Position numbers and translations under genes: made by a program. From Achromobacter sp. Root83 (GTDB lineage: Bacteria > Pseudomonadota > Gammaproteobacteria > Burkholderiales > Burkholderiaceae_B), in contig NZ_LMIU01000001.1 in NCBI RefSeq assembly GCF_001428845.1, positions 682,984-746,983 of the forward strand: a stretch of DNA of 64,000 nt. Direction: 5' to 3'. Numbering within the stretch: the stretch's first letter is position 1; the number at the start of each line of letters is the position of its first letter. The notes under the pieces were generated by a model. That model was not told the DNA's origin. It worked only from the letters and a program-made list of their open reading frames with translations, and searched no databases. Of this stretch, positions 1 through 64,000 are shown one piece after another.

Positions 1-631
1 CCTGGGCGGGACCCACCGCCGAGACCGCGATGTCGGTATGTCCGCCCAGTAACGCGGTTACCGCCGGGGTACTACCCTTGAACGGGATATGGCGCAGGGT
101 AATCTTCGCTTCGGAAGCAAAGAGTTCTCCAAGAAGATGGCTGATGCCCATGGCGCCCGATGTGCCATACGCGATGGCGTCGGGGCGGGCCTTGGCATCG
201 GCCACCACATCGGCCAGGGTCTTGTATCTGGACTTGGACGGTGCAACGATCATCATGCCGCCCAGCGAAATCCCGGCCACGGGTGCGAACGAATCGGTCG
301 TGTAGGTGACCTCCTTATTGGCCAGCGGCACCACCACAAGCGAACCGGGAGAGCTTCCCACCAGCGTATATCCGTCTGGCGCCGCGCCGGCCGTGAACGC
401 GGCGCCTATGCCGCCGCCCGCACCAGGCTTGTAGTTCATGACCAAAGGCTGGCCCATGTATTGCCCCATTTTCTCGGTGATGGGCCGCAGCATCCTGTCG
501 GTGTCGCCCGGTGAAAAGGGAATGACCAGTTGAACCGGCCGGTCGGGATAGGGCTGCCCGGCGTAGGCCGTCGCACTCAGGGCCAAGCCCAGCGTGCACG
601 ACGCCACGATGCCTCCGAAATACTTGCGCAT
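1..631 (-). CDS. Bug/TctC-family periplasmic solute-binding receptor (3' part cut by window edge)
   Basis: The frame is open from the ATG at 631 to the window edge (about 210 residues visible). The start is preceded by GGGAG about 8 bases upstream. A signal peptide (MRKYFGGIVASCTLGLALS, then an ATAYA cleavage region) is followed by the family pattern PDRPVQLVIPFSPG, PGAGGGIGA and PDGYTLV. Bug proteins bind small carboxylates in the periplasm, classically for tripartite tricarboxylate transporters, but no TctA/TctB genes are visible here. It lies downstream of two SDR genes and a CMD-like gene, all read on the minus strand, so it probably takes up the substrate or signals its presence. The ligand cannot be told from sequence. 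Confidence 0.9.
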   Translation of the reverse strand, partial: MRKYFGGIVASCTLGLALSATAYAGQPYPDRPVQLVIPFSPGDTDRMLRPITEKMGQYMGQPLVMNYKPGAGGGIGAAFTAGAAPDGYTLVGSSPGSLVVVPLANKEVTYTTDSFAPVAGISLGGMMIVAPSKSRYKTLADVVADAKARPDAIAYGTSGAMGISHLLGELFASEAKITLRHIPFKGSTPAVTALLGGHTDIAVSAVGPAQ

Positions 632-668
632 TGTTGTCTCCCATTATCGTTATGACGGACTTTGCCGT

Positions 669-1202
669 TTACTCGTGATCGACTTGTATGGCTTCCAGAA
701 AACGCGACACCATGTTGTAGGCGGCGATGGTCGCCGTGATCTCCACGATCTCTTTCTCGTCGAATGATGCTCGCAGCGACGCGAAGGTTGCCTCGTTGAC
801 CCGGATGTCGCGCGTCATCGCATCGCAGTACGCAATGGCCGCTTGCGCCTTGTCATCCAGCGCGCCCCGGTCTCCCGATTTCAGGGCCGCCACCTGTTGC
901 TCGGTGCAACCTTCCTTCAGCGCGATGGGCAGATGCTGCTCGAACTCGTAGTCGGCCTGGTTCAACACCGCTACCCGCAGGATAAGCATCTCTCGTATCC
1001 GGGCAGACAGGCCGCTCTTTTGGCGGATGGCTGTCAGATAGTTCAGCCAGCCCTCGGCGACGGGCGGACTGTTCAGCAGCATCCGGTACAGATTCGGCAG
1101 ACTGGCGCGCTCGTGCTGTATGCGCTGGACCAGTTCCCGGGTTTCTGGCTTGGTGACATCCGCATAGGAGATTCTCGCCGTCGTGGGTTCCCTTTGTCTC
1201 AA
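669..1202 (-). CDS. Carboxymuconolactone decarboxylase-family protein
   Basis: A 177-residue CMD/AhpD-like all-helical protein. The core has PVAEGWLNYLTAIRQKSGLS, then EMLILRVAVLNQADYEFEQH, the usual CMD helix pair with the conserved Glu/His. No CxxC pair is visible, so it resembles the decarboxylase branch rather than the AhpD peroxidase branch. No ATG fits; the best start is a TTG at 1202 overlapping the TGA of the upstream SDR gene (shared ATTGA), with no strong Shine-Dalgarno site, which suggests translational coupling. It probably acts on a ring-opened or lactone intermediate with the two SDR enzymes. The start is uncertain. Confidence 0.8.
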   Translation of the reverse strand: MRQREPTTARISYADVTKPETRELVQRIQHERASLPNLYRMLLNSPPVAEGWLNYLTAIRQKSGLSARIREMLILRVAVLNQADYEFEQHLPIALKEGCTEQQVAALKSGDRGALDDKAQAAIAYCDAMTRDIRVNEATFASLRASFDEKEIVEITATIAAYNMVSRFLEAIQVDHE

Positions 1203-2017
1203 TCGCACCGTGCGCTCATGCCGCCATCTACGACGAGCTCGGTGCCGGTTATGAACCTGGCTTCGTCCGAAGCCAGGAAGAGCACGGCGTTCGCCGTGTC
1301 GCGCCCGTCCCCTTCGAAGGGCAGGGGAATGCGTTTCCGGCGCTTTTGCAGCAAGGCCTCGATATCGCCGGCGGCCTGCTGCACAGCCAGGAAGGCATCC
1401 ACCAGCGGCGTGTGCAACTGGCCCGGCAGCACGGTGTTTATCCGCACGCCCCACTGGGCGTACTCAACCCCGGCAACCCGGCCAAACTGCATCACTCCCG
1501 CCTTGGCGGCCGCATAGCCGACCTGCGGCGCGCCCGTCCAGCGAATCGCGGACGTAGACGAGACATTCACCACCGCGCCCGCGCGCTGGCGCGCCATGAT
1601 GGGCAGCACATGCCGGCACGTGGTGAACACCGTGGTCAGGTTCAACGCCAGCTGCTTCTGCCAATCGTGCTCTGACAACGCGCCCGGTCCGCCCGCGATT
1701 GGCCCGCCGATGTTGTTGACCAGGATGTCTATCCGGCCGTGCCTTTGCAGCGTCTGCTCGACCAGTGCGGCAACTTGACTCGAATCTTGGACATCGCAGA
1801 TCTGCGTCTCGATGCGATCACGGGATTGGCCGGCACGTTCCAACGTTTCCGGCAGGGAATGCACATCCTTGTCCACCGCGACCACCATGGCGCCTTCCTG
1901 TGCCAGACGCACCGCAATCGCGCGCCCATTGCCCCATCCGGGGCCGGTGCATCCGGCGCCAAAGACCAATGCCACCTTGCCCGCCACCCGTCCTGTCTGG
2001 CTGTTCTCTTCGCGCAT
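1199..2017 (-). CDS. SDR-family NAD(P)-dependent oxidoreductase
   Basis: A 272-residue classical short-chain dehydrogenase. The N-terminal cofactor motif is GAGCTGPGWGNGRA, a glycine-rich loop with a WGNG insertion also present in the next gene. NNIGG follows around residue 98, then the catalytic Ser (VSSTSAI) and the Tyr-x3-Lys element (VGYAAAKAG), and a C-terminal GTELVVDGG. The ATG at 2017 is chosen because GGGGGA lies just upstream; a longer TTG start at 2029 would overlap that site. It sits 15 bases downstream of a paralogous SDR gene and overlaps the CMD-like gene. The two SDRs may act on successive hydroxyl groups or on stereoisomers; the substrate is unknown. Confidence 0.9.
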   Translation of the reverse strand: MREENSQTGRVAGKVALVFGAGCTGPGWGNGRAIAVRLAQEGAMVVAVDKDVHSLPETLERAGQSRDRIETQICDVQDSSQVAALVEQTLQRHGRIDILVNNIGGPIAGGPGALSEHDWQKQLALNLTTVFTTCRHVLPIMARQRAGAVVNVSSTSAIRWTGAPQVGYAAAKAGVMQFGRVAGVEYAQWGVRINTVLPGQLHTPLVDAFLAVQQAAGDIEALLQKRRKRIPLPFEGDGRDTANAVLFLASDEARFITGTELVVDGGMSARCD

Positions 2018-2032
2018 GATTTCCCCCAAGGC

Positions 2033-2827
2033 CTAAGGCGTGGACAGGGTGATGCCGCCGTCCACCACCAACTGCTGGCCGGTGATGTAGCGGCTCTCGT
2101 CGCTGGCCAGGAAGGCCACCGCATGCGCGACATCCCAGCTATCGCCCATGCGGCCAGTGGGCACCTGCTTGTGCCGATGGGCGACGAAGCCCTCGTAGTC
2201 GCCCTGGGCGTACTTCTGCGCCAGGCGCTGCACCAGCGGCGTAAACATCAGGCCGGGCACCACCGAGTTCAGACGCACGCCATCCTTTGCATAGATGACG
2301 GCGGTCGTCGCCGTCATCTGCATCAAGGCGGCTTTGGCGGCGGCATAACCCACCTGGGGTTTGCCCGCATACCTAAGCCCCGCGATGGATGAGATGTTGA
2401 TGATCGAGCCGCCTCCCGCTGCTGTCATGAGCGGAATGACGTGCTTGCAGCAAAGAAAGGCAGAAGTCAGGTTCACCTGGATCTGATCGTTCCAGGTGTC
2501 TTCCGACATGCTGACTGGATCCCCCGGCTCGGACCTGCCGACATTGTTGACGAGGATATCGATGCGCCCATAGGCGGCGACACAGGCCTCCACCAGTTCG
2601 GCCACCTCGCGTGCATGCCGGACGTCGCATTGCCGCACCTGGATACGGCCGCCCTCGGCCTCGATCACGGCGGCGGACTGCCGCGCCGCGTCGATGTCGA
2701 CATCACAGCCATATATCGATGCCCCCAGCCTTGCCAAGACCGCAGCCGTTGCCTTGCCATTGCCCCAACCGTCTCCCAGCGTGCCGCAACCCGTCACCAG
2801 CGCAATCTTTCCATCGAGGCGAAACAT
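2033..2827 (-). CDS. SDR-family NAD(P)-dependent oxidoreductase, first gene of the cluster
   Basis: A 264-residue short-chain dehydrogenase: TGCGTLGDGWGNGKA cofactor loop, NNVGRSEPGD, catalytic Ser in INISSIAGLRYAG, Tyr and Lys in VGYAAAKAA, and GQQLVVDGG at the C-terminus. The ATG at 2827 has GGAG 7 bases upstream and starts right at the Rossmann fold (MFRLDGKIALVTG), as expected for the family. It shares the unusual WGNG loop with the following SDR gene, so the pair probably arose by duplication. It heads a minus-strand cluster (SDR, SDR, CMD-like, Bug receptor), divergent from a LysR gene starting 91 bases away. Confidence 0.9.
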   Translation of the reverse strand: MFRLDGKIALVTGCGTLGDGWGNGKATAAVLARLGASIYGCDVDIDAARQSAAVIEAEGGRIQVRQCDVRHAREVAELVEACVAAYGRIDILVNNVGRSEPGDPVSMSEDTWNDQIQVNLTSAFLCCKHVIPLMTAAGGGSIINISSIAGLRYAGKPQVGYAAAKAALMQMTATTAVIYAKDGVRLNSVVPGLMFTPLVQRLAQKYAQGDYEGFVAHRHKQVPTGRMGDSWDVAHAVAFLASDESRYITGQQLVVDGGITLSTP

Positions 2828-2898
2828 GTGAGCTCCAGATACCGTTCTGGAATCAAGGTTAGGCCGGCACCGCTTCAAGGTTAAGTTCCGATCCGCAC

Positions 2899-2914
2899 TT
2901 TATTGATAGATAAA
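2899..2914. promoter_or_regulatory. Small palindrome before the LysR gene
   Basis: TTTAT and ATAAA are separated by 6 bases, immediately before the LysR start at 2919. LysR proteins commonly bind such dyads near their own promoter in divergent arrangements. The AT-rich sequence could equally be part of the promoter or translation initiation region, so this is only a candidate. Confidence 0.3.
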
Positions 2915-2918
2915 AAGA

Positions 2919-3812
2919 ATGAATCTGACGACGAGACAACTGAAGATATTCGTGCTGTTGGCGCAAACCCTGAGCTTTCACAAGACGGCCGAAATGCTGA
3001 ACATCACGCAGCCCACGCTGAGCAAGCTGCTGAAGGAAATCGAGGCGGCCATGGGCATCAAGCTGTTTGAGCGCAGCACGCGCATGGTGCGTCTGTCGCG
3101 CGAAGGGCAGGACATACTGGAAATCGCCCGCGGGGTAACGGCCCGGTATGACGAGGGCATGCTGGAACTGGACGAACGGCTGCGCGACCGCCACAACCGC
3201 GTCGCGGTCGCCGCATTGCCCACGCTGGCGGCATCACTGCTACCGCAGTTGGTCAGAAACCTCAGGCAGGCCGATCCGCATGCCCGCATCGACATCTACG
3301 ACCCCATTGCCAGCGAGGCGTTGCAATTGCTGCGCGAACGCCGCGTCGATATCGCCGTCACCGCCATGGGCAACGACGGCTCGCCCGATCTGCGGTATCA
3401 GGAGCTGTTTACTGAACCCTTCGTGCTTTTTCATAGCCAACAGGCCAAGGTTGGAATCACGCATTGGATACCCGCCGAAATCAGCCAACTGCCTATCATC
3501 AGCATGCCATCCGGCACCAGCGTCCGCGTGTTGACCGAGCGCGCCTTCCAGAACGATGCGCAGCCCTTCAAGCCCCTGTATTCGCTGCGTGATCTCAATA
3601 CCATCGCGCACTTCGTGCAAGGCAATTGCGGTATTGCCTTGCTTCCGGAATCGTCGCTGGACCAGGCGGTCCATCAGGGCGTCGCCAAGACCCGTTTGCC
3701 AGGGGCGCCGACGCGATCCGTGGGGATGTTTATTCGCCGGGAGTACCGCCCGTCTCGGCTTGCGCGGCTGGCTTTGGATGAGCTGCGCCGGCTGGGTAAG
3801 GATAGGCAGTAA
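2919..3812 (+). CDS. LysR-family transcriptional regulator
   Basis: A 297-residue LysR protein. The N-terminal winged helix-turn-helix is clear (LKIFVLLAQTLSFHKTAEML, then ITQPTLSKLLKEIE and LFERSTRMVRLSREG), followed by a periplasmic-binding-protein-like effector domain from about residue 90. It is divergent from the SDR/CMD/Bug cluster and is the likely regulator of that cluster, by the usual LysR arrangement. The inducer is unknown. Confidence 0.92.
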   Translation: MNLTTRQLKIFVLLAQTLSFHKTAEMLNITQPTLSKLLKEIEAAMGIKLFERSTRMVRLSREGQDILEIARGVTARYDEGMLELDERLRDRHNRVAVAALPTLAASLLPQLVRNLRQADPHARIDIYDPIASEALQLLRERRVDIAVTAMGNDGSPDLRYQELFTEPFVLFHSQQAKVGITHWIPAEISQLPIISMPSGTSVRVLTERAFQNDAQPFKPLYSLRDLNTIAHFVQGNCGIALLPESSLDQAVHQGVAKTRLPGAPTRSVGMFIRREYRPSRLARLALDELRRLGKDRQ

Positions 3813-3872
3813 GGGGGAAGTAGCGCATCTGTCAGCCAGCGGAGCAGCGCATGTGAAAACGGTGTACAGGCT

Positions 3873-4646
3873 TTACGGGGCTGCCGGAGCGAATCGCGCC
3901 GCGAGCTGATCGCAATGGCGTGCCAGGATCGCCGCATCCACCCCCACCGCCGTATACAGACTCCCCGCCGCCATATACCGCCGCGCCAGCGTCTCATCCG
4001 GCGTCAGCACGCCCGGCGCCTTGCCCGCCGCGCGCACCCGGCTGATCGCGCGTTCAACCTCCGCCACAACCTTCGGATGCTGCGGCTCGCCCGGATAGCC
4101 CAGGCTGGCCGCCAGATCCGCCGGTCCTATGAAAACGCCGTCCACGCCATCCACTGCGATGATGGCGTCCAGGTTCTCCAGCGCTTCGCCGGTCTCGGCT
4201 TGCACCAGCAGGCACAGTTCATCCTCGCAACGCCGCATGTAGTCGGCCACTCGGCCATAGCGCGTGGCGCGCATGGTGCCGCTGACACCCCGCACGCCGC
4301 GCGGCGCGTAGCGCATGCCGGCGACCGCGCTTTCGGCTTCGGCCGCATTCTGCACGTACGGCAGCAGCAGCGTCTGCGCGCCGATGTCCAGGTACTGCTT
4401 GATCTGCACCTTGTCGTTCCACGACGGGCGCACGACCGGATGGCTGCCGTAGGCGGCCGCGGCCTGTAGCTGCGCCATCACCGTCGGTAGCGTCACCGGC
4501 GTGTGCTCGGTGTCGAGCAGCAGCCAGTCAAAGCCGCTGGCCGCCACCAGTTCGGTGCTGTTCGGATGGCCCAGCGTGACCCACAGGCCGGTCTGGTGGC
4601 GCTGTTCGCGCAGCGCACGCTTGAACGTGTTGATCGGAAGTTCCAT
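3873..4646 (-). CDS. HpcH/HpaI-type class II aldolase
   Basis: A 257-residue metal-dependent class II pyruvate aldolase of the HpcH/HpaI family, which cleaves 4-hydroxy-2-oxo acids to pyruvate plus an aldehyde. Seen: the catalytic-His region LLDTEHTPV (His48), the metal-ligand Glu in LVQAETGEALENLDAI, and the metal-ligand Asp in VFIGPADLAASLG. AGGA precedes the ATG at 4646. It is the last gene of the catabolic operon, 8 bases after the hydratase gene, matching the order hydratase then aldolase in meta-cleavage pathways. The substrate is inferred only by family. Confidence 0.9.
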   Translation of the reverse strand: MELPINTFKRALREQRHQTGLWVTLGHPNSTELVAASGFDWLLLDTEHTPVTLPTVMAQLQAAAAYGSHPVVRPSWNDKVQIKQYLDIGAQTLLLPYVQNAAEAESAVAGMRYAPRGVRGVSGTMRATRYGRVADYMRRCEDELCLLVQAETGEALENLDAIIAVDGVDGVFIGPADLAASLGYPGEPQHPKVVAEVERAISRVRAAGKAPGVLTPDETLARRYMAAGSLYTAVGVDAAILARHCDQLAARFAPAAP

Positions 4647-4654
4647 GTGGCGTC

Positions 4655-5437
4655 CTAGGAGAAATGCACCGAGATGCTGCCGAGCTTGCCGTAGTCGGCA
4701 TGCAGGGTGTCGCCGCTTTTCACGGCGACGGTGCGGGTAAAGGAGCCTGCCAGCACGATCTGCCCCGCGTCCAGGCCCGTGTCGTGCTGGGCCAGCTTGT
4801 TGGCCAGCCACGCGATGCCCAGCGCCGGATGCCCCAGCACCGCGGCCGACACGCCGGATTCTTCGATCACGCCGTTCTTCAGAAGCAGGGCGCCCACCCA
4901 GCGCAGGTCGATGTCCAGCGGCCGCACGGGCCGGCCGCCCAGCACGATGCCGGCGCAGGCGGCGTTGTCGGCGATGTTGTCGACGATGCGGCGCGGATAC
5001 TTGCTGCGCCCGTCGATCAATTCAAGTGCCGGCACCACGTAGTCGGTGGCGTCCAGCACGTCGAACAGGCTCACGTCGGGGCCACGCAGCGGCTTGCCCA
5101 GCACGAACGCCAGCTCCACCTCCACGCGCGGCACGATCAGCTTGGCGGTCGGGATGGTCTCGCCATCCTGATAGAACATCGTGTCCAGCAGGTGCCCGTA
5201 ATCGGGCTCGTCGATGCCCACCGTGCTCTGCATCGCTTTGGACGTCAGCCCGATCTTGTGGCCTCGCAGCTTGGCGCCGGCGGCGAGCTTCTGGTCGATG
5301 ATGCGTTTCTGGATCGCATAGGCGTCCGCGATTTCTATGCCCGGGAAGGCCTGGTCGAGCTGCGTGGTGGGCACGCCGCTGCGCTCCGCTTCCAGCAGCA
5401 GGCCCGCTGCGCGGGCGCGATCTTCTTCATTCAGCAT
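4655..5437 (-). CDS. 2-oxo-hepta-3-ene-1,7-dioate hydratase-like enzyme (HpaH/MhpD family)
   Basis: A 260-residue member of the FAH-superfamily hydratases, which add water to a 2-oxo-4-enoate to make a 4-hydroxy-2-oxo acid. Seen: LRGHKIGLTSKAMQ, PRVEVELAFVLG with the metal-binding Glu pair, and DNIADNAACAGIVLGG. The ATG at 5437 has AAGGA upstream and a 10-base gap from the FAH gene. Its product would be the substrate of the HpaI-type aldolase that follows. HpaH-like rather than MhpD-like is a family impression and not certain. Confidence 0.87.
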   Translation of the reverse strand: MLNEEDRARAAGLLLEAERSGVPTTQLDQAFPGIEIADAYAIQKRIIDQKLAAGAKLRGHKIGLTSKAMQSTVGIDEPDYGHLLDTMFYQDGETIPTAKLIVPRVEVELAFVLGKPLRGPDVSLFDVLDATDYVVPALELIDGRSKYPRRIVDNIADNAACAGIVLGGRPVRPLDIDLRWVGALLLKNGVIEESGVSAAVLGHPALGIAWLANKLAQHDTGLDAGQIVLAGSFTRTVAVKSGDTLHADYGKLGSISVHFS

Positions 5438-5447
5438 GACGGGTTCC

Positions 5448-6314
5448 TTATGCGGACGCGGCCGCTTCGTCGGCCACGGGATTGGACAGAATGCCGATGC
5501 CGGCCACTTCCACTTCGACCACATCGCCGGGCTTCAGAAAGCGCGGCGGCGTGAAGCGCACGCCCGCGCCGATCGGCGTGCCGGTCGAGATCACGTCGCC
5601 GGGTTTCAGCGTGGTCCAGATGGAGATGTAGCGGATCAGTTCGGCAAACGGGAACATCAGGTTGTCGGTGGTGTCCTGCTGGCGCAGCTCGCCGTTCACG
5701 CGCGTGCTGACGGTAAGCGGCGCTGCCGGATCGAACTCGTCGGCCGTCACCATCCACGGCCCCATCGAACCGCTGGCGTCGAAATTCTTGCCCTGCGTCA
5801 CGTTGAACTTGCCGTGGCGGATCCAGTCGCGCACCGTGCCCTCGTTCAGGCAGGTCAGGCCCGCGACGTGGCTCCACGCGTCTTCCGCGGCGATGCGGCG
5901 TGCGGCCTTGCCGATGATGATGGCGATCTCGCCCTCGTAGTCGAGCTGCTCCGACTCCGGCGGGCGCAGCAAGGGTTCGCCGTGCCCCACAAAGGATCCC
6001 GGAAAACGCGGGAACACGCTGGGATACGCCGGCGGCGCGCTGCCGTCCTGGTATTCCTCGTTGCGCTTGCCGTAGTTCACGCCCACGCAAATGATCTTCT
6101 CTGGCGCGAGAATTGGCGGCAGCAGCCGTACGTCGTGCAATCGGTGCGTGACCGGCAGCGTCTCGGCCAGGCGCGCCAGCGCGGGCAGGGCGTCTGCCTC
6201 CAGCGCCGCGCGCAGGCTGTCGTGGCCCTGGCCGTCCAGCGCCACGATCTCGTCCTGGCCGCGCAGGGCGCCGAAGCGCGCGCGGCCTTCATGGGTGTAG
6301 CTAAGCAGTTTCAT
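5448..6314 (-). CDS. Fumarylacetoacetate hydrolase-family protein
   Basis: A 288-residue FAH-fold enzyme. Seen: CVGVNYGKRNEEY, metal ligands in DYEGEIAIIIGKAA, LNEGTVRDW, and KNFDASGSMGPW, then ISTGTPIGAG near the end. The family includes HpaG-type decarboxylases/isomerases, ureidoglycolate lyase-like proteins and acylpyruvate hydrolases. Its start overlaps the amidohydrolase stop (ATGA), so translation is probably coupled. In this operon a decarboxylase or hydrolase acting before the hydratase is the natural role; the exact reaction is open. Confidence 0.85.
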   Translation of the reverse strand: MKLLSYTHEGRARFGALRGQDEIVALDGQGHDSLRAALEADALPALARLAETLPVTHRLHDVRLLPPILAPEKIICVGVNYGKRNEEYQDGSAPPAYPSVFPRFPGSFVGHGEPLLRPPESEQLDYEGEIAIIIGKAARRIAAEDAWSHVAGLTCLNEGTVRDWIRHGKFNVTQGKNFDASGSMGPWMVTADEFDPAAPLTVSTRVNGELRQQDTTDNLMFPFAELIRYISIWTTLKPGDVISTGTPIGAGVRFTPPRFLKPGDVVEVEVAGIGILSNPVADEAAASA

Positions 6315-7183
6315 TTGTCGAATCCAAACAGGCGGGCGGGGTTGTCGACCAAGATCTTCTTGAGCGTGGCGGCGTCACCGGCATAGCGCGCCAACTGGTC
6401 CAGCAGGTGGCCCTCGTTGGGCGTGGCCTTCACCGACACCGGATGCGGCCAATCGCTGCCCCACACCACGCGATCCGGGTTCGCGGCGATCAGCGCCTGG
6501 GCCAGCGGAATCACATCGTCCCAGGGCTCGCCCGCGCGCGACAGCTTCTCTGTCAGCGACAGCATCACCCAGAAATTGCCGCGGGCCAGCAGCGATTCCA
6601 GCTTGCGCCGCGTCGGATCGGCTGCGCCCGCGCCGGGATCGGCGCGGCCCATGTGATCCAGCAGCACCGGAATATCCAGCGCTTCAAACTGTTCCACCTG
6701 CGCCATCATGCCGTCGGGCTCCGGCTGGAACTTGGCGTACCAGCCCAACTCGCGGATGCGCGCGACGGCGCGGTCGAACACATCCGGCGCCATGCTGATG
6801 CCCAGCCCCTGGCGCGTAAAACGCGCGCCGCGTACACCGGCATCGTGCAGCTTCTGGATATAGGCGTCATCGCGCTCGGCCAACACGACGGCATTCGCAC
6901 AGCCGCGATACGACGGGCCGGCGGCGGTCAGGCCATCCAGCACCACCTGGTGATCCGCACCGTAGGTGGTGGCCTGCACGATCACACCGCGCTCGATGCC
7001 CAGCAGCCGGTGCAGGCCCAGCGCGGTCTCGATGGTAGCGCTGGGCATCTCATACGCCGCGCCTGGACGCACCGGATAGCGGTCTGCCGGGCCAAACACA
7101 TGGAACTGGCTATCGCAGGAACCGGCCGGCAAGCGGTAAGCCGGCGCCGTCGGATGGGAATGGAAAGGCTGGTATTGCGCCAT
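6311..7183 (-). CDS. Amidohydrolase-2 family hydrolase, 2-pyrone-4,6-dicarboxylate lactonase-like
   Basis: A 290-residue TIM-barrel amidohydrolase. The N-terminal strand carries CDSQFHVFGPADRYP, and the C-terminal strand VVWGSDWPHP, the pattern of LigI-type lactonases and related dicarboxylate hydrolases. LLDHMGRADP lies on a middle strand. The ATG at 7183 has GAGGAG upstream. It overlaps the FAH gene and follows a RidA-like gene by 11 bases. It would open a lactone or pyrone to feed the FAH/hydratase/aldolase steps. The true substrate is not known. Confidence 0.85.
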   Translation of the reverse strand: MAQYQPFHSHPTAPAYRLPAGSCDSQFHVFGPADRYPVRPGAAYEMPSATIETALGLHRLLGIERGVIVQATTYGADHQVVLDGLTAAGPSYRGCANAVVLAERDDAYIQKLHDAGVRGARFTRQGLGISMAPDVFDRAVARIRELGWYAKFQPEPDGMMAQVEQFEALDIPVLLDHMGRADPGAGAADPTRRKLESLLARGNFWVMLSLTEKLSRAGEPWDDVIPLAQALIAANPDRVVWGSDWPHPVSVKATPNEGHLLDQLARYAGDAATLKKILVDNPARLFGFDK

Positions 7184-7194
7184 CGTCTTGCTCC

Positions 7195-7575
7195 TCATCC
7201 GATCACGGCCACGAAATCGCACTCGATCAGCTTGTCGCCATCCAGATCCGCCTGCATGGTGTGGCGGGCCGGACGGTTCTGCGCTTCGGGAAAGGCTTGC
7301 AGCCACACCGCATTCAGCGCCGCGCGCTGGCTGCGGTCGCGCATCCACACCGTCATCTTGGCGACGTGGTCCAGCGTGCCGCCGCCCGCTTCCACGATGC
7401 GCCGCACATGGTCGAACATCAGCTCGCACTGGCGCTCCAGCGACGCGCCGTAAGCGCCCGTCGCCGGGTCCGTGCCCTGGATGCTGCCGGAATACAGCAT
7501 GGGACCGATCCGGCAAGCGGCGGGAATGGGGTTCTTGTGGCTGAAGCCTTCGGCGTAGATGCTGCGTCTGCTCAT
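7195..7575 (-). CDS. RidA (YjgF/YER057c/UK114) family protein
   Basis: A 126-residue RidA-family protein: SGSIQGTDPATGAYGASLE, then VAKMTVWMRDRSQRAALNAV, and the conserved Arg in NRPARHTMQ, ending IECDFVAVIG. RidA proteins deaminate reactive enamines/imines; a subgroup are 2-aminomuconate deaminases. Its place in a ring-degradation-like operon makes a dedicated enamine deaminase plausible, pointing to a nitrogen-containing aromatic substrate, but this is inference. It lies 86 bases after the Bug gene. Confidence 0.88.
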   Translation of the reverse strand: MSRRSIYAEGFSHKNPIPAACRIGPMLYSGSIQGTDPATGAYGASLERQCELMFDHVRRIVEAGGGTLDHVAKMTVWMRDRSQRAALNAVWLQAFPEAQNRPARHTMQADLDGDKLIECDFVAVIG

Positions 7576-7661
7576 GGCGGGTTCCGTGTCGGGTCGGGGT
7601 TTCAGGTCGAAATCAGGGAAGGGCGGGCCACGCCGATGCCGACGCGGCCCGCCAGGAAGTC

Positions 7662-8630
7662 TTAATTGGCCGTAATGCCGGCGCGCTTGATGATCGGCGT
7701 CCAGCGTGCGTCCTCGGCGGCCAGATAGCGCGTGAACTCCTCGGGCGAACTGCCGCGCGCCTCGGCGCCCAGTTCTTCAAAGCGCTTGATGATCGTCGGC
7801 TGCGCCAGGATCGTGCCCAGCGCCGCGCTCAACTTGCTCAGCACCTCAGGCGGTGTGCCCTTTGGGGCAAGCAAGCCGGTAAACGTCGCCGCCTCCATGC
7901 CCTGCACACCGGCCTCCGCGAACGTCGGCACATCCGGCATCGACGGCAAACGCTTGGCCGTCGTCACCGCCAGCGCCCGCAGCCGGCCCTCTTTCACGTA
8001 AGGCAGCGCCACCGAAATCTGGTCAAAGTTGAAATCCACCTGGCCGCCCAGCAGATCCGTCGTGGCCGGGGCATTGCCCTTGTACTGAGCCGTCGTCCAA
8101 CGCGCGCCCGTCAGCGACTGCAGCAGCTCGCTCACCAGATGATTCGTCGTCCCCGCGCCCGGCGACGCCATGTTCAGCTTGCCCGGATCCTTCTTGGCCA
8201 GCGCCAACAGCTCCGCCAGATTCTTGGCCGGCAACTCCGGCCGCACCTGCAACACCAGCGGCGTATACGACACCGAACTGATCGGCGCAAAGTCTCGGTC
8301 CCACTTGTACGCGTCCCGCTTGAAAATCAGCGGCGAAAACAGCAGCGGGCCATTGGCGGCCATGAACAGCGTGTAGCCGTCGGGGTCGGAGCGCGCCACC
8401 TGCTCGCCGGCAATCATGCCGCCCGCGCCCGGCTTGTTTTCCACGATGAACGGCTGCCCCAGCGCCGCCTGCAAACCCGGCGCAATCAGCCGCGCCGCCA
8501 CGTCCACATTCCCGCCGGGCGGGTAGGGCACAACGATCTTCACGGGCTTCTCGGGCCAGGCGGCATGCGCCATCGAGGTAAGGACGGTCAGCGCCACAGT
8601 GGCGCAGGCGCGGAGCGCGGTGCGGTTCAT
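7662..8630 (-). CDS. Bug/TctC-family periplasmic solute-binding receptor
   Basis: A 322-residue receptor. AGGAG precedes the ATG at 8630, followed by a signal peptide (MNRTALRACATVALTVL, cleavage near AHA-AWP). Family motifs: EKPVKIVVPYPPGGNVDV, NKPGAGGMIAGEQVA, DPDGYTLFMA, and SPGAGTTNHL. It is the first gene of the catabolic operon that ends with the HpaI aldolase and probably delivers or senses its substrate. No TctAB permease genes are nearby. Confidence 0.92.
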   Translation of the reverse strand: MNRTALRACATVALTVLTSMAHAAWPEKPVKIVVPYPPGGNVDVAARLIAPGLQAALGQPFIVENKPGAGGMIAGEQVARSDPDGYTLFMAANGPLLFSPLIFKRDAYKWDRDFAPISSVSYTPLVLQVRPELPAKNLAELLALAKKDPGKLNMASPGAGTTNHLVSELLQSLTGARWTTAQYKGNAPATTDLLGGQVDFNFDQISVALPYVKEGRLRALAVTTAKRLPSMPDVPTFAEAGVQGMEAATFTGLLAPKGTPPEVLSKLSAALGTILAQPTIIKRFEELGAEARGSSPEEFTRYLAAEDARWTPIIKRAGITAN

Positions 8631-8723
8631 GGTCAGTCTCCTGTGCGTGTCATCGCGTTTTGTATGTTTGATGACACTCTAGGAATTTCGGCTTTTTCGG
8701 ACAATGCGAATTTCGCGGAAAGT

Positions 8724-8854
8724 TCCGGATATTGGACTCTTTTTGAAGGACGCTCCGCGCACGGCTATGGGGCTGACGTCGCTACAGCGCAGAATTAAGC
8801 TTGGCGCCTATTGCGCGCGCGGCAATACGCTTAATCTGATGTTCAATATCCGGA
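8724..8854. promoter_or_regulatory. Paired 11-bp inverted repeats in a divergent promoter region
   Basis: TCCGGATATTG at 8724-8734 and its exact reverse complement CAATATCCGGA at 8844-8854 face each other across 109 bases, in the 242-base gap between the divergent Bug operon and the flavin reductase-IclR pair. This spacing and orientation suit one regulator controlling both promoters; the IclR protein encoded next door is the obvious candidate. Seen directly in sequence; the function is inferred. Confidence 0.5.
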
Positions 8855-8872
8855 CTACCAAGCGAGACCCTC

Positions 8873-9505
8873 ATGCACTTCCCCGCAAGCGACCTGAACC
8901 CCGAACAGACCTACCGCCTGATGAGCGGCATCATCGTTCCCCGGCCCATCGCCTGGATCAGCAGCGTCAACGCCCAGGGCAGCGTCAACCTGGCGCCTTT
9001 CAGCTGCTACACCTTCGTATCGAACCAGCCGCCCATGATCGGCGTCAACATCGGCAGAAAGGCCGGTGAGCGCAAAGACACCGGCCGCAACATCATCGCC
9101 AACGGCCACTTCGTCGTGAACATCGCCGACGAAACGCTGCTCGACCCGCTGCATGAAAGTGCCCAAGAGCATCCCCCCGAAATCAGCGAAGCCGAACTGC
9201 TGGGCCTGGAAGTCCTGCCCGGCGCCGCCATCGCCACCCCCCGCCTGGCCGCCGCGCCCATCAGCCTGGAATGCCGGCTACACAGCGTCACGCCTTTCGG
9301 AAACACCGGCGCCGAATTCTTCGTGGGCGAAGTTGTGATGTTCCACATCCGCGACGGCTTGATGCAGGACGGCAAGATCGACACCGGCCTGCTGCGCCCC
9401 ATCTGCCGCATCGGCGGCCCCAACTACGCGTCGCTGGGCGCAATCGTCACCAAGCGCGGTATCGCGCAGACGGCGAAGTCCGTCATGAAACCGGAGGGTG
9501 TGTGA
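8873..9505 (+). CDS. Flavin reductase-family protein (FMN-binding split barrel)
   Basis: A 210-residue protein of the DIM6/NTAB flavin reductase-like family: SGIIVPRPIAWISSVNAQG, NLAPFSCYTFVSNQPPM and ARN-like TGRNIIANGHFVVNIAD. These proteins bind FMN and reduce it, often for a partner monooxygenase, or act as small oxidoreductases. The start has only a weak ribosome site (GAGA). It overlaps the IclR gene by GTGA and is divergent from the Bug-to-aldolase operon, so it may belong to the same pathway. No partner monooxygenase is adjacent. Confidence 0.87.
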   Translation: MHFPASDLNPEQTYRLMSGIIVPRPIAWISSVNAQGSVNLAPFSCYTFVSNQPPMIGVNIGRKAGERKDTGRNIIANGHFVVNIADETLLDPLHESAQEHPPEISEAELLGLEVLPGAAIATPRLAAAPISLECRLHSVTPFGNTGAEFFVGEVVMFHIRDGLMQDGKIDTGLLRPICRIGGPNYASLGAIVTKRGIAQTAKSVMKPEGV

Positions 9506-10293
9506 GCGATCCCGAGGATAAGAGCGCGTCAGGCGCGCAAACCGTGCGCCGAGCGCTGGCGTTGCTGCGGCTGATTGCCTGCGGTCAGGAGCGGGGAGTG
9601 CGGCTGGTGGATCTGGAGCGCATGTCCGGGCTTAACCGGCCGACCGTGCATCGCTTGCTCAAGACCTTGGTGCAGGAAGAGGCGGTCGAACAGGATCCGG
9701 AAACGCGAAGGTATCTGATCGGGCAGGAGATCACGCTGCTGGGGCTGGCGCGGACGCGACGCTTTCCGTTATTGACGCTGGCGGATCCGTATATGGCGGA
9801 ATTGGCGGATCAGGTGGGGGATACGGTGTTTCTTAGTATCCGGCATGGGCATGATTCGATTTGTATTGGAAGGCGGACGGGGCGGCATCCGATACAGGTG
9901 TTGTCGATTGAGGTGGGGGTACGCAGGCCGCTTGGGGTGGGGGTGTCGGGGGTGGCGTTGTTGGCTAGCTTGGATGCCGAGGAGAGTGTGAGGTTGGTGC
10001 GGAGTAATGCGGCGAGGTTGGAGGTGTTGGGGGAGCGGGTCGAGGATGTGATTGCGCGGGTTGAGGTGGCGCGAAGGGAAAGGCTGGCGCATGCGCCGGC
10101 TGGGTTGATGCCGGGGACTAGTGCGGTGGCGGTGCCGATTATGTCCGCGGGTGGAGAGGCATTGGGAGCGATTACGGTTACCGCGATGGCGGAGAGGTTG
10201 GGGGTGGAACGGTTTGAAGTAGTTGTGGAAAGGATGAGGCAGGCGGCAGGAGGTATTGCGGGGAGGTATGAGCGGGTTTTTGATCGGGGCTGA
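9502..10293 (+). CDS. IclR-family transcriptional regulator
   Basis: A 263-residue IclR protein starting at GTG 9502, overlapping the flavin reductase stop; GGAGGG at 9493 supports this start over any upstream one. The N-terminal winged helix is TVRRALALLRLIA, RLVDLERMSGLNRPTVHRLL; the C-terminal effector domain includes DTVFLSIRHGHDSICIGR and GVGVSGVALLASL. Codon use drifts toward GT-rich codons in the second half. It probably controls the divergent catabolic operon through the paired repeats at 8724 and 8844. Confidence 0.92.
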   Translation: MSDPEDKSASGAQTVRRALALLRLIACGQERGVRLVDLERMSGLNRPTVHRLLKTLVQEEAVEQDPETRRYLIGQEITLLGLARTRRFPLLTLADPYMAELADQVGDTVFLSIRHGHDSICIGRRTGRHPIQVLSIEVGVRRPLGVGVSGVALLASLDAEESVRLVRSNAARLEVLGERVEDVIARVEVARRERLAHAPAGLMPGTSAVAVPIMSAGGEALGAITVTAMAERLGVERFEVVVERMRQAAGGIAGRYERVFDRG

Positions 10294-10377
10294 TTAATCC
10301 GTCAGCAAGTTCCAATTGAAGTCGTAGACTTAATTTCCTCTGTTCAACGCCGTTATCTCCCGAATAGGAGACGCGCG

Positions 10378-11109
10378 ATGATTGATGAGATTTGGAATTT
10401 TTTTACTCGTCTGGGACAGTTGCTCGGCTATACGGGGCAAATGCCAAATTGGTTGGCAAATATAGCGTCCGTGATGCTCGCCCTTGCCATGGTCGTCCTG
10501 TTTTGCAAGCACCTGAATGTTGCGGGCCTGCTGGTTTGGAATCAAAAGCGGAAAGTCGAAGCTCGAGCGGTGCTTGAGGCCTTTTTGGCAAGAGAAAGCA
10601 GTGATACCCCTACCAGGCGAGCGATTAAAGAGCGTTTGGAAGCGCTGTATTTTTTGGGTGCCTACAGAATATACGCGGAACAGCCCTTGCGTGACGAACT
10701 GATTCAGCTGCATGAATCCGCAAAAGGACAGTTGTGTTGGGTTCATATTCGGCGCGCGTCGCAGCTCCTGAAAATCGAAAATGGGCGCTTGATGGTGCTG
10801 AACTGGTGGAAGTCGAGCCACGCTTTGACGATTCTGTGGGCTTGGGTCATGCAGTTGGTCTTTGGCATGATCACGGTCTATTGCGCCTTTGTATTCTTCA
10901 AAGCGAAACCTTTGTCGGCCGGCGACGGCGCCATATTGCTGTTTGGAATCGTATTAAGCGGGTGGATCACCTTGTTCGCCAACAGCGCACTTTGGCCCTT
11001 CGCGGACGCGAAAAGAATTCGGAAGCTCCTGCCCCTTACACGAGAGTCGGGTGAGCACCGCAAGAAAGATGCTTGCGAGCCAAGGAAGCCGCAAAAGAAA
11101 GGGAGTTGA
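10378..11109 (+). CDS. Hypothetical three-helix membrane protein
   Basis: 243 residues; I do not recognise the family. Three hydrophobic segments are visible: about residues 23-43 (WLANIASVMLALAMVVLFC), about 153-174 (TILWAWVMQLVFGMITVYCAF) and about 184-205 (DGAILLFGIVLSGWITLF). A charged middle domain (residues 55-145) lies between the first two, and the C-terminus is Lys/Arg-rich. Base composition is lower in GC than the upstream IclR gene, suggesting an accessory gene. It stands alone before an AT-rich gap. Confidence 0.7.
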   Translation: MIDEIWNFFTRLGQLLGYTGQMPNWLANIASVMLALAMVVLFCKHLNVAGLLVWNQKRKVEARAVLEAFLARESSDTPTRRAIKERLEALYFLGAYRIYAEQPLRDELIQLHESAKGQLCWVHIRRASQLLKIENGRLMVLNWWKSSHALTILWAWVMQLVFGMITVYCAFVFFKAKPLSAGDGAILLFGIVLSGWITLFANSALWPFADAKRIRKLLPLTRESGEHRKKDACEPRKPQKKGS

Positions 11110-11562
11110 CGCTGCCGATGGTTCGGCCGAGTTAGCTGTATCGCGGGATGGAGCGAGCTCGGCGCCATTCCCACCTCTGAAGAGGCGCACACAAAGATTT
11201 CAATATGCAACCCGATTGTCCAGCGAAAGGATGATCCTGAACCATTTTTTTGCGACAACGGATGGTATCCGAATCTTCTAAATTCGGCAGATGGTTGGTA
11301 TCTATCTGACTCAAATATGTAGAACTACCGACGATTCGCCCAGCCATAGTACGTATATCAGTCGTATGCCGTAGAACTATTCGCCAAATTAATCGCATGT
11401 TTCCCCATTTATTAATGGGGCCCCAATAAAAATCGTTATACATTCCCCACTTTTTTCCAGAGCTGACCCTTAATTCACGCCGGCCGCATTATTACTTACC
11501 GATACGTATTAAGCATATCGGTAACGCGTGAGAGGAAGCTCGATTAAATCCGGAGGAATGTT
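11110..11562. other. AT-rich intergenic region upstream of the autotransporter
   Basis: No convincing gene. It is clearly richer in A+T than its surroundings from about 11,190 on. It holds a 7-bp perfect hairpin (CCCCATT, loop TATT, AATGGGG) at 11403-11420 and a larger dyad at 11496-11524, listed separately. The hairpin could end transcription of the preceding membrane-protein gene but is not followed by a T-run. Confidence 0.5.
11496..11524. promoter_or_regulatory. 29-bp perfect dyad before the autotransporter gene
   Basis: Two perfect 9-bp arms, TTACCGATA (11496-11504) and TATCGGTAA (11516-11524), are separated by 11 bases. The dyad ends 26 bases before the GGAGGA ribosome site of the autotransporter. 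Position and symmetry suggest an operator for a dimeric regulator controlling surface expression. No regulator gene lies next to it. Confidence 0.5.
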
Positions 11563-14541
11563 TTGGCATACGGCACAAAGAAATGGCTGACGGCGACGCT
11601 CGCCTTGAGCGCGTCCTACGGGGGTAGCGTTACGGCCGCGGACCTGACCATTGGATCGGGCAATACGCAGGTTTTTGACGGATCGGCCAACTTCCCAGGG
11701 GGAATCGACGTCAACGGCGGCACGGCAGTTATCGGCGGAAACGGCGGCGGGGCGGGCGTGACGATCGGTGGGAACGTCAACGCAATGTCGAACGGCACCG
11801 TCGCGGGCTTTGGTGCGATCAATGGCGATTTGAACGTGAGCGGAAATTCCCGAGTCGCGCCGGGATATTGGGTTGACACGCCGACTGGCGTTTCCAACGG
11901 CAATCTCGTCGTGAACCGCAATCTGTCGATCAACAACGGGATTTTCGATTTCGAGGCCGGTTATGCAGGCCTGCCTATCACGCAGCCGGGTACCGGCGAC
12001 AACATCACTGTCGGCGGCGACGTTGCCCTCAATAACGCGACCTTGAACGTCAAGGTCAGCACGCTGGGCGCCAACGCCGGCTTCTATCGCATCATGTCCT
12101 ACGGCGGCACGTTGAGCGGCAATGGCTTGTCGCTGGGCACGGTCTCCGGCGATTCCGTGCCTGCTGCAACCATCCAGACGCTGACCGGCGACAAGCACAT
12201 CAACCTTGTCCTGGGCCCGAGCACGACCAATCTGTGGAATGGCAACGGCGTGGCGTCCGCCAGCCGCGCGGGCGGCGGCGACGGCACGTGGAGCGCGACG
12301 AGCGCGAACTGGAACAGCCCCACCAACGCTGCCGGCGCGCTGCCCGATGGCGGCTATGCGATCTTCACCGGCGCGGCGGGGACGGTGACCGTGGATGGCA
12401 GCGCCGGCCCCGTGCGCGTGTCGGGCCTGCAGTTCGCCACTGACCGGTATCGCTTGCAAGGCGCGCCCATTACGCTGGCCGGTACCGGCGGCAATCCCCC
12501 CGTGATCGTCGTCGGCGACGGCACGTATGCGGCAGGCAAGTTCGTCGAGATCATCGACAACCCGCTGCAAGGCACGCAGGGCTTCGTCAAGACGGGTGTT
12601 GGCTCGGTGATCCTGAACGCCGATAGCAGCAACCTTACCGGTCCCATCTTCATCGCCGACGGCGCACTGGAGATCAACGGCAAGCTGAACGGACCGGTCG
12701 ATATCGGCCGCGAAGTGGTGCTGGCGGGTGTCGGGCAAGTGGGCAGCACGACGCTGTATCCCACCGCGGTGATTTCGCCGGGTAACGATGGCACGCCGAT
12801 GGGAACGCTCACCGTCAACGGCAACCTCGACTTCGGTCAGGACACGATCTATCGCGTGCATGCCGATCCCACGAGCAGCCTCAGCGACCGCATCCACGTG
12901 ACCGGCGTCGCGAAGCTCGATGGCACCGTCGCGCACGTGGGGCCCAACGGCAACTATGCGCCGCGCACGACCTACAACATCCTGACCGCGGACGGCGGCG
13001 TCCAGGGCCGCTTCACCGGCGTGTCCAGCGCGTATGCGTTCCTCACGCCCTCGCTCAGCTATGACGCGAAGAATGCGTTCATGACGCTCTCGCGCAATGA
13101 CGTGCCTATCGGCAGCGTGGGCGACACAGACAATGAGAACAGCGTGGGCGGCGCGCTGGACCAGGAAGCTCCGCCTTCGAGCGGCAATGGTTCGGCGTCG
13201 ACGGGCAATGGTTCGGGATCGACGGGCAACGGCTCGGCTTCGACCGGCAATGGCTCGGCATCGGCGGGCAACGACGCGGCTTCGTCCGGTAGTGGTTCGG
13301 CATCGACGGGCAATGGGACCGCATCAACCGGCAACGGCACCGCATCGACCGGCAACGGATCGACCACCACCGGCACCGGCTCCGCGCCCACCGGCACGAA
13401 TCCCGTTGTACCCGGCGCCGACTCGTCCTTGGTTGCCAGCGGCAACGGCGCAGCCAAGACCACGGGCGCCAGCCAGGTGACGGCGGCGGTACTTTCCATG
13501 ACGCCTGACCAAGCGCGTGCGGCCTTGAAGCAGCTTTCCGGCGAAGCGTACGCCAGTACCGGCAGCGTGCTGCAAGGGCAGGGCGACGCCGTGCGGACGC
13601 TGCCAATGTCGCACTTGCGCGGCAACCTCGACGCGCCCATGGCCGCCGGACGTCCGACTGCCCAACTGGGCGCACCGTCGTCCGATGCCCTGCCGCAAAG
13701 CGGCGCATCGCCCGTCTGGGCACAGGCGTTCGGCAACTGGAGCACCTTCGGCGGTGACGGCAACGCATCCACCGTGCACCAATCCGCGGGCGGTCTCTTT
13801 GTCGGCGGCGACGGCGCCGTGGGCAACGGCTGGCGCCTGGGCGGCGCGTTCGGCTATACCGGCAGCCACAACTCCGTCGCCGACGTGTCGTCGCGCATGA
13901 GCGTCGACAGCTACACGGCAACGGTCTTCGGCGGCAAGAACTTCGAAGCCGGCCCGGGGCAATTCCGCTTCACGGCGGGCGCGGCCTACACCTGGCACGA
14001 GATCGACGCCAAGCGCAATGTGGCGCTTGGCGGAGTGAACCAGCGCCTGGAGTCGTCCTATAACGCCTCGTCGACGCAAGTGTTCACCGAACTCGGCTAC
14101 AAGCTTCCGCTGGGCGACGCCTACGCCCTCGAACCCTTTGCGGGCGTGGCCTGGAACCAGATCCGCACGCGCGACTTCCGGGAGTCGGGCGGCACCGCCG
14201 CCCTGCACGGCGAGGGCAGCACGGACGACGTGACCAGCACCACGCTGGGCCTGCGCGGCGCCATGCTGATCGGTTCCGACAGCGCGCCGGGCCGCCTGAC
14301 CGCCACCTTGGGCTGGCGCCATGCGATGGGCGACGTGAAGCCGACGCAGAAGCTGGCTTTCGAAGGCGGCAGCACGTTCTCGGTGTCGGGCGTTCCGATT
14401 GCGCAAAATGCGGCAGTGCTGGGATTGGGCGCTGAAGTGGCGATCACGCGGAGTACGATGGCTGGCGTGGCGTATGACGCGCAGTTCGGCGGAGGGAACC
14501 GCCAGCAGGCGGGGATGTTTAGGTTGACGACGCGGTTCTAA
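11563..14541 (+). CDS. Type V autotransporter with beta-helix passenger and C-terminal barrel
   Basis: 992 residues. TTG at 11563 is the start: GGAGGA lies 7 bases upstream, and the nearby ATG at 11559 is in another frame that stops after ten codons. A signal peptide (KKWLTATLALSASYGGSVTAA) precedes a Gly/Asn-rich passenger with repeated beta-helix rungs (GGIDVNGGTAVIGGNGGG, FVKTGVGSVILNADSSNLTG, GALEINGKLNGPVDI). Residues 541-610 are a ten-copy 7-residue linker. The outer-membrane barrel runs from about residue 716 (SPVWAQAFGNW) to a terminal Phe in MFRLTTRF. It should display its passenger at the cell surface; adhesin is the usual guess, with no protease motif seen. Confidence 0.92.
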   Translation: MAYGTKKWLTATLALSASYGGSVTAADLTIGSGNTQVFDGSANFPGGIDVNGGTAVIGGNGGGAGVTIGGNVNAMSNGTVAGFGAINGDLNVSGNSRVAPGYWVDTPTGVSNGNLVVNRNLSINNGIFDFEAGYAGLPITQPGTGDNITVGGDVALNNATLNVKVSTLGANAGFYRIMSYGGTLSGNGLSLGTVSGDSVPAATIQTLTGDKHINLVLGPSTTNLWNGNGVASASRAGGGDGTWSATSANWNSPTNAAGALPDGGYAIFTGAAGTVTVDGSAGPVRVSGLQFATDRYRLQGAPITLAGTGGNPPVIVVGDGTYAAGKFVEIIDNPLQGTQGFVKTGVGSVILNADSSNLTGPIFIADGALEINGKLNGPVDIGREVVLAGVGQVGSTTLYPTAVISPGNDGTPMGTLTVNGNLDFGQDTIYRVHADPTSSLSDRIHVTGVAKLDGTVAHVGPNGNYAPRTTYNILTADGGVQGRFTGVSSAYAFLTPSLSYDAKNAFMTLSRNDVPIGSVGDTDNENSVGGALDQEAPPSSGNGSASTGNGSGSTGNGSASTGNGSASAGNDAASSGSGSASTGNGTASTGNGTASTGNGSTTTGTGSAPTGTNPVVPGADSSLVASGNGAAKTTGASQVTAAVLSMTPDQARAALKQLSGEAYASTGSVLQGQGDAVRTLPMSHLRGNLDAPMAAGRPTAQLGAPSSDALPQSGASPVWAQAFGNWSTFGGDGNASTVHQSAGGLFVGGDGAVGNGWRLGGAFGYTGSHNSVADVSSRMSVDSYTATVFGGKNFEAGPGQFRFTAGAAYTWHEIDAKRNVALGGVNQRLESSYNASSTQVFTELGYKLPLGDAYALEPFAGVAWNQIRTRDFRESGGTAALHGEGSTDDVTSTTLGLRGAMLIGSDSAPGRLTATLGWRHAMGDVKPTQKLAFEGGSTFSVSGVPIAQNAAVLGLGAEVAITRSTMAGVAYDAQFGGGNRQQAGMFRLTTRF
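13183..13392 (+). repeat. Ten-copy 21-bp tandem repeat coding for a GNGSAST linker
   Basis: Ten in-register 21-bp units encode GNGSAST-like heptads (variants GNGSGST, GNDAASS, GSGSAST, GNGTAST, GTGSAPT), residues 541-610 of the autotransporter, between passenger and barrel. Because the unit is a multiple of three, changes in copy number would alter linker length without breaking the frame. Confidence 0.9.
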
Positions 14542-15012
14542 GTGGGTCTGGCAAGGTTCGGAGCGTTGCCCTTCGGTGGGCATCGTTCCGGGCGTTGCTG
14601 CACCCGGCCTGCGCGGGGCAAAGGGCAAGCGGTATCTGGCCCTTTCCCGCGTCTCGTTGGGCTTCCCCCTTTGATTACCCCTGCTGGCGAAGGCGGGCTT
14701 TCCGCTTGCGCCAATTTTTCCATCGCGACTTCCAGGACGGCGCGCAGCGGCGATGCGCTCTGATGCCGCCCGGACAGTTCGATTGATTCCAATGAAAACT
14801 CGGTGCAGATTGGCGCCACACAGTGTGTGGCGACTGAACCAACTCGATTAAAGGAATCTATCGACAAAGTCCAGATCATCTAAACGGGCCGGTATTGAGC
14901 AGTAGGCCAATTAAAGTTCGGGTAATATTTGAAAACATTCGTCACGTACCCGTATGTTCACGATCATGGCGGCAAAGGCGATTCGATAACGCTTATAGCT
15001 AGTGAGGACTGC
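14542..15012. other. Intergenic junction between the autotransporter and the defence island
   Basis: I see no gene. A weak hairpin (AAAGGGC at 14620-14626, GCCCTTT at 14639-14645) may end autotransporter transcription. A compact 8-bp hairpin (CGCCACAC, loop AGT, GTGTGGCG) lies at 14814-14832. Composition becomes less GC-rich from about 14,770, consistent with the left edge of an acquired segment. No tRNA or integrase is visible. Confidence 0.45.
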
Positions 15013-16653
15013 ATGGCACGCCGTAATGGTTTCGGAGCGTTTATCAAGGCTGCGGCGAGAGTGGCGGCAGCTTCTCAGCGAGAAAGTCAGCGGGCCGCAA
15101 GAAGGCAACTGACCTATGCCAGACAAGTAGAACGAGAAGAGCACAGAGAAGCAGCGCAACATCACCGGGATCTGCGAAGGCTTGCTGCGCAGCAGGCTCG
15201 CGAAGATCGAGAAGCCGAGAAGGTTTTAAAGGCGCAGTACCTCCAGGACCGCCAAACTGAAGCCGACGACCTTAATGCGGAGTTGAATGAAAAAATAGAA
15301 GAGCTGCAAGACATCCTGGCGCATACGCTTCGCCACGATGACATCATCGACTTCGACAGCCTCCGACAATTTGACGTGTTCGCGCCCTTCGAGATTGCGG
15401 CGGAGCTTCACCCGAGCGATCCTCCATCATTGATCAACGTTCCCGCCCCAGCAGGCTTGAAAAAGTTGATTCCCGGTGCTAGCGGCAGGCATCAAGCCGC
15501 CGTAGAGAAAGCAAAGATCCAGAACCAGCAAAGGCTGGAGAGCTTTCGTTTGTTGGAAGAAGACAAGCAGGCGCAAGTCTCTATCCTGAAAGAACACTAT
15601 CTACAGAAGAAAGCGCAGTACGACGCTGACGTGGCTCGTCGTAACGCGGAGGTAGACGAATTCCAAACGACATACCTGGCTCACGATGGCGACGCGGTCA
15701 TCGCATACAACGAAATGGTGCTCATCCGATCCGAGTACCCGGAAACCGGTTTCCCCCAAGAGTTTCGCCTTGCCTATCGAGACGACGCGAAAGAGCTAGT
15801 GGTGGAATACGAGCTGCCACAGGTATCGGTGATCCCAACAGACTTGGAACACCGATACGTCAAGACTCGCGACCAAATCGACATCAAGCCTCGAAAGCCT
15901 GCTGACATCAAGCGGCTCTATCAAGACATTGTGGCGTCTATCGCGCTCCGGACACTGCACGAATTGTTTGAGGCCGATCAAGCTGATGCGTTGGCCCTCG
16001 TCACCTTCAATGGCATTGTTGATACTACGGATCCCGCAAGTGGAAGAGAGATTCGCGTGCCGGTCGTGTCGGTGAGGGTTGGTAAAACGGAATTTCAGTC
16101 GCTGCGGCTCGATCGTGTAGAGAAGATCGCATGTCTCCGGAACTTGGGTGCACAGGTCTCGAACAGACCTGATGAGTTGCAGGCAATCAAACCAATCGTT
16201 GAGTTCAACATGGTCGATAAGCGATTCATTGACCAGGGAGATGTGCTGAACGATCTGGAATCGCGGCCGAATCTATTGGATCTGACGCCGGGTGACTTTG
16301 AAGTGCTTGTGTCAAACCTGTTTAGCCAGATGGGGCTGGATACCAAACTAACCCGGGCATCTCGGGACGGTGGCGTGGACGCAGTCGCTTTTGATACTCG
16401 ACCAATTTTGGGCGGCAAGGTCGTTATTCAGGCGAAGAGGTATAGGGATACCGTTGGCGTCAGTGCGGTACGAGATCTGTACGGGACGATGATGAACGAA
16501 GGGGCTACCAAGGGGATACTGGTTTGCACCAGTGGGTATGGTGTCGATGCTTACAAGTTTTCGCAGGATAAGCCGATTGAATTGATTGATGGTGGCGGGT
16601 TGTTGTATCTGCTTAGAGAGCATGCCGGGGTCGAAGCTAGGATTATGAATTAG
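15013..16653 (+). CDS. Mrr-type restriction endonuclease-like protein with long coiled-coil N-terminus
   Basis: 546 residues from ATG 15013, which has GTGAGGA upstream; a TTG start at 14929 is less likely. Residues about 10-110 and 155-215 are highly charged (Arg/Glu/Gln/Lys) and look like coiled coils. The C-terminal 130 residues form an Mrr-like PD-(D/E)xK nuclease: LTPGDFEVLVSNLFSQMG, the metal-ligand Asp456 in DGGVDAVAF, and Q473-A-K475 in VVIQAKRY, then DLYGTMMNEGATKGILVCTS. Mrr enzymes cut modified or foreign DNA. It opens a defence island followed by RloC-like and TIR-like genes. The middle domain (about 215-420) is not recognised. Confidence 0.82.
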   Translation: MARRNGFGAFIKAAARVAAASQRESQRAARRQLTYARQVEREEHREAAQHHRDLRRLAAQQAREDREAEKVLKAQYLQDRQTEADDLNAELNEKIEELQDILAHTLRHDDIIDFDSLRQFDVFAPFEIAAELHPSDPPSLINVPAPAGLKKLIPGASGRHQAAVEKAKIQNQQRLESFRLLEEDKQAQVSILKEHYLQKKAQYDADVARRNAEVDEFQTTYLAHDGDAVIAYNEMVLIRSEYPETGFPQEFRLAYRDDAKELVVEYELPQVSVIPTDLEHRYVKTRDQIDIKPRKPADIKRLYQDIVASIALRTLHELFEADQADALALVTFNGIVDTTDPASGREIRVPVVSVRVGKTEFQSLRLDRVEKIACLRNLGAQVSNRPDELQAIKPIVEFNMVDKRFIDQGDVLNDLESRPNLLDLTPGDFEVLVSNLFSQMGLDTKLTRASRDGGVDAVAFDTRPILGGKVVIQAKRYRDTVGVSAVRDLYGTMMNEGATKGILVCTSGYGVDAYKFSQDKPIELIDGGGLLYLLREHAGVEARIMN

Positions 16654-16811
16654 CTATGCTTAATTCTTTTCCCCGCGGCGATAACTTCCGTTCGAAACAA
16701 GATGTCAGACTACGATTTCGCCGTGTGGAATTTGAAATTGCAGTCTTATACCTTTATTCAAGATACATTCTATGTTAGTACTTTGAACGTCACTGTAGAG
16801 GGGCGGAGCCG

Positions 16812-19238
16812 ATGATTAGTCATATTGACATAGCAAACTTTGGTAGTTTCCAAGGTCTAGATTGGAAAAATTCCGTTAGAGACGACGGAAGAAACGTCAA
16901 GCTCTTCCATCGTTTGAATATCCTCTACGGACGCAACTACTCCGGCAAGACAACGCTCTCCCGCGTCTTCCGTTCGTTGGAGACTCGTAAGCTCCCGTTG
17001 AACTATGTGGGCTCGTCATTCACTGTGACAGGTGACAAGGGGGTGGCAACCCATTCTGACCTGGCCACTCACAACTACGACGTTCGGGTCTATAACCGCG
17101 ACTTCGTAACCGACAATCTGAGCTTCCTCGTTAATCAGGAAATCGGTGGTGTCATCAAGACGTTCGCCATCGTCGGTGAGCATAATAAGGAACTTGACGA
17201 AGCTATTGCCGCCATTGAGACGAAACTTGGCAGCATTGAAGGAAAATCCGGACTGCACTTTGATTTGGAAGCTAAGAGGAAAGAGCGCGATCGCACTACG
17301 TCTAGCTATGGCACTACGGCAAGTGGTCTGGAGAGAAAGCTGCGTTCACATGCTGCGGAGAAAATAAAAAAGAACCGTGAGTATGGCTCCGCTGTCTACA
17401 ACATTGACCACATCAAACGCGATATTGCCTCCATTAAGAACGCAGGTTTTGTCGCGCTGACCACCGAGGGGCAAGCAAGCAAACTTAACTTGCTCAGGCA
17501 GGAGGCCCTGCCGGAAATTACTGGCACCCTAAACATCACCCTCAAACTGGCGTCTCTAACGGCCACTGCCGAACCGCTGCTGTCCAAGACGATAGCCCCG
17601 ACAAAGGCGATTGAAGAGTTGCTCAAAGACAGCGCCTTGCAGCTCTGGGTCAAGCAGGGCATGGGTCATCATCGGGAAAAACGGAGCACATGTGCTTTCT
17701 GCCGCCAGGATCTGCCGCACGATCTATGGCAGGTGCTTGATGAGCACTTCAGCAAAGAGTCAGGCGAGTTGGAAACGGCCTTGGACGCGGCTATCACATC
17801 AGTTGCGGAAGAGATGGGCACCATAGCGGGGCTCAACGCTTTCACAGGTGCACAGTTCTACGCTGACGAACGCATCGCGTTTGAAGCAAACAGTAAAGCG
17901 CTATCCGAGGCTCTGGCCGTCTATAAATCGGACTTGGAAACCCTTAAAAAATCGCTTGGAGCTCGGAAAGACAACCTGTTCCTGCATGTGTCTTTGAAGC
18001 CACCTTCGCATGACGTAAAGAAAATAGGGAAGCTTGTTGATGACATTAATGCGCTGATCGTCACGAGCAATGGCAAAACCGCCACCCTGGAAAGGGACAA
18101 GACCGCTGCCCGGGATGCACTTCGCCTAACTGACGTATCCGCATTTGCTGATGCAATCACCTACGACAAGGAACTTAACCGTATAGAAACCCTGAAGGCG
18201 GAGGCCGACACGGCAGCTACGGCCTACAACGATGCGGAGAAGGAGATTCGTGACGCCGAGGCAGAAATTCTGGCTTTCAGAGCAAAGCAGAAGGACGAGC
18301 GAAAGGGCGCAGAGCGGGTCAACTCCCTACTTAACAATTTTTTTGGCCATGACGGTATCAAGTTAGAAGCCCGTGACGGTACCGACGAGGCCACGGTCAA
18401 GTTTGAGATCACACGAGACGGGAAGGCTGCGTACAACCTTAGTGAAGGCGAGTGCAGTCTTATAGCATTTTGTTACTTTATGGCAAAGCTTGAAGAGCCG
18501 GAAAGTAAGGGCAAAGACTTGATCATCTACATTGATGATCCAATCTCAAGCTTAGACGGCAATCACATCTTCTTCATGTTCAGCTTAATTGAGAGCCTGA
18601 TAGCTAAACCTATCAAGAACGCTGGCCAGTCAAACTCGTATCGCTACAAGCAACTCTTCATCTCCACCCATAACCTGGACTTCCTGAAATACCTTAAGCG
18701 GCTTTCCATTCCGACCAAGAAAATTACGGCCGGAGAAGGTAAAACCAGGAGTGTTAGCGATCATGAGCACTTCATGATTGAACGTAATGGGGCGTCAAGC
18801 AATATCCTGCTGATGCCGTCCTATCTCAAAGACTACATTACCGAATTTCACTATCTTTTCCACCAAATCTACAAGTGCAGAGATCAAGCTGCGGCTGTAG
18901 ATAATCACGAGCCTTTCTTCGGATTTGGCAACAATCTGCGCAAATTTTTGGAAGCATTCCTGTTCTTTAAGTTTCCATATCACGACGATAAAAATGATGC
19001 CTTTGAACGAATAAAGAAATTTTTCGGCGAAGAAGAAGATGCTGCGGTTGCCCTCGTCAATCGTCTCAATAATGAGTTTTCTCACCTTGAAGCAGTCCCT
19101 GATCGGGGCTTCAAGCCGGTAGAAATTCCGGAAATCGCCAAGGTTGCAAAGTATGTTTTGGACAAAATTTATGCAGCTGACAATATACAGTACAACGCGT
19201 TGCTAAAGAGCATTGGCGAGCCTGAACGGGTGGACTAA
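16812..19238 (+). CDS. RloC/PrrC-like ABC-ATPase, candidate anticodon nuclease
   Basis: 808 residues, AAA_13-type. Seen: Walker A GRNYSGKTT (Lys46); long coiled coils either side of a Rad50-like zinc hook C294-A-F-C297; ABC signature LSEGE (543-547); Walker B IIYIDDPISSLD (Asp575-Asp576); and a C-terminal R710-KFL-E714 with H758 in NNEFSH. R-x3-E plus a distal His is the catalytic pattern known for PrrC/RloC tRNA anticodon nucleases, and the zinc hook distinguishes RloC from PrrC. Such proteins cleave a tRNA anticodon loop upon DNA damage or phage attack. RloC genes often sit with type I or III restriction genes; here the neighbour is an Mrr-type nuclease. Family is fairly clear; nuclease activity is inferred. 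Confidence 0.82.
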   Translation: MISHIDIANFGSFQGLDWKNSVRDDGRNVKLFHRLNILYGRNYSGKTTLSRVFRSLETRKLPLNYVGSSFTVTGDKGVATHSDLATHNYDVRVYNRDFVTDNLSFLVNQEIGGVIKTFAIVGEHNKELDEAIAAIETKLGSIEGKSGLHFDLEAKRKERDRTTSSYGTTASGLERKLRSHAAEKIKKNREYGSAVYNIDHIKRDIASIKNAGFVALTTEGQASKLNLLRQEALPEITGTLNITLKLASLTATAEPLLSKTIAPTKAIEELLKDSALQLWVKQGMGHHREKRSTCAFCRQDLPHDLWQVLDEHFSKESGELETALDAAITSVAEEMGTIAGLNAFTGAQFYADERIAFEANSKALSEALAVYKSDLETLKKSLGARKDNLFLHVSLKPPSHDVKKIGKLVDDINALIVTSNGKTATLERDKTAARDALRLTDVSAFADAITYDKELNRIETLKAEADTAATAYNDAEKEIRDAEAEILAFRAKQKDERKGAERVNSLLNNFFGHDGIKLEARDGTDEATVKFEITRDGKAAYNLSEGECSLIAFCYFMAKLEEPESKGKDLIIYIDDPISSLDGNHIFFMFSLIESLIAKPIKNAGQSNSYRYKQLFISTHNLDFLKYLKRLSIPTKKITAGEGKTRSVSDHEHFMIERNGASSNILLMPSYLKDYITEFHYLFHQIYKCRDQAAAVDNHEPFFGFGNNLRKFLEAFLFFKFPYHDDKNDAFERIKKFFGEEEDAAVALVNRLNNEFSHLEAVPDRGFKPVEIPEIAKVAKYVLDKIYAADNIQYNALLKSIGEPERVD

Positions 19239-19636
19239 TGCGGCAATAAAATGCCAAGCTGCAGTTTCGTAGTTGGTGGTGCTTGGAATTGCAGTCTGCC
19301 GCCTTTATTCGCGTGCGATGAGTAGTCTGTCATGATACCGGCACGAAAGGCCGCTGCCGCTGCAAAGCCGACGTAAGCGGACGTCAACGCGATAGCCGGC
19401 TCCCGGAGAGAAGCGGACATTCTTGGGGGATCCGAAATGTCCAGCTCCGCGGGCCCCTATTGCCCACCGCCGGCTATCGGAATGGGTCTGGCCAGCCTAT
19501 TTACTCGGGAAAATACCACTTCTACCGGGGGGGCTCTATCGTGGGAAATATAAATTCCGCCCGTTATCAAAGCTTTATCTTACTACTTTGTCAGAATAGA
19601 TATATTTTTAAATGCTAACCCAACATCATTTTTTCC
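19239..19636. other. Long intergenic region inside the defence island
   Basis: No supported gene in about 400 bases. It contains an 11-bp perfect inverted repeat (CGATAGCCGGC at 19390-19400, GCCGGCTATCG at 19469-19479, 68 bases apart), then an AT-rich stretch from about 19,550 to the TIR-like start that probably holds its promoter. The GC-rich first half contrasts with the AT-rich second half, which suggests a junction between segments of different origin. Confidence 0.4.
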
Positions 19637-20578
19637 ATGAAAACTAGCCTTTTTATCTCGTATGCTTGGACGTCGGATCCTCATCGTGCGTGGGTTAGGC
19701 TGCTAGTAAATCAATTTAGACTACTTGGTTATACAGTACAGATCGATGCGGCTGTAGAATATGGATCCAATCTAAACAGTTTCATGAGAGAACTGACAGC
19801 GGCCGATCACGTACTGCTAATTGCAGACGATAATTACGTTACCCGGGCCGACGAGATGCCCAATTCGGGTGTTGGTATCGAAAACCGTTGGATCAGAAGC
19901 GTATTCAAAGAAAAGCCAATCTCATGGCTTTCCGCTCTTTTCGTAAACAATCCTAAATATAGGTTGCCAGCTTGGTTAGTGGATGAAAATCCCAAGGGAT
20001 TCGACTTCAATTCTTACGTGGACAGGAGCGACTTTCCCGGGGTTGATCAGATAGAAAGTCTTTGGCGGTGGGTGGAGGGATTGCCGGCTGACAAAGCGCA
20101 TGCGCTCCCAGCTTCAGTGCTACTTGAACGCATTGCTCGCATTGAGCGAATTGATGCCATGCGTGATCCATCAAACTATGCTAACCCTGCGCTGGCAGAT
20201 CGAGTGACCTTTCGCCACCGTGACCACAATGCGTACACATTGGGTCACGGGGAATACGAGTTCAAGTTAGCGTTCAGCGATCATGGTGACGATAGCGTTT
20301 ATATATACAGAGACCATGGCCTCCACGCCGTTGGGCTTATCACCGCACGTGATTTCGATCGGCACACCGTTGATATATTTTTGAGACCCGGGAGAACCGA
20401 GAAACCGCGTGTGGGCCAAAGTGTCGTAGTGATGAACTCCTTTGGAGCTTTGTGCATCATCGAAATTGAAGGGGTGCAGCGTGAGACCAATGCGGCCAAA
20501 TTCGTTCCGGGAGAGGTAACTTTTCGATATGAGATTCTGATTGACCTGCTCCCCGTGAATAGTACGAAATCGACGTAG
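19637..20578 (+). CDS. TIR/SEFIR-like domain protein of the defence island
   Basis: 313 residues. The first 140 look like a TIR- or SEFIR-type domain: SLFISYAWTSDPHRAWVRLL, then VQIDAAVEYGSNLNSFMREL, DHVLLIADDNYVTRAD and an ENRWIRSVF segment. Bacterial TIR proteins commonly deplete NAD or make a nucleotide signal during phage infection; SEFIR proteins are related. Residues 180-313 form a second beta-rich domain I do not recognise (DHNAYTLGHGEYEFKLAF, GQSVVVMNSFGALCIIEIEG). GC content is low. It stands 400 bases after the RloC-like gene and just before IS relics. Assignment rests on motif pattern only. Confidence 0.65.
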   Translation: MKTSLFISYAWTSDPHRAWVRLLVNQFRLLGYTVQIDAAVEYGSNLNSFMRELTAADHVLLIADDNYVTRADEMPNSGVGIENRWIRSVFKEKPISWLSALFVNNPKYRLPAWLVDENPKGFDFNSYVDRSDFPGVDQIESLWRWVEGLPADKAHALPASVLLERIARIERIDAMRDPSNYANPALADRVTFRHRDHNAYTLGHGEYEFKLAFSDHGDDSVYIYRDHGLHAVGLITARDFDRHTVDIFLRPGRTEKPRVGQSVVVMNSFGALCIIEIEGVQRETNAAKFVPGEVTFRYEILIDLLPVNSTKST

Positions 20579-20601
20579 AGTCCATTCTCAAAGGAATCGC
20601 A

Positions 20602-20810
20602 ATGAAAAAAGCGATCGCGGAAGCTAAAATCATCGGCGTACTCAAGGAGGCCGATGGGGGGCCAAGCCTGCTGAACTGTGTCGCAAGCACGGGACGGCGT
20701 ACTACAAATGGAATGCGAAGTTCGGCGGCATGACGGTGTCGGAGGCTCAGCGCCTAAAGGAGCTAGAGCAGGAGAACAACAAGCTCATGAAGCTGTTAGC
20801 CGAGTACCGA
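20602..20810 (+). pseudogene. Frameshifted relic of an IS3-family orfA (transposase helper)
   Basis: The ATG at 20602 begins an orfA-like N-terminus (MKKAIAEAKIIGVLKEADGG). At the G-run near 20,656 the matching frame shifts by one base: the continuation AKPAELCRKHG, YYKWNAKFGGMTVSEAQRL, LKELEQENNKLMKLLAEY lies in another frame. Four residues usual between the HTH helices appear to be missing. Similarity ends near 20,810, and no orfB with DDE residues follows. This is a dead insertion-sequence fragment marking past mobility on the right side of the defence genes. Confidence 0.75.
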
Positions 20811-20954
20811 CGTGTAGAGAAAATGAAGGCGCGCTGCCCGAATCTGGACAGTCTGTCAGATCAATTTTGCGAAAACTTGGGTTGGAAGTTTTGGCTGTTG
20901 GATCGAATTTCGGAAGGGTTTTTATAATACTTTGAGAGATAAAAGCGCGGACAG

Positions 20955-21530
20955 CTATGTGGAACTAGGGCGGTGAAACCTAGCCGAGGCTCTACCTGCC
21001 TCTAGTAGTGCTTGAAATGCCTCTCCAATAACCTGCTCCGTTTCTTGAATTTGAATGAGAACCAGCTTCAGGGCTTGTATTATCTCCTCCTCGTTGGCTG
21101 AGTCTGGAAGTTCTCCTAGAAACTGAGACATGCTTCTTAAGCGGTTAACTTGAGCAAATGCCGCAGCTAGTCGATTGCTAACGACTTCATTGAAAAGGTC
21201 TGCTTTGTCCAGGAACTGAGATGGAAATTCAAGGGTTATCAAAGAGGCCTTGAATGCCAATTCCTTTCGTCCTGTTTGATTGTCGAGTACTTTCAATAGG
21301 AAAGTAGTATCTTCGCCACCAGGGGGAACAACTAGGCTCCGGAATTTGGCAATCTCCAACTGGGCTGCACCTACCGGTACTGTCATGATCTGAGCGATAA
21401 GTCGTCTAGCCGCTCGTCGCTCCCGGCGTCTGCAGTATCGATCAACGAGCCAAATCCCCAAGGCGGTTAAGGCGGCAAAAGCAGTCCAATCTATTTTTGA
21501 TCCTTCGCAGATCAGCATAGGTACTTCCAT
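20955..21530 (-). CDS. Hypothetical membrane-anchored protein
   Basis: 191 residues, not recognised. A single N-terminal hydrophobic segment (about residues 14-30, WTAFAALTALGIWLVDR) is followed by a basic patch (YCRRRERRAARR), typical of an inward-facing anchor, then a helical soluble domain. Start may be 21530 or the ATG at 21518, which has GGAAGT upstream. It lies on the minus strand beyond the IS relic, in the same accessory segment. Confidence 0.6.
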   Translation of the reverse strand: MEVPMLICEGSKIDWTAFAALTALGIWLVDRYCRRRERRAARRLIAQIMTVPVGAAQLEIAKFRSLVVPPGGEDTTFLLKVLDNQTGRKELAFKASLITLEFPSQFLDKADLFNEVVSNRLAAAFAQVNRLRSMSQFLGELPDSANEEEIIQALKLVLIQIQETEQVIGEAFQALLEAGRASARFHRPSST

Positions 21531-21607
21531 CGTGTTGGTTGGAAAGGGTCTTAGTCGACGCCCGCTTTGGGTTTGTCAGCCACCTGCTGTTGACGTATTA
21601 CATGGCG

Positions 21608-21636
21608 CAGGCCGGCATCCTTGAGATCCCGGCCTG
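21608..21636. terminator. GC-rich hairpin after the 103-residue gene
   Basis: CAGGCCGG and CCGGCCTG are separated by 13 bases, between two minus-strand genes. No T-run follows on either strand, so factor-independent termination is doubtful. Confidence 0.35.
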
Positions 21637-21650
21637 TGTGATGAAGCGTT

Positions 21651-21962
21651 TTAGTGGCTGGGTTTTGGTGTTGCTACGGACCTAAAGTTCAGCTGTGTCC
21701 CATCAAGTGCGGATCCGACAAGATCCGCGAGATGATCACACAGGCTCTCCACTCCACCTATCAAGTTAGAGACAACCCACGCATCCAGCGGTTGTGCGCC
21801 AGTGGCATCCGGTTCAGTAGCACTATTGCCCACAATTCGAGCAATCGCCCAAATCCCCTGGCAAGCCCGCTCCATCTTCCGCAAATCATTAAGGCGAACG
21901 GTGCCATGCTCCGGATCATCCGGCAAAGCCCAGCGGTCGTAGGTATTAGGGTGGTCATTCAT
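21651..21962 (-). CDS. Small hypothetical protein
   Basis: 103 residues, not recognised. The start has a strong ribosome site (AGGAGG about 8 bases upstream), which supports real translation. The sequence opens with a hydrophilic, Asp/Pro-rich segment (DRWALPDDPEHGTVRL), then a helical region with KMERACQGIWAIARI and VVSNLIGGVESLCDHLADLV. No membrane segment or signal peptide. It is the last gene before the island's right-hand intergenic region. Confidence 0.6.
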   Translation of the reverse strand: MNDHPNTYDRWALPDDPEHGTVRLNDLRKMERACQGIWAIARIVGNSATEPDATGAQPLDAWVVSNLIGGVESLCDHLADLVGSALDGTQLNFRSVATPKPSH

Positions 21963-22284
21963 CGCAGCCTCCTTTGTCGTCAGACCCGCTTCCCGCTGTC
22001 ATTCGGGGTGGGCGGGCGCAAGGCCGGGTGACAGACCGGTGACAAAAGAAACCGGCGCACGCAAGCGTGCCCCAGCCAAGGCCCGCCCATAGCAGGGACG
22101 TGCTTCGGCCTACGGACGCAAAAATGCCGCTGTTGCAGCGGCTGTCCGCCTTTTGTCATTTCCGGCTGTCAATCCGGACGGTCATTGGTGTGACCGCAGC
22201 GCAAGTATAAGGCGTACAGCTTGGGAGGTAGCAATGACGCGTAGTGGCAATTTCGTCTCTGTCGAGACGATAACGCACAAAACA
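21963..22284. other. Intergenic region with small hairpins
   Basis: No gene seen. It contains a perfect 7-bp hairpin (GCCGCTG, loop TTG, CAGCGGC) at 22126-22142 and a shorter CACGC/GCGTG hairpin near 22,058-22,067. It probably includes the promoter of the 103-residue gene on the minus strand. It may be the right boundary of the accessory region; no tRNA or attachment repeat was found. Confidence 0.4.
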
Positions 22285-22308
22285 TAAAGGGCCGCGAACG
22301 GCCCTTTA
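22285..22308 (-). terminator. Terminator of the methyltransferase gene
   Basis: A near-perfect hairpin (AAAGGGCCG, loop CGAA, CGGCCCTTT, extended by a closing T-A pair) lies 8 bases after the methyltransferase stop. On the minus strand it ends in TTTATGTTTTG, a T-rich tail as expected for intrinsic termination. Confidence 0.8.
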
Positions 22309-22315
22309 TCTGCGG

Positions 22316-23164
22316 CTATGCCACCTGCGGCACAAAAAACCGCTCCCTCAATTCCTGCAACCCAATTCGATCCAACATCTCCGTCAACCGTTCCGCAGGC
22401 TTCCTCGTCGGCAGATTTTTATACTGCGCGATGATCAGCTCATTCTTCATCGAATGCTCCCACCCGACCAGCTCAGTGACACTGATCTGATACCCATGCG
22501 CCTCAAGCTGCAGACACCGCAGCACATTCGTAATCTGGCTCCCAAACTCCCGCGTATGCAGCGGATGCCGCCAAATCTCCGCCAGCGGATCAGCCAGAGC
22601 CTTTGCCTTATTCTTCCTCAGCACCGAAGCCACCTCAGCCTGGCAGCAAGGCACCACCACGATGTACTTGGCCCTCTTCTCCAACGCAAAATGAATCGCG
22701 TCGTCGGTGGCGGTATTGCAGGCGTGCAGGGCAGTCACGACATCGATGGACTCAGGCAGTTTGTCCGAGGTAATGGACTCAGCCACCGACAGGTTCAGAA
22801 ACGACATGCCGTCAAACCCCAGGCGCTTGGCCAGTTCCTCTGACGACTTCACCAGTTCTTCTCGGGTCTCAATCCCATAGATATGCGACCCATTCTTCAG
22901 CGCCTCCGGCTGTTCCTTGAAGAACAGGTCATACAGAATGAAGCCCAGATACGACTTCCCCGCGCCGTGGTCGGCGAGGGTAACAGCGCCGCGTTGTTCC
23001 TGAACGTCCTTAAGCAACGGCTCGATGAACTGAAACAGGTGATAAACCTGCTTCAGCTTACGGCGGCTGTCCTGGTTCATCTTGCCGTCGCGGGTCAGGA
23101 TGTGCAGGGCCTTGAGCAGTTCTATTGACTGGCCGGGGCGGATGTCGTGGGTTTTTTCGGACAT
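22316..23164 (-). CDS. SAM-dependent methyltransferase (Methyltransf_32-like)
   Basis: 282 residues. The SAM-binding motif I region is TLADHGAGKSYLGFILYD, followed by HIYGIETREELV. SIDVVTALHACNTATDDAI and YIVVVPCCQAEVA form the later Rossmann strands, with the His/Cys pattern typical of the Methyltransf_32 family. The substrate is unknown; related proteins are conserved single genes of unclear role. It has its own terminator and no operon partners. Confidence 0.8.
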   Translation of the reverse strand: MSEKTHDIRPGQSIELLKALHILTRDGKMNQDSRRKLKQVYHLFQFIEPLLKDVQEQRGAVTLADHGAGKSYLGFILYDLFFKEQPEALKNGSHIYGIETREELVKSSEELAKRLGFDGMSFLNLSVAESITSDKLPESIDVVTALHACNTATDDAIHFALEKRAKYIVVVPCCQAEVASVLRKNKAKALADPLAEIWRHPLHTREFGSQITNVLRCLQLEAHGYQISVTELVGWEHSMKNELIIAQYKNLPTRKPAERLTEMLDRIGLQELRERFFVPQVA

Positions 23165-23306
23165 GGGGAAGGCAATGCGCCCCGCTAATAGGGGCGGGGC
23201 GCAGGGGAAGGCGGAAAGTGGCAGTTTAACTCTTCCCCGCGGAAGGGCAGTCCCGGCGGCGGGTGTCGGACGCGTAAGGAGTGGGACCGGATGCGCCGTG
23301 GCGGCG

Positions 23307-23582
23307 CTATGGCGTGCCGCCGTATTCCTGTTCGCTGCGCGCAGCGCCTGGGCATTGCGCGTCTAGCGATGCGCGGTAGGCGACGCAGCCTCGCATGAAC
23401 TGAGGCCAGGCGGGCACGATGGGCGGTTTGCCTGCTTGCTCGGGCAGCAGATCCCATAGCTGAGGGTGGTGCCAACAGAGGTCGTGGCCGGTGGCGTCGC
23501 GGTGGGCGCGCACGCCAGCGCGCAGTTTCTTGACTTCGCTGATGAGCTGCTCGCGCGTCATGGCATCAAGGTCATGGTCCAT
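23307..23582 (-). CDS. Small conserved hypothetical protein
   Basis: 91 residues from the ATG at 23582 (MDHDLDAMTREQLISEVKKL). A longer reading is possible but has no support upstream. The N-terminal helix is followed by a segment rich in Trp, His and Pro (GHDLCWHHPQLWDLLPEQ) and PAWPQFMRGCVAYRASLD. I recognise no domain but the pattern looks conserved and folded. It lies between the methyltransferase gene and the CMD operon. Confidence 0.6.
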   Translation of the reverse strand: MDHDLDAMTREQLISEVKKLRAGVRAHRDATGHDLCWHHPQLWDLLPEQAGKPPIVPAWPQFMRGCVAYRASLDAQCPGAARSEQEYGGTP

Positions 23583-23699
23583 GGCTGGGCTCCGTGTCTT
23601 GTTCGCGGGGGGGGCTGCCGTGGCGGGCCGAAAGAGGGAGGCGCGGAGGGCGGCAGGGTGGCGGGCGGCGAGGTGGCCGCCGAGGCCAGTGTACGGCGA

Positions 23700-23802
23700 T
23701 GCTTGCGGTGTCAGGAACACCCGCTGTGCCTGGTCAGGGACGGTGTCCGACACCCGCGACCGTGCTTGCAGAGCGACGATGGACTTGTACGGGTGTCAGA
23801 CA
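23700..23802. repeat. Short GTGTC-type inverted repeats
   Basis: Several small palindromic copies based on GTGTCxGACAC occur here: a divergent copy near 23,704, GGTGTCCGACACC near 23,740 and GGTGTCAGACACC near 23,792. This looks like an interspersed intergenic repeat rather than a gene. Function unknown. Confidence 0.45.
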
Positions 23803-23826
23803 CCTGGGGCCTGACGCGGCCCCAGG
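23803..23826 (-). terminator. Hairpin at the end of the ABC-transporter/CMD operon
   Basis: CCTGGGGCC (23803-23811) and GGCCCCAGG (23818-23826) form a perfect 9-bp stem with a 6-base loop, 18 bases after the CMD gene stop. There is no T-run, so it may act as an RNA 3' stabiliser or rho-assisted end. Confidence 0.5.
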
Positions 23827-23844
23827 GCAGGGAAAATGTAGGTG

Positions 23845-25020
23845 TCAGCCAGCAACGACGAACACCGGCTCGCCCAAATTCAACATCAACCGATTCGCCC
23901 AAGCGAAGATGGCGTCCGAATGCAGCAGATCCAGCACTTCGCCCTCGCTCAACCCGGCATCCTTCAACGCCTGGATGCTGTTCGCGTTCACATCCGCCTG
24001 GGCTTCCGTGATCTGGATCGAGAACTGCCCAATCGCCAGTTCGCGCGCCGTCGTTCCCGCCGTGTAGGGGTCTTCAAACACCTGCGCGATCACTTCATTG
24101 CGCTTGGCCAGTTGCTCGAATCGCTGCGCATGGACCGACGCGCAGTAGACGCAGCCGTTCACGCGCGACACAACCGTCGAACCCAGTTCACGTTCCGCGC
24201 GCGACAGACCGCCCGGCGCGTACATGATGGCGTTGAAGGCCGTGGAGCGCTGGCGCAGGATTTCCGCTTGGTGGACCAGGAACAGGTAGTAGTCCGAGAC
24301 CTTGGCCTTGGGGTGGCTTTCTTCCAGGACGGCGATCTGTTCGGGCGTGGCGGTGTCGACGTTGACGACGTCCAGCCAGGCCTTCCACTCCAGCACTTCG
24401 TTGGTGAAGCCGTGGGCCTTGATGACGGCGCCGGGCTCGGTGGCCGCGGTGTTGGGCTCGTAGGGCGTGGGCGGGACGGCCGCCTGGCGGGCGGGTTGGC
24501 CGTCCAGGTCTTTCATGGCCACCAGGCCGGCGACGAGGCGGGTCTGGTAGGACAGGAAGGCGATCAGTTGCGACAGGGTGACGACGGCGGGCGTGGAGAC
24601 GCCGGCGGCGGGCAGGGTTTTTAGCGCGGCTTCGTCGCCTTCGACCGGGTTTTCGATCAGCTTGCGCGTGAATTCCAGGATGGCGGCCAAGCGCGGGGTG
24701 GAGGCGTCTGACGGCTTCCCGGATTCCGCAACCGCGATGTCGGCGGGGGCTGCGTCCGCTTCCGCCAAGCGTGCGCGGTAGTGCGAAGCCAGCAGCGGCG
24801 ACGGGCTGATGCGGGTGGCGTACAGCGCGACCAGCAGGCGCTCGGCCACGGAGAGGCCGGGCAGGGCGGGGTCGAAGAGGGCGTCGTAGCTGCCTTGGGT
24901 GGCGGCGGCGACTTTTTCGCGTTGGTGGCGGACCTCGAAGGTCTTGCTGCCGGGCGTCAGGCCGACGAGCTTGTCGACCAGATCATTGGCGGCGTCATAG
25001 ACGATGGGTTGTTGTGCCAT
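23845..25020 (-). CDS. Two-domain CMD / alkylhydroperoxidase-like protein
   Basis: 391 residues made of two CMD-like halves. The N-terminal half (about 1-185) is a CMD domain without CxxC (LSVAERLLVALYATRISPSP). The C-terminal half (about 200-391) has the AhpD-type C-x2-C-x3-H motif in NGCVYCASVHAQRF. The halves resemble two separate small proteins (CMD_Avi_7170 and peroxidase_Avi_7169 types, from memory) that elsewhere accompany peptide-type ABC transporters, so this is probably a natural fusion. A redox or peroxide-reducing role is expected from the CxxC half. Last gene of the operon. Confidence 0.85.
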   Translation of the reverse strand: MAQQPIVYDAANDLVDKLVGLTPGSKTFEVRHQREKVAAATQGSYDALFDPALPGLSVAERLLVALYATRISPSPLLASHYRARLAEADAAPADIAVAESGKPSDASTPRLAAILEFTRKLIENPVEGDEAALKTLPAAGVSTPAVVTLSQLIAFLSYQTRLVAGLVAMKDLDGQPARQAAVPPTPYEPNTAATEPGAVIKAHGFTNEVLEWKAWLDVVNVDTATPEQIAVLEESHPKAKVSDYYLFLVHQAEILRQRSTAFNAIMYAPGGLSRAERELGSTVVSRVNGCVYCASVHAQRFEQLAKRNEVIAQVFEDPYTAGTTARELAIGQFSIQITEAQADVNANSIQALKDAGLSEGEVLDLLHSDAIFAWANRLMLNLGEPVFVVAG

Positions 25021-25044
25021 GGGGATGTTCTCCTTGGTGTCTGG

Positions 25045-26490
25045 TCAGCCGGCGTTGCCGGAATTGCTTGCTGAATGTGCAGCAGCGGAATGCGAGTTTG
25101 CCGAATCCGCACGAGCCGAATCCGAACGAGCCGAACCCGCCCGAGCCGAATCCGCACGAACCGAATCCGCCCGAACCGAATCCGCGCCAGCCGAAGCCGC
25201 CCGCGCCTTCACTGCCGCCTCCAAAAACGTCTTCACGCCTTCCCACGATTCCTGGTCCGCGCGGGCGTTGTCCTTGGGGGTGCCGCCGCTGGTGCTGATC
25301 TTGCCGGACACGGGATGGGCGTAGACGTGCTGGGTGGTGGGCACGTAGGGGAACAGGATGGAGTGGCCGCCGTTCTCGTAGTCCAGCCATTCGACTGGGT
25401 ACGGATGCTTCACTTCGGTCAGCTTGTCCTGGATCATCTTGGAGTACAGGCTGGACGGCCAGGAGCCGTCGTCGGTGCCGGACAGCAGGATGACGGGGCC
25501 TTCGATGTCCTCGACCTTGATGCGGGCACGCGCCACGGCGTCGGGGTCTTGCAGGGCGGTGAGGATGGCCTTCTCGTGACGATGCGGCGCGGGGCCTTCA
25601 TCGAAGGGCGCCCAGGTGGCGGTGCGGTTGTTTTCCCAGACGTGGGGAATGGGCTTGCCGCCCAGCAGCCACGTGGGGCCTTCGCGGCCGATCATGGGGT
25701 CGCAGGCATTCTGCCCGCTGTGGACGACGGCGCCGGGCACGTAGGCGACCACCGCCGACACTTCCTTGGGGAAGGTGGCGCCCAGCAGCAGCACCAGTTC
25801 ACCGCCGCGCGACTGGCCGCTGATGGCGACGAAGTCGTGCTGGGGTTGGACCTTCTTGCGCAGCCAGCGCAGGCCGGTCTGGAAGTACTCCAGCGGGGTG
25901 TTGGAGATGTAGTCGGACAGGCCCGGCGCCTTGAAGTAGGCCAGCGCGAAGGCGGCGTAGCCGCGCGAGGCGTACAGCGCGGCGCGCGGTTCGTTGATGC
26001 CGCCGCCAGAGCCGTTCAGGATCATGACGGCGGGATGCGAACCCGGGGCGCTGCCTGCCGGCAGGTACAGGGTGCCGACCAGGCCTTCTTCGCGCACGTC
26101 GTGACGGGTGACGCCGTCGGCGGCCAGGCGTTGGGTGAAGCTGGCCCGGGCCTCGCCGCCTTCCACGCGGGCGACCACGTCGGTGACCAGCGCGTCGGTC
26201 ACGGGCTGGTTGAAGTGTTCGCGGCTCTTCGAGTCCACGGGGGACTGCGACCAGACCAGGCCCATGGGGGCCACGCCGGTGTAGTCGCCCGAGACGGGCG
26301 CGTCGCGGGTCAGGTCGACGACGCCGTCGTCGCCCGCCGTGTAGGCGGCCTGGGCTTGCCAGAGCACGCCGTTGCGGCGGGTGAGGGCGGTGATCTCGAC
26401 CGTGGCGCCAGGCGCGGCGTGTTCGACGCGGATCTGGCGCGGGACGTCGATCAGGGCGTCCGCGGGGGTGATGGTGAGGGTCGGCACCAT
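25045..26490 (-). CDS. Acyl-CoA thioester hydrolase/BAAT-type alpha/beta hydrolase with repetitive tail
   Basis: 481 residues. The N-terminal ~130 residues form a beta-sandwich (thioesterase/BAAT N-domain) and the rest an alpha/beta hydrolase: LNGSGGGINEPRAALYASRG, nucleophile region AISGQSRGGELVLLLGA (GQSRG), acid region LLSGTDDGSWPSS, and catalytic His in YENGGHSILFPY. The family hydrolyses or transfers acyl thioesters. The last ~45 residues are a low-complexity Ala/Asp/Ser/Arg tail coded by a 15-bp tandem repeat, absent from typical family members. The gene starts 3 bases after the binding-protein stop. Confidence 0.87.
   Translation of the reverse strand: MVPTLTITPADALIDVPRQIRVEHAAPGATVEITALTRRNGVLWQAQAAYTAGDDGVVDLTRDAPVSGDYTGVAPMGLVWSQSPVDSKSREHFNQPVTDALVTDVVARVEGGEARASFTQRLAADGVTRHDVREEGLVGTLYLPAGSAPGSHPAVMILNGSGGGINEPRAALYASRGYAAFALAYFKAPGLSDYISNTPLEYFQTGLRWLRKKVQPQHDFVAISGQSRGGELVLLLGATFPKEVSAVVAYVPGAVVHSGQNACDPMIGREGPTWLLGGKPIPHVWENNRTATWAPFDEGPAPHRHEKAILTALQDPDAVARARIKVEDIEGPVILLSGTDDGSWPSSLYSKMIQDKLTEVKHPYPVEWLDYENGGHSILFPYVPTTQHVYAHPVSGKISTSGGTPKDNARADQESWEGVKTFLEAAVKARAASAGADSVRADSVRADSARAGSARSDSARADSANSHSAAAHSASNSGNAG
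25101..25205 (-). repeat. Seven-copy 15-bp tandem repeat in the hydrolase tail
   Basis: Seven in-phase 15-bp units close to CCGAATCCGCACGAG (plus-strand reading) run without gaps and encode SxRAD/SARAx pentads at the hydrolase C-terminus. Variation between units is mostly one to three bases. Copy number may vary between strains. Confidence 0.88.
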
Positions 26491-26493
26491 GGC

Positions 26494-28080
26494 TTACTTA
26501 CCGGCGGCAGCGGCGGCGGGTTCTTTGGTGACCATCATGGCGGCCGTACGGTCGCTGGTCATGGGGGTGACCTTCAGGCCCTTCTTGGTGGCCCAGATGT
26601 TCTTGTAGTGGAACAGCGGGATGATGCCGACGTCGTCGGACACGATCTTGACGGAGTCGCGCAGGATGGCTTCACGCTTGGCGACGTCGAATTCGGACGT
26701 GGATTGCTCCAGGGCGGCGTCGACCTTGGGATTGGTGTAGCGGCCCCAGTTGGAAGCGCCCAGGCCCTTCTTGGCGTCGGCGGTGGCCAGGATGTTGACC
26801 AGCGCGTAGCTGCCTTCGCCCGTGCCGTTGCCCCATGCCAGCATGCTGACGGCGAATTCGTTCTTGTTGGCGCGGCCCGAGTACACGGCCCACGGCACGA
26901 CTTCCACCTGGGTCTTGACGCCGACGCGGGTCCAGAACTGCGCGACCGCCTGGGCCGTTTCGGGGCCTTGCGGGTAGCGGTCGTTGGGGACGTGCATGGT
27001 CAGCTTGAAACCGTCGGGAAAGCCGGCTTCGGCCAGCAGCTTCTTGGCTTGCGCGACGTCGTTGGGGATGTCCTTGACGTCGGGGTTGTAGCCGATGGTG
27101 CCCTTGGGCATCCACTGGTTGGCTTCGGTGGCGGCGCCTTGCAGGATGCGGTCGGAGATGGCCTTGCGGTTGATGGCCAGGTTCAGCGCCTGGCGCACGC
27201 GCACGTCCAGCAGCGGGTTCTTGTCCAGCGGCTTGCCGTTGTTGTCGGTGATGTACTGGTTGGGCGCGGGGTTGAAGCTGGGTTGCAGCAGCATGACGCG
27301 CAGGCCGTCGTACGGGTAGACCGAGATGTTGGCGGCCTTTTGCAGCTTGGCCAGGTCGGATACCGAGACCTTGTCGATCACGTCGACGTCGCCGGCCAGC
27401 AGCGCGGCGGTGCGGGCGGCGGCGTTGTTGATGTAGCGGTAGTTGACCTTCTCCCAGACCTGCTTGTCGCCCCAGTAGGCGTCGTTGCGTTCCATGATGA
27501 CGCGGTCGCCGGGGGTGTAGGAGACGAACTTGTAGGGGCCGGTGCCGATCATGGCCTTGCCCGAGTTGTAGTCCTCGGTGGACGACTTTTCACCGACGTG
27601 TTTGCTGACGACGTGGATGGACGCCAGATTCAGGGGCAGGTCGGGGTTGGGGGCCTTGGTTTTGACGATCAGGGTCAGCGGGTCCTTGGCGGTCATCGTG
27701 TCGATGGTGCGCAGGTAGCCGGCGTAGGTGGCGACGCTGCCGGGCACGCCGCGCGCGCGGGTGTAGGAGTAGATCAGGTCGTCGGCGGTGAACGGCGTGC
27801 CGTCCTGCCACTTGACGCCTTCACGCAGCTTGAATTCCCAGGTGGTGGGATCCAGCGGCTTCCAGCTCACGGCCAGGCCCGGCTGCAGCTTGTTCCACTT
27901 GTTCTCGATCAGCAGGTCCCAGAAGTGCAGGGCCACCGAGCGGTCGCCGGCGTGGTTGTTCAACTGCGGGTCCAGCGACGACAGCGGGTCGGCGAAGCCG
28001 ATGGACAGGTTGTCGGCGGCGGCGACGGCCGAGGCGCCCAGCAGGGCGGCGGTGAGGGTCGAGAGAATCAGGCGTTTCAT
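26494..28080 (-). CDS. ABC transporter substrate-binding protein, peptide/opine type (SBP_bac_5)
   Basis: 528 residues with a signal peptide (MKRLILSTLTAALLGASAVA) and the SBP family-5 pattern: LSIGFADPLSSLDPQLNN, GVKWQDGTPFTADDLIYSYT, GTGPYKFVSYTPGDRV, and VRQALNLAINRKAI. It captures oligopeptides or related solutes in the periplasm and delivers them to the DppBCDF-like transporter encoded just upstream. AAGGA precedes the ATG at 28080. Ligand unknown; the neighbouring oxidative genes argue for a non-dietary peptide-like compound. Confidence 0.92.
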   Translation of the reverse strand: MKRLILSTLTAALLGASAVAAADNLSIGFADPLSSLDPQLNNHAGDRSVALHFWDLLIENKWNKLQPGLAVSWKPLDPTTWEFKLREGVKWQDGTPFTADDLIYSYTRARGVPGSVATYAGYLRTIDTMTAKDPLTLIVKTKAPNPDLPLNLASIHVVSKHVGEKSSTEDYNSGKAMIGTGPYKFVSYTPGDRVIMERNDAYWGDKQVWEKVNYRYINNAAARTAALLAGDVDVIDKVSVSDLAKLQKAANISVYPYDGLRVMLLQPSFNPAPNQYITDNNGKPLDKNPLLDVRVRQALNLAINRKAISDRILQGAATEANQWMPKGTIGYNPDVKDIPNDVAQAKKLLAEAGFPDGFKLTMHVPNDRYPQGPETAQAVAQFWTRVGVKTQVEVVPWAVYSGRANKNEFAVSMLAWGNGTGEGSYALVNILATADAKKGLGASNWGRYTNPKVDAALEQSTSEFDVAKREAILRDSVKIVSDDVGIIPLFHYKNIWATKKGLKVTPMTSDRTAAMMVTKEPAAAAAGK

Positions 28081-28158
28081 TGTCCGGGGTCCTTGGGTAG
28101 AGGGGGGAACGAGCAGTTTGTTCAAGGGTCGCCGTGGCAGGGCCACAGCCGGTGATCG

Positions 28159-29178
28159 TCAGGCCATGTCGTTCAGGTGACAGGCGCTTAGGTGGTTGAT
28201 GGCGATTCCCTTCAAGGTGGGAACCTCGGTTTTGCAGCGCGGCATCGCATGCGGACATCGCGGGTGGAAGTGGCAGCCGCCGGGCGGATTGAGCGGGCTG
28301 GGGATCTCGCCCTTGATCGCGGTGAAGATCTTGTGGCGCGATTTCAAGGTGGGGATCTCGGCCAGCAGCGCCTGGGTGTACGGGTGGTTGGGGCGCTGGA
28401 AGACGTCTTCCACGGTGGCCGTTTCCACGACGCGGCCCAGGTACATGATGACGACGCGGTCGGACAGGTGTTCGACCACGCCCAGGTCATGGCTGATGAA
28501 GAGGTAGGTCAGGTTCAGTTCTTCGCGCAGGTCCATGAACAGGTTCAGGATCTGCGCCTGGATGGAGACGTCCAGCGCGGCGACGGCTTCGTCGCAGACC
28601 AGCATGGTCGGCTGCACGGCCAGGGCGCGGGCGATGCCGATGCGCTGGCGCTGGCCGCCGCTGAACTGGTGCGGGTAGCGCTGGCGCAGGGCCGGGTCCA
28701 GGCCGGCGCGTTCCATCTGGGCGCTGACGTAGTCGTCGAAGTCGCCGTTGCCGACCAGGCCGTGGATGCGGGCCGCTTCGCCCACGATCTCGTCCACGCG
28801 CAGGCGCGGGTTGAGGCTGGCGTAGGGGTCCTGGAAGATCATCTGGACCTTCAGGCGCGCGGCGTGGGCTTCGGCGGCGTTCATGTCGGCGGGACGCTTG
28901 CCGTTGATGCGGACCTCTCCGCCCGAGGGCGTGAGCAGGCCCGCCGCGACGCGGCCCAGCGTGGATTTGCCGCAGCCGGATTCGCCGACCAGGCCGACGA
29001 CTTCGCCGGGGTTGACGATCAGGTCAACGTGGTCCACGGCGCGGGTGATGGCGGGCGGCTTGGACAGGCCCAGCTTCTGCATGGCGCGACCGGCGGCGCC
29101 GACGTGGCGTTCGCCAAAGCGCTTGCTGACCTGGCGCAGGTCGATCAGCGGGGTGGGGGCGGGCGCGGCGGTGCTCAT
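28159..29178 (-). CDS. ABC transporter ATP-binding protein, DppF/OppF type
   Basis: 339 residues. Walker A is [15 protein letters not shown], the signature [17 protein letters not shown], and Walker [16 protein letters not shown]. The C-terminal oligopeptide-family extension carries the Cys-rich iron-sulfur-like pattern [16 protein letters not shown]. It energises import with the DppD-type subunit, whose stop overlaps this start by four bases. Confidence 0.93.
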
Positions 29179-30188
29179 GCCGTCACCTCGCTGTGGATCT
29201 GGATGGAAGGATGGAAGCAGCGCACTTTGTGTTCGGGCAAGGCGTGGGTGATGCCGGGTTGCTGGCCGCAGGCGGCGGTGGCGCGCGCGCAGCGCGCGGC
29301 GAACGCACAGCCGGCGGGCAGGTGCAGCAGGTTGGGCGTCATGCCGGGAATCTGGCGCAGCCGCTGGCCCCGCTGGTTGTTGCTGGGCAGGCTGTCGATG
29401 AGGCCCACCGTGTAGGGGTGCTGCGGGCGGTCCAGCACGTCGTCGACCTTGCCGTGTTCGACGATGCGCCCGGCATACATCACCGCCACGTCGTCGGCAA
29501 GACCCGCGACGACCGACAGATCATGCGTGATCCAGATGAGGCTGGTGCCGTGCTGCTGGGCCAGCTTCTGGACTTCGGACAGGATCTGCGCCTGGATGGT
29601 GACGTCCAGCGCGGTCGTCGGTTCGTCGGCGATGATCAGGTCCGGGCGGTGCAGCATGGCGATGGCGATAGCCACCCGCTGGCGCATGCCGCCGGACAGT
29701 TGATGCGGGTAGGCCAGCAGGCGCTCTTCCGGGCTGGGAATGCCCATCATGCCCAGCGTGTCGCGCGCCAGCGTGCGGGCCTGCGACTTGCTCATGCTGT
29801 TATGGGCGCGCACCGTTTCGATCATCTGCACGTCCACCCGCAGCACGGGGTTCAGCGTCATCATCGGATCCTGGAAGATCATGGCGATGCGGTTGCCCTG
29901 CAGGCGGCGCATCTCGCGCGGCGCAAGTTTGGTCAGGTCGCGGCCCTGGAACAGGACTTCGCCGCCGACGATGCGGCCCGGCGCGTCGACCAGGCCCATG
30001 ATGGAAAAGCCCGTGACGGACTTGCCCGAGCCGGACTCGCCGACCAGGCCCAGGATCTTGCCGCGTTCCAGGGTGAAGGAAACGTCGTCCACGGCGGGCA
30101 GCACGCCCGCGCGGGTATGGAAGTGGGTGCGCAGGTTGCGCACTTCTAGCGTGGCCGGCGCGCCAGCCGAGGCGGAGCGGTCGGTCAT
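29175..30188 (-). CDS. ABC transporter ATP-binding protein, DppD/OppD type
   Basis: 337 residues from the ATG at 30188, which overlaps the permease stop (ATGA). Walker [16 protein letters not shown], signature [17 protein letters not shown], Walker [16 protein letters not shown], and a C-terminal Cys cluster ([14 protein letters not shown]). It partners the DppF-type subunit. Longer upstream reading in this frame is antisense-like shadow of the permease and is not used. Confidence 0.93.
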
Positions 30189-31111
30189 TTGTGGGTCCTC
30201 GGGTTCAGCACGTCGCGCAGGCGGTCGCCCACCAGGTTGATCGCCACGATGGTGATCAGCAGCGCGATGCCGGGATAGAAGCTGATCCAGTATTCGCCGG
30301 ACAGCATGTATTGGAAGCCGTTGGAGATCAGCAGGCCCAGCGATGGTTCGGTCACGGGCACGCCCAGGCCCAGGAAGCTCAGTGTGGCTTCCAGCGTGAT
30401 GGCGCGCGCGATCTGCAGGGTGCCGATGACGATCAGCGGCGGCAGGCAGTTGGGCAGGATGTGCTTCAACATGATCCGCCAGTTGGGGATGTCCAGGCAG
30501 CGGGCGGCTTCGACATATTCGCGGCGGCGTTCCACCAGGGCCTGGCCGCGCGCGGTGCGGGCGTAGTAGGCCCATTCCAGGATCACCAGCGTCAGCACCA
30601 CGTTGCCCACGCCCTTGCCCAGGTAGGCCAGGATCATCATGGCGACCAGGATCGACGGGAACGACAGGATCAGGTCGACCAGGCGCATGATGAAGGCGTC
30701 GACCTTGCCGCCGGCGTAGGCGGCCAACAGGCCCAGCAGCGTGCCGATGACACCGGCGATCAGCGCCGAGCCCACGCCCACCATCAGGCTGATGCGCAGG
30801 CCGTACAGAATGCCCGACAGCAGGTCGCGGCCCTGGCCGTCGGTGCCCAGCCAGTAATGGAAGGTGTCCAGGCCGTTCATGCTGCCCGGCGGCAGGCGCG
30901 AGTCCAATACGTCGATCTGCAGCAGGTCATAGGGGTTCTGCGGCGAGATCCACGGCGCCAGCACGGCGGCCAGGATCAAGAGCGTGGCCACGGCCAGTCC
31001 CAGAATTGCCGTCTTGGACGACAGGAACTCGATCATGTTGCGCCGCCACGGCGACTCGCGTCGCAGCGCGGGCGCTGCGGGATTGGCTGCAGTTTGAGAT
31101 ACGGAACTCAT
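30185..31111 (-). CDS. ABC transporter permease, DppC type
   Basis: 308 residues. Several membrane helices are visible (AILGLAVATLLILAAVLAPW near the N-terminus, then LMVGVGSALIAGVIGTLLGL and others). The DppC-specific HWLGTDGQGRD-like segment appears as YWLGTDGQGRDLLSG, and the EAA loop is EYVEAARCLDIPNWRIM. Its start and stop both overlap neighbouring genes by ATGA. Confidence 0.92.
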   Translation of the reverse strand: MSSVSQTAANPAAPALRRESPWRRNMIEFLSSKTAILGLAVATLLILAAVLAPWISPQNPYDLLQIDVLDSRLPPGSMNGLDTFHYWLGTDGQGRDLLSGILYGLRISLMVGVGSALIAGVIGTLLGLLAAYAGGKVDAFIMRLVDLILSFPSILVAMMILAYLGKGVGNVVLTLVILEWAYYARTARGQALVERRREYVEAARCLDIPNWRIMLKHILPNCLPPLIVIGTLQIARAITLEATLSFLGLGVPVTEPSLGLLISNGFQYMLSGEYWISFYPGIALLITIVAINLVGDRLRDVLNPRTHK

Positions 31112-32082
31112 GCCGAGGCCTCCAGCCGTACCCGGGGGTCCAGCACTTTGTACAGAATGTCCACGATCAGGTTCAGCGTCACGAACAGGCACACCACCAC
31201 GATCAGGTAGGCCACGATCACGGGGCGGTCCAGCGCGTTCAGGCTGTCCAGGATCAGCTTGCCGGCGCCGGGCCAGGAAAAGATGCTTTCCGTGATGACG
31301 GCGAACGCGATGGTGGAGCCCAGTTCCAGGCCCAGCACGGTCACCAGCGGGATCATGGTGTTGCGCAGCACGTGCACACAGACGACGCGCAGCGGTGACA
31401 GGCCCTTGGCGCGCGCGAATTTCACGAAGTCCAGGGGCATCACGTCGCGCACGCCGGCGCGGGTCAGGCGGATCACCAGCGATATCTTGAAGAGCGACAG
31501 GTTGAACGCAGGCAGGATCAGGTGGCGCCAGCCGTCGGCCGTCAGCCACGACCACTGGAAGCCCAGGAACTCCACCGTCTGGCCGCGGCCGCTGGCCGGC
31601 AGCCAGCCCAGCGACACGCTGAACGTCATGATCAGCATCAGCGCCACCCAGAAGGTGGGCAGCGAGAAGCCGACGATGCTGCCCGCCATGATCATCTTGG
31701 AAAAGCGGCTGTCGGGATACAGCCCGGCGATCAGGCCTAGCGGCAGGCCGACGAGGACGGCGAAGGTCAGGGCGGTGATGGCCAGTTCAAGCGTGGCCGG
31801 CAGGCGCTGGATCACCAGCTCGATGGCGGGGATGTTGTAGACGAAGCTGTTGCCCAGGTTGCCGTGCAGCGCCCCGTTCAGAAAGCCCAGGTATTGTTGC
31901 CACAGGGGCTTGTCCAGGCCCAGTTCGGCGATGATGCGGGCGCGGTCCACCTGGTCCACGTCCTGGCCGATCAGGATGTCCACGGGGTTGCCGATGGCGT
32001 GCAGCCCCACGAAGACGATCAGCGTCATCAGGAGCACGACCACGGCGGCCTGCGCCACGCGGCGTAGCAGCCATGCGGTCAT
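31108..32082 (-). CDS. ABC transporter permease, DppB type
   Basis: 324 residues. An N-terminal helix (AAVVVLLMTLIVFVGLHAIG) is followed by the typical DppB periplasmic region (GLDKPLWQQYLGFLNGALHG) and the EAA-loop region DFVKFARAKGLSPLRVV. It forms the channel with the DppC-type subunit. Start at 32082 overlaps the flavoprotein stop by ATGA. Confidence 0.92.
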   Translation of the reverse strand: MTAWLLRRVAQAAVVVLLMTLIVFVGLHAIGNPVDILIGQDVDQVDRARIIAELGLDKPLWQQYLGFLNGALHGNLGNSFVYNIPAIELVIQRLPATLELAITALTFAVLVGLPLGLIAGLYPDSRFSKMIMAGSIVGFSLPTFWVALMLIMTFSVSLGWLPASGRGQTVEFLGFQWSWLTADGWRHLILPAFNLSLFKISLVIRLTRAGVRDVMPLDFVKFARAKGLSPLRVVCVHVLRNTMIPLVTVLGLELGSTIAFAVITESIFSWPGAGKLILDSLNALDRPVIVAYLIVVVCLFVTLNLIVDILYKVLDPRVRLEASA

Positions 32083-33551
32083 TGCGCGGTCTCCGCCTGC
32101 GTCGGGGCCGGCGTCGGGGCTGGGGTCCACTCATCGCCAAACACTTCCGGCTCGGCGAACGCTTCCATATTGGCGTAGTGCGTTTCGACGTCCTCGCGGT
32201 AGAAGAGACCCGCGATGCCTTGCGCCAGGCGCTTGGCGCCTTCGCTGATGGCGGGGATGTCGCCCGAGATCGTGCCCTGCGTCAGCGCGGCGGGGTAGGA
32301 AAAGCAATGCACGCGGTCCAGGCCCGGGCAGGCGCCGGGGACTTTTTCCTGCAGCTCGAACACGGCGCCCAGGTCGGGCGAATCGTGCAGTTCCTGGTCT
32401 TCTTCGCCAGCGGGCGGCGTGTAGCGGTCGCCCCAGGCGCGCACGTGGGGCGCGAGCGGCGCGAATTCCGGGCGCACGGTCCAGTCGATCCGAAAGCCCG
32501 TGGAGAGAATCAGGAAGTCCAGCACGAACACGCCCTTGGGCGTGGTGACGTGGATCTCGTCATCGATCAGCGCCAAGTCCTGCACGCCACAGCCCAGGTT
32601 GAAGTAGGCGTTGGGATGCCGCGACACGCGCAGGGTGCTGCCGCGCGGCGGCGGCACCTGCTGCGCATTGAAGTAGTGGCGGATCTTCCACTTCCAGTCG
32701 TCGGGCAGGGTCAGGTGGCCATGGGTCAGGCCGGGGTTGCCCGCGCCCTTGCCCTTGTTGATGCGCGGGATGTCGTTGCGGCGGATCAGCAGGTCCACGC
32801 TGGCGGCGCCCGCCTCCAGCGCGGTGGCGGCGCTGTCCATGGCGGATGCGCCCGCGCCCACGACGCCGACGCGCAGGCCGGCAAGCGTTTCGTAGCCCAT
32901 CACGTCCGACGAATGCGCCCAGCGGCCGCGCGGCAGCTTCTTCGCAAAATCCGGCACATAGGCGCCGCCCAGTCCGTCGCGGCCGGTGGCCAGCACCACG
33001 CGGCGGGCCAGCACGGTGCCGCGTCCGGCGGGCGATTCGATGTCCAGTTGCACCAGCTTGTCGGCGCGCGGCAGGACGGACAGGATGCGATGTTCATTGC
33101 GCACGTCCAGGCCCAGCACGCGGCGGTACCAGCGCAGGTAGTCCATCCACTGCAGGCGTGGAATTTTGTCCAGCGCTTCCCAGGCCTCGGATCCGAATTG
33201 CGATTCGAACCAGGCGCGGAAGGTCAGCGCCGGCAGGCCCAGCGCGGGGCCCGTCAATTGCTTGGGCGAGCGCAGCGTTTCCATGCGGGCCGTGGTGGCC
33301 CAGGGGCCTTCGTAGCCTTCCGGCGCCTGATCGAAGACCGGCGCGTCGATGCCCAGGTGCTTCAAGGAGGCGGCGGCCGCCAGACCCCCCATGCCGCCGC
33401 CGATGACGGCCACGTCCAGCACCGGCTGGCCGTCGACGAGACGGGGCGTCACCCAGTTCTTGGCGGGAAGCTCCAGCCATGACAGGTCTTGCCGCAGGCG
33501 TGCCTCGAGGGCGGCCAGACCTTGCGGCGGGGTGGCGATGGGCAGATTCAT
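32079..33551 (-). CDS. FAD/NAD(P)-dependent monooxygenase-like flavoprotein
   Basis: 490 residues. First dinucleotide motif VAVIGGGMGGLAAAASL (about residues 47-63), second GVVGAGASAMDSAATAL in mid-protein, and a LSTGF segment near residue 360, an arrangement like that of flavin-containing and N-hydroxylating monooxygenases. It could oxidise the transported compound. An Ala/Pro-Thr-rich tail ends the protein. It sits between the LysR regulator and the transporter genes with ATGA overlaps on both sides. The substrate is unknown. Confidence 0.85.
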   Translation of the reverse strand: MNLPIATPPQGLAALEARLRQDLSWLELPAKNWVTPRLVDGQPVLDVAVIGGGMGGLAAAASLKHLGIDAPVFDQAPEGYEGPWATTARMETLRSPKQLTGPALGLPALTFRAWFESQFGSEAWEALDKIPRLQWMDYLRWYRRVLGLDVRNEHRILSVLPRADKLVQLDIESPAGRGTVLARRVVLATGRDGLGGAYVPDFAKKLPRGRWAHSSDVMGYETLAGLRVGVVGAGASAMDSAATALEAGAASVDLLIRRNDIPRINKGKGAGNPGLTHGHLTLPDDWKWKIRHYFNAQQVPPPRGSTLRVSRHPNAYFNLGCGVQDLALIDDEIHVTTPKGVFVLDFLILSTGFRIDWTVRPEFAPLAPHVRAWGDRYTPPAGEEDQELHDSPDLGAVFELQEKVPGACPGLDRVHCFSYPAALTQGTISGDIPAISEGAKRLAQGIAGLFYREDVETHYANMEAFAEPEVFGDEWTPAPTPAPTQAETAQ

Positions 33552-34525
33552 AGTGCGGGGGTTTCCATAACAGGGGTGTCATCGCCGTAGATCGACTGCA
33601 ACAGCGCCGAATGCTCGCAGGCGTCGTGCAGCACGAAGCCCGGCAGCAAGGCTGCGGCGGCTTCGGCCAGCGCGTCCGCCATGGCCTGGCAGGCCGGCGT
33701 CAACGTTTGCGACTGCGGGGTGATGACCCCAAAAAAGAAGGGAATGTCCAGGTCGATGGGCCGGATCGCCACGCCCGCCAACGGCGCGCCGTAGGCGGTG
33801 ACGGGTTCCAGCACCGACACGCCCAGGCCGGCGCGGACCGCGGCCAGGGCGTTGATGGACGAATTGGTTTCGATGGTGCCCAGCGCCTGCACGTTGTGCG
33901 CCAGCGCGGCGTCCAGACGGCGGCGCAGGCGAAACGGGTTGGCCATGGTGATCAGGCGGCGCCCGGCCAGCGCCGATACCGGCACCACGGCGTGCCGCGC
34001 CACCGGATCGTCTTCGGGCAGCGCGACGACACAGGGAGCCTGGCCGATCCAATGCACGGTCAGGCCGCGATGCTCCAGCGGCAGGCTGGTGACGCCCACC
34101 TGCGCGGCGCCGTTCAGCACCGCATGCACCACGCGTTCGGGCGAGGCGCTGCGCAACTGGATGCGCGCGGCGCCGGATCGGGCTTCCATGCGCTTGAGCG
34201 CGGTGGGGACCAAGCCGGCGGCCATGGCGGAGGTGGCGGCCATCAGCAGGGGCTGGGCCTGGCCGCGAGCGATCTCTTCGGCGCGGTCGCGGATCTGGCG
34301 CAAACCGGCCAGCGCGCGCTCTACGTCGTCGTACAGCAGGAAGCCTTGTTCGGTCGGCGTCACGCGGGGCCCGCTGCGTGCGAACAGCGGATAGCCGATC
34401 TCGGCTTCCAGTTCTTGCAGCAGGCGGCTGATCGCCGGCTGGGAACGGCCAAGCAGGCGCCCGGCAGCGGTGACGCTGCCTGTGGACATGACGGCCGCGA
34501 AGGCCTCGAGTTGACGAAGTTCCAT
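33548..34525 (-). CDS. LysR-family regulator, first gene of the nine-gene operon
   Basis: 325 residues. N-terminal helix-turn-helix: LRQLEAF-like start (MELRQLEAFAAVMSTGSVTA), then GRSQPAISRLLQELEAEIG and LFARSGPRVTPTEQG. The effector-binding domain follows from about residue 95. Unusually for LysR, it is not divergent but lies upstream in the same direction and overlaps the flavoprotein gene, so it is probably co-transcribed with its targets and autoregulated. Confidence 0.92.
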   Translation of the reverse strand: MELRQLEAFAAVMSTGSVTAAGRLLGRSQPAISRLLQELEAEIGYPLFARSGPRVTPTEQGFLLYDDVERALAGLRQIRDRAEEIARGQAQPLLMAATSAMAAGLVPTALKRMEARSGAARIQLRSASPERVVHAVLNGAAQVGVTSLPLEHRGLTVHWIGQAPCVVALPEDDPVARHAVVPVSALAGRRLITMANPFRLRRRLDAALAHNVQALGTIETNSSINALAAVRAGLGVSVLEPVTAYGAPLAGVAIRPIDLDIPFFFGVITPQSQTLTPACQAMADALAEAAAALLPGFVLHDACEHSALLQSIYGDDTPVMETPAL

Positions 34526-34581
34526 CTGTGTTGCTTTATGCTCAGGGCGAATTCTTGCCCGGCAAGTATGCGCTCTACAAA

Positions 34582-34637
34582 TAATTAAAAGGCATAAGTA
34601 AATTCCCTAGGCGGGAATTTCTTATGCCTTTTAATTA
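34582..34637. terminator. Very long near-perfect hairpin after a Bug gene
   Basis: Arms of 17 bp (34582-34598 with 34621-34637) match perfectly, then one bulged T, then 8 more pairs (AAATTCCC with GGGAATTT) around a TAGGC loop: 25 base pairs in total. It lies 45 bases beyond the stop of the minus-strand Bug gene and 57 bases before the LysR start. On the minus strand it ends in TTTTAATTATTTG, so it can act as an intrinsic terminator, but it is far longer than needed. Confidence 0.7.
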
Positions 34638-34682
34638 CTGCGAGTTATTTCAAGGGCTTAGGGGTATCCCTTGGTCCCAGCT

Positions 34683-35660
34683 TTACTCGGGCTGAATGTT
34701 CGCGTCCTTCATCACTTTGATCCAGCGGGCGCTTTCGGCCAGGTTGAAGGCTTCGGCCTCCTGGTAGCTCATCGTGCTGGGCAGCGTGCCCTGCGACTTC
34801 AGGGCGTCGACCACCTTGGGCGATTTCGATGCCTCGACCATGGCCTTGTTCAGCTTGGCGATGATGGGCTCGGGCGTGTCCTTGGGTACCCACATGCCGT
34901 ACCAGGTCATGATGTCGAAATCGGGAAGGACGGTTTCGGCGATGGTGGGCACGTTCGGCAGGTCGGCCAGGCGCGCCTTGGTGGTGACGGCCAGCGGAAT
35001 GACCTTGCCGCTCTGGATCAGCGGAAGGGCGGGGGCCAGCGGCGCGTACATCAATTCGACGTGGCCGCCGGCGACGTCCGTCAGGGCCGGGCTGCTGCCG
35101 CGGTAACCCACGTGCGAGATGGACACCTTGGTCGACGTGTTGATCAATTCACCCGCCAGGTGCGGCAGCGTGGCGACGCCCGGCGACGCGAAGGTCAGCG
35201 TGCCCGGCTGCGCGCGCGCATGCTGGATCAGGTCTGCAAAGGTCTTGAAGCGGGAGTTGGGCGGGACGACGGCCACCATCGGCACCGTGCCCAGCACGCC
35301 CACCATCCGGAAGTCCTTGATCGGATCGAAGCTCAGGCTCTTGAACTGGGCGGGGTAGATGCCCTGGACGGAGGGGTTCATCAGCAGCGTGTAGCCGTCG
35401 GCGGGCGCCTTGGCGACCTGCGCCGCGCCGATCGTGCCGCTGGCGCCCGCGCGGGTCTCGATGACCAGCGGCTGGCCCAGGATTTCTCCCATTTGCACCG
35501 CCACGACCCGGCCCACCACATCGGTCGGCCCCCCGGCCGCCCACGGCATGATCACGCGTATCGGCTTGTCGGGGTAGCTGGCCTGCGCCTGCGCGCCGGC
35601 GATAGGCATTGCGGCGACGATCGCCGAGCATGCCGCGGTAAGAAAGCTGCGTTTGTTCAT
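34683..35660 (-). CDS. Bug/TctC-family periplasmic solute-binding receptor
   Basis: 325 residues with a signal peptide (MNKRSFLTAACSAIVAAMP, AQA-QASYP cleavage). Motifs: DKPIRVIMPWAAGGPTDVVG, TRAGASGTIGAAQVA, PADGYTLLMNP, SPGVATLPHLAGEL. It overlaps the IclR gene by ATGA and so is co-transcribed with a regulator, opposite a divergent cyclase-family hydrolase. It may bring in the substrate of that hydrolase. Confidence 0.92.
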   Translation of the reverse strand: MNKRSFLTAACSAIVAAMPIAGAQAQASYPDKPIRVIMPWAAGGPTDVVGRVVAVQMGEILGQPLVIETRAGASGTIGAAQVAKAPADGYTLLMNPSVQGIYPAQFKSLSFDPIKDFRMVGVLGTVPMVAVVPPNSRFKTFADLIQHARAQPGTLTFASPGVATLPHLAGELINTSTKVSISHVGYRGSSPALTDVAGGHVELMYAPLAPALPLIQSGKVIPLAVTTKARLADLPNVPTIAETVLPDFDIMTWYGMWVPKDTPEPIIAKLNKAMVEASKSPKVVDALKSQGTLPSTMSYQEAEAFNLAESARWIKVMKDANIQPE

Positions 35661-36433
35661 CTAGTGTCTTCTCCTACGAAGGTGAGGTTGGCCGAGGGTA
35701 GGGCTGCGTGCAGCAGCGCCTTGACCTCTTCCAGTTGTTTTCCAGTGGTGGCTTCGTTTTTGAGCATGCGGCCCAGGGGGCCGGCCACCACGATGGCAAA
35801 GGCTTGTTCATACGCCCGGAACCCGAGGGATACGGACATCACGTCTTCGACGTTTTCACCGACCGACCGCTGCCAGCCGCGCGCCACGCCGGCCTGCAGG
35901 TCGCGGTCGAAGGCGTCGCGGGCGGTGATGGTGCTGTCGGTGAAGGCGGCGAATCCGCTGTAGGCCTTGAACCACTTCTGGCGTTCTTCGGGCGACAGCA
36001 CGGACAGCAGCGCCTTGCCCGAGCTGGTGGCGTGCACGGCCTTGAACCCGCCGGGCTGGTGCGAAAAGCGGATGGTCTGCTTGGATTCGGCCACGATCAG
36101 GTAGACCACCTTGTCGTCCGCCAGCTTGGCCAGCAGGGCGGTTTCTCCGGTCAGGTCGCGCACGCGCTCCAGCACGGGTTCGATGACGGCGTTCAGGGGA
36201 TCGCTGCGGCAAATGAGCGTGGCGACGTGAATCAGCTTCTGGGTCGGGTAATAGCCATGCTTCTTGCCGATTTCATACAGGTAGCCCCGCGCTTCCATGG
36301 TCTTGAGCAGACCGTGGCAACTGGATAGCGGGATCTGCATCTGCGCGGCAATTTCGCTGTACAGCAATGGCTTCTGCTCCTCGGCGAAGAGGTTCAGTAC
36401 GTCCAGAACTCGAGCTGCTGTTTTCACATCCAT
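35657..36433 (-). CDS. IclR-family transcriptional regulator
   Basis: 258 residues. The N-terminal winged helix is MDVKTAARVLDVLNLFAEEQ, EIAAQMQIPLSSCHGLLKTM, and the IclR effector domain includes ETALLAKLADDKVVYLIVAE and ATSSGKALLSVLSPEER. It begins a two-gene minus-strand unit with the Bug receptor and is divergent from the cyclase gene (63-base gap), whose expression it likely controls. Confidence 0.92.
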   Translation of the reverse strand: MDVKTAARVLDVLNLFAEEQKPLLYSEIAAQMQIPLSSCHGLLKTMEARGYLYEIGKKHGYYPTQKLIHVATLICRSDPLNAVIEPVLERVRDLTGETALLAKLADDKVVYLIVAESKQTIRFSHQPGGFKAVHATSSGKALLSVLSPEERQKWFKAYSGFAAFTDSTITARDAFDRDLQAGVARGWQRSVGENVEDVMSVSLGFRAYEQAFAIVVAGPLGRMLKNEATTGKQLEEVKALLHAALPSANLTFVGEDTR

Positions 36434-36496
36434 GATGCAAGTATCCTATACGTGATAAAGTTGTGTCAATCCGCTAACGCCAAGGAGTTACGACGC

Positions 36497-37546
36497 ATGA
36501 GATGGAAGAACCGTCCCGAAGGATCGAACTGGGGGGACTTCGGTCCTGACGATCAGCGCGGTTGCCTGAATTACATCACCCCCGAGAACGTGCTGAAGGG
36601 CATCGCCGAAGTTCGCCTGGGCCTGAGCTTCTGCCTGTCGCTGCCACTGGACTATCCGGGCGGCAACGGCGTGAATGTCCGCCGCCATCCGCCCAAGCTG
36701 CGCCCCACCGAGAGAGACGGCGACCAGTACATGAACTTTCCGCTGGGCCGGTTGCGTCCGGGTTGCGTGGACGTGCTGAGCGACGACATCGTCGAGATGA
36801 GCCTGCAGTATTCGACCCAATGGGATTCGCTTGCGCATGTGGGCGCGCTGTTCGACGCGAATGGCGACGGCCTGCCCGAGCGCGTCTACTACAACGGCTA
36901 CCGGCCCAATGACCACGTCGTCGGTCCGGTGGACTACGACGTGGGGAACGGCTTTGCCAAGACGGAATTGGGGCAGGGCGCGGCATCCAACGCCAAGAAG
37001 CTGGACATCACGCACCTGGCCGAATCCTGCCTGCAGAGCCGGGGCGTGATGGTGGATCTGGCCAGGCATTACGGCCGCGCGCAGAAATCGGTGGGCTACG
37101 ACGACCTGATGCGCATTCTTGAGACGGACGGCATCGACATCGAGCAGGGCGACATCGTGCTCTTCCATACGGAATTCGGCGACGCCTTGCTGGAAAAGAA
37201 CCGCGAGCCCGACCCGCACACGCTGCACGAGATCTGCGCCGGCCTGGACGGCAGCGACGAGAAGCTGCTGCAATGGATCACGGATTCGAAAGTGGCGGCG
37301 ATGGCGTCCGACAACCACGCGCTGGAAATCTATCCGACCCAGAAGCCCAACGCCTGCTGCGCCGCGCTGCCGCTGCACCACCACTGCATCTTCAAGCTGG
37401 GCATGCCGATTGGCGAGATGTGGTACCTGGGCAAGCTTGCGCGCTGGTTGCAGGCGAACGGCCGCAACCGTTTCCTGCTGACCGCGCCGCCCTTGAACCT
37501 GCCGGGCGCGGTGGGATCGCCGGCGACGCCGGTGGCCACCGTGTAA
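36497..37546 (+). CDS. Cyclase-family metal-dependent hydrolase
   Basis: 349 residues from the ATG at 36497, with AAGGAG nine bases upstream (an upstream in-frame ATG at 36452 lacks one). The core motif is YSTQWDSLAHVGALFD, a variant of the cyclase/kynurenine formamidase metal site, followed by RGVMVDLARHYGR, DIVLFHTEFGDALLE, DNHALEIYP and LPLHHHCIFKLGMPIGE. Family enzymes hydrolyse amides or lactones such as N-formylkynurenine. With an IclR regulator and Bug receptor beside it, a catabolic hydrolase is likely; substrate unknown. Confidence 0.87.
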   Translation: MRWKNRPEGSNWGDFGPDDQRGCLNYITPENVLKGIAEVRLGLSFCLSLPLDYPGGNGVNVRRHPPKLRPTERDGDQYMNFPLGRLRPGCVDVLSDDIVEMSLQYSTQWDSLAHVGALFDANGDGLPERVYYNGYRPNDHVVGPVDYDVGNGFAKTELGQGAASNAKKLDITHLAESCLQSRGVMVDLARHYGRAQKSVGYDDLMRILETDGIDIEQGDIVLFHTEFGDALLEKNREPDPHTLHEICAGLDGSDEKLLQWITDSKVAAMASDNHALEIYPTQKPNACCAALPLHHHCIFKLGMPIGEMWYLGKLARWLQANGRNRFLLTAPPLNLPGAVGSPATPVATV

Positions 37547-37564
37547 AGCGGGCGGACGTATATA

Positions 37565-37616
37565 GCGGCCGCCGTGGGGCGGCCTACGATAGCGGGCCGC
37601 CGTGGGGCGGCCTACG
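37565..37616. repeat. Two tandem copies of a REP-like hairpin unit
   Basis: Two copies of about 26 bp share the core GCCGCCGTGGGGCGGCCTAC; each can fold by GCCGCC/GGCGGC. They lie between the convergent cyclase and 88-residue genes, a usual place for bacterial interspersed palindromes, and may end transcription on both strands. Confidence 0.7.
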
Positions 37617-37878
37617 CCGCCGATGCAAGCAAGGCCCGGCCTTTTGCCGTCAGGACGACGATGGCTTCTCCGCGCACCGGGCTCTCTTCATGCGTCATGT
37701 CGATAAGCCCATTGGCGGCGGCGTCTTCCCAGGCGGAAAGCCGGGGGCAGTTGGTTCGCCAGGCCTCCATGGTCTCGGCGTAGGTGCGCGGCCGTGCCGA
37801 GACCCACAGCAGTAACTGGACCAGGTTTCCGCGCTGAGACGCGCCGGCTTCTAGCTCTATGGTTGGAATGTCAGGCAT
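37612..37878 (-). CDS. Small hypothetical protein, possibly winged-helix
   Basis: 88 residues; GGAG upstream of the ATG at 37878. The pattern VQLLLWVSARPRTYAETMEAW, then ANGLIDMTH and VVLTAKGRALLA, resembles a small winged-helix domain with helices and a terminal wing, but it could be another fold. No partner gene. Last bases overlap the edge of a REP-like repeat. Confidence 0.6.
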   Translation of the reverse strand: MPDIPTIELEAGASQRGNLVQLLLWVSARPRTYAETMEAWRTNCPRLSAWEDAAANGLIDMTHEESPVRGEAIVVLTAKGRALLASAA

Positions 37879-37974
37879 GAGGCATCTCCGTTCAACGGAT
37901 GCCTTTCGACGATACTCCGGCAGCCGCCGGGATTCCAGTTCCCGCGCGCGTCAGCGGAGCCCGCCGTGCCTGCG

Positions 37975-38382
37975 TCAGCGCGCGTTTGCTATCCAGCCCG
38001 CGCTGGTGTCGTGAAATTTCTTGGCGATGGCGTTCGCCGCCTCCTGGCTTTGGGTCATCTTGGCCGCCAGGTCCTGCAGCTTCATCATCTCCATGCTCTG
38101 CCGGTTGATCACGGTGGTGAGTTCGGTGTCCAAGTCTTCAAGACGCGCTCTATCTTCGTCCGTCGGGTTGGGCTTGCAGGCGAGTTCCGCCTTTGCTTCG
38201 TTCAGGGCGCGAATCTGATGATTCATCGCCTGCACCCGTTCAGCCTGTTTGCCGACCAGCTCCTTCAGCGCTTCAAAGCGCGCCAGCATGATGGCCTCGA
38301 TCGCGGGGTCCAGGGACGAGTTTTCGGCTGAGATGGGCGAACCGGCGTTGGGGCCGCCTGCGCTGATGGGGGGGATCGACAT
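37975..38382 (-). CDS. Hypothetical coiled-coil protein
   Basis: 135 residues from the ATG at 38382, which has AGGAG about 6 bases upstream. The first 25 residues are Ser/Gly/Pro-rich; from about residue 30 on the protein is almost wholly helical and coiled-coil-like (LARFEALKELVGKQAERVQA, LEDLDTELTTVINRQSMEMM). No signal peptide or membrane segment. Short helical proteins of this shape include secretion chaperones, but no secretion genes are nearby. Confidence 0.6.
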   Translation of the reverse strand: MSIPPISAGGPNAGSPISAENSSLDPAIEAIMLARFEALKELVGKQAERVQAMNHQIRALNEAKAELACKPNPTDEDRARLEDLDTELTTVINRQSMEMMKLQDLAAKMTQSQEAANAIAKKFHDTSAGWIANAR

Positions 38383-38463
38383 CGAAAGCTCCTGGGGCGC
38401 CATTGCCCGTATGCGCGGTAAGTAACCGCCCAAGGGGCGAAGTTCCCGGGATCCAGGAATGCT

Positions 38464-38757
38464 CTAGCGGGGAGCCATGCCCTTGCGCAGCTTGTCCGGC
38501 GCTTCCATCAACGAGGCAGCCATGTCCTCGCGTTCCAGCACGCAGGGCTCGGTGCGCAGGTCTTTCATGAACTCGTCATAGAGTTCGCCCGTGATCCCGG
38601 CGGGGCGTTTGAAATCGCCGGACAGTTGGTAGGCGCGCAGCAGCACCGAACGCAAGCGCTTGACCTCCCAGAGCAAGGCGATGACGTCGGTGTTCCAGGG
38701 CTGGCGTTCGCGAATGACGCGCAGGTCGGCGTGTGAGAGAGGGGTTTTGAACGGCAT
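38464..38757 (-). CDS. Small hypothetical protein behind a LexA box (SOS-regulated candidate)
   Basis: 97 residues from the ATG at 38757 (MPFKTPLSHADLRVIRERQP), with IALLWEVKRLRSVLLRAYQL as a central helix and an acidic then basic tail. I do not recognise the family. A LexA-type box ends 9 bases upstream of the start, so the mRNA would have almost no leader; no good Shine-Dalgarno site is seen. It is not in an operon with the 2-hydroxyacid dehydrogenase gene, whose stop is on the far side of the box. An SOS-induced role is inferred from the box only. Confidence 0.6.
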   Translation of the reverse strand: MPFKTPLSHADLRVIRERQPWNTDVIALLWEVKRLRSVLLRAYQLSGDFKRPAGITGELYDEFMKDLRTEPCVLEREDMAASLMEAPDKLRKGMAPR

Positions 38758-38766
38758 GGCGGAAAA

Positions 38767-38786
38767 TACTGTTTGGATATACAGTA
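38767..38786 (-). promoter_or_regulatory. LexA (SOS) box
   Basis: TACTGT, 8 bases (TTGGATAT), ACAGTA: both half-sites match the gammaproteobacterial/betaproteobacterial LexA consensus CTGT-N8-ACAG and its flanking TA bases perfectly. It overlaps a likely -10 element (TATACT on the minus strand) directly before the 97-residue gene, so LexA binding would block its promoter. Confidence 0.8.
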
Positions 38787-38834
38787 TAGTCCGCTTAAAA
38801 CAGTGACAGAACGCTAGCGTTTTCCGCAGGTCCG

Positions 38835-39800
38835 TCATCCCACCCGCGTCTGCACTTGGCCTTCGCGGAACCACCCGTCCAGGTTCGACCGCATCAAGTC
38901 GGCCATGGCGCGCCGGGTTTCGTAGGTGCCGCTGGCGATGTGGGGCAACAGCACCACGTTGTCCATGTCGTTCAGTTCGGCGGGCGTGGCGGGTTCATGT
39001 TCGAACACGTCCAGGCCCGCGCCCGCGATGCGTTTCTGGCGCAGGGCCGCCACCAGCGCCGCTTCGTCGACCACGGTGCCGCGCGCGATGTTGATCAGCC
39101 AGCCGTCCGCGCCCAGCGCGTCCAGCACCGGCGCGTTCACCATGTGCCGCGTGGCGTTGCCGCCCGGCACGGCCAGCACCAGATAGTCGCATTGTTCCGC
39201 CAGCGTCACGATGTCCGGGCAATAGCGGTAGGACGCGGGCGCGTCCGCGCGCGGCTTGCGGCTGGTGTACAGGATCTCCATATCGAACGCCTGGGCGCGA
39301 CGGGCGATTTGCAGCCCGATATTGCCCAGGCCGACGATGCCGCAGCGCTTGCCGCTCATGCGGGTGCCCAGGCCGAATCCTTCCGTGGGCCAGCGGCCCG
39401 CCCGAACGAAACGGTCTGCTTCCGCGATGCGGCGCGAGACGGCCAGCATCAGCGCCAGGGCGGTGTCGGCCACGCAGGCGTCCAGCACGCCCGGCGTGTT
39501 GGTGACCACGATATCGCGCGCCTTGGCCGCGGCCACGTCGATGGTGTCGTAACCCACGCCGAAGCTGAAGATGCCTTCCAGGGCGGGCAGGGCGTCGATC
39601 AGTTCCCGGGTGGCGCCAAAACGTCCGCTGGTGGCGATGCCCCGGATGGCGGGGCCGTGTTCGCGCAGCAGCGCTGCCGCGTCGCCGGCCTCCCACAAGC
39701 GGTGGACGCGGTAGCGGGATTCCAGGTCGGCCACCAGTTCGGGCAGCAGGGGGCCGACCATCAGCAGGTCGGCGGTGGAGGCGGGAAGGGATGCGGTCAT
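38835..39800 (-). CDS. D-2-hydroxyacid dehydrogenase
   Basis: 321 residues of the D-isomer 2-hydroxyacid dehydrogenase family (glyoxylate/hydroxypyruvate reductase-like). NAD(P) motif GIVGLGNIGLQIARRA; catalytic Arg in INIARGTVVDEAAL, Glu in LDVFEHEPATP and His in LLPHIASGTYETRR. TSRKPRA after the second beta strand suggests NADP preference. It lies 54 bases after a Bug gene on the same strand, so the receptor may supply a hydroxy or keto acid substrate. Confidence 0.92.
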   Translation of the reverse strand: MTASLPASTADLLMVGPLLPELVADLESRYRVHRLWEAGDAAALLREHGPAIRGIATSGRFGATRELIDALPALEGIFSFGVGYDTIDVAAAKARDIVVTNTPGVLDACVADTALALMLAVSRRIAEADRFVRAGRWPTEGFGLGTRMSGKRCGIVGLGNIGLQIARRAQAFDMEILYTSRKPRADAPASYRYCPDIVTLAEQCDYLVLAVPGGNATRHMVNAPVLDALGADGWLINIARGTVVDEAALVAALRQKRIAGAGLDVFEHEPATPAELNDMDNVVLLPHIASGTYETRRAMADLMRSNLDGWFREGQVQTRVG

Positions 39801-39854
39801 GGATACGGCTTGAGCAGTGAGAGAGAGGCCCGCCGAAGCGGGCCGGGTTCGGGT

Positions 39855-40850
39855 TCAGTTGGTCTGGATGTTGCGGGCCTTGATGATCTGGCCGTAGCGT
39901 TCACGTTCGCTGGCGGCCAGTTCTTGCAGTTCCTTGGGCGTGGATCCGTGCGCCACCGCGCCCTGCGCTTCCAGCTTGGCCTTGACGGCGGGCGCGGCCG
40001 CGACGTCGCGGATCGCTTCCGACAGCTTGTCGATCACGGCCTGCGGCGTGCCGGCCGGCGCCAGCACCGCCGTCCAGGAACCGCTCTGCGCGTTCTTCAC
40101 GCCGGCTTCGTCGATGGTGGGCACGTCCGGCATGGCGGGCGAACGGGTGGCCCCCGTGACCGCCAGTGCGCGCAGCTTGCCCGCGCTGACATAGGGCATG
40201 GTCTCCAGCACCGACGCGAACAGCATGTCGACCCGCCCGGCCATCAGGTCGGTCATGGCCGGGCCGCCGCCCTTGTAAGGCACGTGCACCAGGTCCACGC
40301 CCGTGGCCTGCTGGAAGATTTCGCCGGACAGATGGGGCGCGCCGCCGGTGCCGGAACTTGCGAAGGTGTGCTTGCCTGGCTGGGCGCGCGTCAGGGCGAC
40401 CAGATCGGCCACGTTCTTGACCGGCAGGCTGGCGGGGACGACCAGCACGAACGGCAGGTCGGAGAACAGGGACACGGGCGCGAACGCCTTGACCGGATCC
40501 GAGTGCAGCTTGTAGATCCAGGGGTTGATGGCCAGCATGCCAGAGTTCGCGAACAGCAATGTGTAGCCGTCGGCCGCAGAGCGCGCGACCAGGTCCGCGG
40601 CGATCTGGCCGCCCGCGCCGGGCCGGTTGTCCACGACCACCGAGGCCGAGAGCTTTTCCCCCAGGGCCGCGGCCAAGAGACGCGCCGAAATATCGGTGCC
40701 GCCGCCTGGCGAGAAGGGGACGATCAGGTTGATCGGGCGGTCCGGATACCCGGCGGCGCTGGCGGCGCCTGGCAAGGCCGCGGTGGCGGTCAAGGCCAGC
40801 GCCGCGGCGATGAGCCGGACGCGGATCCGGGCGGTTGTCTTTGTCTCCAT
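39855..40850 (-). CDS. Bug/TctC-family periplasmic solute-binding receptor
   Basis: 331 residues from the ATG at 40850 (METKTTARIRVRLIAAALAL), which gives a proper signal peptide (ALPGAASAAGYP). Motifs: DRPINLIVPFSPGGGTDISA, NRPGAGGQIAADLVA, AADGYTLLFAN, and SSGTGGAPHLSGEI. It is first in a two-gene unit with the 2-hydroxyacid dehydrogenase and divergent from a LysR gene. The ribosome site is weak. Confidence 0.92.
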   Translation of the reverse strand: METKTTARIRVRLIAAALALTATAALPGAASAAGYPDRPINLIVPFSPGGGTDISARLLAAALGEKLSASVVVDNRPGAGGQIAADLVARSAADGYTLLFANSGMLAINPWIYKLHSDPVKAFAPVSLFSDLPFVLVVPASLPVKNVADLVALTRAQPGKHTFASSGTGGAPHLSGEIFQQATGVDLVHVPYKGGGPAMTDLMAGRVDMLFASVLETMPYVSAGKLRALAVTGATRSPAMPDVPTIDEAGVKNAQSGSWTAVLAPAGTPQAVIDKLSEAIRDVAAAPAVKAKLEAQGAVAHGSTPKELQELAASERERYGQIIKARNIQTN

Positions 40851-40988
40851 GGATTTTCTCTTTTTGGCGTTGAGGGCGGCTGGGCCGCGAAAGATGGGGC
40901 TGCTGGGACTGCTCCTGAATGCGCTGGCGGGCCGGTTTCCGGCCTGGGATCCGAGTATAGGGAGGCCTGTCCATGGATAGCCGTTCGA

Positions 40989-41010
40989 GCTATAAATAGC
41001 ATTGATCAAT
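40989..41010. promoter_or_regulatory. Adjacent palindromes in a LysR/Bug divergent region
   Basis: GCTATAAATAGC (40989-41000) and ATTGATCAAT (41001-41010) abut each other, 16 bases before the LysR start. Such side-by-side dyads suit a LysR operator controlling both the LysR gene and the divergent Bug-dehydrogenase unit. Inferred from symmetry and position. Confidence 0.4.
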
Positions 41011-41025
41011 TCAAGGATTGAATCG

Positions 41026-41937
41026 ATGGAATTCCGCCAGCTTGAGTGCTTTATCGCGGTGGCCGAGGAACTGCACTTTGGGCGGGCCGCCGAACGCCTG
41101 TGCATGACGCAGCCGCCGCTGTCGCGCCAGATCCAGTTGCTGGAACAGGATCTGGGCGTGACCCTGTTCGAACGCAACAGCCGTCAGGTGCTGCTGAGCG
41201 CGGCGGGACGGCGGTTTCTGCGCGATGCGCGGCATCTGCTGGAATTCTCGGCACGGGCGGCCGCCACCGCGCGGCGCACGTCGGGCGGCGAGGCCGGGCA
41301 CATCACGCTGGGGTTCACGGCGGTGGCGGCGTACCGCTTGATGCCGTCGATGGTCATGCAGGCGCGCAAGCTGCTGGGCGGCGTGGAGATCCAGCTTCGC
41401 GAAACGGTGTCCACCGACCTGAGCCGCCTGCTGCTGGCGCGGGAATTGGACGCCATCCTGGCGCGCAGCGTGCCGCAGCAGGCGGGCATCGACTCGCGCC
41501 TGGTCGAACGGGAACCGCTGGTGCTGGCATTGCCCGCCGCCTCGCCTTTGTGCGAGCACGCCACGGTGCCGCTGCGCCTGTTGCAGGGGCAGCCGTTCGT
41601 GCTGTATTCACCAAGAGAAGGGAAGTACTTTTACGACCGCATCGTGGGGGCGTTCGGCCTGGCCGACGTGCAGCCGGACTTTGTGCAGCGCGCCGGGCAG
41701 ACGCATACGCTGCTGGCGCTGGTGCGCGCGGGGCTGGGCGTGGGCATCGTGCCGGATTCGGCGCGCGAACTCCGGTTCGAAGGGGTGGAATTCCGGCCGA
41801 TCGGCCAGCGCAATCTCTACGCCGACATGTACCTGGCCTGGCACGCGCAGCACGACAATCCGGCGCTGGATGCCTTCCTGCAGCGCGTGATGAAGGTGGA
41901 TGGGCCGGGCTGTTTCCGGGCGGGCGGCCGGGAATGA
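41026..41937 (+). CDS. LysR-family transcriptional regulator
   Basis: 303 residues from the ATG at 41026, with AAGGA upstream; the TTG at 41002 is not needed. HTH: FRQLECFIAVAEELHFGRAA, MTQPPLSRQIQLLEQDLGVT and LFERNSRQVLLSAAG, the CatR/BenM-like branch of LysR by pattern. Effector domain from residue 90, with GLGVGIVPDSARELRFEGV near the end. It is divergent from the Bug-dehydrogenase unit, its likely target. Confidence 0.92.
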   Translation: MEFRQLECFIAVAEELHFGRAAERLCMTQPPLSRQIQLLEQDLGVTLFERNSRQVLLSAAGRRFLRDARHLLEFSARAAATARRTSGGEAGHITLGFTAVAAYRLMPSMVMQARKLLGGVEIQLRETVSTDLSRLLLARELDAILARSVPQQAGIDSRLVEREPLVLALPAASPLCEHATVPLRLLQGQPFVLYSPREGKYFYDRIVGAFGLADVQPDFVQRAGQTHTLLALVRAGLGVGIVPDSARELRFEGVEFRPIGQRNLYADMYLAWHAQHDNPALDAFLQRVMKVDGPGCFRAGGRE

Positions 41938-41950
41938 ACCCGGGCCTTGC

Positions 41951-42334
41951 CTAACGGCGCTTCGGGCGGTTCGGCGGAGCCAGCGGGGCGCCCACGTGGC
42001 TGGCCAGCCAGTGTTCGATCTTGTCGTCGCGGCGGGCGGCCCAGTCCTTGCCGATTTCAAGAATCAGCAGGTTGCGGGTGTCGCCATAATCTTGGCCGGG
42101 CGCCTTCTGGAACATTTCGCGCCATATTTCCGATGCGACCAGTTCGGTCGTGACCAGCACGCCGATGCCCTTGGCGTCGATCCACAGGGGCGCGGCCCGT
42201 TCGTCCACATGGGCTTTCAGGTTCTCAAGAATCTTCTGCGCCAGCGCGGCGTTGTCTTTCGATGCCGCGATCAGGACCAGATACTGCCGGTGGTCGCCAG
42301 ACGGTTCGTCGGAATCGCCAAAGGGGTTTTCCAT
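41951..42334 (-). CDS. Hypothetical protein
   Basis: 127 residues, not recognised; AAGGAA lies upstream of the start. A mixed alpha/beta core is suggested (YLVLIAASKDNAALAQKILE, GIGVLVTTELVASEIWREMF, NLLILEIGKDWAARRDDKIE) with a Pro/Arg-rich tail. Soluble, no signal peptide. It ends 13 bases from the convergent LysR gene. Confidence 0.65.
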   Translation of the reverse strand: MENPFGDSDEPSGDHRQYLVLIAASKDNAALAQKILENLKAHVDERAAPLWIDAKGIGVLVTTELVASEIWREMFQKAPGQDYGDTRNLLILEIGKDWAARRDDKIEHWLASHVGAPLAPPNRPKRR

Positions 42335-42391
42335 GGTTTGTTCCTTTTGGATGAGCTATGTCTGGACAGACTGTAGTTCATCGGCAAAGGT

Positions 42392-42934
42392 TCATCGGCG
42401 AATAGCGGGCGGCAGATAGGCCTGAAGCCCCTCGGACCGGGGCGCGTCCGCTTCCGCACTGACGCTTTGGTCCTCGGCCTTTTGCGCCTGCGTTGAGCAC
42501 GCGCTGATCACCAGGCGGCATTGGGCCCCGGTTTTGTCGCCGCACAGGCGCAGGCTGTGGTCGCGCGTCTGCTGCATATCCCAATCTTCTTTGCCGGTCG
42601 CCACGAAATGGTGCGGGCCATGGGCGGCCACGGCAATGCACTGATTCTTGAAGTTGGAATAGACCGTGCATTTGGCGGCCGGTTCGTCTTTTCTGCAGGC
42701 GGCAAGGGCGCTCTGGCGAGCCGCGGATTCCGTGCTGTACAGGATGGACGCGTAATAGCGGTAATTCGACGAGACGATCAATGCCCCATACAGGTCGGAG
42801 AGCTTCTGGGGCGGGGTGTCGGATGCCGCCGCGCACGCAAAAAACAACAGCAGGCCCGGCGCCAGGCGCGGCAGCACGGCCCGGCGTGGCGGAGGTGGCA
42901 CGGCATCGAGCAAGGTCTTGCATCGGGTACGCAT
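42392..42934 (-). CDS. Exported DUF4189-like protein
   Basis: 180 residues from the ATG at 42934 with GGGAGG upstream. A basic N-terminus and hydrophobic segment (LPRLAPGLLLFFACAAA) form a signal peptide. The mature part has the DUF4189 rhythm: DLYGALIVSSNYRYYASILY, AARQSALAACRK, CTVYSNFKNQCIAVAA, then a further Cys pair. The pattern suggests a small disulfide-bonded periplasmic or secreted protein of unknown role. Confidence 0.7.
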   Translation of the reverse strand: MRTRCKTLLDAVPPPPRRAVLPRLAPGLLLFFACAAASDTPPQKLSDLYGALIVSSNYRYYASILYSTESAARQSALAACRKDEPAAKCTVYSNFKNQCIAVAAHGPHHFVATGKEDWDMQQTRDHSLRLCGDKTGAQCRLVISACSTQAQKAEDQSVSAEADAPRSEGLQAYLPPAIRR

Positions 42935-43107
42935 GGCGATCCTCCCGCGGTACACGCTGACAGTAGCGGAGCATTGCCGATCCTGCTACGGGTTCCTTGC
43001 CCCGGCAACAAAGTCTTCGCCGTAGTCCGCCTGGCGATTTCGGCCCATCCGCATTGGGTCCCGAAGCGCCGGCCCGCCCAATATCTATCAAGTTGAAACA
43101 TCCATGC

Positions 43108-43125
43108 ACCATCCAAGTGGATGGT
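43108..43125. promoter_or_regulatory. Perfect palindrome upstream of the CopG-type regulator
   Basis: ACCATCCA and TGGATGGT are separated by 2 bases. The dyad overlaps an in-frame ATG at 43121 and lies 13 bases before the ATG at 43139. Ribbon-helix-helix regulators often bind such short dyads in their own promoters, so autoregulation is likely; this also favours the later start. Confidence 0.55.
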
Positions 43126-43138
43126 TTATTATCGATTC

Positions 43139-43561
43139 ATGCCTCCTCGCACACCTCGCCTCGCCGCCGTCCCCAAGCCCGCCGACGAGAAGATCACCAT
43201 CAACCTGGGTTATGTCGACCTGGGTCAGATCGATCTTCTGGTCCAAGAGGGCTTCTACGCGAACCGGACGGACCTGATCCGCACCGCCATCCGCAATCAG
43301 ATCGCCTCGCACGGCGATGCCGTGCGTCAGGCCGTCAGCCGAAAGACGCTGGTGCTGGGGATCCAGCACTACGCCAGCCAGGATCTGCTCGCGGTCCAGG
43401 CCGCCGGCGAAATGCTCCAGATCCGCGTGCTGGGCCTGGCGACCATCGCCGCCGACGTCACGCCCGAGCTGGCGCTCGCCACGATTGAATCCGTGACGGT
43501 CTTGGGGGCGCTGCACGCCAGCCCCGCCGTCAAAGCCGCCCTGCGTCAGCGCATCCGCTGA
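43139..43561 (+). CDS. CopG/NikR-like ribbon-helix-helix regulator
   Basis: 140 residues from ATG 43139 (146 if started at 43121). The N-terminal RHH DNA-binding fold is EKITINLGYVDLGQIDLLVQ, EGFYANRTDLIRTAIRNQI; the rest (KTLVLGIQHYASQDLLAVQ, RVLGLATIAADVTPELALAT) is a C-terminal domain of unknown ligand. It lies 27 bases before the polyhydroxyalkanoate depolymerase gene on the same strand and likely regulates it along with itself. Confidence 0.8.
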   Translation: MPPRTPRLAAVPKPADEKITINLGYVDLGQIDLLVQEGFYANRTDLIRTAIRNQIASHGDAVRQAVSRKTLVLGIQHYASQDLLAVQAAGEMLQIRVLGLATIAADVTPELALATIESVTVLGALHASPAVKAALRQRIR

Positions 43562-43588
43562 CATCACAGCCGCACAAAAGGTCACACC

Positions 43589-44707
43589 ATGCACCCTGAA
43601 TTCCAGCAACTGATGACGCACGCCACCCAGCTCACGCGATCCGGCGATCTGGCCGCGGCAACCGCCGCCATCCAGGCCGCCTTGCGCGGCGGTCTGCCCG
43701 TCGCCCGCGCCCGGCAGGAAGACGCCGACGTCATTGACGTCGAAGCGTGGGAAATTCCGGATACCACCGACGCGCCCAGGACGGCGCGTGCAACGCCCGA
43801 CGATGCCGCCACGCCCGCGCAGAAGCCCGCCGTCTCTGGCGATACGTTCACGGCGGGATCATTTCGCAACTCGTCGGGGCAGCGCGGCTACAAGCTGTAC
43901 GTGCCGCCGAACCCGAGTGGCGAGCCTCGGCCGCTGGTGGTGATGCTGCACGGCTGCACGCAGGACGCGGACGATTTCGCCGCCGGCACCGCCATGAATG
44001 CCGCGGCGCGCGAGCAGGGCTTCTATGTGCTGTATCCGGTTCAATCGCGCGACGCCAATCCCCAGAAGTGCTGGAACTGGTTCAAGCACAACCACCAACA
44101 GCAGGGCCGTGGCGAACCGTCCATCCTGGCCGGCATGACGCGCCAGGTGATCGACACGCACCCCATCGATACCGGGCGCGTGTATGTGGCCGGCCTTTCC
44201 GCGGGCGGCGCGATGGCCGCGATCCTGGCCGACGCTTATCCCGATCTCTATGCGGCGGCGGGCGTGCATTCGGGGCTGGCGCCGCGCGCGGCGTCGGATC
44301 TTCCGTCGGCGCTGTCCGCCATGAAGGGCATGCACGCCCGGGCCGCTGCACAAACGGGCAGCGGCGCGCCCACCATCGTCTTCCACGGGGACCGCGACGC
44401 CACCGTGCATCCCAGCAACGCCGAAAGCGTGATTGCGGCCAGCGTGGGCCCGGGCGCAAGCGCCGAGACCCAGCGCGTGCCGGTCGCAACCGGCAAACGC
44501 GCAAGCACCCGGCACCTGTACCGCAATGCGGCGGGCAGCGTCGTCGCCGAACGCTGGGACATCCACGGCGCCGGCCATGCCTGGGCCGGCGGGACGCAAC
44601 AAGGGTCCTATACGGACGGCGCCGGCCCCGACGCCACGGCCGAGATGCTGCGATTCTTCTTCGAACGCTCCCTGAACGCGCAACCCGGGGCCGCTGGAAC
44701 ACCATGA
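43589..44707 (+). CDS. Short-chain polyhydroxyalkanoate depolymerase/esterase (type 1 catalytic domain)
   Basis: 372 residues. After a ~110-residue N-terminal segment comes a PHB-depolymerase-family alpha/beta hydrolase: oxyanion loop PLVVMLHGCTQDADDFAAGT, the CWNWFKHNHQQQGRGEPSIL segment, lipase box VYVAGLSAGGAMAAIL (GLSAG), Asp in FHGDRDATVHP, and His in WDIHGAGHAWAGG. It hydrolyses short-chain polyester or esters; no clear signal peptide, so an intracellular or non-classical location is possible. It overlaps the Imm1-like gene by ATGA. Confidence 0.88.
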   Translation: MHPEFQQLMTHATQLTRSGDLAAATAAIQAALRGGLPVARARQEDADVIDVEAWEIPDTTDAPRTARATPDDAATPAQKPAVSGDTFTAGSFRNSSGQRGYKLYVPPNPSGEPRPLVVMLHGCTQDADDFAAGTAMNAAAREQGFYVLYPVQSRDANPQKCWNWFKHNHQQQGRGEPSILAGMTRQVIDTHPIDTGRVYVAGLSAGGAMAAILADAYPDLYAAAGVHSGLAPRAASDLPSALSAMKGMHARAAAQTGSGAPTIVFHGDRDATVHPSNAESVIAASVGPGASAETQRVPVATGKRASTRHLYRNAAGSVVAERWDIHGAGHAWAGGTQQGSYTDGAGPDATAEMLRFFFERSLNAQPGAAGTP

Positions 44708-45105
44708 AAATAGCCAGAATCCTGGAAGATGTGCGACAGGGTGACCGGCTGGTGACCCGCGCGCATGAAGATCCTACGCGGGCCGACCTGCTTGCCGCGC
44801 TGGACAGGCTGGATGGCGCGGACGTCAGCTCGACCGCCTTCGTGATCGACGACGACACCGTCCTTTCGGTCGGGGGCGGCGACGGCGCCTACGTGGTGTT
44901 CATGTCCCTGCGAGCAGACGCGGAAATACACACGCTGATCGACCCCAGCAGATCCGAAGACCTGGAACAGGACCTGGTGGCGGGCGGCCAGTTGGGCAAC
45001 TACCCGCAATTCCAATGTGTGGACCGGAGCCGGGCGGCGTCCGCGCTCTTGTACTTTCACGAGCACGGAGCGCCTTCACCCCATTTGCACTGGGCTAGCG
45101 AGTAG
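44704..45105 (+). CDS. Imm1-like immunity-family protein
   Basis: 133 residues starting in the ATGA overlap with the depolymerase gene. The pattern VLSVGGGDGAYVVFMSL in the middle and ASALLYFHEHGAPSPHLHW at the end resembles Imm1 proteins, which neutralise contact-dependent or secreted toxins and end in a similar His/Pro-Trp segment. No matching toxin is adjacent, so either a toxin was lost or the protein has another role. Its end overlaps a convergent gene by 11 bases. Confidence 0.55.
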   Translation: MKIARILEDVRQGDRLVTRAHEDPTRADLLAALDRLDGADVSSTAFVIDDDTVLSVGGGDGAYVVFMSLRADAEIHTLIDPSRSEDLEQDLVAGGQLGNYPQFQCVDRSRAASALLYFHEHGAPSPHLHWASE

Positions 45106-45595
45106 GCGCGGGTTTGCCGTAAAGCAGCCGTGCACATACCAGGCCGGCGATCGCGGCGGGCAGGGCGCCCATGTACAGGGGAAACAGCGCGGAAGACCAG
45201 GACAGGTCGCGCCCGCCGAACGTCAACAGAAAGGCAAACGCATACACCGCGCCAATGAAGCCCATGCGCAGAATGGCCAGCCAGGACGGCGCGAGCGGCT
45301 TGAGGGCGCCCGCCGTCATCCCGCAAAGCAGGGCCGGCACGATGCCGAAAATATAAGCCCAGGGCAGTCCGAAGATCCCAAACATCAGGCTGTCCGCGCT
45401 TCGGGCGGCGACAGCCATGGTCAACGCAATGACGACGATGCCCACGGCGGGTCCGACGAACGCGAAGATGGCGGCGCCGGCGACCACGTCGCGGCCGATG
45501 GTGCGGCCGGAGTCTCCGGCCCTGCGCTGCGCGCGGCGATAAACAACAGAACCTAGCGTAAGCGCCAGCAGCACGGCGCCAGTGATGTAGAGCAT
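45095..45595 (-). CDS. Hypothetical membrane protein
   Basis: 166 residues with about four hydrophobic helices (MLYITGAVLLALTLGSVVY; VAGAAIFAFVGPAVGIVVIA; FGLPWAYIFGIVPALLCGM; FPLYMGALPAAIAGLVCARL). No recognised domain. It overlaps the Imm1-like gene tail-to-tail by 11 bases. Confidence 0.65.
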   Translation of the reverse strand: MLYITGAVLLALTLGSVVYRRAQRRAGDSGRTIGRDVVAGAAIFAFVGPAVGIVVIALTMAVAARSADSLMFGIFGLPWAYIFGIVPALLCGMTAGALKPLAPSWLAILRMGFIGAVYAFAFLLTFGGRDLSWSSALFPLYMGALPAAIAGLVCARLLYGKPAPTR

Positions 45596-45667
45596 CGGGT
45601 CAATTCCAGATTGAAGAGAAACGAACGCGTGGTGCGCGCACCCCGCGCAGCCGTGGGCACTGGCGCA

Positions 45668-46048
45668 TCAGGGCATTTTTTTCCTGCCCAGCAATGTCAG
45701 CGTCAGGCTGCGGCCGGTGCGCATGAAGGGATACAGCGCCTTGGACAGGCACGCGTTGCTGAAGATCGTCGCGTTCACGCGGTTGAACAGATCGTTGCCG
45801 GTGCTGAGCAAAGCCAGCCGGTGGATGCAGTCCGCGCCCCAATAGTCTCGGCCATCCAGGTGCAAGAGCATGCCCTGGTTCAGGTCATAGCCCTGCGCCC
45901 GGTGCCTGGCGGCCAAGTCGGGATGGTCGCGCATGTTCAGCATGGCGATGGGGCCCGCGGCCTTGCGCAACTGCATCATCCGCACGTAGTTCGAGCAGAA
46001 GGGGCAATCGCCGTCGTACAGAAGGTAGTTTTCGTCGGACTGCATCAT
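45668..46048 (-). CDS. DCC-family thiol-disulfide oxidoreductase-like protein (DUF393)
   Basis: 126 residues. The N-terminal YDGDCPFCSNYVRMM is the signature DxDCPFC motif of the DCC family, a thioredoxin-like fold with a CxxC pair. ADCIHRLALLSTGND and a C-terminal hydrophobic stretch follow. Partners and substrate are unknown. The start could be the first or second Met (46048 or 46045). Confidence 0.85.
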   Translation of the reverse strand: MMQSDENYLLYDGDCPFCSNYVRMMQLRKAAGPIAMLNMRDHPDLAARHRAQGYDLNQGMLLHLDGRDYWGADCIHRLALLSTGNDLFNRVNATIFSNACLSKALYPFMRTGRSLTLTLLGRKKMP

Positions 46049-46203
46049 GGGGATCCATCGGTAGTTTCAGGAACATACCTCATAAATCCGGCTTGACGGT
46101 CCGGCGGCGCGTTTTTGCCGGCGGCGCACGCGCTGGAACTCGATCAGAAAAACATCGGGTCCGGGCGGGTGCGGCCGGCGGATATCGCGCGGGAATGGGG
46201 CCG

Positions 46204-46413
46204 TCAGCCGCCCCGGTGCCCGTGATAGCGCGGAGCGGCCACGCTGCGCGTGTTCTCCTTGTGCTGCGAGCCGACCAGCGCCTTGCGCCGGGCGTCTTCG
46301 TGCTGATGATCGGATTTGGCGCGCTCTTTGTCCGCATGCGGGGGCGCATGCGTGTCGGGCGCGGTATCGGGCGCGGCGTGGCGGGGATCGGAGCGGGGGG
46401 TGTTGGGCGTCAT
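46204..46413 (-). CDS. Small hydrophilic hypothetical protein
   Basis: 69 residues from the ATG at 46413; AGGT lies about nine bases upstream. It is rich in His, Asp, Arg and Ala (PDTHAPPHADKERAKSDHQH) and is probably disordered. I cannot name a family. Reported with low confidence because short GC-rich frames can arise by chance. Confidence 0.35.
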   Translation of the reverse strand: MTPNTPRSDPRHAAPDTAPDTHAPPHADKERAKSDHQHEDARRKALVGSQHKENTRSVAAPRYHGHRGG

Positions 46414-46524
46414 GATGCGTACCTGCGAAGGCGACGCGGCATATGCCGCGTTTTTCACGTTACGCCCGGACCCGGTGATTCTCCAGGGATCAATTGGGAT
46501 CAATTGCAACAGCTTGGCCGCGGG

Positions 46525-47898
46525 TCAGACCCGGGGCCGCCGCGCCGGCGCTTCCTTGTCCTGCGCCCGCCAGCTTCCGCGCAGTTCCGCGATCCGGCGC
46601 AGCGCGCGCTGCGACATCTTCCACCAGCCGAACGGGCGCGGGTCGGCAAGCATGCTCATGGCGCGGGCGTAGTCCAGCGTGAGACCCGGTGTCCAGGCCA
46701 TCGTCATGGCGCGTTTGCGGATCTGCGACGCCACCCACAATTCCGGCGTCAGCAACAGCCGGATCAGCACCCGCCAGCCGGCCTCGTCGCCGTGCAGGCG
46801 GCCCACGACGCCATCCAGCGCGGCATCCAGCGCGCCCGAGACGGTGCTGGAGCAGTTGCGGTGCGTCAGGTTGTAGATGGAGTTCTTGCGGTACTCGTCC
46901 CAGAAGGCGGCCAGCTTTTCCGCATCGTAGTTGCGAATCCGCACGCGGATGGTCGATGGGCACCAGGCCCTGGATTCGGTGGCGTAGTCGGGCTGATACA
47001 CGCCCGGGATATCGTTTTCAGCGGTGGCGCGCAGCAAGGCGCTGAAATCGTCGGGGGACCGGTCGATCTCTTCTTGCGGATACAGGCTGATGTAGATGCC
47101 CTCGGGCGATTCCAGCGCGGCGTGTCCGGTGGAGATCACGCCGTTCACGTCCACCGCGGCGATGTAGCGGTCCACCAGCGGATAGTTGCGGGTCTGCGCC
47201 TTGGCCGACCCGGACGGCGTCCAGACGTGCACCGTCAACGCCAGTTCGGAATCAGCGGGCGGGCCGTCCCAGACCTGCGGCGCGCCTTGCTCGGGCGCGG
47301 CGGGCGCGAAGCCCATCGACCGGGTGGCGGCAAAGGCGGGATTGGAGGACAGGTGCCGGACGCGGCGCGCCAGCCACAGGAGCTTCACGCCCGCGATGCC
47401 CAGGAACAGGCCCAGGCAATAGGGCACGGTGCCCAGGTAATGGGTGGGATAGGGCTGGAAAAAGAAGATGGCCAGCAGGATTTCGGCCACGCCGCCCGCG
47501 AACGCATAACGCCAGCGTTCGTAGCGCACTACATAACCGGCAATGCACTGCAGCAGTCCATCGACCAGGAACAGCGCGCCGAAGATCATCGACAGCACGA
47601 AGTGCCCATGATGATGGCCGGCCAGGATCAGGCCGCCAGCCAGCAGGACGAACAGCCCCTTGGCATAGCGCAGCACACGCTGGCCGCCCACGCCGCTGGA
47701 TGCGATCAGCAAGGTGCCCAGGCCTTCGATGATGAAAAGGATGGCGAAGGCATTCAGGGGAAAGTAGGGCGCGCCGTCGAGCGCGTCGATGAACACGACG
47801 ATTCCCGCCAGCAGGAAGACGGCTCCCGCGATCGCCAGCGCGCGCCAGCGCTGGCGCAGGTAGGTCACTCCCAACAACAGCAATACCAGTTGCGGCAT
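46525..47898 (-). CDS. Fusion of an HdeD-like membrane domain and a permuted papain-like domain
   Basis: 457 residues. The first ~185 carry about six membrane helices in the HdeD/DUF308 pattern (AIAGAVFLLAGIVVFIDAL, HFVLSMIFGALFLVDGLLQ, RYAFAGGVAEILLAIFFF). The C-terminal half (about 205-457) has STGHAALESPEGIYISLYP with a His near residue 258 and THRNCSSTVSGALDAALDG with a Cys near 347, the His...Cys order of permuted papain/NlpC-P60-like enzymes. It might modify an acyl or peptide bond near the membrane. Enzyme activity is inferred from these two motifs. Confidence 0.65.
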   Translation of the reverse strand: MPQLVLLLLGVTYLRQRWRALAIAGAVFLLAGIVVFIDALDGAPYFPLNAFAILFIIEGLGTLLIASSGVGGQRVLRYAKGLFVLLAGGLILAGHHHGHFVLSMIFGALFLVDGLLQCIAGYVVRYERWRYAFAGGVAEILLAIFFFQPYPTHYLGTVPYCLGLFLGIAGVKLLWLARRVRHLSSNPAFAATRSMGFAPAAPEQGAPQVWDGPPADSELALTVHVWTPSGSAKAQTRNYPLVDRYIAAVDVNGVISTGHAALESPEGIYISLYPQEEIDRSPDDFSALLRATAENDIPGVYQPDYATESRAWCPSTIRVRIRNYDAEKLAAFWDEYRKNSIYNLTHRNCSSTVSGALDAALDGVVGRLHGDEAGWRVLIRLLLTPELWVASQIRKRAMTMAWTPGLTLDYARAMSMLADPRPFGWWKMSQRALRRIAELRGSWRAQDKEAPARRPRV

Positions 47899-47970
47899 GG
47901 CGGCGGCCCCGGGGGCAAGTCGATAACGTGTACACGAAAAGTAAAAGCTGCGCGCACGGGCGTCAATGCG

Positions 47971-48594
47971 CTACGCGGGCGACCCCCAGGCCAGGCCCAT
48001 CGCATAGCCGCGCACATCCTGCGGCCATTGTGCGACCTGCTGCGCGTAGCCTTCGCGGTCATCGGCATACAGGGCGCGCGTCGCCTCCTCGAAACCCGGC
48101 AGGTTCCCGGCCATGCTCGCCATGAAACGGTACGCCGCCTCCTGGCGTTCGCGGCGGGCATCCCGCGCCTCGTTGTCGCGGCGGGCCTGTTCCACCAGCT
48201 TGCGGAGTGCCACCGATGCGCCGCCGGGCTGCGCGGCAAGCCAGTCCCAGTGGCGCGGCAGCAGGGTCACTTCGCGCGGCACCACCCCCAGCTTGGGCCG
48301 GCCGCGGCCGCGTGGCGCCGCGTCCGGCTCGGCGTCGTCGTTCGCGGAAGTGGCGGCGGGGGCGGGGGCGGGGGCCGCCGCCGGGGCATGCCGCGCAACG
48401 ATCTGCGCTTCGTTGCCGCTCAGGTCCAGATCCACCTGTTTGCCGGACGAGTCCTGGAAGACAAGCAGGGTGCTGTCGCCGCGCGTGACCATCGCGTGCT
48501 TGACCGCCAGCGCCACGTCGGCCAGCGTGCCGGCTGCAAGAATGCGATGGCCTTCAAAGGCGGTATGGGGATCGGAAGGAAGGGGGGAGTTCAT
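47971..48594 (-). CDS. DUF2239-family protein with AT-hook-like motif
   Basis: 207 residues. The C-terminal half matches the DUF2239 pattern: GRPKLGVVPREVTLLPRHWD, WLAAQPGGASVALRKLVEQA. An Ala/Pro-rich linker (residues 66-85) precedes RGRGRPKL, which looks like an AT-hook for minor-groove DNA binding. A role as a small DNA-associated regulator is possible. Repeated ACCCGGAT-like elements sit just upstream of its start and may be its operators. Confidence 0.75.
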   Translation of the reverse strand: MNSPLPSDPHTAFEGHRILAAGTLADVALAVKHAMVTRGDSTLLVFQDSSGKQVDLDLSGNEAQIVARHAPAAAPAPAPAATSANDDAEPDAAPRGRGRPKLGVVPREVTLLPRHWDWLAAQPGGASVALRKLVEQARRDNEARDARRERQEAAYRFMASMAGNLPGFEEATRALYADDREGYAQQVAQWPQDVRGYAMGLAWGSPA

Positions 48595-48605
48595 GATGTG
48601 TTTTT

Positions 48606-48671
48606 ATCCGGGTGAATTTGATGGGCGAATTATTACCCAGGTAAAAAGAGCCGTCAATATCATCCGGGTAA
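48606..48671 (-). promoter_or_regulatory. Three evenly spaced operator-like elements before the DUF2239 gene
   Basis: ATCCGGGT (48606-48613), the 12-bp dyad TTACCCAGGTAA (48633-48644) and ATCCGGGTAA (48662-48671) are versions of one element, spaced 29 and 27 bases apart in the AT-rich region between the DUF2239 gene and guaB. Regular near-helical spacing suggests a multi-site operator. The binding protein is unknown; the DUF2239 protein itself is a candidate. Confidence 0.5.
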
Positions 48672-48762
48672 AATATTTGATGCCGACAGGATACCTGTTT
48701 TCATCGCATAAAAATTACGCCCAAACCTAGGGTCAACACCTAGGCAAAACATGCAGGCGGCG

Positions 48763-48768
48763 TATAAT
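48763..48768 (+). promoter_or_regulatory. Likely guaB promoter -10 element
   Basis: A perfect TATAAT lies 25 bases before the guaB start and 15 bases before its GGAG ribosome site. No strong -35 is seen at the usual distance. The repeat CCTAGG occurs twice just upstream (near 48,727 and 48,740). Confidence 0.6.
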
Positions 48769-48792
48769 CTTGCTTTGCGCCCGGAGTTACCC

Positions 48793-50253
48793 ATGCGTCT
48801 CGTTCAAAAAGCGCTCACCTTCGACGATGTGTTGTTGGTGCCTGCGTATTCCGAGGTGTTGCCGCGCGACACCTCCCTGGCCACGCGCCTGACTCGCAAT
48901 ATCAGCCTGAATATCCCCCTTGTGTCCGCCGCCATGGACACCGTCACCGAATCGCGCCTGGCCATCGCCATGGCGCAAGAGGGCGGCATCGGGATCATTC
49001 ACAAGAATATGTCCGCCGACGCGCAAGCGCGCGAAGTGGCTCGCGTCAAGCGCCACGAATTCGGCATCGTGATCGATCCGGTCACCGTCACCCCCCAGAT
49101 GAAAGTGCGCGACGCCATTGCGTTGCAGCGCCAGCATGGCATCTCGGGCCTGCCGGTCGTCGAAGGCCGCAAGCTGGTTGGCATCGTGACCAACCGCGAC
49201 CTGCGCTTCGAAGAAAACCTGGATCAGCCCCTGCGCAACATCATGACGCCGCAGGAACGCCTGATCACCATGAAGGAAGGCGCCACGCTCGACGAAGCGC
49301 AGGCCCTGATGCACAAGCACCGTCTGGAACGTGTGCTGATCGTGAACGACGGCTTTGAACTGCGTGGCCTGGCCACCGTCAAGGACATCGTCAAGAACAC
49401 CGAACACCCGATGGCCAGCAAGGATGCCCAAGGCCAGTTGCGCGTTGGCGCGGCGGTCGGCGTGGGCGCCGGCACCGAAGAGCGCGTGGAAAAGCTGGTT
49501 GCCGCCGGTGTCGACGTGCTGGTTGTCGACACCGCCCACGGCCACTCCAAGGGCGTGCTGGAAGGCGTGCGCTGGGTCAAGCAGAACTACCCCAAGGTTG
49601 AAGTCATCGGCGGCAACATTGCCACCGCCGCCGCCGCGCGCGCGCTGGTCGAATACGGCGCCGACGGCGTGAAGGTCGGCATCGGCCCCGGTTCCATCTG
49701 CACCACGCGTATCGTCGCTGGCGTGGGCGTGCCGCAGATTCATGCCATCTCGGAAGTCGCCAAGGCGCTGGAAGGCACCGGCGTGCCGCTGATCGCCGAC
49801 GGCGGTATCCGCTACTCGGGCGACGTCGCCAAGGCGCTGGCCGCCGGCGCGTTCTCGTGCATGATGGGCGGCATGTTCGCCGGCACCGAAGAAGCGCCCG
49901 GCGAAGTCGTGCTGTTCCAGGGCCGTTCGTACAAGTCCTACCGCGGCATGGGCAGCCTGGGCGCCATGACGGAAGGCTCCGCCGACCGCTACTTCCAGGA
50001 CCCGGCCAACAACGCCGACAAACTGGTTCCGGAAGGCATCGAAGGCCGCGTCCCCTACAAGGGCAGCGTGCTGGCCATCATTTACCAACTGGTCGGCGGC
50101 ATCCGCGCCTCGATGGGCTACTGCGGCGCCGCTTCCATTGACGACATGCGCACCAAGACCGAATTCGTGGAGATCACCTCCGCGGGCGTGCGCGAGTCCC
50201 ACGTGCACGACGTGCAGATCACCAAGGAAGCGCCCAACTACCGCGCCGACTGA
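48793..50253 (+). CDS. guaB: IMP dehydrogenase
   Basis: 486 residues, usual family length. It oxidises IMP to XMP with NAD, the committed step of GMP synthesis in the cytoplasm. ATG 48793 has GGAG upstream and gives the expected [20 protein letters not shown]. Two CBS domains span about 90-205 ([35 protein letters not shown]). The catalytic Cys303 lies in [15 protein letters not shown], the flap Arg/Tyr in [11 protein letters not shown], and the C-terminus is complete ([15 protein letters not shown]). It is followed by a hairpin and guaA, as in most betaproteobacteria. Confidence 0.99.
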
Positions 50254-50284
50254 TCCGCACAGTCAACTACAATGTCATGCATCA

Positions 50285-50335
50285 CGCACCGGCAGAACCG
50301 CAAAGATCAGCGGGTCTGCCGGTGCGGTTTTATTT
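50285..50335 (+). terminator. Terminator or attenuator between guaB and guaA
   Basis: CGCACCGGCAGA (50285-50296) pairs with TCTGCCGGTGCG (50315-50326); after one mismatch CCGC/GCGG extends it inward. GGTTTTATTT follows, as in intrinsic terminators. It lies in the 100-base guaB-guaA gap, so it can end guaB transcripts or limit read-through into guaA. Confidence 0.82.
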
Positions 50336-50353
50336 ACAACGGGTAGAGTCTCC

Positions 50354-51946
50354 ATGCACCAGCGCATTCTTATCCTCGACTACGGTTCGCAAGTCACCCA
50401 GCTGATCGCCCGCCGCGTCCGCGAAGCCGGCGTCTATTCCGAAGTCCACCCGGGCGACGTCGACGACGCCTTCGTGCGCGAACAGATGGCGCAGGGCCTG
50501 AAGGGCATCATCCTGTCCGGCAGCCACGCCTCCGCCTACGAAGAAGGCTCCATGCGAGTGCCGCACGCCGTGTTCGAGCTGGGCGTGCCCGTCCTGGGCA
50601 TCTGCTACGGCATGCAGTCCATGGCGCAGCAACTGGGCGGCGTGGTCAGCTTCTCGGACCATCGCGAATTCGGCTACGCCGAAGTCCGCGCCCACGGCCA
50701 CACCAAGCTGCTGGAAGGCCTGGAAGACTTCAACACGGCCGAAGGCCATGGCATGTTGAAGGTCTGGATGAGCCACGGCGACAAGGTCACCGAGCTGCCC
50801 CCGGGCTTCAAGCTGATGGCATCCACGCCGTCGTGTCCCATCGCCGGCATGGCCGACGAAGACCGCCGGTTCTACGCTGTCCAGTTCCACCCCGAAGTCA
50901 CGCACACCGTTCAGGGCAAGGCCATGCTGGCCCGCTTCGTGAACGAAATCTGCGAATGCACGGGCGACTGGAACATGCCCGACTACGTCTCCGAGGCCGT
51001 CGCCCGCATCCGCGAGCAGGTCGGCACGGACGAAGTCATCCTGGGCCTGTCCGGCGGCGTGGACTCGTCGGTAGCCGCCGCGCTGATCCACAAGGCCATC
51101 GGCGACCAGCTCACCTGCGTCTTCGTCGACCACGGCCTCTTGCGCCTGGACGAAGGCAAGCAGGTCATGCAGACCTTCGCCGAAAACATGGGCGTGAAGA
51201 TCATTCACGTCGATGCCACCGCGCAATTCATGGGCAAGCTGTCCGGCGTGGCCGACCCCGAAGCCAAGCGCAAGATCATCGGCCGCGAATTCGTCGAAGT
51301 GTTCCAGGAACAGGCCGGCAAGCAGCAAAGCGCCAAGTGGCTGGCCCAGGGCACCATCTACCCCGACGTCATCGAATCCGCTGGCGCCAAGACGGGCAAG
51401 GCCACGTCCATCAAGTCGCACCACAATGTAGGCGGCCTGCCGGACACGCTGAACCTGCAACTGCTGGAACCGCTGCGCGAACTGTTCAAGGACGAAGTCC
51501 GCGAGCTGGGCGTGGCGCTGGGCCTGCCGCCGCAGATGGTCTACCGCCATCCGTTCCCCGGTCCGGGCTTGGGCGTGCGCATCCTGGGCGAAGTGAAGCA
51601 TGAATATGCTGAACTGCTGCGCCGTGCGGATGCGATCTTCATTGAAGAGCTGCGCAATACCAAGGACGAGGCCAGCGGCCTGACCTGGTACGAGCTGACC
51701 TCGCAGGCGTTTGCCGTGTTCCTGCCGGTGAAGTCGGTGGGGGTGATGGGCGATGGAAGGACGTATGAATATGTCGTGGCGCTGCGGGCTGTGCAGACGT
51801 TTGACTTCATGACTGCCGATTGGGCGCCGTTGCCGCATCCGTTGCTGGCTCGCGTTTCGTCGCGGATCATCAATGAAGTGCGTGGCATCAACCGGGTTGT
51901 TTACGACGTGTCGAGCAAGCCGCCTGCGACGATTGAGTGGGAGTGA
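50354..51946 (+). CDS. guaA: GMP synthase (glutamine-hydrolysing)
   Basis: 530 residues, normal length. It converts XMP to GMP using ATP and glutamine-derived ammonia. The N-terminal class I amidotransferase has the nucleophile Cys84 in [13 protein letters not shown] and the His/Glu pair in [10 protein letters not shown]. The ATP-pyrophosphatase domain has the P-loop [12 protein letters not shown], and the C-terminal dimer domain ends [20 protein letters not shown]. The start follows the guaB terminator by 18 bases. Confidence 0.99.
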
Positions 51947-51995
51947 TCCCGCGTCCGGTGTAGACCAGCACCGACTGGCAAGAAGTACCCCGGAA

Positions 51996-52019
51996 GCCCG
52001 CGTAATCGCGGGCTTTTTT
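51996..52019 (+). terminator. Intrinsic terminator of guaA
   Basis: GCCCGCG, loop TAAT, CGCGGGC, then TTTTTTA: a textbook stem and T-run, 50 bases after the guaA stop. The same motif recurs after the MetR-like gene at 57368. Confidence 0.95.
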
Positions 52020-52059
52020 ATTTAAGGCTTGGCACTGTGTGGCAAATTTTCGCATCGCC

Positions 52060-52096
52060 AAGCGCCCCGTTTCCATGGCATGGAAACGGGGCGCTT
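52060..52096. terminator. 37-bp perfect palindrome, second hairpin after guaA
   Basis: Two perfect 18-bp arms meet around a single G (AAGCGCCCCGTTTCCATG then its complement). It follows the guaA terminator and may stop transcription from either side, but there is only a short T-run (TTT). Also plausible as a protein-binding or cruciform-forming site. Confidence 0.6.
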
Positions 52097-52317
52097 TGAG
52101 CCCGATTTGTTCAGATCAAAGCATTTTCGCTAAGCCCCGCTTGCTCATCGCCGGAAAACTAGGGTTATCAGGGATTCTTTATGCTTAAAGTTTTGTGAAG
52201 AATGAGCGGCTGATGCAGGGTTGCCGCCGCGATGAGGCATCGCGGCGGTTCACCGTGGTGCGGCACCCGACGCACCGTACGCAGGATCGCGCGGTGGCGC
52301 CCTATTAGGAGAATCGC
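52097..52317. other. Intergenic region before the Bug gene
   Basis: No gene seen in these 221 bases. AGGAG lies eight bases before the ATG of the Bug gene. A promoter is expected but no clear element stands out. Confidence 0.4.
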
Positions 52318-53301
52318 ATGCTGCTGCGTAGACGTTGTCTGGCCATGGTGATGCTGGCGATGACTGGCTGGGCGACGGGCAGCCATGCGCAAACGCCGTC
52401 TCAGGCCTGGCCCGCCAAGCCCGTGCGCCTGGTCGTGGGGCTGGCCCCTGGCGGGCTGGTCGACGTGCTGGCGCGCACCGTGCAGCCGCATTTGTCCGAG
52501 GCCTTGAAGCAGACCGTCATCGTTGAGAATCGGGGCGGCGCGGGCGGCAACGTGGCGGGGGCCGAAGTCGCGCGCAATGGGGGGGACAACCATACCTTCT
52601 TGTTCAATCCGTCCACGACCGAATCGGTCAACCCGCTGATGTTCGTCAGCATGCCGTTCGATCCGCAGAAGGACCTGCGGCCGGTCGCCTTGTTGGCCAA
52701 CAGCCAGTTGTTCCTGTTCGTCCGGTCCTCGCTCGGCGTCGATACGCTCGAAGCGTTCGTCGAATACGCGCGCAAGCAGCCTAATCCTCTGAACTACGGT
52801 TCGGCCGGCAACGGCACGACGCCGCATCTGGCGGGCGAGTTGCTCAAGCAGGCTACCGGCATGCAGGCCACCCATGCGCCATATCGCGGCGTGGCGCCGG
52901 CGATTCAAGACCTGGCCGCGGGTCAGATCGACTTCGCGTTTGGACCCGCCACGGTCTTTCCCATGGTGCAAGCGGGCAAACTGAAGGTGCTGGCGGTGGC
53001 GAGCCGGCAACGCGCTGCCGTGGCGCCCGATATACGAACCTTTTCCGAGGCCGGCATCGACGGTGTTTTCGCGGACAGCCTGTTCGGCATGTATGCCGCC
53101 GCCGGTACCCGCGATGATGTGGTCGATCGCATGAACGCCGAAATCAACAAGGTACTCGCGCGGCCAGAGATCCGTGCGCGCTTCCTGGACGCCGGCGCTG
53201 AGGCGCTACCGCTGAGCGCGGCCGACTATGCGACGCGTGTGCAGGATGAGAAGAAATTGTTCGCCCCGTTGATGAAGTCGTTGGGGCTGAAGGAACAGTA
53301 G
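52318..53301 (+). CDS. Bug/TctC-family periplasmic solute-binding receptor
   Basis: 327 residues; AGGAG upstream of the ATG. Signal peptide MLLRRRCLAMVMLAMTGWAT, then AQTPSQAWPAKPVRLVVGLA. Motifs: APGGLVDVLAR, NRGGAGGNVAGAEVAR, NYGSAGNGTTPHLAGELL. It stands alone between guaA and the convergent mesD unit; the nearest genes do not suggest its ligand. Confidence 0.92.
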   Translation: MLLRRRCLAMVMLAMTGWATGSHAQTPSQAWPAKPVRLVVGLAPGGLVDVLARTVQPHLSEALKQTVIVENRGGAGGNVAGAEVARNGGDNHTFLFNPSTTESVNPLMFVSMPFDPQKDLRPVALLANSQLFLFVRSSLGVDTLEAFVEYARKQPNPLNYGSAGNGTTPHLAGELLKQATGMQATHAPYRGVAPAIQDLAAGQIDFAFGPATVFPMVQAGKLKVLAVASRQRAAVAPDIRTFSEAGIDGVFADSLFGMYAAAGTRDDVVDRMNAEINKVLARPEIRARFLDAGAEALPLSAADYATRVQDEKKLFAPLMKSLGLKEQ

Positions 53302-53302
53302 T

Positions 53303-53341
53303 AAAAACCCCGAAAGTCGGATCCAAGTCCAACTTTCGGGG
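53303..53341 (-). terminator. Terminator of the mesD unit
   Basis: CCCCGAAAGT and ACTTTCGGGG form a perfect 10-bp stem with a 14-base loop, in the gap between the convergent Bug and mesD-like genes. On the minus strand it ends in TTTTTAC, so it terminates mesD; it may also stop the Bug gene. Confidence 0.85.
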
Positions 53342-53365
53342 GGCGGTGGCGGCTCTAGATCCGCA

Positions 53366-54394
53366 TCAGGCCGAGATTTCCCTGCGGACGATTTCCGCGC
53401 CTGCGCTGAGAGCACTCAGCTTGCCCGTCGCGACCCGGCGAGACAAAGGCGCCATGCCGCAGTTCGTGCAAGGGTAGAGCTTGTCGGCATCGACAAATTT
53501 AAGCGCCTTGCGCAGGGTGTTGGCTACTTCCTCCGGCGTTTCAACGGTATCGCTCGCCACGTCAATGGCGCCTACCATCACCTTCTTGCCACGAATAAGT
53601 TCAATCAGATCGATGGGCACCTGAGAGTTGTGGCACTCCAGCGAAATGATGTCGATGCTGGATTTCTGCAGCTTGGGGAAGGATTCCTCATACTGGCGCC
53701 ATTCGGAACCCAGCGTCTTCTTCCAGTCGGTGTTGGCCTTGATGCCGTAGCCATAGCAAATATGGATGGCGGTTTCGCACTTGAGGCCCTCGATCGCCCG
53801 TTCCAGAGTGGCGATACCCCAGTCGTTCACCTCGTCGAAGAAGACATTGAATGCCGGCTCGTCGAATTGGATGATGTCGACGCCGGCAGCCTCCAGTTCC
53901 CTGGCTTCCTGGTTGAGGATCTTGGCGAATTCCCAGGCCAGCTTTTCGCGGCTCTTGTAGTGGGCGTCGTACAGCGTGTCAATCATCGTCATGGGGCCCG
54001 GCAGCGCCCATTTGATGGGTTGCTTGGTCTGCTGGCGCAGGAACTTGGCGTCTTCGACGAAAACGGGCTTTTGGCGGCTGACGGCACCCACGACGGTCGG
54101 GACGCTCGCATCATAGCGATCGCGAATCCTGACGGTTTCACGTTTTTCGAAATCGACGCCGGTGAGGTGCTCGATAAACGTGGTGACGAAATGCTGACGG
54201 GTCTGCTCGCCGTCGCTGACGATATCGATGCCTGCGTGTTGCTGTTCTTGCAGCGCCAGGCGCAAGGCGTCTTGCTTGCCCTCGACCAGTTCCTGGTCCT
54301 GCAGTTTCCAGGGCGACCAGAGTTTCTCGGGCTGGGCCAGCCAGGAAGGTTTGGGCAAGCTGCCGGCCGTCGAGGTGGGCAGTAGTTTTTTCAT
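53366..54394 (-). CDS. mesD: Core methionine synthase of the MesD type
   Basis: 342 residues, about half of MetE: only the C-terminal catalytic barrel, lacking the folate-binding N-domain. Zinc-ligand pattern of MetE is kept: His and Cys in AIHICYGYG (about 211-213), Glu in ISLECHNS, Cys in YPCTNCGMAPLSRR. FDEPAF marks the homocysteine site. MesD proteins are folate-independent methionine synthases that need oxygen and the partner MesX (known from Acinetobacter work). The next gene upstream is a MesX-type gene, strengthening the assignment. The methyl donor is not established. Confidence 0.88.
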   Translation of the reverse strand: MKKLLPTSTAGSLPKPSWLAQPEKLWSPWKLQDQELVEGKQDALRLALQEQQHAGIDIVSDGEQTRQHFVTTFIEHLTGVDFEKRETVRIRDRYDASVPTVVGAVSRQKPVFVEDAKFLRQQTKQPIKWALPGPMTMIDTLYDAHYKSREKLAWEFAKILNQEARELEAAGVDIIQFDEPAFNVFFDEVNDWGIATLERAIEGLKCETAIHICYGYGIKANTDWKKTLGSEWRQYEESFPKLQKSSIDIISLECHNSQVPIDLIELIRGKKVMVGAIDVASDTVETPEEVANTLRKALKFVDADKLYPCTNCGMAPLSRRVATGKLSALSAGAEIVRREISA

Positions 54395-54421
54395 GATCAG
54401 TGTTCCGTGTGTTGCGAATGA

Positions 54422-55405
54422 TTAGAGAGCGGAATTGGCGGCCCAGGCATCGAGCACTTTCTTGTAGGGCTTGATGAAGTGCTCTTCCGTGAACTTTCCT
54501 TGCTTGACGGCCAGCTGGCTGCGCTCTTCCCGGTCATAGACGATCTGCGTCAGGGAGTAGTCCTGATTCTTCAGGCTCGGTCGATAGAGCTTGCCTGCCG
54601 CTGAGTTGGCGTTGTAGATCTCGGGGCGGTAGATCTTCTGGAACGTTTCCATCGTGCTGATCAGGCTGATCAGCTCAAGATTGCTGTAGCGGCCAAGCAG
54701 GTCGCCTTGGAAATAGAAAGCCAGCGGCGCGGCGCTGCCCGGGGGCATGAAATAGCGAACCTGCAGCCCCATTTTTTCGAAGTACTGATCGGTCGATGAG
54801 AGTTCATCTTGCCGATACTCGACGCCCAGGATGGGGTGCTGGTTCTCGGTTCGGTGGTAGGTCTTGCTGCTCGATGCGCTGATGCAGATGACAGGCGGCT
54901 TGCTGAACCGCTCTTTGTAGGCGCTTGAATTCAGAAAGTGCTTGAACAGCTTGCCGTGCAGATCGCCGAAATCGTCGGGGATGCTGAACGTGGATTTATT
55001 GTTGTTGTGTTCGGACAGAACCACGCTGAAGTCGTAGTCGCGCACGTAAGAGGAAAAGTTGTTCCCTGCAATGCCCTCGATGCGTTCGTTGTTTTTCTTG
55101 TCGACGATGTTTGTTTGCAATATCTCGATCAGCGGAAAAACAATGCTGCCGCCTTCGGCGCCGATGTGCATTTCCGCGGAAATGATCTCGAGTTCGACCG
55201 CGTAGCGATCCCCCGTCGGGTTGTCCCAATGCGCCAGGCTATTGAAGCGCCTGTCGATCATCCGCAAGGTGTTGCGCAAATTCTCCTGGCGGCTGGCTCC
55301 CCGGGCCAGATTGGCGAAGTTCGTGGTGATGCGCGTGTTGTCCGATGGCTGGTAATTTTCATCGAAGCTGATGCTCTTGATGCTGAATGTGAACGCGTTG
55401 CTCAT
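54422..55405 (-). CDS. mesX: MesX-type putative oxygenase (DUF1852)
   Basis: 327 residues of the DUF1852 family: SIKSISFDENYQPSDNTRIT, NFANLARGASRQENLRNTL, LAHWDNPTGDRYAVELEII and FAGDLLGRYS-like FYFQGDLLGRYSNLELISL. MesX is genetically required with MesD and oxygen for methionine formation and is thought to be an oxygenase that supplies the methyl donor; its chemistry is not settled. It lies 27 bases upstream of mesD and would be translated first. Confidence 0.88.
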   Translation of the reverse strand: MSNAFTFSIKSISFDENYQPSDNTRITTNFANLARGASRQENLRNTLRMIDRRFNSLAHWDNPTGDRYAVELEIISAEMHIGAEGGSIVFPLIEILQTNIVDKKNNERIEGIAGNNFSSYVRDYDFSVVLSEHNNNKSTFSIPDDFGDLHGKLFKHFLNSSAYKERFSKPPVICISASSSKTYHRTENQHPILGVEYRQDELSSTDQYFEKMGLQVRYFMPPGSAAPLAFYFQGDLLGRYSNLELISLISTMETFQKIYRPEIYNANSAAGKLYRPSLKNQDYSLTQIVYDREERSQLAVKQGKFTEEHFIKPYKKVLDAWAANSAL

Positions 55406-55577
55406 TGTGGTTTCGTGCGCTGATTTTGAGAAAAAGTTTGCAGGGAGTTAGTGCCGGTTTCTGGACGGGCGCCGCGCGGGAGAAATGCGCCTCGCGCCGG
55501 ATGTTCAGTCAGAGGGCGTATGTCGGATGGAAAGGCCCGGGATGCAGCCTGATTAGCGCAATAGTCGGGTCTTGCTT

Positions 55578-56171
55578 TCAGGCCGCGACCGCTTCCTCCG
55601 CGGCGGCAGCTCTCGAATGACGCGTCAATTCGACCAAGGGCAACGCCCGCTGGACCGCCAGCCTGGCCCGCTGGATCAAGGCCTCGTCCTGCAGGCGGTA
55701 GCCGGCGAAATCCTTGTCGGTCGCGTACACGCCCAGCGGCAATGTGCGTGCCTGGAAAAAGCTGAACAGCGGCCGCAATTGGTGGTCGATGATCAGGGCA
55801 TGGCGTTCGCTGCCACCCGTGGCAGCCAGCAGGACGGGCTTGTCGATCAAGGCGTCCTGGTGAATGAAGTCGAAGAAGTGCTTGAACAGGCCCGTATAGG
55901 AGCCGCGGAAGACCGGGGTTGCCACCACCAGGACGTCAGCTTGCTCGACCGCGACAAGCGCTTGCTCCACGGTGTCGGGCAGGTGGGAGCGCCAGACCGC
56001 GCCAGCAAGATGCGGGGCGAGCTGACCCAGTTCGACCAGGCGTTGTTCGCCAGGGACGTCGTCTGCAATCAGGTCCAGCAGGTGCTCTGCCAGGGCTGCG
56101 GATTTGGAGGGGCGTTGCAGTCCGCCGGAGACTGCTACTAGACGAAGTGGACGTGTCATTCTGGTTTTCAT
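55578..56171 (-). CDS. NAD(P)H-dependent FMN reductase, MsuE-like
   Basis: 197 residues of the NADPH-dependent FMN reductase/flavodoxin-like family: LRLVAVSGGLQRPSKSAALA (phosphate loop), ADVLVVATPVFRGSYTGLFK, and LLAATGGSERHALIIDHQLR. MsuE enzymes supply reduced FMN to sulfonate monooxygenases. Here it is upstream of MesX, which may be flavin-dependent, so reduced flavin for MesX is a reasonable guess. Start may be 56171 or 56159; no strong ribosome site. 172 bases separate it from mesX. Confidence 0.8.
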   Translation of the reverse strand: MKTRMTRPLRLVAVSGGLQRPSKSAALAEHLLDLIADDVPGEQRLVELGQLAPHLAGAVWRSHLPDTVEQALVAVEQADVLVVATPVFRGSYTGLFKHFFDFIHQDALIDKPVLLAATGGSERHALIIDHQLRPLFSFFQARTLPLGVYATDKDFAGYRLQDEALIQRARLAVQRALPLVELTRHSRAAAAEEAVAA

Positions 56172-56326
56172 GATGATGGATCTACGCGCCGCTGCGGCTC
56201 TGCCGAATGCGTATGCGCCGCCGGAAGCTGCGGAGGTGCCCGCGAATACAACACTTGATTAATGGCAAGGGCCGCTCGCGAACATGCGAACGATCAATGG
56301 GAGCGGATACTAGGGGAGGGTAGTGA

Positions 56327-56349
56327 TGAAGTAAAATGGTTTTATTTCA
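56327..56349. promoter_or_regulatory. Dyad operator candidate for the MetR-like regulator
   Basis: TGAAGTAAAA, 3 bases, TTTTATTTCA: nine of ten pairs match. It lies 27 bases before the LysR start in the 204-base divergent region with the mesX/mesD unit. A second MetR-like half-symmetric element, TGAG-N5-TTCA, lies at 56358-56370; the known E. coli MetR site is TGAA-N5-TTCA. Confidence 0.55.
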
Positions 56350-56375
56350 CAAATCCATGAGCGGAATTCATCTGA

Positions 56376-57293
56376 ATGCTTGAGCGTATCCATCTCAGCA
56401 TCGTTCAGCAGGTCGAGAAGCAGGGGTCGTTGACGGCCGCCGCCGGCGTGCTGAGCCTGACCCAGTCGGCCCTGAGCCACAGCATGAAGAAACTGGAGCA
56501 GCAACTGGGCACCGACGTCTGGCTGCGTGAAGGTCGCAGCCTGCGCCTGACGCAGGCCGGCCAATACCTGCTGGCGGTGGCGAACCGCGTGCTGCCGCAA
56601 CTGGACCTGGCCGAAGAGCGCCTGGGCCAGTTCGCGCAGGGCGAGCGCGGTGCGTTGCGCATAGGCATGGAATGCCATCCTTGCTACCAGTGGCTGCTGA
56701 AGGTGGTCTCGCCTTATCTGGCGGCGTGGCCCGACGTGGATGTGGACGTCAAGCAGAAGTTCCAGTTCGGCGGGATCGGCGCGCTCTTCGGTTACGAGAT
56801 CGACTTGCTGGTCACGCCTGACCCGCTGTTCAAGCCGGGTCTCAAGTTCGAACCCGTGTTCGATTATGAGCAGGTGCTGGTCGTGGCCAAGGGCCATCCC
56901 CTGGCGTCGGCGGCGTATGTGAAGCCTCAGCAGTTGACCCAGGAAGTGCTCATCAGCTACCCCGTTGATATCGAGCGCCTGGACATCTACAACCAGTTCC
57001 TGTTGCCGGCCGGTGTCACGCCCAAGCGCCACAAAGCCATCGAAACCACCGACATCATGGTGCAGATGGTCGCCAGCGGACGCGGCGTGGCCGCCTTGCC
57101 GCGCTGGCTGGTCGAGGAATACGCGGCCAGGATGGACGTGGTGCCCGTGCGGCTGGGGGCGCGTGGCATTGCAAAGCAGATCTTCCTGGGCGCACGCGAG
57201 GCGGACACTGCCATCGACTACGTGCGGGCCTTCATCGAACTCGCCCAACAGCCAGCAACTGCCCCTGCCATTGCGCAAACAGCCAGTGGATGA
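56376..57293 (+). CDS. MetR-like LysR-family regulator
   Basis: 305 residues. HTH: LERIHLSIVQQVEKQGSLTA, LTQSALSHSMKKLEQQLGTD, WLREGRSLRLTQAG. The effector domain keeps the MetR pattern (GALRIGMECHPCYQWLLKVV, DLLVTPDPLF, LISYPVDIERLDIYNQFL). MetR responds to homocysteine and activates methionine genes. Divergence from the MesD/MesX/MsuE-like genes fits this; the name metR is likely but not proven. Confidence 0.87.
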   Translation: MLERIHLSIVQQVEKQGSLTAAAGVLSLTQSALSHSMKKLEQQLGTDVWLREGRSLRLTQAGQYLLAVANRVLPQLDLAEERLGQFAQGERGALRIGMECHPCYQWLLKVVSPYLAAWPDVDVDVKQKFQFGGIGALFGYEIDLLVTPDPLFKPGLKFEPVFDYEQVLVVAKGHPLASAAYVKPQQLTQEVLISYPVDIERLDIYNQFLLPAGVTPKRHKAIETTDIMVQMVASGRGVAALPRWLVEEYAARMDVVPVRLGARGIAKQIFLGAREADTAIDYVRAFIELAQQPATAPAIAQTASG

Positions 57294-57367
57294 GGTCCGC
57301 CCGGCAATATCGTTGACGCCTATCCCGCGTCCGGCTTATGCCGGCATATGCCGGTATTGAAACCGCC

Positions 57368-57396
57368 AAGCCCGCGTAATTGCGGGCTTTTTTATT
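57368..57396 (+). terminator. Intrinsic terminator of the MetR-like gene
   Basis: AAGCCCGC, loop GTAATT, GCGGGCTT followed by TTTTATT: strong stem and T-run, about 75 bases after the stop. It precedes a possible -10 (TATACT at 57413) of the next gene. Confidence 0.92.
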
Positions 57397-57459
57397 GGTG
57401 ACTGACCATTGATATACTCCCCGGGTCGCGATTAAGTAACCACTAACGGGAGATTTTGG

Positions 57460-58596
57460 ATGCGCTTAAAGGCTCTTGCACTTGGCTTGGTGGCTGTTTG
57501 TGGTAGTTCGGTCGCTGCACAAGACAGCACTCAAACGTTGCAGCAAGCCTTGAAGCAGGTGCCGCAGGTGGTGTTGACCGCCCCTGAAGCGATGCAGATC
57601 TTCTTTCTGGATGTGCAAGCCTGGCGTGGGCTGGAGAAAGCCGGGCCAACCGCGGATGGCATGCGCAGGTTGTCCATCGCGCAGGCGATCAGCCCGCTTC
57701 AATCCATCGGTTACGGCCTGGACCCGTGGTCCGATAGCGCGAAGATCCCTTTTGATGAGCTTTCCTACTTTGCCGGATTTGGTCAGGCGCCCGGCAATGT
57801 CGCCTATTGGGGGCTGAAGGACAGGGAATCCGCGGATAAGTTTGTGGATCGCCTGAAGCAGGCTGATTTCAAGACAGTGAATGGTGATGTTGCGGGCCTG
57901 CTCGCAAATGGCGAACCCAATAAACCCGATATGACAAAGGCCAACGGACGAGATCCGTGGCGAGGCGCGATGGGCATGCCCACTTTCGTACTGCCTCTGG
58001 ATGCGGCGCTGGTCCAGGCGCCCGCGCCAAAGGGAATGAAAATACTGTCTCGACCCGCGCCATCCGTTGCGGACAACGAGATCGTTGCGGCCTCCGTCGC
58101 CGGATTGAAGGAAGCCGTGCCTTCGGACAGCGGCCAGATTGTGCAGGCGGCGATCATCTCGCCTGTTCTCGGTCTGCAAGCCGTCGATCCGGCAAAGGTG
58201 TTGCCCGCTACGCCGGGGGATATGGAAACCGCGAAGCAGAATCTTCATGCCATTGCCGAATCCAGTGCACGCGGCATCCCGCCTTACTTTGCGGGAATCA
58301 TCGCGGACGTGCAGATCAAGAACGCGCCTGCCGTCGTGATTTCCCTGTCCTACGCGGATTGCTCCACTGCCAAGCAGGCGGTTGATGGCGTGAGCGCGGC
58401 ATGGAAGCAAAGCATGGCCGGTGCGGTGCAGGCCGAAGTCTCCGGGCGTACCGTGCAGGCTGGGAAGCTGTGTGCGGCGGTCGTGAGCATGACTGCGCCG
58501 AAAGCAGAGAATGTCGGAAACCCGATTCTGACGCAGATCATGAACCGGTATATGCAGCGGGACTTCGCCGTTCTGCAGATTGGCTCGTCACGCTAA
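57460..58596 (+). CDS. Exported hypothetical protein
   Basis: 378 residues with a signal peptide (MRLKALALGLVAVCGSSVAA, AQD after it). GGGAG precedes the ATG by about ten bases. The mature protein has no motif I can name; it contains NVAYWGLKDRESADKFVDRL and VVISLSYADCSTAKQAVDGV, suggesting alternating alpha/beta structure and two Cys residues near 300 and 345. Probably periplasmic. Monocistronic by context. Confidence 0.7.
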   Translation: MRLKALALGLVAVCGSSVAAQDSTQTLQQALKQVPQVVLTAPEAMQIFFLDVQAWRGLEKAGPTADGMRRLSIAQAISPLQSIGYGLDPWSDSAKIPFDELSYFAGFGQAPGNVAYWGLKDRESADKFVDRLKQADFKTVNGDVAGLLANGEPNKPDMTKANGRDPWRGAMGMPTFVLPLDAALVQAPAPKGMKILSRPAPSVADNEIVAASVAGLKEAVPSDSGQIVQAAIISPVLGLQAVDPAKVLPATPGDMETAKQNLHAIAESSARGIPPYFAGIIADVQIKNAPAVVISLSYADCSTAKQAVDGVSAAWKQSMAGAVQAEVSGRTVQAGKLCAAVVSMTAPKAENVGNPILTQIMNRYMQRDFAVLQIGSSR

Positions 58597-58678
58597 GCGC
58601 GGTCACGGGTTTTCCGGGCCTGAGTGCGTGGCCATCAAGCTGGCACGCTTGGGCACTGCGTTGCAGCAGGAGAGATGA

Positions 58679-58864
58679 ATGGACGAGGAGCGCCGTGGTG
58701 CCCGCCTGGCTGCCGCCATGAAAGTGGCTGAGCAGATGCGTGCGACAACGCCGTTCGACCCGCCTTTAGGCCGGCGAGGCCGATATTGCGATCATGTGCT
58801 GCACGACGCGTTGTGCGCCGCGGATTTGAAAGGGCTAGACCTGCGGGACGCGGCAGATTTGTGA
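58679..58864 (+). CDS. Small hypothetical protein
   Basis: 61 residues with AGGAGA five bases before the ATG. Sequence is charged (MDEERRGARLAAAMKVAEQM), no membrane segment. The ribosome site argues for translation, but there is no family support. Confidence 0.35.
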   Translation: MDEERRGARLAAAMKVAEQMRATTPFDPPLGRRGRYCDHVLHDALCAADLKGLDLRDAADL

Positions 58865-58910
58865 TCGCATCTGACTCCCGGCGGGCGCCCCGGGCATCGC
58901 CGATCTTCCC

Positions 58911-60524
58911 TTACCCCTGCCTTCCCATAATGCTCAGCGCCACCGCCTCGGCAACCTTGATCCCATCAACCCCCGCCGACAGAATCCCGCCCGCATAACC
59001 CGCGCCTTCACCCGCCGGGAATAACCCCTGTGTATTGATGCTTTGCAGCGTCTCGTTGTCCCGCTTGATGCGTACCGGCGACGAGGTTCGTGTTTCCACG
59101 CCCGTCAGCACGGCGTCGTGCATGCCGAAGCCTTTGATGGTCTTGTCGAAGGCGGGCAGGGCTTCGCGGATGGCGGTGATGGCGAAGTCGGGCAGGGCGG
59201 TGGCCAGGTCGGTCAGGTGTACGCCCGGGGTGTACGAGGGGAGCACGGAGCCGAATTCGGTAGACGCCTTGCCCGCGATGAAATCGCCGACCAGTTGGCC
59301 CGGCGCGCTGTAGGTGCCGCCGCCCAGTTCGAAGGCCTGGGATTCCCATTTGCGCTGGAAGTCGACGCCAGCCAGGACGTGCTCGGGGTAGTCGACTTCA
59401 GGCGAGATCCCTACGACGATGCCGGCGTTGGCGTTGCGTTCGTTGCGCGAGTACTGGCTCATGCCGTTGGTGACGACGCGGTTGGGTTCGGACGTTGCCG
59501 CCACGACCGTGCCGCCCGGGCACATACAGAAGCTGTAGACGGACCGCCCGTTGCTGGCGTGGTGCACCAGTTTGTAATCCGCGGCGCCCAGGATGGGGTG
59601 GCCGGCGTTGGGGCCGAAGCGGGCCTTGTCGATGAGGGACTGCGGGTGTTCGATGCGGAACCCGATCGAGAACGGCTTGGCTTCCATGAAGACGCCCTGG
59701 TCGTGCAGCATCTGGAAGGTGTCGCGCGCGCTATGGCCCACGGCCAGCACGACGTGGTCGGCCTCGATATGTTCGCCGTTGGCGAGCGTGACGCCGGTGA
59801 CCCGGCCATTTTCGCGCTGCAGCGTTTCCACTTTGCTGGAGAAGCGCACTTCGCCGCCCAGCTTGGTGATGGTGTCGCGCATGACTTCGACCATGCCGAC
59901 CAGGCGGAAGGTGCCGATGTGCGGTTTGGCGACGTACAGGATTTCTTCGGGCGCGCCGGCCAGGACGAACTCCTTCAGCACTTTTTCGCCGTAGTGCTTG
60001 GGGTCTTTGATCTGGCTGTAGAGCTTGCCGTCGGAGAAGGTGCCGGCGCCGCCTTCGCCAAACTGCACGTTCGATTCGGGGTTCAGGATGCGCTTGCGCC
60101 ACAGGCCCCAGGTGTCTTTGGTGCGTTCGCGCACGGCCTTGCCGCGCTCCAGGATGATGGGCTTGAAGCCCATCTGCGCCAGGACCAGTCCGGCGAACAG
60201 GCCACAGGGGCCGGTGCCGATGACGATGGGGCGCTTGGCGAGGCTGGCGGGGGCCTGGGCGACGAATTTGTATTCGGTGTCCGGCGTCGGCTTGACGTGG
60301 CGGTCGTCGTGGAAGCGCTGGAGCAGCGCTGCTTCATTTTGAACGTCGATATCCAGCGTGTAGGTCAGCAGGATATTGTGTTTCTTGCGCGCGTCGTAGC
60401 TGCGCAGGAAGATGGTGAAGCCGTTCAGGTCGCTGGCCGGAACGCCCAGTTTCTTGAGAATCGCGGCGGGCAATTCCTCGGGCGTGTGGTTCAACGGCAG
60501 CTTGATTTCAGACAGGCGCAACAT
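58911..60524 (-). CDS. FAD-dependent NAD(P)-binding oxidoreductase
   Basis: 537 residues. N-terminal ~85 residues form a small alpha/beta domain (LSEIKLPLNHTPEELPAAIL), then a FAD dinucleotide motif RPIVIGTGPCGLFAGLVLAQ, GEGGAGTFSDGKL, ADHVVLAVGHSARDTF, CMCPGGTVVAA, and a C-terminal FAD-contact region LFPAGEGAGYAGGILSAGVD. It belongs to the HI0933/FAD-dependent dehydrogenase type of large conserved flavoproteins whose substrate is unknown. Confidence 0.82.
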   Translation of the reverse strand: MLRLSEIKLPLNHTPEELPAAILKKLGVPASDLNGFTIFLRSYDARKKHNILLTYTLDIDVQNEAALLQRFHDDRHVKPTPDTEYKFVAQAPASLAKRPIVIGTGPCGLFAGLVLAQMGFKPIILERGKAVRERTKDTWGLWRKRILNPESNVQFGEGGAGTFSDGKLYSQIKDPKHYGEKVLKEFVLAGAPEEILYVAKPHIGTFRLVGMVEVMRDTITKLGGEVRFSSKVETLQRENGRVTGVTLANGEHIEADHVVLAVGHSARDTFQMLHDQGVFMEAKPFSIGFRIEHPQSLIDKARFGPNAGHPILGAADYKLVHHASNGRSVYSFCMCPGGTVVAATSEPNRVVTNGMSQYSRNERNANAGIVVGISPEVDYPEHVLAGVDFQRKWESQAFELGGGTYSAPGQLVGDFIAGKASTEFGSVLPSYTPGVHLTDLATALPDFAITAIREALPAFDKTIKGFGMHDAVLTGVETRTSSPVRIKRDNETLQSINTQGLFPAGEGAGYAGGILSAGVDGIKVAEAVALSIMGRQG

Positions 60525-60727
60525 GCTTGGGGTCCAGATGGTGGGCGATCACAACGTCGCCAAAGCCGGGATTGTACTGGAGCGGTTGAAGGGGGCGGCA
60601 GAGGGAGATCGGTAGAGATTGGACGCGGTGAATCAAGCGGATGGGCGTGTACAGGGGCGATGGCGATGGATCGCTGGGAGTTCCAAATCGTTCGAAATTC
60701 TCATCGTGGGATAAAACTAGTTTGTCG

Positions 60728-60753
60728 TTAGTGTATTAAAGTCACTATTAGTG
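60728..60753. promoter_or_regulatory. Repeats upstream of the AbiE genes
   Basis: TTAGTG occurs twice (60728-60733, 60748-60753), 20 bases apart, and the first TAGTG also pairs with CACTA at 60743-60747 as an inverted repeat with a 9-base spacer. AbiEi antitoxins are known to repress their own promoter through inverted repeats, so this is the candidate operator, 68 bases before the AbiEi start. Confidence 0.5.
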
Positions 60754-60820
60754 TTGATTTTCGGACGTGCTAAAACCAAATTGCTTGCATGGGGTTTACA
60801 AAATATATAGATTAGGCGCT

Positions 60821-61642
60821 ATGAGTGATCAAAAATCCGGAAAATTAAACCAATTGCTGGTGCAACTGGATGATTCGCGCTTGGTGTCAAGTCGCTGGTT
60901 GCGGGCGCATGGGTACTCCAGCAGCCTCGTCGCGCGCTACGTGAGCAGCAGTTGGCTGGTGTCGCCGGCGCGCAGCGTTTATATGCGCAAGGGAGGGCGC
61001 CTGCGGTGGGAGGGCGTGGTTCGCAGCCTCCAGATTGGGGAGGGGATGCCGCTGCACGTCGGGGGCCGCTTTGCGCTGAGCCTGCAGGGGCACGAACACT
61101 ACCTGCGCTTAGGTGATGCCGGGACGATCACCCTTTATGGGCCGGAGCGGCCGCCGGGCTGGCTGGGACAACTACCGCTGGAACAACGCTTCGAGTTTCT
61201 TGGCAAGGGGCCGTTTGACCTGCCAATCGTGTCGTACACCACCGAATTGTTCGAGAAAGCGCTGTCCGACCAAGGGCTGGACTGGCATCAGGCTGCGGCC
61301 GGTGCCGATACCCTGGTCTGCTCGACGTCCGAGCGGGCCATGTTGGAGCTGTGCGATGAGGTCTCGGACGCGGCGCTGGTGTACGAGGCCGATGCGCTGA
61401 TGCAGGCCATGACTACGCTGCGACCGCAGCGGGTTGGCCTGCTGTTGCGCCACTGCCGCAGCATCAAGGCTAAACGGTTATTCTTGGCGCTGGCCGGACG
61501 CCATCGGCATGCGTGGTTGTCCCATGTACCTCTGGATGGCGTTGACCTAGGCCGGGGCAAGCGAGCATTGGTGCCGGGGGGACGTCTGCATCCTACCTAC
61601 CAGATCACGTTGCCAGGAGACCTTGATGAACACCTGGCTTGA
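60821..61642 (+). CDS. abiEi: AbiEi-family type IV antitoxin and transcriptional repressor
   Basis: 273 residues from ATG 60821. The N-terminal winged-helix segment (SGKLNQLLVQLDDSRLVSSRW, then VARYVSSSWLVSPARSVYM) matches AbiEi DNA-binding domains; the C-terminal domain (ERAMLELCDEVSDAALVYEA, LLLRHCRSIKAKRLFLALAG) matches the AbiEi antitoxin domain. It neutralises the nucleotidyltransferase toxin and autoregulates. Its end overlaps the toxin start by 17 bases. Confidence 0.85.
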   Translation: MSDQKSGKLNQLLVQLDDSRLVSSRWLRAHGYSSSLVARYVSSSWLVSPARSVYMRKGGRLRWEGVVRSLQIGEGMPLHVGGRFALSLQGHEHYLRLGDAGTITLYGPERPPGWLGQLPLEQRFEFLGKGPFDLPIVSYTTELFEKALSDQGLDWHQAAAGADTLVCSTSERAMLELCDEVSDAALVYEADALMQAMTTLRPQRVGLLLRHCRSIKAKRLFLALAGRHRHAWLSHVPLDGVDLGRGKRALVPGGRLHPTYQITLPGDLDEHLA

Positions 61643-62570
61643 CCGTTGGGATCGGCGCTACACCGACCGAGTGCGCCTGCTGGTTGAGATCTTGCCGGTA
61701 CTGGCTCAGGAGCCGGGCTTCGCACTTAAGGGCGGCACGGCCATCAATCTGTTTGAGCACGACTTGCCACGCCTGTCGGTAGACATCGATCTGGCTTGGC
61801 TGCCGGTGCATGACTATGTCGAGGACGCAAGGCTGATTGCAGAAGCACTCGGACGACTGGCGGATATCCTCCGTGCACGTCCAATGAAATTGCAGGTGCA
61901 GTTGTCCGCGGGCGAGGGTGCGGTCACTCGGTTGGTGGCCAGTCGCGGCCGCGCGCGCGTGCAGATCGAGACGACGCCGGTTATGCGCGGCACGGTCCAT
62001 CCAGTGCGGAGCATGGTGGTGCGTCCGAAAGTGGAGGAGGCATTCGGATTTGCCTCCGTGCAGGTGCTGAACTTCGCCGATCTCTATGCCGGAAAGCTGG
62101 CTGCGGCATTGTCCCGGCAGCATCCGCGTGATCTTTTCGACATCGGATTGTTGTTGGAGGATGAGCGAGCTGACTCGGTACTTTGGCGAACCTTTCTTGT
62201 GTATCTGACCTGCAGTCCCAAGCCCGCCTGGGAGATGCTGGCGCCTCGCGTACCGGCGGATTTCGCTGTGACCTTTGATGCGCACTTCAAGGGAATGACG
62301 GCCGCGCCGATCGAGGCCAGAACCCTGCTGGAGATCCATGAGCGGCTACTGGCTCGCGTGGCAGGGTGGCTGGACGAGCCGTCGTGCGCGTTTCTGAGGG
62401 CCGTAGAAGATGAGCAGTCGGACTTCGGCCTGATCGGGCTTCCACACGCGGTTGGCTTGCCGGCAGTGCGACGCAAGTTGCATAACCTGGCCCAGCGTAC
62501 CGCGGCCAAACGAACCGCGGATCGGGACCAGTTGGAACAAACGCTGGCACGAATCGTCGGCCCCAGATGA
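61626..62570 (+). CDS. abiEii: AbiEii-family nucleotidyltransferase toxin
   Basis: 314 residues from ATG 61626; AGGAGA is five bases upstream. Catalytic features of AbiEii/DUF1814 nucleotidyltransferases are present: K35-GGT in FALKGGTAINLF and D53-x-D55 in RLSVDIDLAW; VLNFADLYAGKLAAALSRQH and PRDLFDIGLLLED are also family signatures. The toxin blocks growth, probably by modifying RNA, on phage attack or loss of antitoxin. It forms a type IV TA pair with the gene before it. Confidence 0.88.
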   Translation: MNTWLDRWDRRYTDRVRLLVEILPVLAQEPGFALKGGTAINLFEHDLPRLSVDIDLAWLPVHDYVEDARLIAEALGRLADILRARPMKLQVQLSAGEGAVTRLVASRGRARVQIETTPVMRGTVHPVRSMVVRPKVEEAFGFASVQVLNFADLYAGKLAAALSRQHPRDLFDIGLLLEDERADSVLWRTFLVYLTCSPKPAWEMLAPRVPADFAVTFDAHFKGMTAAPIEARTLLEIHERLLARVAGWLDEPSCAFLRAVEDEQSDFGLIGLPHAVGLPAVRRKLHNLAQRTAAKRTADRDQLEQTLARIVGPR

Positions 62571-62681
62571 GGTGGAAAGGTAGCGTCGGTGCTTTGGCGA
62601 ACCTGCTCGGGGAGTTTTGCCGGCGCACTTTCTCGTACCTCTTTCGCATCGATGCCCGGCTTGACTTGCTCGTCGCGCGGC

Positions 62682-63773
62682 TCAAGATGCGCCTTCTTTT
62701 CTCCACCACGACGTCCCCGGCTCCGGCACTCGGATATCGACCCGCTCTCCCATTACCGGCGTCGTAAGCGCGACCTGATTGGCCGCCGCTAATTTCACGA
62801 TGCGCTCGAAGGGCTGCTCCCAAGGATGCATCGCCAGATCGAACGTGCCGTTGTGAATCGGCAGGAGCCACTTGCCGCGCAGGTCGATATGCGCCTGCAG
62901 GGTCTCTTCGGGCTGCATGTGCACAAACGCCCAGCGTTTATCGTAGGCGCCGGTCTCCATCAAGGTCAGGTCGAAGGGGCCGTACGCGTCGCCTATCGCC
63001 TTGAAGCCGTCGAAGTAGCCGCTGTCTCCGCTGAAGAACACGCGCAGGTCGGCGTCCTGGATGACCCACGAGGCCCAGAGGCTGCGGTCGCTGTCGGTCA
63101 GCCCGCGGCCGGAGAAGTGCTGGGCGGGGGTGGCGGTCAGGCGCAGGCCGTCGACGTCGGTGGATTGCCACCAGTCCAGTTGTTCGACCTTGGCGGGGTC
63201 TATGCCCCAGGCGATCAACTGGTCGCCGACGCCCAACGGCGCGATGAACCGGCCGGTCTTGGCGTCCAGTTTCGCGACAGCGGCGCGGTCCAGGTGGTCG
63301 TAGTGGTTGTGCGACAGGATGACGCCCGCGATCGGGGGCAGGTCTTCGATGCTGATAGGCGGCGCGTGAAAGCGCGCGGGGCCGGCCCATTGCACCGGCG
63401 AGGCGCGTGCGGAGAAGACGGGGTCCGTCAGCCAGTAGCGGCCGCGCAGCTTCATGAGCAGGGTGGAATGCCCGAGCCGGTAGAGGCTGCGGTCGGGCGC
63501 GGCGTCGAGCTGTGCGCGGTCCAGGGCGCGCACCGGGATGGGGATGTCCGGAACGGTTCCGGCGGGCTTGGCGAAGAAGAAGGTCCAGGCGAGCTTCACG
63601 CCTTTCCAAAAGCCCATGGCCGGGCGCGGGAGCGGGTTTTGAAAGCGCCCGTCCCGATGTTGTGGCGATTCCGCATGGCTGGGCAGGGCGGGGCGGTGGC
63701 AGAGGGCGAGGGAGGTCACGACAAGGATTCCAAGCAGGATAAGGATGAACAATCGGAGGCGCGGTCGCTTCAT
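62682..63773 (-). CDS. MBL-fold metallohydrolase (UlaG/NAPE-PLD-like)
   Basis: 363 residues from the ATG at 63773 (a TTG at 63785 is in frame upstream). An N-terminal hydrophobic helix (LRLFILILLGILVVTSLALC) may be a signal or membrane anchor. Zinc-binding motif GVILSHNHYDHLD, with FFSGDSGYFDGFKAIGDAYG and LPIHNGTFDLAMHPWEQPFE downstream, is typical of the lactonase/phospholipase-like MBL family. It is divergent from a TetR gene whose operators overlap its promoter region. Confidence 0.88.
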   Translation of the reverse strand: MKRPRLRLFILILLGILVVTSLALCHRPALPSHAESPQHRDGRFQNPLPRPAMGFWKGVKLAWTFFFAKPAGTVPDIPIPVRALDRAQLDAAPDRSLYRLGHSTLLMKLRGRYWLTDPVFSARASPVQWAGPARFHAPPISIEDLPPIAGVILSHNHYDHLDRAAVAKLDAKTGRFIAPLGVGDQLIAWGIDPAKVEQLDWWQSTDVDGLRLTATPAQHFSGRGLTDSDRSLWASWVIQDADLRVFFSGDSGYFDGFKAIGDAYGPFDLTLMETGAYDKRWAFVHMQPEETLQAHIDLRGKWLLPIHNGTFDLAMHPWEQPFERIVKLAAANQVALTTPVMGERVDIRVPEPGTSWWRKEGAS

Positions 63774-63792
63774 GGGGCGGATCAAAAATTAC

Positions 63793-63840
63793 ACTACACA
63801 GTGTAGTTTTCATTTTTAGAAAAGTACACTGGCCGGTGTA
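63793..63840. promoter_or_regulatory. Two palindromic operator candidates between MBL and TetR genes
   Basis: ACTACACAGTGTAGT (63793-63807, 7-bp arms around one base) and TACACTGGCCGGTGTA (63825-63840, one mismatched pair) share the half-site TACAC/GTGTA. They fill the 78-base gap between the divergent genes, so a TetR dimer could control both promoters. Confidence 0.75.
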
Positions 63841-63851
63841 AAATTTCCGGC

Positions 63852-64000
63852 ATGCCATCCAAAAGCCAGGATCCCGCCGTTTCCCGTCCGTCCAAGCGCC
63901 TGACCGACCGCAAGCGCGACGACATCGTGCGCGCGGCGGTGGAAGAATTCCGTACCGCGGGTTACGAGGCGACCAGCATGGACCGCATTGCCCAGGCGGC
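63852..64000 (+). CDS. TetR-family regulator (N-terminus only; runs off window)
   Basis: The visible 49 residues contain the start of a TetR helix-turn-helix: RKRDDIVRAAVEEFRTAGYEA, TSMDRIAQAA. The ATG at 63852 follows the operator by 12 bases. It is probably a repressor of itself and of the divergent MBL hydrolase gene. Confidence 0.88.
   Translation, partial: MPSKSQDPAVSRPSKRLTDRKRDDIVRAAVEEFRTAGYEATSMDRIAQA

What the first reader, a model, noticed from the sequence alone, without database searches (positions are those of the whole stretch)
15013..20578. Candidate three-part defence island: coiled-coil Mrr nuclease, RloC-like anticodon nuclease and a TIR/SEFIR-like protein
Three unlike antiphage-type genes lie in a row on one strand in a less GC-rich stretch that ends in a dead IS fragment. 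RloC genes are usually with type I or III restriction systems, not with an Mrr-type protein of this shape. The Mrr and RloC-like genes are 158 bases apart and could work together; the TIR-like gene may be a separate module. Gene identity is from motifs; the idea of one functional system is inference.
Basis: partly seen in the sequence, partly recalled or inferred. Interest (0 to 1): 0.85.

Follow-up and report, generated by a model that had tools for sequence, protein, structure and literature searches.

The report
Three stand-alone defences in a hotspot
Three neighbouring genes of known anti-virus families, each predicted to protect the bacterium on its own, sit in a chromosomal spot whose contents differ between most related species examined and which holds other anti-virus genes in several of them, so they are likely a mixed collection rather than one machine, and the find is mostly ordinary.

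Summary
In detail: three intact same-strand genes (mrr-like 15013-16653, rloC-like 16812-19238, SEFIR/TIR 19637-20578) lie in a 47-52% GC stretch beside a broken IS3-type fragment. The "one system" idea fails its own test. Close relatives are not found linked elsewhere: 0 of 60 genome and 0 of 35 viral-contig mrr loci hold rloC or SEFIR relatives; 0 of 23 rloC loci hold mrr or SEFIR. The same Achromobacter site, beside a methyltransferase gene present in 42 of 43 genomes, holds mrr without rloC in one species, rloC without mrr in another, and Hachiman or Gabija genes elsewhere. Each gene has its own working parts: RloC's published triad and zinc hook (R710, E714, H758, C294/C297), an Mrr catalytic fold near AspBHI/MspJI, an invariant SEFIR glutamate. 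So: three stand-alone defences (predicted) in a modular hotspot. Less ordinary: a palindromic repeat, found around a Y1-type transposase gene, lies at gene borders in the hotspot, brackets another RloC-like gene in one species and an Mrr-type gene in another, and survives, decayed, upstream of this rloC. Whether it moves genes is untested.

The parts
10316..21316 (.). Variable part of the hotspot in this strain (approximate, 500-base bins), between a shared left flank and the shared methyltransferase edge
   Evidence: Counts of other species' stretches sharing each 500-base bin
15013..16653 (+). Mrr-type (type IV-like) endonuclease, 546 aa: predicted long coiled coil 7-222, middle domain about 226-380, Mrr_cat 423-533
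   Evidence: Pfam and PADLOC; D452, D456, Q473, K475 invariant in 32 sequences; AlphaFold model mean pLDDT 85; catalytic domain like AspBHI/MspJI
16700..16753 (.). Decayed copy of a palindromic repeat that is found in many Achromobacter genomes
   Evidence: BLAST matches in 14 other genomes of the genus, best E=1.8e-6; arms at 16700 (2 mismatches) and 16740 (3 mismatches) to the 14-base core
16812..19238 (+). RloC-like ABC-ATPase with predicted C-terminal anticodon-nuclease (HEPN) domain, 808 aa
   Evidence: AAA_13, PDC-S06; Walker A 40-48, CxxC 294-297, LSEGE 543-547, Walker B 570-576, R710/E714, H758
19276..19310 (.). Possible second decayed repeat copy after rloC (tentative)
   Evidence: 77% identical over 35 nt to 16725-16759; one 3-mismatch core at 19291, a level that chance also gives
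19637..20578 (+). SEFIR/TIR protein (bSEFIR family), 313 aa
   Evidence: PADLOC bSEFIR, TIR_2; SEFIR crystal structures 5y8f/5y8e by sequence; E82 invariant in 28 sequences
20602..20873 (+). Broken IS3-type transposase fragment
   Evidence: Three-frame reading, HTH_Tnp_1 E=2.6e-8
22316..23164 (-). Conserved Methyltransf_32 gene that marks the right edge of the hotspot
   Evidence: Pfam E=9.7e-51; in 42 of 43 Achromobacter genomes

Best explanation
This is a variable chromosomal site, about 11 kb long, next to a conserved methyltransferase gene, which in this Achromobacter strain holds three genes of defence families that likely act independently: an Mrr-type nuclease predicted to cut foreign (probably modified) DNA, an RloC-type enzyme predicted to stop translation by cutting tRNA when it senses DNA ends, and a SEFIR/TIR protein predicted to destroy NAD on infection. 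Shown here: the gene families, open reading frames with catalytic motifs kept, different contents of the site in related species, and no linked close relatives in the loci examined. Inferred from characterised relatives: the three activities. Not shown: any protection against phage, and how genes enter or leave the site.
For: Identities. RloC triad R710/E714/H758 kept in 25 of 26 aligned rows and CxxC in 26 of 26, matching G. kaustophilus R692/E696/H737 and zinc-hook C291 (PMC2610378, passages). Mrr catalytic residues invariant in 32 sequences, fold like AspBHI/MspJI. SEFIR E82 invariant in 28. No linkage: 0 of 60, 0 of 35 and 0 of 15, 0 of 9; each of 14 plasmid records matches only one of mrr and rloC. 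Same site holds mrr without close rloC in G011 and rloC without mrr in G042. Ten large hotspot proteins of other species looked at singly: 7 match PADLOC models.
Against: The three genes do share one strand and a 5.6-kb stretch, and mrr and rloC are 158 bases apart, so a joint transcript is not excluded. Flanks held were at most 10 kb and often shorter at contig ends; linkage was tested with the window's own proteins by tblastn, so a distant stand-in partner could be missed. SEFIR loci were hardly sampled (one search shows one). Three of the ten hotspot proteins looked at had no PADLOC match.
Confidence: 0.82

Rival explanations
1. Two-gene relay: the Mrr nuclease would cut incoming DNA and the ends would switch on RloC, which would then shut down translation if the phage survives. 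SEFIR would be separate.
For: 158 bases apart on one strand. Characterised RloC is switched on by linear DNA and by break inducers (PMC3874168, abstract and passages).
Against: No linkage in 95 mrr and 23 rloC loci. A. baylyi RloC responds to breaks without any R-M partner, so it needs none. A decayed repeat copy lies between the two genes.
Confidence: 0.08
2. A true three-part system specific to this lineage, with all three proteins needed.
For: Order and strand in this one genome.
Against: No second example; each protein has its own complete catalytic parts and wide stand-alone relatives.
Confidence: 0.03
3. A decaying island: the genes are leftovers that no longer work.
For: Broken IS fragment and decayed repeat copy beside them.
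Against: All three frames are open and full length, with the residues that are invariant in relatives kept.
Confidence: 0.07

Closest known systems
RloC anticodon nuclease (Geobacillus kaustophilus, Acinetobacter baylyi)
   Same: ABC-ATPase motifs, CxxC in a coiled-coil insert, C-terminal R-x3-E...H triad at nearly the same positions and spacing
   Different: No activity shown here. No characterised RloC was aligned directly; the comparison is with published residue numbers
PADLOC PDC-S06 (single-gene defence candidate)
   Same: The window protein matches model PDLC04887 over its whole length, 1027 bits; a different PDC-S06 subtype (PDLC04890) sits in the same hotspot of G028
   Different: PDC-S06 is a candidate class; its defence function is not stated by the library
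Mrr-type / type IV modification-dependent endonucleases (PADLOC mREase_IV; AspBHI, MspJI)
   Different: Long N-terminal coiled coil and a middle domain with no assigned fold; the recognised modification is unknown
bSEFIR
   Same: PADLOC bSEFIR over residues 1-236, E=1.8e-36; SEFIR-domain crystal structures by sequence
   Different: Only 313 aa and matched to 217 of the 412 profile positions; NAD loss not tested
Modular defence hotspots of Pseudomonas genomic islands (PMC12629846, listing and passages seen)
   Same: Fixed borders with interchangeable defence cargo; SEFIR is among the cargo of one hotspot there. Two of those hotspots (2 and 3) were detected in Achromobacter too
   Different: Here the border is a Methyltransf_32 gene; whether this site is one of the published hotspots was not tested

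Membership tests
RloC | ABC-ATPase motifs (Walker A, signature, Walker B, H-loop) | tested here: met
   GRNYSGKTT 40-48, LSEGE 543-547, LIIYIDD 570-576, STHNLD 618-623
RloC | Zinc-hook CxxC in a coiled-coil insert | tested here: met
   C294/C297, CxxC in 26 of 26 rows; long helices around it in a low-confidence model
RloC | C-terminal anticodon-nuclease triad R-x3-E...H | tested here: met
   R710, E714, H758; kept in 25 of 26 rows, the other being truncated; published R692/E696/H737
RloC | Cleaves tRNA and excises the wobble nucleotide; switched on by DNA ends | not testable with these tools
   Needs biochemistry
PrrC | Lies in a type Ic hsd restriction locus and lacks a zinc hook | tested here: not met
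   CxxC present; no hsd gene among the proteins scanned at the island and no such PADLOC family among 31 other long ORFs of the window
Type IV (Mrr-type) restriction endonuclease | Mrr_cat domain with intact PD-(D/E)xK-type residues | tested here: met
   Mrr_cat E=1.6e-29; D452, D456, Q473, K475 invariant
Type IV (Mrr-type) restriction endonuclease | Cuts only modified DNA, no cognate methyltransferase | not testable with these tools
   The nearby methyltransferase gene is in 42 of 43 genomes whether or not mrr is there, so it is not a cognate partner; substrate untested
bSEFIR | N-terminal SEFIR/TIR domain with conserved glutamate | tested here: met
   PADLOC bSEFIR 1.8e-36; 5y8f/5y8e E about 1.5e-6; E82 invariant in 28. 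That this is the catalytic glutamate is inference
bSEFIR | NAD loss and abortive response on infection | not testable with these tools
   Needs an infection assay
Defence hotspot | Conserved borders with defence cargo that differs between strains or species | tested here: met
   38 of 42 sites fetched; variable cargo; PADLOC and Pfam defence families in it. A few sites (e.g. L114, L116, L117) have little variable DNA
Multi-gene defence system (mrr + rloC + SEFIR) | Genes recur together in unrelated genomes | tested here: not met
   0 of 95 mrr loci and 0 of 23 rloC loci

The most novel reading that the evidence does not exclude
Defence genes of this kind in Achromobacter are cassettes framed by a transposase-linked palindromic repeat: the repeats are the seams at which single defence genes (RloC-like, Mrr-type) are exchanged, and the window's rloC is an old cassette whose frame has decayed.
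Probability: 0.12. Interest if true: 0.55.

Novelty: new member of a known kind. Interest (0 to 1): 0.3.

Why it matters
It settles a plausible 'new system' guess: being neighbours on one strand in a defence island is weak evidence for joint function. It also shows a defence hotspot across most of the Achromobacter species examined, for which two literature searches listed no report of this site (another paper places two Pseudomonas-type hotspots in Achromobacter), and a repeat at gene borders that gives a testable idea of how such sites exchange cargo.

Tried and rejected
Conserved mrr partner: ORFs within 4 kb of 59 of the 60 mrr loci (the short partial L085 dropped; match ends approximate for some) were clustered; the widest cluster is a recombinase-like ORF (name by eye) in 8 loci.

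Rloc-R-M linkage as the rule: not borne out by the RloC papers (passages).

Integron-type cassettes: the repeat lacks the attC end boxes as I recall them; no tool test was made.

RloC fold: the AlphaFold model is poor (mean pLDDT 65; residues 1-124 under 50), with relatives 77-88% identical in the alignment; its best Foldseek matches are Rad50/SMC-like, mixed with microtubule chains, and are not used as proof. No PDB relative by sequence for rloC or mrr at E<=0.01.

Mrr middle domain: no fold assigned; the second-look list is filled by the catalytic domain, so this is inconclusive.

Repeat: the window copy (16685-16770) does not fold better than shuffles (z=-0.06); it is recognised by similarity to other copies. 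The window's own genome has no exact core and no other copy at E<=0.01. Three-mismatch cores in the window (8) are about what I estimate for chance (about 5), so the copy after rloC is tentative.

Promoters and terminators: at shuffle level. Papers holding the word bSEFIR: none in the library. Annotated phages: only distant rloC relatives, 23-26% identity, none covering 80%. SEFIR in viral contigs: no pattern match.

Full report
WHAT IS THERE. The three genes are present, open and on one strand as described, in a stretch of 47-52% GC inside a window of mostly 58-69%. Profiles identify an Mrr-type endonuclease (Mrr_cat 1.6e-29; PADLOC mREase_IV 1.7e-84 over nearly its whole length), an AAA_13 protein that PADLOC files as the single-gene candidate PDC-S06 (1027 bits), and a bSEFIR protein (1.8e-36). 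The IS remnant is real: an IS3-type HTH_Tnp_1 piece with a frame change, cut short. The host is Achromobacter: two same-genus loci lie on contigs of 121,308 and 324,394 bases, and the records of those lengths holding the gene are titled A. insuavis and A. dolens.

THEY DO NOT TRAVEL TOGETHER. A scan of one genome per species found 60 mrr loci with up to 10 kb on each side, shorter at contig ends; none holds an rloC or SEFIR relative at E<=1e-4. Of 35 viral-contig mrr loci (some short or partial matches), none does either. Nine rloC loci (two of the genus, three of the order, three plasmids, one viral contig) and 15 viral-contig rloC loci (one in both sets) make 23, none with mrr or SEFIR; eight weak viral hits were left out. 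Of 14 plasmid records matching the whole stretch as DNA, each matches only mrr or only rloC; the best 40 records listed for each protein (of 93 and 196) share no accession. In 43 Achromobacter genomes full-length mrr is in 3 and close rloC (E=0) in 3, sharing only the window's genome; chance gives at least one shared genome with P=0.20. Counting weak matches, mrr is in 9 (six of them over the catalytic domain only) and rloC in 8; then G011, with mrr, also has a distant AAA_13 gene on another contig. SEFIR in full is found only in the window's genome among the 43 (G035 has an 80-residue match) and among 369 genomes of the class at E<=1e-20. rloC at E<=1e-150 is in 4 of 399 genomes of the order, the window's included. 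On plasmid pG69 rloC lies next to genes annotated as anti-phage, so it keeps varied company. No neighbour recurs with mrr beyond a recombinase-like ORF in 8 of 59 loci.

THE SITE IS A DEFENCE HOTSPOT. The methyltransferase gene at 22316-23164 is in 42 of 43 genomes. The stretch beyond its 3' end was fetched for 38 of those 42 (four are cut by a contig end). After a partly shared edge, most of them have several kb matched by none or few of the others, and a shared left flank then returns in many; a few have little variable DNA. In the window the variable part is about 10316-21316. Inside it, the window's mrr is matched at the same site of G011, 6.6 kb from that genome's methyltransferase gene, and its rloC at the same site of G042, 8.5 kb from its methyltransferase gene. 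From the variable parts 143 ORFs of at least 200 aa were called; 91 were kept (at least 280 aa, GC under 0.63) and 88 scanned, leaving out the window's three. They match 346 PADLOC models at E<=1e-10 (many models overlap) and Pfam families such as AAA_15/21, HamA, SIR2_2, OLD-like TOPRIM, GmrSD and reverse transcriptase. How many of the 88 match anything was not reported. Ten, chosen by me mostly for size, were looked at singly: seven have a PADLOC match at E<=1e-15 (two RloC-like PDC-S06, two Hachiman HamB, one Gabija GajA, one OLD/GajA-like, one PDC-M65B) and three have none. As a rough control, 31 long ORFs from the rest of the window match 6 models, four of them AbiEi/AbiEii; that set includes likely spurious antisense ORFs. 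Searches for Achromobacter with defence hotspots or islands listed no report of this site; one paper detects two Pseudomonas-type hotspots in Achromobacter (PMC12629846, passages), not compared here.

A REPEAT AT THE SEAMS. The gap between mrr and rloC holds a decayed copy (16700-16753) of an imperfect palindrome with matches in 14 other Achromobacter genomes. Its exact 14-base core has 114 matches in 21 of 43 genomes, none in the window's own; the reversed control has none. Thirteen of the 114 lie in the hotspot stretches of nine genomes, against about 0.3 expected if spread evenly (copies cluster, so the formal P-value overstates this), and none of the 13 lies inside a called ORF of 120 aa or more. 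In G028 the repeat brackets a different RloC-like gene, 9 bases before its start and 22 after its stop. In G041, away from the hotspot, the repeat lies 28 bases before and 74 after a 292-aa ORF that holds the genome's Mrr-type match. Elsewhere a Y1-type transposase gene lies between copies (L104), which suggests a REP-like element; the REP/RAYT label is from recall. Many copies also sit in other arrays, outside the hotspot, so the repeat is not specific to defence. The window has a solid copy before rloC and only a tentative one after it. Whether the repeats move genes or just settle in gaps is untested.

VERDICT. Known families, known kind of place, new example. The most likely working is three separate lines of defence: DNA cutting (Mrr), translation stop on DNA ends (RloC), NAD loss (SEFIR). 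All three activities are inferred from relatives; for SEFIR the NAD loss is from recall. An Mrr-to-RloC relay is mechanistically possible but has no support from linkage.

Noticed in passing
window 22004-22094 (-): C4 antisense RNA (RF01695, 58.6 bits) just beyond the methyltransferase gene; similar DNA at this edge in 13 of 38 hotspot stretches, window included. Possible phage-derived edge element.
   Followed up: partly
window 60767-62567 (+): AbiEi/AbiEii gene pair (Pfam AbiEi_3, AbiEii), a second defence-type locus in the same window.
   Followed up: no
L138:11930 and L138:14421 (G028): A palindromic repeat brackets an RloC-like (PDC-S06) gene tightly on both sides in the same hotspot.
   Followed up: partly
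L103:3150-4141 (G041): The same repeat core lies on both sides of a 292-aa ORF holding an Mrr-type match, outside the hotspot.
   Followed up: partly
L099, L100 (G001:C4:596000-620000): Array of the repeat (24 of G001's 28... cores lie from 598 to 620 kb, some as palindrome pairs; 23 of 28 by position) among small ORFs and long ORFs that by eye resemble contact-dependent toxin and immunity genes.
   Followed up: no
L023:7159-7785 (-) (G042): A 208-aa ORF, by eye a tyrosine recombinase, lies about 130 bases from rloC in G042; among all loci held it occurs only in that genome.
   Followed up: partly
L161:5973-7190 (-) (G259): An ORF that by eye is an RtcB-type RNA ligase lies about 1 kb from rloC; coincidence or a tRNA-repair link.
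   Followed up: no
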